Assembly: GCA_900551945.1 (NCBI GenBank)
Contig: URYE01000036.1
Span: 1 to 24,023, forward strand
From: an uncultured Eubacterium sp.
Lineage (GTDB): Bacteria > Bacillota > Clostridia > Lachnospirales > Lachnospiraceae
Length of the DNA: 24,023 bases
Reading direction: 5' to 3'
Below, in pieces: positions 1-24,023 of the stretch. Made by a program: the position numbers and the translations under genes. Each line of letters opens with the position of its first letter. Position 1 is the stretch's first letter. The notes beneath the pieces were generated by a model that searched no databases, had not been told where the DNA came from, and was given only the letters and a program-made list of their open reading frames with translations.

Positions 1-54
1 TAGAGCGTCTGGCTACGGACCAGAAGGCCGCGAGTTCGAATCTTGTCACGTACA
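1..54 (+). tRNA. tRNA-Arg (anticodon ACG), 5' part cut by the window edge
   Basis: The 3' two thirds of a tRNA are visible. The anticodon stem TCTGG/CCAGA encloses the loop CTACGGA, giving anticodon ACG (Arg, CGN codons). A T-arm with the TTCGAAT loop follows, then the acceptor strand CACGTAC and discriminator A at 54. No CCA is encoded. The D-arm is partly present, and the 5' acceptor strand lies before base 1. A terminator follows seven bases later. Confidence 0.93.
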
Positions 55-60
55 TGTTTT

Positions 61-85
61 CCTGCACGAAAGTGCAGGTTTTTTT
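61..85 (+). terminator. Intrinsic terminator of the tRNA-Arg transcript
   Basis: Perfect 7-bp stem CCTGCAC/GTGCAGG with a GAAA tetraloop, followed by seven T. It ends the tRNA unit and insulates the small gene at 159. Confidence 0.93.
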
Positions 86-158
86 ATTTACAAAAATGAA
101 TATTTTTGAAAAAAAAGAGCATAATAGAATTTGAAAATAAATAAAGGAGGACATAAAA

Positions 159-365
159 ATGTCTAAAAACAGTTCAAATTCAACAAATTCAAAAAACTCT
201 TACAACTCATCTAATTCTTACAATTCATCAAACTCTTATAACTCAACAAATGAAAGCAATTCAACAAATTCTAAGAACAGTACTAAATCTTCATCAAAAA
301 ATTCATCAAAAAACTCAAGCAATTCAAGCAATGAGTCAGATTGTTTTGATAAATCAGATTACTAA
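159..365 (+). CDS. Small Asn/Ser tripeptide-repeat protein, function unknown
   Basis: 68 aa made almost wholly of N-S-x triplets (x = S, T, K or Y) from residue 4 to about residue 59. It ends in a different, acidic tail, D-C-F-D-K-S-D-Y, holding the only cysteine. A textbook ribosome site, AAAGGAGG at 143-150, lies 8 bases before the ATG, so translation is likely real despite the low complexity. There is no signal peptide or hydrophobic segment, so the product should be cytosolic and disordered or a repetitive beta-type fold. I do not recognise a family. It stands alone between a tRNA terminator and a long hairpin (476-524). Asn and Ser codons vary (aac/aat, tca/tct/agc/agt), so the repeat is kept at protein level and is not a fresh DNA microsatellite. 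Function is open: surface, spore-associated or stress protein are all only guesses. Confidence 0.72.
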   Translation: MSKNSSNSTNSKNSYNSSNSYNSSNSYNSTNESNSTNSKNSTKSSSKNSSKNSSNSSNESDCFDKSDY

Positions 366-475
366 TATTTGATTGTATCAGATATTTGGTGAATAAAAGA
401 CTTAACCCAATATGCTAAACTGATTTTTTAATGAGCTTTAACAGTTGAAAGAACATTTCATAAGATAATATTATG

Positions 476-524
476 AATAAGCTCTCCATTTTAATGTATA
501 TTACAGTAAAGTGGAGAGCTTATT
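476..524 (+). terminator. Long hairpin, probable terminator, in the 366-677 gap
   Basis: Perfect 13-bp arms at 476-488 and 512-524 (AATAAGCTCTCCA and its complement) continue inward as T-G, T-A, T-A, T-A, A-T, giving an 18-bp stem with a 13-base loop. The downstream T tract is short and interrupted (TTATTTAA), so termination would rest mainly on stem strength. It can act in both directions. The rest of 366-677 is AT-rich, and I see no gene in it. Confidence 0.6.
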
Positions 525-677
525 TAATGCTATCTAGTAAGTACTATATTTCTATTTCATTTTACAACAATTAAGCCCATTCAATTATAAGATTGTTTTT
601 TTAGATTATAAGATAGGATACATATTTTATGTATATATGAGTATATTATAATAAAATATTAATAGGTAAACGAGTAT

Positions 678-1337
678 ATGAGTTGTCAAAATATAAGTTG
701 GGTGACTTTAGATGAGTATATTAGGAGAAAAAGTATTTTTATTGTAGATGTGAGAAGTGAAAGCGAATTCAAAGAAAAGCACATTAAATATGCGGTTAAT
801 ATTACATATGATGAAATGGAAGAAATTATAGATAATCTTATTAAGCAAAAAAGACAATATGAAAAGAATATAGTAGGTAGAAATAGAAGAAACTCTAATT
901 TTAATGGTAGGTATTCAAATGAGAATATTAAAGAAAATCTTCAATCAAAAAATTCTAATAAACAGAATAGTAATAATAGGTATGTAAATAATAATAAAGA
1001 AAGATTAGATATTGAAAAGACAAAAACGGTAAATCAAAATAATAATAGAAAAGGTATAGAAAATGTAGGTAATATGTCTTTTTGGAATAATAGAAATAAT
1101 AACAAGATTTATAATCAAATGGGAAAAGATATAAATGATAATAATAATGTTGAGGATAATAATATAAAGTTAGTTATTAAAGGAAAAGAAATAGAAAAAA
1201 ATAAAATAGTAATAATTTATTGCGATAGGGGAGCTCATAGTTTTTATATTTGTTCAAAGTTAGCTGAATTAGGATATAATGTTAAATCATTGGCTGGAGG
1301 AATAAATAATTATAGGGGAAGATTTCTTATTACTTAA
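678..1337 (+). CDS. Rhodanese-like protein split by an Asn-rich insert
   Basis: 219 aa. Residues 7-45 match the N-terminal half of a rhodanese domain (V-D-V-R-S at 23-27, then the E-F...H-I...A-V-N-I pattern). Residues 178-216 match the second half: I-I-Y-C-D-R-G-A-H-S with catalytic-type Cys182, then L-G-Y-N-V-K-S-L-A-G-G-I. Between them lie about 110 residues (62-172) of low-complexity sequence rich in Asn, Lys and Arg, where a normal single-domain rhodanese (about 100 aa) has a short link. Rhodaneses move sulfane sulfur through a persulfide on that cysteine, and many small ones serve in sulfur trafficking or redox roles. The active loop is intact, so activity is plausible. The insert is coded by runs of aat/aac and aaa/aga. 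The start has only a weak ribosome site (TAGG). The gene is monocistronic, with a 177-base gap to the next gene. Confidence 0.8.
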   Translation: MSCQNISWVTLDEYIRRKSIFIVDVRSESEFKEKHIKYAVNITYDEMEEIIDNLIKQKRQYEKNIVGRNRRNSNFNGRYSNENIKENLQSKNSNKQNSNNRYVNNNKERLDIEKTKTVNQNNNRKGIENVGNMSFWNNRNNNKIYNQMGKDINDNNNVEDNNIKLVIKGKEIEKNKIVIIYCDRGAHSFYICSKLAELGYNVKSLAGGINNYRGRFLIT

Positions 1338-1457
1338 ATGTAAAAAGCCTAGCACATAAAGGTAAAAGTGTGGTTATTGCAGATAAAAAGATTTTATTTA
1401 TGAAGTTGATAGTGAGTAATCAATTTATTGCATAAGAATATAAATACTTTATTAAGG

Positions 1458-1486
1458 TTGACAGTATTTGAATATGGCTTTAAGAT
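1458..1486 (+). promoter_or_regulatory. Sigma-A promoter for the rlmL-like operon
   Basis: TTGACA at 1458-1463, a 17-base spacer and TAAGAT at 1481-1486, about 28 bases before the start codon of the methyltransferase. It probably drives the packed run up to yfcE. Confidence 0.75.
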
Positions 1487-1514
1487 AAATATATGATAGA
1501 AATTTGGAGGATAT

Positions 1515-2678
1515 ATGAATACATACGAATTAATTGCACCATGTCATTTTGGACTGGAGTCAGTGTTAAAAAGAGAAATATATGACTTAGGTTACGATAT
1601 AACATTGGTGGAAGATGGTAAAGTTACATTTGAAGGTGATGCAGAGGCTATATGCAGAGCTAATATTAATCTTAGGACAGCAGAAAGGGTATTACTTAAA
1701 GTAGGTCAATTTAAGGCGTATACATTTACAGAATTATTTGACCAGACAAAAGCACTTCCATGGGAAGAATTTATTCCAGAAGATGGAGAGTTTTGGGTTA
1801 CAAAAGCTAATTCAGTAAATAGTAAGCTATTCAGTAGCTCTGATGTTCAGTCAATCGTAAAAAAGGCGATTGTCGAAAGATTAAAGGAAAAATATAAGGT
1901 AGGTTGGTTCAAAGAAGATGGTAATTCCTATCCATTAAGAGTTACAATTATAAAAGATGTTGTAACTATTGCAATTGATACAACTGGTAATTCACTTCAC
2001 AAGAGAGGCTATAGACCTGCTTCAGGAAAAGCTCCTATATCTGAAAGTCTTGCCGCAGCACTTATAATGCTTACTCCGTGGAAGAAAGACAGGGCGTTTG
2101 TTGACCCATTTTGCGGAAGTGGGACATTTCCTATTGAGGCAGCTATGATTGCGGCTAATATAGCGCCAGGACTTAATAGAGAGTTTACTGCGGAAAGTTG
2201 GACCAATATTATACCTAAAAAAGAATGGTATAATGCAATAGAAGAAGCAAATGAAGCAATTGATATGAATATAAACACAGATATTCAAGGCTTTGATATT
2301 GATGAAAATGTTATAAAAATCGCAAGACAAAACGCTATTAATGCAGGTGTTGATAAGTTGGTACATTTTCAAAAGAGAGATGTTAAAGAACTTAGTCATT
2401 CAGGAAAATATGGGTTTGTAATAACTAACCCACCTTATGGAGAACGTCTTGAAGAAAAAGAAGCACTTCCGCCTATTTACACAGCATTGGGTAAGCAATT
2501 TGCAAAATTAGACTCATGGTCAGCCTATGTAATTACATCATACACAGATATAGAAAAATATTTTGGAAGAAAGGCAGATAAGAACAGAAAGATTTACAAT
2601 GGTATGTTAAAGACATATTTTTATTCGTTCTTAGGTCCAAGACCTCCAAAAAAGAAGGATATTAGATTTGAAAAATAA
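1515..2678 (+). CDS. THUMP-domain class I SAM-dependent rRNA methyltransferase (RlmL/YpsC family)
   Basis: 387 aa, the usual length of the Gram-positive YpsC-type enzymes. The N-terminal part (about 45-155) fits a THUMP RNA-binding domain. The Rossmann methyltransferase part follows, with the SAM-binding motif D-P-F-C-G-S-G-T near residues 196-203 and the catalytic N-P-P-Y-G-E-R-L near 304-311, typical of guanine-N2 (m2G) methyltransferases. By family the substrate is 23S rRNA (the position of E. coli G2445), in the cytosol. The E. coli RlmL second domain (RlmK, m7G2069) is absent, as is normal in Firmicutes. GGAGG at 1506-1510 sets the ATG at 1515. The 3' end overlaps the next gene by 11 bases, which suggests translational coupling. 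Confidence 0.92.
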   Translation: MNTYELIAPCHFGLESVLKREIYDLGYDITLVEDGKVTFEGDAEAICRANINLRTAERVLLKVGQFKAYTFTELFDQTKALPWEEFIPEDGEFWVTKANSVNSKLFSSSDVQSIVKKAIVERLKEKYKVGWFKEDGNSYPLRVTIIKDVVTIAIDTTGNSLHKRGYRPASGKAPISESLAAALIMLTPWKKDRAFVDPFCGSGTFPIEAAMIAANIAPGLNREFTAESWTNIIPKKEWYNAIEEANEAIDMNINTDIQGFDIDENVIKIARQNAINAGVDKLVHFQKRDVKELSHSGKYGFVITNPPYGERLEEKEALPPIYTALGKQFAKLDSWSAYVITSYTDIEKYFGRKADKNRKIYNGMLKTYFYSFLGPRPPKKKDIRFEK

Positions 2679-4380
2679 AAAAGTATTTATTAGTATAGCT
2701 GTGTGTTGTGTTACAGTATTAATAGGGTGTTTTTTTATTAGAACTCAAAGTACAGGAATTGCGTTAGGTAGTGTTACTGTAACTGAAAATGACAGACCAG
2801 CAGAATGGCAGAATATTATAACTAAAGAGATAAATACTTATCAAATAAAGTTAATAGTAGATAATGAAGAGATTAAATTAAAAAAAGCCGGTATTTTTAT
2901 AGATGAAGATATGAATATAATGATACCAGCATATATATTTTCAGACGCATTTAGTTGTGCTTTTAATCAGTATGATAATAAGAATATAACACTTCAAAAG
3001 GGCAATAATATTGTGACAATTAGTACTTTAAAAGATTGTATTTTGCTTAATGGACAGGAAATTTTTCTTGAAAAGTCTTATGTTATTAAAAATGATATGG
3101 CATATATTAATGTGTGTGTTCTTAAAGAGGCTTTTGGTTATTCTTATGAATGGAATATGGACGATAATATTTTAAAAATGGTTAATGAAAAAAGTTCAGA
3201 GAGTATTTTACCAAGTAAGTATAATTATAGGAATACAGGTAGATTTTTAAATATAAAAAATCAAGGAAATACAAGTATCTGTTGGGCATTTGCTTCATTG
3301 TCAGCATTAGAAACAAGCCTTATGCCAATTCAGCATTTAGAGTTATCTATTGACAATATGGTAGGTAATAGTGGGTATGTTAATACGTTAAACGACGGTG
3401 GAGATTATACAAGGGCTATTGCATATCTGACATCATGGCGTGGGCCAGTGCTTGAAGAAGATGACCCTTATGGCGATGGTCTATATGATACACTTGCACA
3501 ACCAGTAAAGCATGTACAAGAAGTACAAATTATTGAGAGTAAGAATTTACAAGCAATTAAGAAGGCTGTATTTTTGCATGGTGGCGTTGAGTCATCTTTG
3601 TATACATCAATGAATGAAAGTGACAGTAGTTCTATTTATTATAATAATAATACAAGTGCGTATTGTTATGATGGAACTAAAAAGCCTAACCATGACATTG
3701 TTATAATTGGTTGGGATGACGATTATTCTAAGGATAATTTTAGTGTGGAAACTAAAGGAAATGGTGCTTTTATATGTATGAATAGTTGGGGGACAGAATT
3801 TGGAGATGAAGGTCTATTTTATGTGTCATATTATGATACTAATATTGGCGTTCATAATGTTGTGTATACAGGCATTGAAGACACTGATAATTATGACAAT
3901 ATTTATCAAAGTGATATATGTGGCTGGGTTGGTCAGTTAGGATATGAATCTGATACTGCTTATTTTTCAAATGTTTATACTGCTACACAAGATGAAGTAA
4001 TAAAAGCAGTTGGATTTTATGCAACAGATAAAAATACTTCTTATGATATCTATGTAGTAGAAGACTTTTATGATACGTTATCATTTGAGAGTATAAAGTA
4101 TATTCAGTCAGGGTCATTTGAAAATGCAGGTTTTTATACGGTAGATTTAAAACGAGAAATAGAAGTTGAAGCTGATAAAAAATATGCTGTTGTAATAAAA
4201 ATAAAGACACCAAATGCAATACATCCTATTGCCATTGAATATGTAGCTGGAAAGTCAACTAGGAATGTTATATTAGACGATGGAGAAGGATATATAAGTT
4301 ACACAGGAAATACTTGGGAACATGTAGAGGAGTCTAAAAATTGCAATATATGTTTAAAGGTATATACTAATAATAAATAA
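2668..4380 (+). CDS. Exported C1A (papain-like) cysteine peptidase with lectin-like C-terminal domain
   Basis: 570 aa starting at TTG, with AAGGA at 2655-2659 inside the end of the previous gene. Residues 6-24 are hydrophobic; L-I-G-C at 18-21 resembles a lipobox, so a lipoprotein or a membrane-anchored exported protein is likely. Residues about 55-170 resemble the copper-amine-oxidase N-like stalk domain common on clostridial surface proteins. The peptidase core follows with Gln199 (oxyanion hole), Cys205 in S-I-C-W-A-F-A, His342 in H-D-I-V-I-I-G-W and Asn372 in N-S-W-G, so the full papain catalytic set is present. The last 160 residues resemble the lectin-like domain usually attached to these clostridial C1 peptidases. 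Probable role: extracellular protein or glycoprotein cleavage. The substrate is unknown, and the location among housekeeping genes gives no clue. Confidence 0.88.
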   Translation: MKNKKVFISIAVCCVTVLIGCFFIRTQSTGIALGSVTVTENDRPAEWQNIITKEINTYQIKLIVDNEEIKLKKAGIFIDEDMNIMIPAYIFSDAFSCAFNQYDNKNITLQKGNNIVTISTLKDCILLNGQEIFLEKSYVIKNDMAYINVCVLKEAFGYSYEWNMDDNILKMVNEKSSESILPSKYNYRNTGRFLNIKNQGNTSICWAFASLSALETSLMPIQHLELSIDNMVGNSGYVNTLNDGGDYTRAIAYLTSWRGPVLEEDDPYGDGLYDTLAQPVKHVQEVQIIESKNLQAIKKAVFLHGGVESSLYTSMNESDSSSIYYNNNTSAYCYDGTKKPNHDIVIIGWDDDYSKDNFSVETKGNGAFICMNSWGTEFGDEGLFYVSYYDTNIGVHNVVYTGIEDTDNYDNIYQSDICGWVGQLGYESDTAYFSNVYTATQDEVIKAVGFYATDKNTSYDIYVVEDFYDTLSFESIKYIQSGSFENAGFYTVDLKREIEVEADKKYAVVIKIKTPNAIHPIAIEYVAGKSTRNVILDDGEGYISYTGNTWEHVEESKNCNICLKVYTNNK

Positions 4381-4391
4381 TGGAGAGAAAC

Positions 4392-4988
4392 ATGAAAAAG
4401 ATAATTTTGGCATCTAATAATAAGGGTAAGATTGCAGAAGTTAAAGAAATCTTAAAAGATATGAATGTAGAAGTTATTTCAATGAAGGAAGCAGGGCTTG
4501 ATGTTGATATAGAAGAAAATGGTAGCACATTTGAAGAAAATGCTCTTATAAAAGCAGAAGCTATTATGAAAATGACAGGTGAGATAACAATAGCAGATGA
4601 CTCCGGACTTGAAGTGGATTATCTTAACAAAGAGCCTGGAATATATTCAGCAAGATATATGGGACATGATACTTCTTATGATATAAAAAATAATGCAATA
4701 ATACAAAGATTAGAAGGAGTTAAGGGAACAGATAGAAGTGCCAGATTTGTATGTGCTATGGCAGTAGTTTTTCCAGATGGGAAAAATATTATAGCAAGGG
4801 GAACAATGGAAGGACTTATAGCTGATAAGCCGATGGGAGAAAATGGGTTTGGTTATGACCCTATTATGTATCTTCCGGAATATCAAAAAACATCAGCACA
4901 GCTTTCTTCTGAGGAAAAAAATAAAATAAGTCACAGGGGAAAAGCACTTGAAAAGTTAAAAACACAGTTGCAGGAGTATTTAAGTTAA
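4392..4988 (+). CDS. rdgB: XTP/dITP diphosphatase (RdgB/HAM1 family)
   Basis: 198 aa from the ATG at 4392. It hydrolyses non-canonical purine triphosphates (XTP, dITP, ITP) to monophosphate and pyrophosphate, keeping them out of DNA and RNA. Visible motifs: S-N-N-K-G-K (8-13, phosphate binding), D-D-S-G-L (69-73, catalytic Asp), F-G-Y-D-P (153-157) and S-H-R-G-K-A-L (180-186, base recognition). An upstream ATG at 4380 overlaps the stop of the peptidase gene, but GGAGAG at 4382-4387 lies correctly only for the ATG at 4392, and M-K-K-I-I-L-A-S-N-N is the family's normal N-terminus. Length is normal. It is followed after 51 bases by yfcE, a pairing common in Clostridia. Confidence 0.95.
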   Translation: MKKIILASNNKGKIAEVKEILKDMNVEVISMKEAGLDVDIEENGSTFEENALIKAEAIMKMTGEITIADDSGLEVDYLNKEPGIYSARYMGHDTSYDIKNNAIIQRLEGVKGTDRSARFVCAMAVVFPDGKNIIARGTMEGLIADKPMGENGFGYDPIMYLPEYQKTSAQLSSEEKNKISHRGKALEKLKTQLQEYLS

Positions 4989-5039
4989 TTTATTGTAATA
5001 TTAATGTATTTGTGTAAGAAAGATGAGGTATTTTAAAGT

Positions 5040-5522
5040 ATGCAAAGAATAATGATTGTAAGTGATACTCATAAAAGACATGGTAATCTTATGGAAGCTT
5101 TATATAATGAGGGTAAAATAGATATGCTTATTCATCTTGGGGATATTGAAGGTGAAGAAGATATAATTACTGATATGGCTGGCTGTAAAGTGCTTATGGT
5201 TCCGGGAAATAATGATTACTATGCTAGATATGATAAAGAAATAGAAACTAAAATTGGAAAGTATAAGGTACTTCTTACACATGGTCATTATTACTATGTT
5301 TCACTTGATTTGCAGGTTATAAAACAGGAATGTAAGTCAAGAGGGTTTGATATAGTTATGTTTGGTCATACGCATAGACCACTTATAGATATAGAAGAAG
5401 ATGTGATACTTATTAATCCTGGCAGTATATCATATCCTAGACAAGCTGACCATAGACCAACGTACATAATGATGGAAGTAGCTGACGATGGAAGTGCTAC
5501 TTTTGAATTAAAATATGTATAA
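5040..5522 (+). CDS. yfcE: YfcE/MJ0936-family metallophosphoesterase
   Basis: 160 aa, normal for the family. All metal-binding motifs of the calcineurin-like fold are present: S-D-T-H at 8-11, G-D at 34-35, G-N-N-D at 56-59, H-G-H at 81-83, G-H-T-H at 109-112, then N-P-G-S. Such enzymes are cytosolic phosphodiesterases with Mn2+ or Ni2+ centres; the natural substrate is poorly defined. GAGG at 5025-5028 is 11 bases from the ATG, a long spacing, so expression may depend on coupling with rdgB. It is the last gene of the run begun by the methyltransferase and is followed by an AT-rich hairpin. Confidence 0.92.
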   Translation: MQRIMIVSDTHKRHGNLMEALYNEGKIDMLIHLGDIEGEEDIITDMAGCKVLMVPGNNDYYARYDKEIETKIGKYKVLLTHGHYYYVSLDLQVIKQECKSRGFDIVMFGHTHRPLIDIEEDVILINPGSISYPRQADHRPTYIMMEVADDGSATFELKYV

Positions 5523-5546
5523 ATAGAAAGGTGCTATCGCATTAAT

Positions 5547-5605
5547 AAAAATTTATATAAGATATAGACTTATTGATTAAATATCTATATTTTGTATAAA
5601 TTTTT
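5547..5605 (+). terminator. AT-rich hairpin, probable terminator after yfcE
   Basis: 22-base arms at 5547-5568 and 5584-5605 pair throughout, using two G-U pairs, with a 15-base loop. The right arm ends in five T. The stem is long but almost all A-T. The rest of 5606-5790 is AT-rich, with a short inverted repeat (TTAAGTA/TACTTAA) and no gene that I can support. Confidence 0.55.
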
Positions 5606-5794
5606 CTTAGTGCCACAACCCTAGTGTTTAATAGGTGGAGTGCAAAATATTGATTTATTATTATAGTTAAGTAAAAAAACAAGTTGTGAATAGCTACTTA
5701 AGTATTAAAATGTTAGGGTTATTCTTTAAAATAGGGGTTAAAGTTATCATTTTTTACTTTTTTTGAAAAAAATTAAAAAAATTGAAAAAAAGTG

Positions 5795-5823
5795 TTGACA
5801 TTATGATACTCTTATAATATAAT
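5795..5823 (+). promoter_or_regulatory. Consensus promoter of the tRNA-Pro gene
   Basis: TTGACA at 5795-5800, a 17-base spacer and TATAAT at 5818-5823, both perfect consensus. A second TATAAT overlaps at 5813-5818 but would give a 12-base spacer. An A/T-rich tract just upstream (5757-5790) may act as an UP element. Confidence 0.87.
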
Positions 5824-5827
5824 CATT

Positions 5828-5871
5828 CTTGCGTTGCGGTACTAAACAAAACACAGCAACGAAATAGCAAG
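5828..5871 (+). other. Hairpin in the tRNA-Pro precursor leader
   Basis: Two short stems, CTTGC/GCAAG and GTTGC/GCAAC, stack with six unpaired bases on the 3' side only and an A-rich loop. It lies between the promoter and the mature tRNA start, so it belongs to the 5' leader removed by RNase P. Confidence 0.5.
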
Positions 5872-5895
5872 TGAATAATTAAGAACATCACTTAA

Positions 5896-5970
5896 CGGGG
5901 TGTGGCTCAGCTTGGCTAGAGCGCTTGATTTGGGATCAAGAGGTCGCAGGTTCGAATCCTGTCACCCCGA
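5896..5970 (+). tRNA. tRNA-Pro (anticodon TGG)
   Basis: Complete cloverleaf: acceptor CGGGGTG/CACCCCG, D-arm GCTCAG...GAGC, anticodon stem CTTGA/TCAAG with loop TTTGGGA (anticodon TGG), T-arm GCAGG/CCTGT with TTCGAAT, and discriminator A. CCA is not encoded. It reads CCN proline codons and stands alone, with its own promoter and terminator. Confidence 0.97.
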
Positions 5971-5977
5971 CTATTTT

Positions 5978-6004
5978 AAACTGGGTAGCTTGCCCAGTTT
6001 TTTT
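5978..6004 (+). terminator. Intrinsic terminator of tRNA-Pro
   Basis: AAACTGGG at 5978-5985 pairs with CCCAGTTT at 5993-6000, and seven T (5998-6004) run from the stem end. Confidence 0.92.
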
Positions 6005-6094
6005 AATGTCTTATTTGGTGGGGAAGATATCTTTTAAAAGTCAGTATCCATCAAGTAGAAATATTATATTATATTGTAAAGTTGATAATATTGA

Positions 6095-6123
6095 TTGTGA
6101 TTTTGGGGATACTATAGTATAAT
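6095..6123 (+). promoter_or_regulatory. Promoter of the first DAACS symporter gene
   Basis: TTGTGA at 6095-6100, a 17-base spacer and TATAAT at 6118-6123, 32 bases before the start codon. Confidence 0.65.
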
Positions 6124-6155
6124 AGTAGGAAAACTATTATTTAAAGGAGTATTTT

Positions 6156-7361
6156 ATGAAAAAATCCGGATTTTTCCATAGTCTGCCATTTAAGTTATTG
6201 GCAGGAGTAATAATTGGAATTGTTTTTGGACTTATTCTAAGTTCAACAGACCAATATGCTATTACACAATCTATTTTAAATGTAATCGTTACTTTAAAAT
6301 ATATTCTTAACCAAATAATTAATTTCTGTATTCCATTAATTATTATTGGCTTTATTGCGCCATCTATTACACAGATGGGAAATAATGCGTCAAGGCTTTT
6401 AATTATTGCTGTAATTATTGCTTATACATCTTCTTTAGGCGCAGCATTATTTTCAACAGGAGCAGGCTTTGCATTAATTCCACATTTGTCAATTGCTTCT
6501 AATGTTGATGGATTGAAGGAGCTTCCAACTGCTGTTTTTGAATTGTCTATTCCACAAATTATGCCAGTTATGAGTGCGCTTGTTTTTTCTATTATGATTG
6601 GACTTGCTTGTGCTTGGACAAAGGCTAAGATGATTACAAGTATTTTAGAAGAATTTCAAAAGATTATTCTTTCTATTGTATCAAAGATTATGATACCTAT
6701 TCTTCCGGTGTTCATTGGATTAACATTTTGTGGACTTTCTTATGAGGGTTCAATAACAAAGCAGCTTCCAGTGTTTATTGAAGTTGTTATTATAGTTTTG
6801 ATAGGTCATTTTATATGGTTAGCATTAATATACGGAATTGCTGGAATATATTCAAAGGAAAGTCCAATAGAAGTTATTCGTCATTATGGGCCAGCTTATC
6901 TTACAGCGGTTGGAACAATGTCTTCTGCTGCAACACTTGCAGTTGCATTGCAATGTGCTTATAAGGCAAAACCTTTAAGAAAAGATATGGTTGCTTTTGG
7001 AATACCACTATTTTCAAATATTCACCTTTGTGGTTCAGTTCTCACAGAAGTATTCTTTTGTATGACAGTTTCTAAGATATTATATGGAAATATACCATCA
7101 GTAGGAACTATGATGTTATTCTGTGTTCTTCTTGGAATATTTGCAATCGGAGCGCCAGGTGTACCGGGTGGAACAGTTATGGCTTCGCTTGGGCTTATTA
7201 CAGGTGTATTAGGCTTTAATGACGCAGGAACAGCATTGATGTTGACAATATTTGCGCTTCAAGATAGTTTTGGAACTGCTTGTAATGTAACAGGTGACGG
7301 TGCGTTGACACTTATTTTATCTGGATATGCAAAGCGACACAATATACAAGAAAATTTGTAA
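6156..7361 (+). CDS. DAACS-family sodium/proton-dicarboxylate or amino acid symporter (divergent)
   Basis: 401 aa integral membrane protein with about eight membrane helices and two re-entrant regions. Family marks: the serine-rich hairpin segment T-M-S-S-A-A-T-L-A (S-S-S-A-T-L-P in typical members) and the C-terminal N-V-T-G-D-G-A near residue 377. The N-M-D-G-T motif of canonical glutamate transporters is not present; A-P-G-V-P-G-G occupies the nearby HP2 area. It is therefore a divergent member, and the substrate cannot be read from sequence (glutamate, aspartate, C4-dicarboxylate or serine/threonine). AAAGGAG at 6143-6149 sets the ATG. The gene is monocistronic, with its own promoter and a downstream hairpin. 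Compare the canonical member at 17890. Confidence 0.85.
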   Translation: MKKSGFFHSLPFKLLAGVIIGIVFGLILSSTDQYAITQSILNVIVTLKYILNQIINFCIPLIIIGFIAPSITQMGNNASRLLIIAVIIAYTSSLGAALFSTGAGFALIPHLSIASNVDGLKELPTAVFELSIPQIMPVMSALVFSIMIGLACAWTKAKMITSILEEFQKIILSIVSKIMIPILPVFIGLTFCGLSYEGSITKQLPVFIEVVIIVLIGHFIWLALIYGIAGIYSKESPIEVIRHYGPAYLTAVGTMSSAATLAVALQCAYKAKPLRKDMVAFGIPLFSNIHLCGSVLTEVFFCMTVSKILYGNIPSVGTMMLFCVLLGIFAIGAPGVPGGTVMASLGLITGVLGFNDAGTALMLTIFALQDSFGTACNVTGDGALTLILSGYAKRHNIQENL

Positions 7362-7393
7362 TGGAATTAGTTTAGCTAAAAAAGTAATATAAA

Positions 7394-7450
7394 ATAATAA
7401 AACATTCAGTCATTAAAAGCATTTGCAAATATGGTTGAATGTTTTATTAT
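7394..7450 (+). terminator. Hairpin terminator after the first DAACS gene
   Basis: 15-bp perfect arms at 7394-7408 and 7436-7450 (ATAATAAAACATTCA and its complement) with a 27-base loop. The T-rich right arm may serve as the release tract. It can work on both strands. Confidence 0.55.
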
Positions 7451-7479
7451 ATTGTACTGTTGAAAAATCGCAAAATAAT

Positions 7480-7507
7480 TTGACATTGTACATTAATGAA
7501 ATATAAT
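7480..7507 (+). promoter_or_regulatory. Promoter of the small coiled-coil gene
   Basis: TTGACA at 7480-7485, a 16-base spacer and TATAAT at 7502-7507. The implied leader before the start at 7672 is about 155 bases and very AT-rich. I see no known riboswitch in it, only a palindromic T6A6 stretch near 7632-7647. Confidence 0.75.
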
Positions 7508-7671
7508 AGGTAATAGAAAGTTTTAACTTTTAAAAATAAATCATAGTTATATTTAGCATAATTTTTTTAATACTATTGAGTAAATTTTTTACTTTATAGT
7601 TAGGAGAATGGCTATTTAACTTAATAGATTTATTTTTTAAAAAATAAAAAAGTAAAATAAGGATTAGAAAA

Positions 7672-7908
7672 ATGTTTGGAAAAGAAGATACAACTTATAA
7701 TGATATAAGAAGAAAATCACTTATGCAATGGCTTGATGATATGGAGAAGCACGAAGATGTGGCTGTTAGGTGTGGAATTAAGTTAAATAGAGAATATATT
7801 TTACACCTTGAAAATGAACTTGAAAATATGAAAAATCAAGCCAAATTAAGAGATGATTATTTAAAGAAGTTAAAGCAGGAAATAGTTGAGTTAAAAGCTC
7901 AAAATTAA
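7672..7908 (+). CDS. Small predicted coiled-coil protein, function unknown
   Basis: 78 aa, soluble and highly charged. Residues about 44-76 show heptad-like spacing of Leu, Ile and Met (L-E-N-E-L-E-N-M...L-K-K-L-K-Q-E-I-V-E-L), so the C-terminal half is likely a coiled coil and the protein an oligomer. The N-terminal half holds M-Q-W-L-D-D-M-E-K-H-E-D-V-A, possibly a short helical adaptor. There is no signal peptide or membrane segment. AAGGA at 7659-7663 lies 8 bases before the ATG. A near-consensus promoter with a long leader suggests a well-expressed, perhaps leader-regulated gene. I recognise no family. A regulatory or division-related adaptor would be possible, but nothing in the neighbourhood supports a choice. 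Confidence 0.75.
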   Translation: MFGKEDTTYNDIRRKSLMQWLDDMEKHEDVAVRCGIKLNREYILHLENELENMKNQAKLRDDYLKKLKQEIVELKAQN

Positions 7909-8060
7909 TATAAAGCTAACATATTTTCATAAATTAGAATAGAAAAATAACAATAAAAGTATATACAGTTAAGCATTAAGAAATGATTGGGAGATTTTCA
8001 ATTCTAAATATAGATACATTTGTTTATTAAAGATAAAATTTGGAAAGTAAGGTGACGTTT

Positions 8061-9413
8061 GTGCAGACAGAAACTAAGACAAGGGACATGACAACTGGGA
8101 CTATCTGGAAGCATATTATATTTTTTTCAATACCATTGCTGATTGGTAATTTTTTTCAACAACTTTATAATACGGTGGATAGTATAGTTGTTGGTAATTA
8201 TGTAAGCAAGCAGGCGTTGGCGGCGGTTGGCTCGACTGCTCCCGTTATAACTACACTTGTTGGCTTTTTTATGGGAATGTCAACGGGAGCTGGTGTTGTT
8301 ATATCGCATTATTTTGGGGCGCATGACGATAAGAAATTAAAAGAGGCAATACATACAACTATAATGCTTACATTTATACTTTGTATAGCATTTACAATAA
8401 TAGGAATGTCAACGGTTTCTTTTATGGTTAGCTTTATGAAGACTCCTGATGATGTAATTGCAGAAGCTTCAACTTATCTTAGAATATATTTTGCAGGAGT
8501 ATCAGGACTTATGATATATAATATGGGGTCTGGTATTTTAAGGGCAGTTGGTGATTCAAAAAGACCACTTTATTTTTTGTGTGTAACTTCTGTTGTAAAT
8601 ATTGCGCTTGACCTCTTATTTGTGCTTGTATTTGGTATGGGAATTGAAGGCGTTGCCTATGCTACAATTATATCTGAATTTGTTTCAGCCGTATTGATTT
8701 TATGGGTGCTTTTAACAACAAAAGAAGCATATAGACTTAATATAAAGGAGCTTAGAATTTCTGGTGAGATATTAAAGAAGATATGCAAAGTTGGACTTCC
8801 TGCGGGACTTCAAATTGCTGTAACATCATTTTCAAATGTATTTGTACAATCTTATATTAATAGATTTGGTTCGGCTTGTATGGCAGGGTGGACATCGTAT
8901 TCAAAAGTTGACCAGTTTGTAATACTTCCTATGCAAAGTCTTTCAATGTCCGCAACAACATTTGTTGGACAAAATCTTGGTGCGCACAATGATGAGAGAG
9001 CTAATAAGGGAATGAAAACGGCACTTTATATTTCTCTTGGAATAACAGCGGCACTATCTGTATTTTTGAATATTGCAGCAACACCGCTTATAAGAATGTT
9101 TACAGGTGAAGAAGATATACTTGCGTTTGGTAGGACATTTTTACATTTTATGTCACCATTTTATGTATGCTGTTGCTTTAATCAGATACACTCTGGTGCG
9201 TTAAGGGGTGCAGGGGATGCAAATGGTCCAATGATAATTATGCTTGGCTCGTTTGTTGTATTTAGACAGATATATTTGGCAGTTACTTCTTATTTTATAG
9301 GAACGATTTATCCTGTGGCATTTGCATATCCGGCAGGGTGGATTGTATGTAGTATTGTTATGTTTATTTATTATAAGAAAGAACAAAAAAAGAAGCGAAA
9401 GTATATAGTATAA
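8061..9413 (+). CDS. MATE-family efflux transporter (first of a tandem pair)
   Basis: 450 aa, about 12 membrane helices. The N-terminal pattern S-I-P-L-L-I-G-N-F-F-Q-Q-L-Y-N-T-V-D-S-I-V-V-G is the classic first-helix signature of the bacterial MATE family, repeated in degenerate form in the second half (A-G-L-Q-I-A-V-T-S-F-S-N). Such pumps export drugs, metabolites or dyes in exchange for Na+ or H+; the substrate is not predictable. An in-frame TTG at 8040 exists but lacks a ribosome site. AAGGTGA at 8049-8055 lies 5 bases before the GTG at 8061, which I prefer. The second MATE gene lies 162 bases downstream, separated by a degenerate copy of the repeat described below. Confidence 0.92.
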   Translation: MQTETKTRDMTTGTIWKHIIFFSIPLLIGNFFQQLYNTVDSIVVGNYVSKQALAAVGSTAPVITTLVGFFMGMSTGAGVVISHYFGAHDDKKLKEAIHTTIMLTFILCIAFTIIGMSTVSFMVSFMKTPDDVIAEASTYLRIYFAGVSGLMIYNMGSGILRAVGDSKRPLYFLCVTSVVNIALDLLFVLVFGMGIEGVAYATIISEFVSAVLILWVLLTTKEAYRLNIKELRISGEILKKICKVGLPAGLQIAVTSFSNVFVQSYINRFGSACMAGWTSYSKVDQFVILPMQSLSMSATTFVGQNLGAHNDERANKGMKTALYISLGITAALSVFLNIAATPLIRMFTGEEDILAFGRTFLHFMSPFYVCCCFNQIHSGALRGAGDANGPMIIMLGSFVVFRQIYLAVTSYFIGTIYPVAFAYPAGWIVCSIVMFIYYKKEQKKKRKYIV

Positions 9414-9420
9414 AAAATGT

Positions 9421-9540
9421 TGTTAAATTTTATATCTGATTGATAAAACTAAGTATTTTAAGTTGTGTGGTAATCATTGGTTGTATACAGCATAATTAAG
9501 AGCTAATAAGTTTTTAACATATAATATAAAGTTTTTAATA
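9421..9540 (+). repeat. Degenerate third copy of the structured 3' element (junction missing)
   Basis: The right half (about 9485-9530) matches the right half of the copy at 19200-19423 at roughly 40 of 48 bases, including ACAGCA, TTAAGA and ATTTTTA-like blocks and CATATA. The left half (9437-9470) matches TGAT..ATAAAA..TAAGTA..TAAG.TGTG. The internal loop TGAT/ATAT is kept. Outer arms 9423-9427 with 9534-9538 and 9429-9435 with 9524-9530 pair but differ from the other copies. The central three-way junction is replaced by a short loop (about 9471-9484). It lies 8 bases after the first MATE stop codon. Confidence 0.72.
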
Positions 9541-9575
9541 AAGATACAAATATTCAGTAGAAAAGGAAATGGAAA

Positions 9576-10898
9576 ATGGCTAAGGATATGACGGAAGGCA
9601 GGATTACGCCTTTATTATTAGAATTTACAATACCACTTGTGTTAGGTAATTTATTTCAGCTTACATATAATGCGGCGGACTCGATAATTGTTGGTAAGTT
9701 TGTTGGGGCTGACGCATTAGCGGCGGTGGGAACGAGTAATCCTATTGTTACAATGGCTATTTTGTTTATAAATGGTTTGTGCATGGGTGCGTCGGTTATT
9801 ATGGGTAATCTTTTTGGAGCTAAGGATTATAAGACTTTGAAAAGAGAAATAAGTACAACTATGATTGCAGGTCTTATATTTTCGCTCGTATTTTCAGCAG
9901 TTTGTGTAATTGGTGCGCCATTGATATTTAATGTAATACATACGCCTGATGAGATTAAACCACTGGGAATTACTTATTTGAGAATTATATTTTGCGGTCA
10001 AGTGTTTACATTTATTTATAACTTTTATTCGTCAACATTAAGGGCTATGGGAGATAGTAAGAACCCGTTGTATTTTCTTATTTTAAGTAGTGTGTTAAAT
10101 GTTGTTGGTGATTTGTTCTTTGTTATATGTCTTAAATGGGATATAGCAGGCTGTGCTATAAGTACTGTGCTTAGTGAAGCCCTTTGTTGTATTTTCTGTG
10201 GCATATATATAAAGAAGAAAGTCAAGTTGTTATGTCTTGGAAAAGAGTGGTTTGTATTTGATAAGAGTCTTGTTAAAAAGACTATAAGTTATGGTTGGGT
10301 TACAGCGGTGCAACAAGCTATTATACCACTTGGTAAGGTGGTTATGCAGTCTATGGTTAATACTATGGGAACAAGCGCAATTGCGGCAATTGCGGCTGTA
10401 AATAGAATTGATGACTTTGCATATACACCACAGCAAAATATTGGTCATGCAACTACGGCATTTATGGCACAAAATGACGGTGCAAAGAAGATGGATAGAG
10501 TTAAAAAGGGCTTTAAGGAGGGTATGGTGCTTGAGATTATTTATGGCTTTGGGATTATGGCAGTCTGCTTTATATTTTCAAGACCTATTATGAGAATGTT
10601 TACTGACCATGAAGATGTTATTGCACAAGGAGTTACTTATCTTAAGTTAATTTCACTTATGTATGTAATGCCTGGTATTACTAATGGAATACAGGGATTT
10701 TTTAGGGGCATGGGTGAAATGAAGATTACTTTGCTTTCTAGTACAGTTAATATTGTTACTAGATGTATTGGAGCGGCTATTCTTATATTTGGCTTTGGTA
10801 TGAATATTGAAGCTGTTCCGTGGGGACAGTTTATTGGCTGGGTTTGTATGCTTATTGTAGAAGTTCCGATAATACTGAGATGGTGGAAGAAGTTGTAG
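9576..10898 (+). CDS. MATE-family efflux transporter (second of a tandem pair)
   Basis: 440 aa, about 12 membrane helices. The N-terminus M-T-E-G-R-I-T-P-L-L-L-E-F-T-I-P-L-V-L-G-N-L-F-Q-L-T-Y-N-A-A-D-S-I-I-V-G is typical of the family. It is clearly paralogous to the upstream gene but well diverged, so the pair is an old duplication or two independent members. Tandem MATE genes in some bacteria work as heteromers, but that is speculative here. AAAGGAA at 9562-9568 sets the ATG. The stop codon at 10896-10898 is followed after two bases by a full copy of the structured element, which forms the whole 3' region up to the convergent kinase gene. Confidence 0.92.
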   Translation: MAKDMTEGRITPLLLEFTIPLVLGNLFQLTYNAADSIIVGKFVGADALAAVGTSNPIVTMAILFINGLCMGASVIMGNLFGAKDYKTLKREISTTMIAGLIFSLVFSAVCVIGAPLIFNVIHTPDEIKPLGITYLRIIFCGQVFTFIYNFYSSTLRAMGDSKNPLYFLILSSVLNVVGDLFFVICLKWDIAGCAISTVLSEALCCIFCGIYIKKKVKLLCLGKEWFVFDKSLVKKTISYGWVTAVQQAIIPLGKVVMQSMVNTMGTSAIAAIAAVNRIDDFAYTPQQNIGHATTAFMAQNDGAKKMDRVKKGFKEGMVLEIIYGFGIMAVCFIFSRPIMRMFTDHEDVIAQGVTYLKLISLMYVMPGITNGIQGFFRGMGEMKITLLSSTVNIVTRCIGAAILIFGFGMNIEAVPWGQFIGWVCMLIVEVPIILRWWKKL

Positions 10899-10900
10899 GA

Positions 10901-11163
10901 AGAAATGTAATTGAGAAGGCAGTAAAAAAACAGGCGTGATATTTTATAGTTGATTAATCAAAGTTAAGTAGTTCTAAGATGTGCTAATTTATGTATTAAA
11001 AACGAACGTGAACGCAATCAATGTGACATCGTGTCACTGATTGCTTGCCCCGACGTCGTGTCGGGGCATCACTGTTTTTGGTATAGCACAACTAAGAACT
11101 ACTAAACTTTGACAATATACTATAAAATATCACACCTGTTTTTTACTTCTTATTTACATTTCT
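10901..11163 (+). repeat. Structured 3' element, full copy 1 (candidate ncRNA)
   Basis: One large imperfect inverted repeat filling the gap between convergent genes. Outer stem: 10921-10950 with 11119-11147 (one C-A mismatch, one extra A), extended by matching blocks at 10901-10910 and 11154-11163. Then an internal loop TGAT/ATAT and a middle stem at 10964-10985 with 11085-11106 carrying three A-A mismatches. A three-way junction closes with GTGA (11008-11011) and TCAC (11069-11072) and holds hairpin 1 at 11014-11044 (loop ATCGT) and hairpin 2 at 11047-11067 (loop GTCGT). Both strands end in T runs after the outer stem, so it could also terminate both genes. Confidence 0.85.
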
Positions 11164-11198
11164 ATGGTAGGGAGATTTAATGGTTCATGTTTTATTGT

Positions 11199-12206
11199 TT
11201 AACGTTGTACTTCGTTGCCTGCTGTGGAGAAGGCTAGTTTGTTTACTTCGTCTACTGTTACTAGGTTGAAGTCACCGCTTACTGTGTGTTTTAAGCAGCT
11301 TGCGGCATTGGAGAATTCTACTGTCTTTTGTGGGTCGAAGTTGTTAATAAGACTGTAGATTATACCTGCGCAGTATGCGTCGCCTGCTCCGATGTAGTCA
11401 AGTATGTGCATAAAGTATTCTTTGCTGTAATAAGCCTTGCCTTCTGTGTATACCATAGATTGAAGCTTGAATGTTGTAATTGATGTTTCTGTTCTCCATA
11501 CAGAAGCTACCATTTTAAATGGGAACTTTTTAAGAAGTTCCTTTGCTATGTACTGGTTCTTTTCTTCATCGCCCGCATTAGCTGGGTCGATTTCAAATAT
11601 TCCTACTGCATCATCTTCATTTGCAATACAAATATCAACATAAGGGCAAATCTTTGACATAACTTCGTTCGCCTTAGCACTTGACCAGAGCTTACCTCTG
11701 TAATTAAGGTCACAGCTTACTGTCATTCCCTTTTCATGTGCTTTTTTACAAGCTTCAATGCAGATTTCGGCAAGTTCATCACTCAATGCAGGAGTAATTC
11801 CTGAAAAATGAAACCAAGTAGCACCGTCAAATATGTCGTCCCAGTCAAAGTCGCTTCTAGTAGCAAGAGCCATAGCAGAACCTGTTCTATTATAAATTAC
11901 ATTAGAAGGACGTTGGCTAGTCTTCTTTTCAAGAAAGTAAATACCAATTTCTTCTCCACCACGCACAATCTTACTTGTATCTACACCATATTGACGTACA
12001 GAGTTAATAGCACTCTGACCAATAGTGTGTGCGGGAAGTTTAGTTACATATCTACAGTCAACGCCAAAGTTAGCAAGTGATACGGCAGTATTGGCTTCAC
12101 CGCCACCGTAAACTGCTTCAAAAGCATGACATTGAGTAAATCGTTCGTTGTTTTCAGGAGAAAGTCTTAACATTATTTCTCCAAAAGTAATAATTTTGTC
12201 CTTCAT
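11199..12206 (-). CDS. PfkB-family sugar kinase, probable 2-keto-3-deoxygluconate kinase
   Basis: 335 aa ribokinase-fold enzyme. G-G-G-E-A-N-T at 34-40 is the substrate-binding signature seen in KDG kinases, and D-Y-I-G-A-G-D-A-Y-C-A-G carries the anion hole and catalytic base Asp276. Expected reaction: ATP-dependent phosphorylation of 2-keto-3-deoxygluconate to KDPG in the cytosol, in uronate or pectin catabolism. Fructokinase or another sugar kinase cannot be excluded. GAGG is placed 7 bases before the ATG (minus strand). The gene stands alone, with no KDPG aldolase or uronate isomerase in view. A 20-base palindrome overlaps its promoter, which suggests repression by a sugar-responsive regulator encoded elsewhere. 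Confidence 0.85.
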   Translation of the reverse strand: MKDKIITFGEIMLRLSPENNERFTQCHAFEAVYGGGEANTAVSLANFGVDCRYVTKLPAHTIGQSAINSVRQYGVDTSKIVRGGEEIGIYFLEKKTSQRPSNVIYNRTGSAMALATRSDFDWDDIFDGATWFHFSGITPALSDELAEICIEACKKAHEKGMTVSCDLNYRGKLWSSAKANEVMSKICPYVDICIANEDDAVGIFEIDPANAGDEEKNQYIAKELLKKFPFKMVASVWRTETSITTFKLQSMVYTEGKAYYSKEYFMHILDYIGAGDAYCAGIIYSLINNFDPQKTVEFSNAASCLKHTVSGDFNLVTVDEVNKLAFSTAGNEVQR

Positions 12207-12233
12207 AATTGTACCTCACTTATATAAAACCCT

Positions 12234-12262
12234 AATATATTTTTGTCACATAATTGTGACAA
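12234..12262 (-). promoter_or_regulatory. Promoter and palindromic operator of the KDG-kinase gene
   Basis: On the minus strand, TTGTCA (12257-12262), a 17-base spacer and TATATT (12234-12239) form a sigma-A promoter 28 bases before the start codon. The palindrome at 12243-12262, TTGTCAC-6-GTGACAA with perfect 7-base arms, covers the -35 box and most of the spacer. That position is typical of a repressor site. Confidence 0.7.
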
Positions 12263-12415
12263 TTATTGCGAATTTATGACATTTTATAAAGAATATAGAC
12301 ATAATTCGTAATGATATAAATATAGCACGATAAAGTATGGTAATCAATGGTAAAAATATAATGGTTAAATTTAACCTTTTTTACTACCTTTTTGGCATAT
12401 AGTATCTTCAAAAGT

Positions 12416-12444
12416 TGCTAAAATATAATATTTTATGATATAAT
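12416..12444 (+). promoter_or_regulatory. Promoter of the 12473-16716 gene run
   Basis: TTGCTA at 12416-12421, a 17-base spacer and TATAAT at 12439-12444. Upstream, a perfect 14-base palindrome GGTTAAATTTAACC (12363-12376) is flanked by GGTAAAAA and TTTTTTAC-like arms and may be an operator for either divergent gene. Confidence 0.7.
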
Positions 12445-12472
12445 ACTACCAAATATAAGAAGGGGGAGTTAA

Positions 12473-12787
12473 ATGAGAATAGGGGCTATGGCGTGTTATA
12501 TTGTAGCTCTAATATTTTATATAATATCAATTATTTTAGTGATAAAAAAAGAAAATGCAGGTATTTTGATAAAAATTTTTAGCATATTACATGGGAAAGA
12601 AAAGTCTAGATATAATAATGCGGCAATGGCATTAGACATAAGAGTTAATACACAAATGTGGGCGACATTATTTTTATTTGGTGGCGTGATGTGTAACTCT
12701 GTAAGTCAATGGATTGCAATTGCGATATTTATTATATGGTTTTATCTTGTTTTAAAAAAGCTGAGGTCAAATAAAAAAGATAATTAG
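12473..12787 (+). CDS. Small membrane protein, possibly DUF3784-like
   Basis: 104 aa with three likely membrane helices (about 5-24, 62-76 and 78-95) and a short charged segment, H-G-K-E-K-S-R-Y-N-N-A-A, between the first and second. The layout and the K-E-K-x-R-Y-N stretch resemble the DUF3784 group of small Firmicute membrane proteins, but the match is by eye only. The ribosome site is very strong (AGGGGGAG at 12461-12468), and a good promoter precedes it. It lies 26 bases upstream of the dihydrouridine synthase gene and is probably co-transcribed. Function unknown. Confidence 0.75.
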   Translation: MRIGAMACYIVALIFYIISIILVIKKENAGILIKIFSILHGKEKSRYNNAAMALDIRVNTQMWATLFLFGGVMCNSVSQWIAIAIFIIWFYLVLKKLRSNKKDN

Positions 12788-12813
12788 AAAAATATAAAAT
12801 ATGGAGATTTGTT

Positions 12814-13842
12814 TTGAAGATTTATTTTGCCCCACTAGAGGGAATAACAGGTTATATTTATAGAAGGGCGTATGATGAGTGCTATGGAAAGGGAAAGATT
12901 GACAAATATTTTATTCCATTTATAGCACCTAATAAGAATGGTAGTTTTACAAGCATGAATATGAACAATATTTCACCTGATAATAATATTGGAATTAATG
13001 CTATACCACAGGTGCTTACTTCTAATGCACAGCAATTTATAGATACTGCTATTATGTTAAAAGATATGGGATATACGCAAATTAATCTTAATCTTGGTTG
13101 TCCATCACCTACAGTAGTCACTAAGGGTAAGGGCGCTGGTTTTCTTTCTGATACAGACAAGCTCAATTCTTTTTTTGAGAATGTTTTTTCTAGTGGTTTA
13201 TTTCAAGAAGATAATAATAATGTAGGTAAACTTAGTCTATCTGTTAAGACAAGAATTGGTGTCAATGATGTTAATGAAGTGTATGAGCTTTTTAAAGTTT
13301 ATAATAACTTTTATTTTGATGAGATTATAGTTCACCCACGAATACTAAAGGAGTACTATAAAGGTTTACCACATATTGATATCTACAAAGAGCTTATAAC
13401 ATTAAGTAAGAACAGACTTTGTTATAATTCTGACATTTTCACTAAAAATGATTATATTAAGTTTATTAATGAATTTAGCGAAGAACAGTCAATTATGCTT
13501 GGTAGAGGATTAATTGCTGACCCAGCATTTATTGACGTTATTAGCCACATAAAATGTGATAGTAATAATGAGTACGAAAGAGATATTAACTTTGATATGA
13601 CACGCCTTAAGAAGTTTCACAATATACTTTTAGAAGATTATTCGCAAGTTATGTCTGGTGATATAAATGTACTTCATAAGATGAAAGAATTGTGGTTTTA
13701 TATGGCAAAAACATTTTGTGACTGTGAAAAGCCTTTAAAGCAGATTAAGAAGTCTAAAAATATGGCTGATTATAAAGCTGCGGTTGATATGATATTTTCA
13801 AAAGGCAAACTTTGTGAAAAAGAACATATAACATTTGGATAA
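12814..13842 (+). CDS. tRNA-dihydrouridine synthase (Dus family)
   Basis: 342 aa, FMN-dependent TIM-barrel enzyme that reduces uridines in the tRNA D-loop. Motifs: A-P-L-E-G-I-T near the N-terminus (FMN binding), N-L-G-C-P-S-P with catalytic Cys96, K-T-R-I-G, the barrel-strand motif here I-V-H-P-R instead of the usual V-H-G-R, and L-G-R-G-L-I-A-D-P-A-F. It starts at TTG with GGAG at 12803-12806, seven bases upstream. The sequence is somewhat shorter and more divergent than DusB, so it may be one of the extra Dus-like paralogues of Clostridia with a narrower target. Its last bases overlap an upstream extension of the next reading frame, but I place that gene's start further down. Confidence 0.9.
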   Translation: MKIYFAPLEGITGYIYRRAYDECYGKGKIDKYFIPFIAPNKNGSFTSMNMNNISPDNNIGINAIPQVLTSNAQQFIDTAIMLKDMGYTQINLNLGCPSPTVVTKGKGAGFLSDTDKLNSFFENVFSSGLFQEDNNNVGKLSLSVKTRIGVNDVNEVYELFKVYNNFYFDEIIVHPRILKEYYKGLPHIDIYKELITLSKNRLCYNSDIFTKNDYIKFINEFSEEQSIMLGRGLIADPAFIDVISHIKCDSNNEYERDINFDMTRLKKFHNILLEDYSQVMSGDINVLHKMKELWFYMAKTFCDCEKPLKQIKKSKNMADYKAAVDMIFSKGKLCEKEHITFG

Positions 13843-13894
13843 AGCAACTAACTTTAGTATTAAGCTAAATAGTTTCGGTAGAAATGAGGCATAT

Positions 13895-14590
13895 ATGGGT
13901 AAATTAAATAAAAAGTATGTAATAGTTATTGTGTTTCTAATAGCATTAATAGGTAGTTTATTTACATTTGCTTATTTTAAAAATAAAAGTAAGCAGTATG
14001 ATTTTAAAAAACATATTGATGAAACGGCTATAACGGTTGAGAATAAGAATATTTCTTTAAAACAAACATTTTATTATATTAAAGACGTTGAAGATAATAT
14101 AAATGCTATGGCTTTAACATATAACAAAGATGACCCTAATGAATTTTGGAATACTCATTACAGTGCTGGCTTAGATAGTGTATTTATAAGAGATTATGCT
14201 AAAACGACAGCTATAAATGAGTGTATATATGATTATATTATGGAAATAGAAGCTATTAATAATGGAGTATCGCTTACAAAAGAAGAAGAAAATACACAAG
14301 AAAGCTCTGCAAAGAGTTATTATGATAGCATTGATAAAGGTGTAATTGAAAAAACAGGAGTAACCCTTGATATAATAACTGACAGTTTTAAGAGAAGAAC
14401 GCTAGTACAAAAATATGTACAGTTGGCGATTAAAAGTATTAAGGAAAATGGATATTCTGGAGATGATTTGCTTGCACAACTTTCATATAGTGGTGAGTAC
14501 TATAAACAGAATATATTAAGCAAATATATGGTTTCTAAAAATGACAATATGTGGAATAGTATAGTATTTGGTAAGCTAACAAGTTTATAG
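13895..14590 (+). CDS. Membrane-anchored protein with SurA/foldase-like domain, no PPIase domain seen
   Basis: 231 aa. A single hydrophobic segment (about 7-27) after K-L-N-K-K makes it a type II anchored or secreted protein. The extracellular part has the outline of SurA-type peptide-binding domains: a V-x-N-K-x-I-S-L-K-Q start, then an N-E-F-W patch, a helical region and E-A-I-N-N-G-V-S-L-T-K-E-E. No parvulin PPIase domain follows, so if it is a chaperone it acts by holding only. The reading frame is open back to a TTG at 13835 overlapping the Dus gene, but GAGG at 13886-13889 lies 5 bases before the ATG at 13895, and the signal segment then sits properly at the N-terminus. The family assignment is by pattern only. 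Confidence 0.6.
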   Translation: MGKLNKKYVIVIVFLIALIGSLFTFAYFKNKSKQYDFKKHIDETAITVENKNISLKQTFYYIKDVEDNINAMALTYNKDDPNEFWNTHYSAGLDSVFIRDYAKTTAINECIYDYIMEIEAINNGVSLTKEEENTQESSAKSYYDSIDKGVIEKTGVTLDIITDSFKRRTLVQKYVQLAIKSIKENGYSGDDLLAQLSYSGEYYKQNILSKYMVSKNDNMWNSIVFGKLTSL

Positions 14591-14676
14591 TATTATATAA
14601 CACGATTGTTAGGTTAATTATGATAAATGTTTTTTAAGCTTATAATATGAGAAAGGCATGGGGGAAAGTTTATATT

Positions 14677-16716
14677 ATGGATAATATAGATAAAGAGCGT
14701 TTGCAAAGTGAAATTAAGCATTACAAAGAGTTTGAAGCATCAAAAGCTAGTATTGAGAAAAAGTCATTAGGTTGTTATAGAATAAATCTTACAAAAAATA
14801 TATGTAGTGATGGTTATAAAAGTCAAGGTAGAGATGTTGCTATTCTTGAAAATATATCGGCTGACGCATTTTTTGATTTTGTGTATCTTAGAGTGGAAGA
14901 TAAAGAAAGAATTGATGAGTTCAAAAGAATATTTAATAGAGAAAATCTAATAGAAGAATTTAATAACAATGTTGACTATATTCAATTTGACCATATGTAT
15001 TTAAAGCTTATAAATGAGCGAAAATGGGTTCGTAGTTGTATTAATCTTATTAAAAATCCATATAACGGTGATATTGAAGGCATTATATATGTTGAGGATA
15101 GAACTGATACACAACGTCGCAAAATGATGCTTGATGCTATCATTAAAAAACAGTATGCTATAATGATGTGTATTGATGGAATGACAGGAGAATATACTAT
15201 TTATATGGATAAAGGAACTTCTGATAATGAAGTGTATTCTGGCAATGATTATCATATGGCATTGGAGAAGTATTCACAGGCAAGAGTATGTGATGAATGT
15301 AGAGAAGAATTTATAAAAACAACAAATGTAGATAACATTTTAAAGCACCTTAAACGTCCTAGTTCACAGTATAGTAAAGTGTTTAAGATTTATGATAAAG
15401 ATAAGAATGTAACATATCAACAACTTGATTTTGTTTATATGGATTATAACAGTAAGCAAATACTTATTACATATACAGATATAACAAAAAGTCTTCAAAA
15501 AGAACGTGAAACTAATGCCAAATTAAAAAAAGCCTTAAAAGAAGTTAAGAAAGCAAATGAAGCAAAGTCTGAATTTTTATCAAGAATGAGTCATGATATG
15601 CGTACACCTATGAACGGAATAATAGGACTTACAGACATTTTGCTTGCAGATAATACGGTTACTGATACAGTAAGAAAAAAGCTTCTTGAGATGAAGGAAG
15701 CAGAAGACCTTTTATTGAGCCTTGTAAATGATATACTTGATATGCAAAAGATTGAAAGTAATAAATTTGTATTAAGCAATCATTTTTATCCATTTATAGA
15801 TATAATAAAGAATATACATATGTGTATACTTCCTCAGATAAATAGCAAAAATATTACATTTAATATATCATATAAAGATATTAAACAATGTAATATATAT
15901 GTTGATAAGTTAAGAATTTCACAAGTATTTATTAATATACTTTCTAATTCAATAAAGTTTACTCCAGAGGGTGGTACGATTAATTGTTATATTAAAAAGC
16001 TAAAGCAGGAAAATGACATAGTAGATATAGAAGTTACAATCAGTGATAATGGTATTGGAATGAGTCAAGAGTTTTTAGAACATATATTTGAACCATTTGA
16101 GCAGGAAGAAAGTGATTTTTCTACGGCATTTACGGGAACTGGGCTTGGTATGGCAATTGTAAGAAATATAATTGAGCTTATGAATGGCAATATTGATATA
16201 AAGAGCTGTAAAGGTGTTGGAACTACAACGGTGGTTAAATTAAGCTTTAAGATTTCTGATGAAAAAAAAGAAAAATCATCAAATAAATTATCTAATCATA
16301 CATCAATTAATCTTGAAGGTAAGAAAGTACTTTTGTGTGAGGATAATGAGCTTAATATAAAGGTAGCTGAGAGTATGCTTAAAGAACGTAAAATGGAAGT
16401 TGTAAAAGCAACAAATGGTCAGGAAGCCATAGAAATTTTTACAAATTCTAACTCGGGAACTTTTGATATTATTCTTATGGATATAAGAATGCCTGTGATA
16501 AACGGGCTTAAAGCATCTTCAGCGATTAGACAGCTTGACAGAGCGGATGCGATGACAATTCCTATAGTTGCACTTACAGCTAATGCCTATGACCAAGAAG
16601 TTGAAGTATGCAGACAAGCAGGAATGAATGCGCATATAGCAAAGCCTATTAATATAGGTGTCTTTTATTCAGTTATAGAAAATGAGTTAGCAAAGGCTCA
16701 AAATAACATCAACTAA
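14677..16716 (+). CDS. Cytoplasmic hybrid histidine kinase/response regulator
   Basis: 679 aa from the ATG at 14677; an in-frame ATG at 14647 lacks a ribosome site, while GGGGGAA lies 10 bases before 14677. No membrane segment is visible. Residues 1 to about 275 form a sensor region, probably two PAS-like units, followed by a short coiled coil. The HisKA domain has the H-box S-H-D-M-R-T-P with His306. The ATPase domain shows N-I-L-S-N-S-I-K-F-T (N box), D-N-G-I-G-M (G1) and T-G-L-G-M-A (G2). The receiver domain shows C-E-D-N-E, L-M-D-I-R-M-P with phospho-acceptor Asp602, and a conserved K-P. There is no HPt or DNA-binding output, so a separate partner must carry the signal. The signal sensed is unknown. 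It ends the operon-like run and has its own terminator. Confidence 0.92.
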   Translation: MDNIDKERLQSEIKHYKEFEASKASIEKKSLGCYRINLTKNICSDGYKSQGRDVAILENISADAFFDFVYLRVEDKERIDEFKRIFNRENLIEEFNNNVDYIQFDHMYLKLINERKWVRSCINLIKNPYNGDIEGIIYVEDRTDTQRRKMMLDAIIKKQYAIMMCIDGMTGEYTIYMDKGTSDNEVYSGNDYHMALEKYSQARVCDECREEFIKTTNVDNILKHLKRPSSQYSKVFKIYDKDKNVTYQQLDFVYMDYNSKQILITYTDITKSLQKERETNAKLKKALKEVKKANEAKSEFLSRMSHDMRTPMNGIIGLTDILLADNTVTDTVRKKLLEMKEAEDLLLSLVNDILDMQKIESNKFVLSNHFYPFIDIIKNIHMCILPQINSKNITFNISYKDIKQCNIYVDKLRISQVFINILSNSIKFTPEGGTINCYIKKLKQENDIVDIEVTISDNGIGMSQEFLEHIFEPFEQEESDFSTAFTGTGLGMAIVRNIIELMNGNIDIKSCKGVGTTTVVKLSFKISDEKKEKSSNKLSNHTSINLEGKKVLLCEDNELNIKVAESMLKERKMEVVKATNGQEAIEIFTNSNSGTFDIILMDIRMPVINGLKASSAIRQLDRADAMTIPIVALTANAYDQEVEVCRQAGMNAHIAKPINIGVFYSVIENELAKAQNNIN

Positions 16717-16767
16717 TAAAGTTTGTTATATATACTTGACAAAATCTTTCATTTTTAAAATAATAAT

Positions 16768-16811
16768 ATGCAAGGGATTATTTATTTTTATCCCTTGCAT
16801 TTTATTTTATT
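16768..16811 (+). terminator. Intrinsic terminator of the histidine kinase gene
   Basis: 11-bp perfect stem ATGCAAGGGAT/ATCCCTTGCAT at 16768-16778 and 16790-16800, followed by TTTATTTTATT. It ends the run that starts at 12473. Between 16812 and 16977 I see nothing else that I can support. Confidence 0.88.
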
Positions 16812-16977
16812 GCTTAATTATGTTAAAATAAGTGCAAAGCTCTTTTTGATGAACTAGAATAGTAAAAATAGGTTATGGAAATTAAAGTTTGAATAATAGA
16901 GCTTATATTTATTAAAAAATTAGGAAAGGAAAAGCTGTTATATAACTTTATTGTATATTAATAGCAGGTTTTAAATT

Positions 16978-17823
16978 ATGAAGACAATATGGGTAGTTGG
17001 TTCATTAGGAAATGTAGGGTCAGCTATGATAAAGCAGTTAGATTGCCTTGAGTATGAGATTATCGAAACTGATAAAGACGAGGTTGATATAACTGATGAA
17101 GAAGAAGTAAGCACATATATGAATATGAATAGACCAGATGTTGTTATTAATTGTGCTGGTTATTCTGATGTTGCACTTTGTGAAAAAAATATTGATGAAG
17201 CATATAGGGTTAATGCGCTCGGTGTAAGAAATTTGGCTCAGGCAGCAGAAAGTATTCAAGCAAAGCTTATACAGATATCTACTGATGACGTATTCAGCAA
17301 AGCAAATGACAGACCTTATAATGAATTTGATAGGATTAATCCTAGCAGTATTTATGGCAAGTCTAAACTTGCAGGTGAGCTTATGGTTGAAAAGCTTATG
17401 ACAAGATATGTCATTATAAGAAGCTCTTGGTTGTATGGAATTAAGGGCAACTTCCTTGATAAAGTTGTTGCAAGTATAGGAAGTGGCAAGAAAATTGAAG
17501 TGGCAGACAATGATTTTGGAGTTCCAACAAGTGCTAAAGAATTGGCACAAGTTATATCACAATTTATTGACAATGACCATTTTGGCTTATATCACGCAGT
17601 ATGTACGGGTGGCCCATGTAGCAGATATGAATATGCAAAAGAAATTCTTAAGATATTGGGTAAAGAAAATGAATTAGAGCTTGTACCTGTTAATGAAAAA
17701 AATGGTGTTGAAGAAGTCTATTCAGCACTTGACAATATGATGCTTAGAATTTCAGGAATGGAAGAACCAGCAAAGTGGAAAACTGCTTTAAGAGAGTATC
17801 TTTTACAGGATAAGAAGTTATAA
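16978..17823 (+). CDS. RmlD-like NAD(P)-dependent sugar reductase (dTDP-4-dehydrorhamnose reductase family)
   Basis: 281 aa extended-SDR enzyme. G-S-L-G-N-V-G (8-14) is the nucleotide-binding loop, N-C-A-G-Y-S-D-V and R-V-N-A-L-G follow, I-S-T-D-D-V-F stands in place of the usual S-T-D-Y-V-F, and Y-G-K-S-K carries the Tyr-Lys catalytic pair. By family it reduces dTDP-4-keto-L-rhamnose to dTDP-L-rhamnose for surface polysaccharide. However, none of the other rml genes (A, B, C) is adjacent, so the true sugar may differ. The ribosome site is weak (CAGG about 10 bases upstream). A 66-base gap leads to the DAACS gene on the same strand, so the two may be co-transcribed without an obvious functional link. 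Confidence 0.85.
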   Translation: MKTIWVVGSLGNVGSAMIKQLDCLEYEIIETDKDEVDITDEEEVSTYMNMNRPDVVINCAGYSDVALCEKNIDEAYRVNALGVRNLAQAAESIQAKLIQISTDDVFSKANDRPYNEFDRINPSSIYGKSKLAGELMVEKLMTRYVIIRSSWLYGIKGNFLDKVVASIGSGKKIEVADNDFGVPTSAKELAQVISQFIDNDHFGLYHAVCTGGPCSRYEYAKEILKILGKENELELVPVNEKNGVEEVYSALDNMMLRISGMEEPAKWKTALREYLLQDKKL

Positions 17824-17889
17824 TAATATATAATACATAAAGTATATATTAATATGCTTATTGTTATAAAAAATTACGGAGGAAAATGA

Positions 17890-19188
17890 ATGGCTAATCA
17901 AAAGGAAAAAGAAAAAAAGAAAATGGGATTATCAACGCAGATATTTATTGCGTTGTTATTAGGAGCTGTTTCGGGAGTGCTTATACATTATTATATGCCT
18001 GATAGTTCATTTAAAAATGACATTTTAATGAATGGTATATTGTATGTTATAGGTAATGGTTTTATAAGACTTATGCAAATGCTTGTAGTACCACTTGTTT
18101 TCTGTTCGCTTGTATGCGGAAGTATGGCAATTGGTGATACTAAGACACTTGGAAAGGTTGGCGTTAAGACTATACTTTTCTATATATTGACAACAGCACT
18201 TGCGATATCATTAGCACTTGGGGTTGCGTCACTTATTAACCCTGGTGTTGGTATGGATATTACAGTGGAAGAAGGCACAACAACGGCAGCAGCAACAACA
18301 GCTAGTATTAATTTTGCTGACACATTACTTAATATGATACCGAAAAATATTTTCTCATCTCTTGCAGAAGGTGATATGCTTCCTGTAATCGTATTTGCAC
18401 TTTTTGTTGGTATTATGCTTGCAAAGCTTGGAAATAAAGCATCTACTGTTGCTAATTTCTTTAGTCAGTTTAATGATGTTATGATGGAAATGACTATGTC
18501 TATTATGAAGGTTGCACCTATTGGTGTGTTCTGCCTTATAGCAAAGACATTTGCAGGTATTGGTTTTGACGCATTTTTACCAATGCTTAAGTATATGCTT
18601 AGTGTAATTCTTACACTTGCACTTCAGTGCTTTGGTGTATATCAATTATTATTATTTATATTTACAAGATTAAATCCATTTAAGTTTGTAAAGAAGTTTT
18701 TCCCAGTTATGGCATTTGCATTTTCAACATCTACATCTAATGCAACTATACCTATGTCAGTTGATACTTTAAGTAAGAAGATTGGTGTATCTAAGAGAAT
18801 TTCTTCTTTTACAATACCACTTGGCGCTACAATTAACATGGACGGTACATCTATTATGCAGGGTGTTGCTGTTGTGTTTATAGCACAGGCTTATGGAATG
18901 ACTCTTACACCATCAGCTATTCTTACTGTTATTGCAACAGCGACTATTGCTTCAATTGGTACAGCGGGTGTTCCTAGTGTTGGTCTTGTAACTCTTTCAA
19001 TGGTACTTTCATCAGTAGGACTTCCTACAGAAGGTATTGCTTTGATTATGGGTATTGATAGAATACTTGATATGCTTCGTACTGCGGTAAATATTACAGG
19101 TGATGCAGTATGTACAACTATTATTGCTAAACTTGAAGGGGCTTTCAATAAGGAAATTTTTGATAAAGATTTTAAGGAAGAAGCATAA
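17890..19188 (+). CDS. DAACS-family glutamate/aspartate or dicarboxylate symporter (canonical)
   Basis: 432 aa membrane protein with all hallmarks of the GltP/GltT group: T-S-T-S-N-A-T-I-P in the first hairpin, N-M-D-G-T at 316-320 in helix 7, the second hairpin A-G-V-P-S-V-G, and N-I-T-G-D-A in helix 8. It imports acidic amino acids or C4-dicarboxylates with Na+ or H+. It is more canonical than the member at 6156, so the two probably have different substrates. GGAGG at 17879-17883 serves the ATG at 17890. An out-of-frame ATG at 17886 (Met-Asn-Gly-stop) lies only two bases from the ribosome site and is unlikely to be used. The stop codon is followed after 11 bases by a full copy of the structured element. 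Confidence 0.93.
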   Translation: MANQKEKEKKKMGLSTQIFIALLLGAVSGVLIHYYMPDSSFKNDILMNGILYVIGNGFIRLMQMLVVPLVFCSLVCGSMAIGDTKTLGKVGVKTILFYILTTALAISLALGVASLINPGVGMDITVEEGTTTAAATTASINFADTLLNMIPKNIFSSLAEGDMLPVIVFALFVGIMLAKLGNKASTVANFFSQFNDVMMEMTMSIMKVAPIGVFCLIAKTFAGIGFDAFLPMLKYMLSVILTLALQCFGVYQLLLFIFTRLNPFKFVKKFFPVMAFAFSTSTSNATIPMSVDTLSKKIGVSKRISSFTIPLGATINMDGTSIMQGVAVVFIAQAYGMTLTPSAILTVIATATIASIGTAGVPSVGLVTLSMVLSSVGLPTEGIALIMGIDRILDMLRTAVNITGDAVCTTIIAKLEGAFNKEIFDKDFKEEA

Positions 19189-19199
19189 ATGTTGTGTAC

Positions 19200-19423
19200 A
19201 AAGAAAAAAGAGTTTTAGTTTTTTAGTTGATGGATAAAAATTAAGTAGTTCTAAGATGTGCTGATATAGGGATTGAAACCTGACGTGAACGCACTCAATG
19301 CGACATCGTGTCGCTGAGTGCTTGACTGCACCTCCTTGTGTAGTCATCACTGGATTTATACAGCACAACTAAGAACTACTAAATTTTTACCATATACTAA
19401 AAAACTAAAACTCTTTTTTCTTT
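19200..19423 (+). repeat. Structured 3' element, full copy 2 (candidate ncRNA)
   Basis: Same architecture as the copy at 10901-11163. Outer stem: perfect 28-bp arms at 19200-19227 and 19396-19423, unrelated in sequence to copy 1. Internal loop TGAT/ATAT. Middle stem at 19241-19262 with 19362-19383, identical to copy 1 with the same three A-A mismatches. The three-way junction closes with GTGA (19285-19288) and TCAC (19347-19350), with hairpin 1 at 19291-19321 (loop ATCGT) and hairpin 2 at 19324-19345 (loop CTCCTT). It lies between convergent genes. The remainder of 19424-19546 is AT-rich without a gene. Confidence 0.85.
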
Positions 19424-19546
19424 TACCGATATGTTTTGGTGGTAGGAGAGTTTTATTATATATTAAATATGAGTTTGTAAAGAGCAACAAGTAGTTAGAA
19501 AGGGAATATATTTAACGAATTATCTTATGGAGAAAAAGTATTATAA

Positions 19547-19584
19547 AAAGTAGGGTTTCCATTTTTCAATGAAAGCCCTACTTT
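19547..19584 (-). terminator. Intrinsic terminator of the chemoreceptor gene
   Basis: On the minus strand, arms 19571-19584 and 19547-19559 pair (AAAGTAGGGCTTTC with GAAACCCTACTTT, one bulged base), and the right arm runs into TTTTT. It lies just after the stop codon. Confidence 0.85.
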
Positions 19585-19587
19585 AGT

Positions 19588-21696
19588 TTAATTAGTTGGA
19601 GTGATGTTGAGTTTGTCTTCAACGTATTTCATAATCTTTATATTGTCTTCTGGCATTTGGCAGCCTACTATGTATGAGCCTTCGTTGTTGGAGCTTCTTA
19701 TAATTCTTCCTTCAAGTTCAACACCTTTTGCAGGTTCAAAGTTTTCTATAGAGAGTGTTATAATCTTACCTTTGCTGTCTGTAAAGAAATCGTCTTTTGA
19801 AATAAATGCGTAGCCATTTGCGCATATATTATCAAGTTTTCCTTTGAACTTCTGACCAGTTGCTTTAATAGTAATAGTACAAGGATTAGTTACATCTAAT
19901 CTAGGATACTTTCTTCTGTTAAGGATAGTAGGTTTAGAATTAACTGTTACAACAAAATCTTGTGAGTTTTGAGAAGTGTCAGTTTTTATAATAGCTTCAT
20001 TCCAACAGTATAACACATTTCCAACAGTAAATTTAATTGTACATGATGTAGGCTTTTTGATTTCTGGCGTATTGTTAAATCTAATTATCATATTGTCGTC
20101 TGAACGGTTTAAAAGTGAACCATTGTAGTCTTTTGCTACATTGTCTTGATTAATAGTAGCAGTAACTTTTGTTCCTGGCTTTAAATCTGAGATACCCATA
20201 AAACCACCAACACCAAGCTCACACATAAGACCTTCGATAATCTTTTCTATGTTGTTAATATTGGCAGAGCTTTCATCATATTTACTAACCATTTTCTTGC
20301 TTATATCATCAGATGTGTCAATGCGCTGTGTCATAGTATTAACAATGTCAGATACTTGCTCCATATTGTTGACAAGTTGTTGATTAGAGATTTCCACTTC
20401 TTTAATAGCAGTATCAATAACTTCAATATGTTGCTTTAATTCACCTGAGTCTTCTGTAATCTTGCTTACATTGTCACCAGTTTGTGTAACTTTATCAAGT
20501 GTGATTTGAATAAGCTTTAATTCTTCTCTAATAGAATTAGTCATATTATCAGAAGTTTCTTGAAGTCTTACAAGAGCATCTCTTATTTGTGCTGATGAAG
20601 CCTGTGTTTCAGTACTTAATGCTCGAATTTGTTCAGCTACAACTGCAAAGCCACGACCTGCATCACCAGCTCTTGCGGCTTCTATAGAAGCATTAAGGGC
20701 AAGTAAGTTAGTTTGGCTTGAAATACTGTCGATTGTTCCAGTTTCTTTTTTAACAGTTTCAAATTCAGACTTAAATTCAGTAAGAATATTTTCAACCTCA
20801 ATAGAAAGTTCTGACATTGAATTAGCTGTAGTAACAAGGCTTTGAAGGTCAACGGAACTTTCAGTTGCGTGATTTAATGACTCAGTTGTTAATGTAACCA
20901 TGTTGTTAATAAGTGAAACAACATTTTGCACCTGTGAATTAATATCAGTAGTCATATCCATAGATGAAGATGTATGAGATTGCAATTGAAGACTGTTATC
21001 AATAAGCAAATTCATATCTTCTACAACTTCATCAGAACCATGTTTATTTTCAGCGGCAAGTTCACGAACAACAGTGATACCCTCCATAATTGTATTACTA
21101 GCTGTCTTTACTTGTGCTACTGTTTGAGTAACTCTTTTTAGGTCAGCTTTTATGCTGGCAGTTAATGCACCATCTGACTCCGTAAGGTGCTTAATTGAAA
21201 GCACATAACAAATATAACAAAGTATTATACATGAAAATTGGAGCTGATAGTTTTTTATATCATCAGCGGAATTTGCTTGAAGTACAAGCAAATGGTATAC
21301 AACACTAATAGCAATACTAACACCATTAGTTATACCATAATAAATCATAAACTTTCTGTCTTTATAGATAACAAAAAGGCTTGTAACTGGAAGTATGTAT
21401 GTAAACGCAATAGGAGAAGCAGTTGTACATAATACAAAGGTGTAAAATATTCCATATCCCGCAGCGATTATATATTTGTAAAGTTTTGTTGATTTGCCTT
21501 TTGTACGAAGTATAATGTCACCAATAAAGAAAGGTATCCAACATAATGCAAGAAATACAAGATATGACGATGTAGGATAAAGTCCCTTAGGTACATCAGA
21601 GCCGTAATTGGCAGATAGAAGAAGTGCAAATGCTAACCATATTCTTCTAGCTTTTATATTAGCTTTTTCTTTAAAAAGATTTTCATCATAGTTCAT
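19588..21696 (-). CDS. Methyl-accepting chemoreceptor fused to a YcgR-like PilZ module
   Basis: 702 aa from the ATG at 21696, chosen because GAGG lies 7 bases upstream; the in-frame ATG at 21717 has no good site. Residues about 18-175 hold roughly six membrane helices with little outside the membrane, so the signal may be membrane-borne or internal. No HAMP domain is obvious. A long coiled coil follows, whose tip [17 protein letters not shown] (about 325-345) is the conserved CheA/CheW-contact hairpin. After it, about 497-590 resembles the N-terminal domain of YcgR flagellar-brake proteins. Then comes a PilZ domain with R-K-Y-P-R near 594 and D-N-I-C-A-N-G near 622. The PilZ motif normally reads (D/N)xSxxG; Ser is replaced by Cys here. 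Likely role: linking c-di-GMP to chemotaxis signalling. It is probably transcribed with the upstream esterase gene (56-base gap). Confidence 0.9.
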
Positions 21697-21752
21697 AGTA
21701 TCCTCATTTCTAAGCATAGGTATTTCACTTTTAGATGCTTGTAAGTAGTGTA

Positions 21753-22643
21753 TTAGTATTTCTTAAGAAAATTTGTCATTAATTTAAGCGTTTCTGAGCT
21801 TCCTGCTAAAAATGGCTCAAATACACTAAAGGCATGTGTAAGTGTCTTATTCTTAGGAAAGTTGATAAGCTTGTGTGGCATATTGTATTTTTTAAGTGCT
21901 TTTGTAAAATTAATAGTATAACTTTTTAAGTTGTCGTTATGGCTTGTTACAAGAAAGCAAGGTGGCAATGAACGAATAATATCCGGGTGTTCTGGATTAG
22001 TAAAAGGTGCAAATGCACTTTTCTTGTAATTCTTACCATAAAGGTACTTAGGAAGAAATATTCCTATCTTATCAAAACGTGTTGTGTAAAACATACCACT
22101 AATAAGACCTAGTGCGTTAAATTTAAGCGAAGCTGGGGTAACTTGTGCTGCTTTTGCAAGCTTGCTATTATTAGTCATTGCGGTAGCGTAAGTAAGAAGA
22201 CAAGCACCACCGCTGTCAGCAACTCCGTAAACATGAGATATGTCACCATTGTCGTTAGGAATACGATTTTTTATGTAATCTATAGCTGTAAATGTGTCAT
22301 TTAACTGATCAAAAAATGTGCAGTCAGGAATTAATCTGTATTCTATACTGTATACAATAAATCCCATTTTGCTTAATCTGGCGCAGAAAAAACGATTAAA
22401 TTCTTTGCTGCCAATAATTAAGCCACCACCATGAACATTGATAATAACAGGGAGGACTTTTGCTTCACAATTCTTAGGCTTGAATATATCAAGTCTGTGT
22501 GCGTCAATTTTATCATTTGCATAAGGAATATTAGTTATTTCGATTACATCATCAGGAAATGGGAGCTTTTTATCTCGTATTGCAGAGGAAGCTTCAAAAT
22601 CCTTTCGTTGTTTGTAAAAATTCTTAGTCATAAAGCCAGCCAT
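21753..22643 (-). CDS. Alpha/beta hydrolase, HSL-type esterase
   Basis: 296 aa. H-G-G-G at 71-74 is the oxyanion-hole motif of the hormone-sensitive-lipase group. The nucleophile elbow is V-A-D-S-G-G-A with Ser144; the usual form is G-D-S-A-G-G, so the first Gly is Ala and the Ala-Gly order is changed. Asp237 (S-H-N-D-N-L) and His270 (T-H-A-F) complete a plausible triad. There is no signal peptide, so it is cytosolic. Family members cleave short acyl esters such as acetylated sugars. GGGAGG lies 7 bases before the ATG. It is the first gene of a probable two-gene unit with the chemoreceptor, under the promoter at 22689-22717. Whether the odd elbow lowers activity cannot be told from sequence. 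Confidence 0.85.
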
Positions 22644-22688
22644 AGTAAAACCTCCCTAATTCCTAGTATTTATAATTTGTTAGTATGT

Positions 22689-22717
22689 ATTTTAAGACAT
22701 TTTGTGACATTTTTCAA
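22689..22717 (-). promoter_or_regulatory. Promoter of the esterase-chemoreceptor unit
   Basis: On the minus strand, TTGAAA (22712-22717), a 17-base spacer and TAAAAT (22689-22694). On the plus strand, GACATTTT occurs twice, at 22696-22703 and 22706-22713, with a 10-base period across the spacer, a possible regulator site. Confidence 0.6.
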
Positions 22718-22781
22718 GATGATATGACTTTAAAAAATATACATATTGCTATTAAAAATCTTATGCAAATTATTTGAAAAT

Positions 22782-22837
22782 CAAGTAACTACGGGCTTTG
22801 TGTATATACTAAGCAATTACTTGTCACTGTAAAGTGA
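22782..22837 (+). other. Two adjacent hairpins in the 22644-23352 gap
   Basis: CAAGTAA (22782-22788) pairs with TTACTTG (22817-22823), with GCTT/AAGC inside. Immediately next, TCACT-GTAA-AGTGA (22824-22837) forms a 5-bp stem with a GNRA-type loop. There is no T run after it. This may be a transposon end or a leader structure. The rest of the 709-base gap is AT-rich. It holds the esterase promoter and I find no other gene in it. Confidence 0.4.
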
Positions 22838-23352
22838 GCAATAAATATGTATATTATACAAAAATCAAACAAAATATCTATAATATAAATTATTCAGTTT
22901 TTAATTATAAAGTAAATTTATAATTTTGATTAAGATAAATAATCATGTTTGAGATTGATGACGTATGATTTAGCTAAATATTGATTAATATACTGTTTTT
23001 TATTACTATAAAAATATGTATTTAGTCATCAAATCCCATAATAATAGTAACATTTTCCAGTCAAGAATTCAATATTATAATTAATTAATAAAGAATAATT
23101 CCACAATTTTTCCACATAATAACTCCAAAGCTAAAAAGTGAAAGATAAAACATTGCTAAAATTAAACAATGAAAAATATCCTTGCGAAATATTTGATTAA
23201 AATATAAAATTTGGAGGCTTATAGCAGTTAAAAATAACTTATAAAATATTATAAAAGTATATTGATTTTTATAACTTTCCTTTTTGATTTATATTAATTG
23301 CGAAATGGTTTGGAGTTTAGTAAAATATAAATTAGAAAGAGAGGTGAGAAAA

Positions 23353-24023
23353 ATGATAAAAACAATCCGAGTGATGTTAGTGCCTAATAATAAACAAAAG
23401 GCTAAGTTATTTCAATATGCCAATACTGCTAGATTTGCTTATAATTGGGCTTTGGGTAGAGAAAAAGAAAACCATGAAAACCGTGGAAAGTTTATTTGTG
23501 AAGGTGATTTGCGAAAAGAATTTACACAATTAAAGAAAAAAGAAGAATATTTGTGGTTAAAGAAAATTTCTAATAATGTACCAAAACAGGCGATTAGAGA
23601 TGCTTGCACAGCTTATCAAAATTTCTTTAATGGGGTATCAAAAGCACCAAGATTTAAAAGTAAAAAACATTCTATACCAAAGTTTTATCAAGATACAAAA
23701 AAGATTAAATTTACAGATACTCATGTAAAAGTAGAAGGATTTGCTACTTCAAAAAGACATAACAAACAAAAGCTTAATTGGATACGTTTAGCAGAACATT
23801 GTCGTATTCCGACAGATTGTAAGCATTTTAATCCAAGAATTAAGTATGACGGATTAAATTGGTATATGACAGTTGGAATAGAATATAAAGATAAAGAGAG
23901 TATACCATCAAATGAAGGTATAGGCATAGACTTAGGGATTAAGGACTTAGCAATATGTTCAGATAAAAACAAGTATAAAAATATTAATAAAATACAAAAG
24001 GTAAAAAAATTAGAAAAAAGAAA
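23353..24023 (+). CDS. tnpB: TnpB, RNA-guided nuclease of an IS200/IS605-type element (3' end beyond window)
   Basis: 223 codons are visible and the frame is open to the last base, so the gene is cut by the window edge and not by a stop. The N-terminal part shows the TnpB pattern T-A-R-F-A-Y-N-W-A-L and A-P-R-F-K-S-K. G-I-G-I-D-L-G-I-K-D-L-A begins the RuvC nuclease domain with catalytic-type Asp193. The other RuvC residues and the zinc finger would lie outside the window. GAGGTGAG at 23341-23348 is a strong ribosome site. No tnpA (Y1 transposase) is present upstream in about 700 bases, so it may be a TnpB-only (IS1341-like) element. TnpB proteins cut DNA with a guide RNA made from the element's right end, which is not visible here. 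Confidence 0.93.
   Translation, partial: MIKTIRVMLVPNNKQKAKLFQYANTARFAYNWALGREKENHENRGKFICEGDLRKEFTQLKKKEEYLWLKKISNNVPKQAIRDACTAYQNFFNGVSKAPRFKSKKHSIPKFYQDTKKIKFTDTHVKVEGFATSKRHNKQKLNWIRLAEHCRIPTDCKHFNPRIKYDGLNWYMTVGIEYKDKESIPSNEGIGIDLGIKDLAICSDKNKYKNINKIQKVKKLEKR

Follow-up and report, generated by a model that had tools for sequence, protein, structure and literature searches.

The repeat in the window (the whole stretch of 24,023 nucleotides analysed here, from an uncultured Eubacterium sp. of the Lachnospiraceae) is a known orphan RNA family, TwoAYGGAY (Rfam RF01731), and not a new one. It is present as two intact copies, W1 (10901-11163) and W2 (19200-19423), and one remnant, W3 (9463-9530), giving three copies within 24 kb. 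We put the probability at roughly two in three that all three are copies of the TwoAYGGAY repeat, that transposases spread this repeat with an apex RNA most likely directed at CsrA, and that the insertions in the window are old. Under this explanation, IS1182-like transposases would spread the repeat in trans, and it would settle mainly in intergenic gaps, with convergent gene ends preferred. The apex would be kept as the part whose conserved-strand transcript forms a two-hairpin RNA with ANGGAN loops that bind a protein, most likely CsrA, and the arms may protect the transcript or end transcription. W1 and W2 would be old insertions with transposon ends decayed or replaced, their A/T-rich hairpins probably helping to end transcription from both sides between convergent genes.

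The window copies and their family

A cmscan search against Rfam 15 matches both intact copies to RF01731 on the minus strand over the full model. The conserved cores (model positions 1-168) lie at 10953-11117 in W1 (115.9 bits, E 1.5e-20) and at 19230-19394 in W2 (112.7 bits, E 8e-20), against a gathering score of 43, and the repeat is therefore not undescribed. An earlier note on this DNA had proposed an undescribed RNA family with no matching name, to be checked against Rfam; that check returned RF01731 across the whole model and, with nothing in favour of the proposal except the structure itself, we reject it as having practically no chance of being right.

Inspection and folding of both copies bear out that they lie where the note had placed them and are alike in fold. 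Either strand of W1 and W2 folds into one long hairpin carrying two apical hairpins, with minimum free energies of -116.1 and -99.6 kcal/mol on the minus strand and -122.4 and -105.7 kcal/mol on the plus strand, respectively, and the stem, asymmetric internal loop and two apical hairpins are common to RF01731. The middle stem is the same in both copies, as had been described, with three shared mismatches (A-A on the plus strand, U-U on the minus). On the minus strand, hairpin 1 occupies 11046-11068 in W1 (loop ACGAC, without GGA) and 19323-19346 in W2 (loop AAGGAG, with the sole GGA among the four loops), while hairpin 2 occupies 11014-11044 in W1 (ACGAU, without GGA) and 19291-19321 in W2 (ACGAU). 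Thus the AYGGAY loop of the family is absent from all four window loops. Because the ACGA loop is present too in other high-scoring RF01731 members (for example L027, L046 and L047), W1 and W2 are assigned by Rfam score and not by loop. In these loci and in the window, the shorter ACGA loop repeatedly takes the place of the GGA loop, in one hairpin or in both. Since one genome (G245) has ACGA in hairpin 1 of all six copies fetched, ACGA looks like a loop variant in its own right and not like a product of decay.

The remnant W3, absent from the earlier note, is a degenerate 68-nt piece on the minus strand, about one third of the element, between two MATE genes. It is 81% identical to 19336-19403 in an ungapped local alignment and has no Rfam match at E <= 1. 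W1 lies between the convergent genes for a MATE transporter (9576-10898, plus strand; Pfam PF01554), which ends just ahead of it, and a PfkB-family carbohydrate kinase (11199-12206, minus strand; PF00294), whose stop is 35 bp past it. W2 lies likewise between convergent genes, one for a sodium:dicarboxylate symporter (SDF; 17890-19188, plus strand; PF00375) that ends just ahead of it and one for an MCP-PilZ chemotaxis protein (19588-21717, minus strand; PF00015, PF07238) with its stop 164 bp past it. The window hairpins measure 223-263 bp and hold no transposase gene; the sole ORF of at least 80 aa that overlaps a copy (19012-19368, minus strand, 118 aa) runs for about half its length antisense to the SDF gene. 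Elsewhere in the window, at 678-1337, a rhodanese domain is split by about 100 Asn-rich low-complexity residues.

A table row in the 2010 discovery paper rates TwoAYGGAY as a probable RNA that is probably neither cis-regulatory nor a riboswitch (PMC2864571); the Rfam type given to RF01731 is cis-regulatory. A motif paper proposes the family as CsrA-binding sRNAs in Clostridia (PMC4333381), Rfam 15 reports two more covarying pairs after an R-scape update (PMC11701678), a structure-update paper also covers it (PMC7657543), a stability analysis terms it relatively unexplored (PMC11661157), and it appears elsewhere as a list entry (PMC7682815). The listings and passages that our literature search covered hold nothing on mobility of the family or on MITEs (miniature inverted-repeat transposable elements) carrying it, and no tested function since 2010.

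Pairing in the core and in the outer arms

Compensated changes had been reported outside the middle stem and in the hairpin that the earlier note, reading the plus strand, called hairpin 1 (hairpin 2 on the Rfam strand), and the folds, the alignment and inspection by eye agree that pairing is retained there. The same holds in a larger alignment of 33 cores, made of W1, W2 and one core from each of 31 other genomes. Across 36 consensus pairs, 89.8% of 1,172 cells pair, compared with 60.7% in shuffles; none of 500 shuffles reaches 89.8%, and sliding by 1-3 columns lowers pairing to 38-49%. A two-sided change is seen in at least one sequence at 35 of the 36 pairs. Covariation is far beyond these shuffled and slid controls, which do not remove phylogeny.

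The outer arms of W1 (10901-10951 with 11116-11163, the former beginning 2 nt from the MATE stop codon) and of W2 (19200-19229 with 19395-19423, the former 11 nt from the SDF stop codon) had been called unrelated in sequence yet paired, a fair description on both counts. The similarity between the 27-nt 5′ arms of W1 and W2 is matched by 19% of 2,000 shuffles. Within copies, all 28 positions of W2 that precede the internal loop pair, and W1 matches at 42 positions, interrupted by three mismatches and by two gaps, one of 4 nt and one of 1 nt. Among relatives, a permissive anchored extension of 147 copies traced arm pairing for at least 25 nt past the 168-nt core in 137 of them and for at least 100 nt in 30; some of the ten short copies end at a contig end. 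The longest hairpins reach about 560 bp in one genome (G308) and 540-710 bp in another (G071), and 20 copies from seven genomes of the class sample fold at -107.6 to -166.0 kcal/mol over approximately 340-360 nt (the core plus 100 nt on either side).

There are two possible sources of arms that are unrelated yet pair: selection may act on their structure, or one arm of the palindrome may be repaired from the other. In 129 copies, the stretch from 12 to 45 nt outside the core pairs at 0.74 within a copy, as against 0.48 between arms of different copies. As core identity declines from above 0.90 to 0.55-0.65, the identity of arms from the same genome drops from 0.85 to 0.49, the random level, while pairing within copies stays steady at 0.72-0.76. 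Falling arm identity with steady pairing is the pattern that had been seen in W1 and W2. It would suit template-switch repair, in which arm is copied onto arm of a long palindrome and compensation of the arms owes nothing to RNA-structure selection, as well as it would suit selection on structure, and we regard the chance of the repair explanation as only somewhat below even. Against it, W1 and W2 have the three core mismatches in common, and conservation extends to unpaired residues that are strand-specific. For these two reasons the core, at least, is under sequence selection; maintenance of the palindrome may account for part of the covariation in the arms of RF01731. A further source of unrelated arms that was considered, terminator hairpins already in place into which the core would have inserted, is not needed, since arm identity declines gradually with core divergence while pairing stays.

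Mobility and spread in related genomes

At E <= 0.001, at least 65 of the 397 genomes in the family of G002 have RF01731, 63 of them over the cut-off, as do at least 28 of 291 in the class (20 over the cut-off); these counts are lower bounds because 6 or 9 candidates were scored per genome. Copy number ranges from 0 upwards across genomes: full searches of eight positive genomes returned 8, 5, 3, 15, 7, 13, 25 and 6 matches, and two of five genomes with a relative of the window's MCP gene have RF01731, with 13 and 3 matches. In relatives, RF01731 forms the tip of a palindromic repeat that is dispersed in multiple copies. W1 has no match in the plasmid collection, and a G180 element has none in the plasmid and phage collections. 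In G308, four inverted TwoAYGGAY pairs (L077, L078, L080, L081) enclose stretches of approximately 0.9-1.35 kb that hold no long ORFs; some 0.4-0.7 kb of this DNA is repeated between loci at roughly 88-96% identity, and these gaps hold no further Rfam family at the gathering threshold. Composite cassettes flanking genes, a possibility raised by the close inverted pairs, are rejected for these four G308 pairs, as their gaps hold repeated DNA and no long ORFs.

In one lineage group the repeat is a MITE, with terminal inverted repeats (TIRs) GATTMGGGTGTCAAAA and 7-bp target duplications. Listed pairs among six G180 copies at unrelated loci are 89-96% identical over 306-341 bp and have common ends, the inverted repeats GATTMGGGTGTCAAAA / TTTTGACACCCKAATC. 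The TIR pattern is hit 66 times in G180, 15 in G127, 24 in G362 and 34 in G047, against 6, 2, 3 and 4 hits of the reversed control pattern. Identical 7-bp flanks are found in 17 of 47 distinct TIR pairs, and flanks that agree at 6 or more of the 7 positions in 24 (3.3 with at least 6/7 expected by permutation). Among 33 full-length TIR elements, a perfect 7-bp duplication is found in 12 and at least 6/7 in 18 (1.9 expected), and when the commonest targets CTATAAG/CTTATAG are left out, 7/7 flanks occur in 11 of 35 and at least 6/7 in 15 of 35 (1.2 expected). The duplications include TTTTAAA, CTACTAT, CTATGAT, TTAATAA, TGTATAG and CGTATAG. At one G180 insertion (G180:C13:56850), the congeners G710 and G697 keep both flanking genes with RF01731 missing between them, an empty site; at a second G180 site, the congener G689 has an RF01731 copy at the matching place.

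RF01731 lies inside all 15 full-length TIR elements newly tested and in none of five short ones. Derivatives without the apex arose by internal deletion, and an identical deletion can recur at several sites; examples are a 106-bp form at three sites and a 159-bp form at two. These derivatives retain TIRs and, in many cases, duplications. The apex is therefore probably not needed for movement and, as derivatives without it spread too, is probably kept for another reason; the two-hairpin apex is conserved on one strand across the class even though such derivatives spread. Of 134 sampled copies from 23 sources, only 15, spread over 6 sources, have the TIR (TIR-A) at either end, which leaves most copies and lineages, the window's among them, without defined ends.

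Several G180 copies adjoin other small repeated hairpins. By eye, four G180 gaps (L236, L239, L240, L241) are mosaics of other small repeated palindromes, among them a hairpin of about 60 bp, CTTATAGGAAA...TTTCCTATAAG, and a TCCTAAGGGG...CCTTAGGA unit, and in all four the TwoAYGGAY MITE or a derivative borders the CTTATAGGAAA...TTTCCTATAAG hairpin. At a site empty of TwoAYGGAY in G710 (L290:1804-2043), a different hairpin, CACAGGGGCTG...CAGCCCCTGTG, lies by eye directly at the same CTTTTAAAG target.

A candidate autonomous partner comes from G688, of the same genus as G180, which has three identical 1,863-bp insertion sequences with ends as in the G180 MITE and perfect 7-bp duplications (TGCATAA, CTATTTT, CTACTGG). 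The encoded 538-aa protein has DUF772 and DDE_Tnp_1_6 domains; among NCBIfam models it fits the IS1182 family transposase best, scoring 126.2 bits against an equivalog cut-off of 270, and since the match falls under the cut-off we call it IS1182-like. Because ends and duplication length are common to this insertion sequence and the MITE, the transposase would be expected to move the G180-type repeat in trans, a proposal that joins two genomes of one genus, with the insertion sequence documented in G688 and the RF01731 MITEs in G180. No autonomous partner was found in G180 itself around 20 more single-TIR places or in a 4.3-kb TIR pair at C1, which encloses ordinary-looking genes. Other end types exist. 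In a distant genome (G436), six near-identical copies fetched from one 3.14-Mb contig have ends like CTGYRATTCGTAATAT, with flanking direct repeats of 8-10 bp seen by eye in four of the six (ATCATATAA, ATCCATAA, TTTTGCAT, GTACATAAAA); with up to 3 mismatches allowed, this end pattern is hit 54 times and its reverse twice. No TIR pair of 0.7-3 kb was seen as a partner for G436-type ends. Copies in G002 have, by eye, common ends of yet another kind.

At the window copies, TIR-A was not found on both sides of W1 or W2 (at 5 mismatches one side of W1 matches), nor was a direct repeat seen by eye at the hairpin ends as a target-site duplication. As TIR and duplication were sought there and not found, W1 and W2 are filed under RF01731 and not as MITEs; they probably work like, and descend from, a MITE. 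They may be insertions that are old and have become domesticated between their convergent genes, with a possible role as terminators in both directions. The earlier suggestion of a functional ncRNA or a hairpin-dependent mobile repeat is thus right in part, in that TIRs and target duplications make relatives mobile and covariation exceeds its controls; its claim to a new family falls.

We offer a broader and more tentative reading, which we consider rather less probable than its negation: TwoAYGGAY would be the payload of several long-palindrome MITE families moved by IS1182-like and other transposases in Clostridia, with the window copies as domesticated descendants. If so, these elements would carry a selected, strand-specific RNA with twin GGA loops, each jump would plant a candidate protein-binding (probably CsrA) RNA module beside another host gene, and transposition would serve to rewire, or to buffer, a global RNA regulator. 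An unexplained orphan RNA is recast as mobile DNA, with MITE carriage in at least one lineage together with a matching insertion sequence, and its presence on MITEs explains the patchy distribution and high copy number of RF01731.

CsrA, gene context and known systems

The loops bear on what the apex might be kept for. In 109 parsed cores, GGA is in the loop of 188 of 218 hairpins versus 2 of 218 read on the opposite strand; the parser kept these 109 out of 185 cores and dropped 76, of which 75 had fewer than two hairpins and one was too short. AYGGAY fits the ANGGAN hexaloop of CsrA/RsmE ligands, the SELEX core ACARGGATGT is in 9 parsed hairpins, and the RF01731 hairpin stems of 9-10 bp are longer than those of most SELEX ligands (PMC7652899). 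By eye, csrA is present in 62 of 65 RF01731 genomes versus 148 of 332 others in the family sample (Fisher p 4e-16); in the class sample, whose 28 positives include 8 under the Rfam cut-off, the figures are 24 of 28 versus 71 of 263 (p 1.5e-9). Flagellin, also by eye, is present in 64 of 65 RF01731 genomes versus 149 of 332 others. As this association is equally strong, csrA is inseparable from motility or ancestry, and co-occurrence is not accepted as proof of CsrA dependence. Six CsrA-family matches were found in G353; the other genomes listed have one to three.

One alternative is that the element is a host-owned sRNA or 3′UTR element that sequesters CsrA, multiplied by ordinary duplication and only incidentally mobile. 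The hexaloop, the SELEX core, both csrA counts and the proposal published for TwoAYGGAY in the motif paper (PMC4333381) would all suit it. We nevertheless judge it unlikely, at perhaps one chance in a handful or slightly better: TIRs, target duplications and apex-less movers are those of a transposon, the csrA counts are confounded with motility and shared ancestry, and most loops are kept in genomes without detected csrA (GGA in 14 of 16 parsed hairpins at each position, several of the assemblies being fragmented). Several ANGGA loops were not found in the window, where three of the four loops are without GGA.

Gene context was scored for 124 placed copies, W1 and W2 included: convergent gaps hold 40 of them, codirectional gaps 64 and divergent gaps 20. 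Element-free control gaps of 120-1500 bp at the same loci (n=94) are convergent in 8 cases, codirectional in 57 and divergent in 29, so that convergent gaps are enriched (40/124 vs 8/94, Fisher p 3e-5, paired copies not being independent). A further 10 of 134 copies could not be placed between a pair of ORFs and were dropped. Since any ORF that overlaps the element was left out of the count, the 'between genes' position is in part a product of the method; the core is covered by an ORF of at least 150 aa in 11 of 134 copies (at least 200 aa in 5), for which insertion into genes is possible. This enrichment, the position of both W1 and W2 between convergent gene ends and their outer arms, A-rich 5′ and T-rich 3′, are what would be expected of bidirectional terminators of two convergent gene pairs that share an ancestral core by chance. 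That explanation is improbable, however, as 84 of the 124 placed copies are in codirectional or divergent gaps, and 28-42 paired arm positions with a conserved 165-nt core exceed the needs of a terminator. Moreover, a terminator scan at the two copies calls solely the inner hairpin 11046-11068, on the plus strand, the A/T-tracts being at the outer stems.

The repeat resembles several known systems in part. Compared with RF01731 as modelled in Rfam at 168 nt, the present hairpins reach far past both model ends. CsrB/RsmY-type sRNAs that sequester CsrA share paired hairpins with ANGGAN loops in most parsed relatives, but RF01731 has just two candidate sites, long stems and a dispersed, palindromic arrangement, and most window loops are without GGA. 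REP/BIME elements are extragenic palindromes linked to RAYT; they resemble the present repeats as dispersed intergenic hairpins that sometimes form inverted pairs, and differ in that a DDE transposase and target duplications are found here. The likeness to an IS1182-linked MITE is seen in relatives, which are short and non-coding, have TIRs as in an autonomous insertion sequence, 7-bp target duplications and internal-deletion derivatives. Unlike such a MITE, W1 and W2 have no recognisable TIR or duplication, and the present elements bear a deeply conserved, structured RNA apex.
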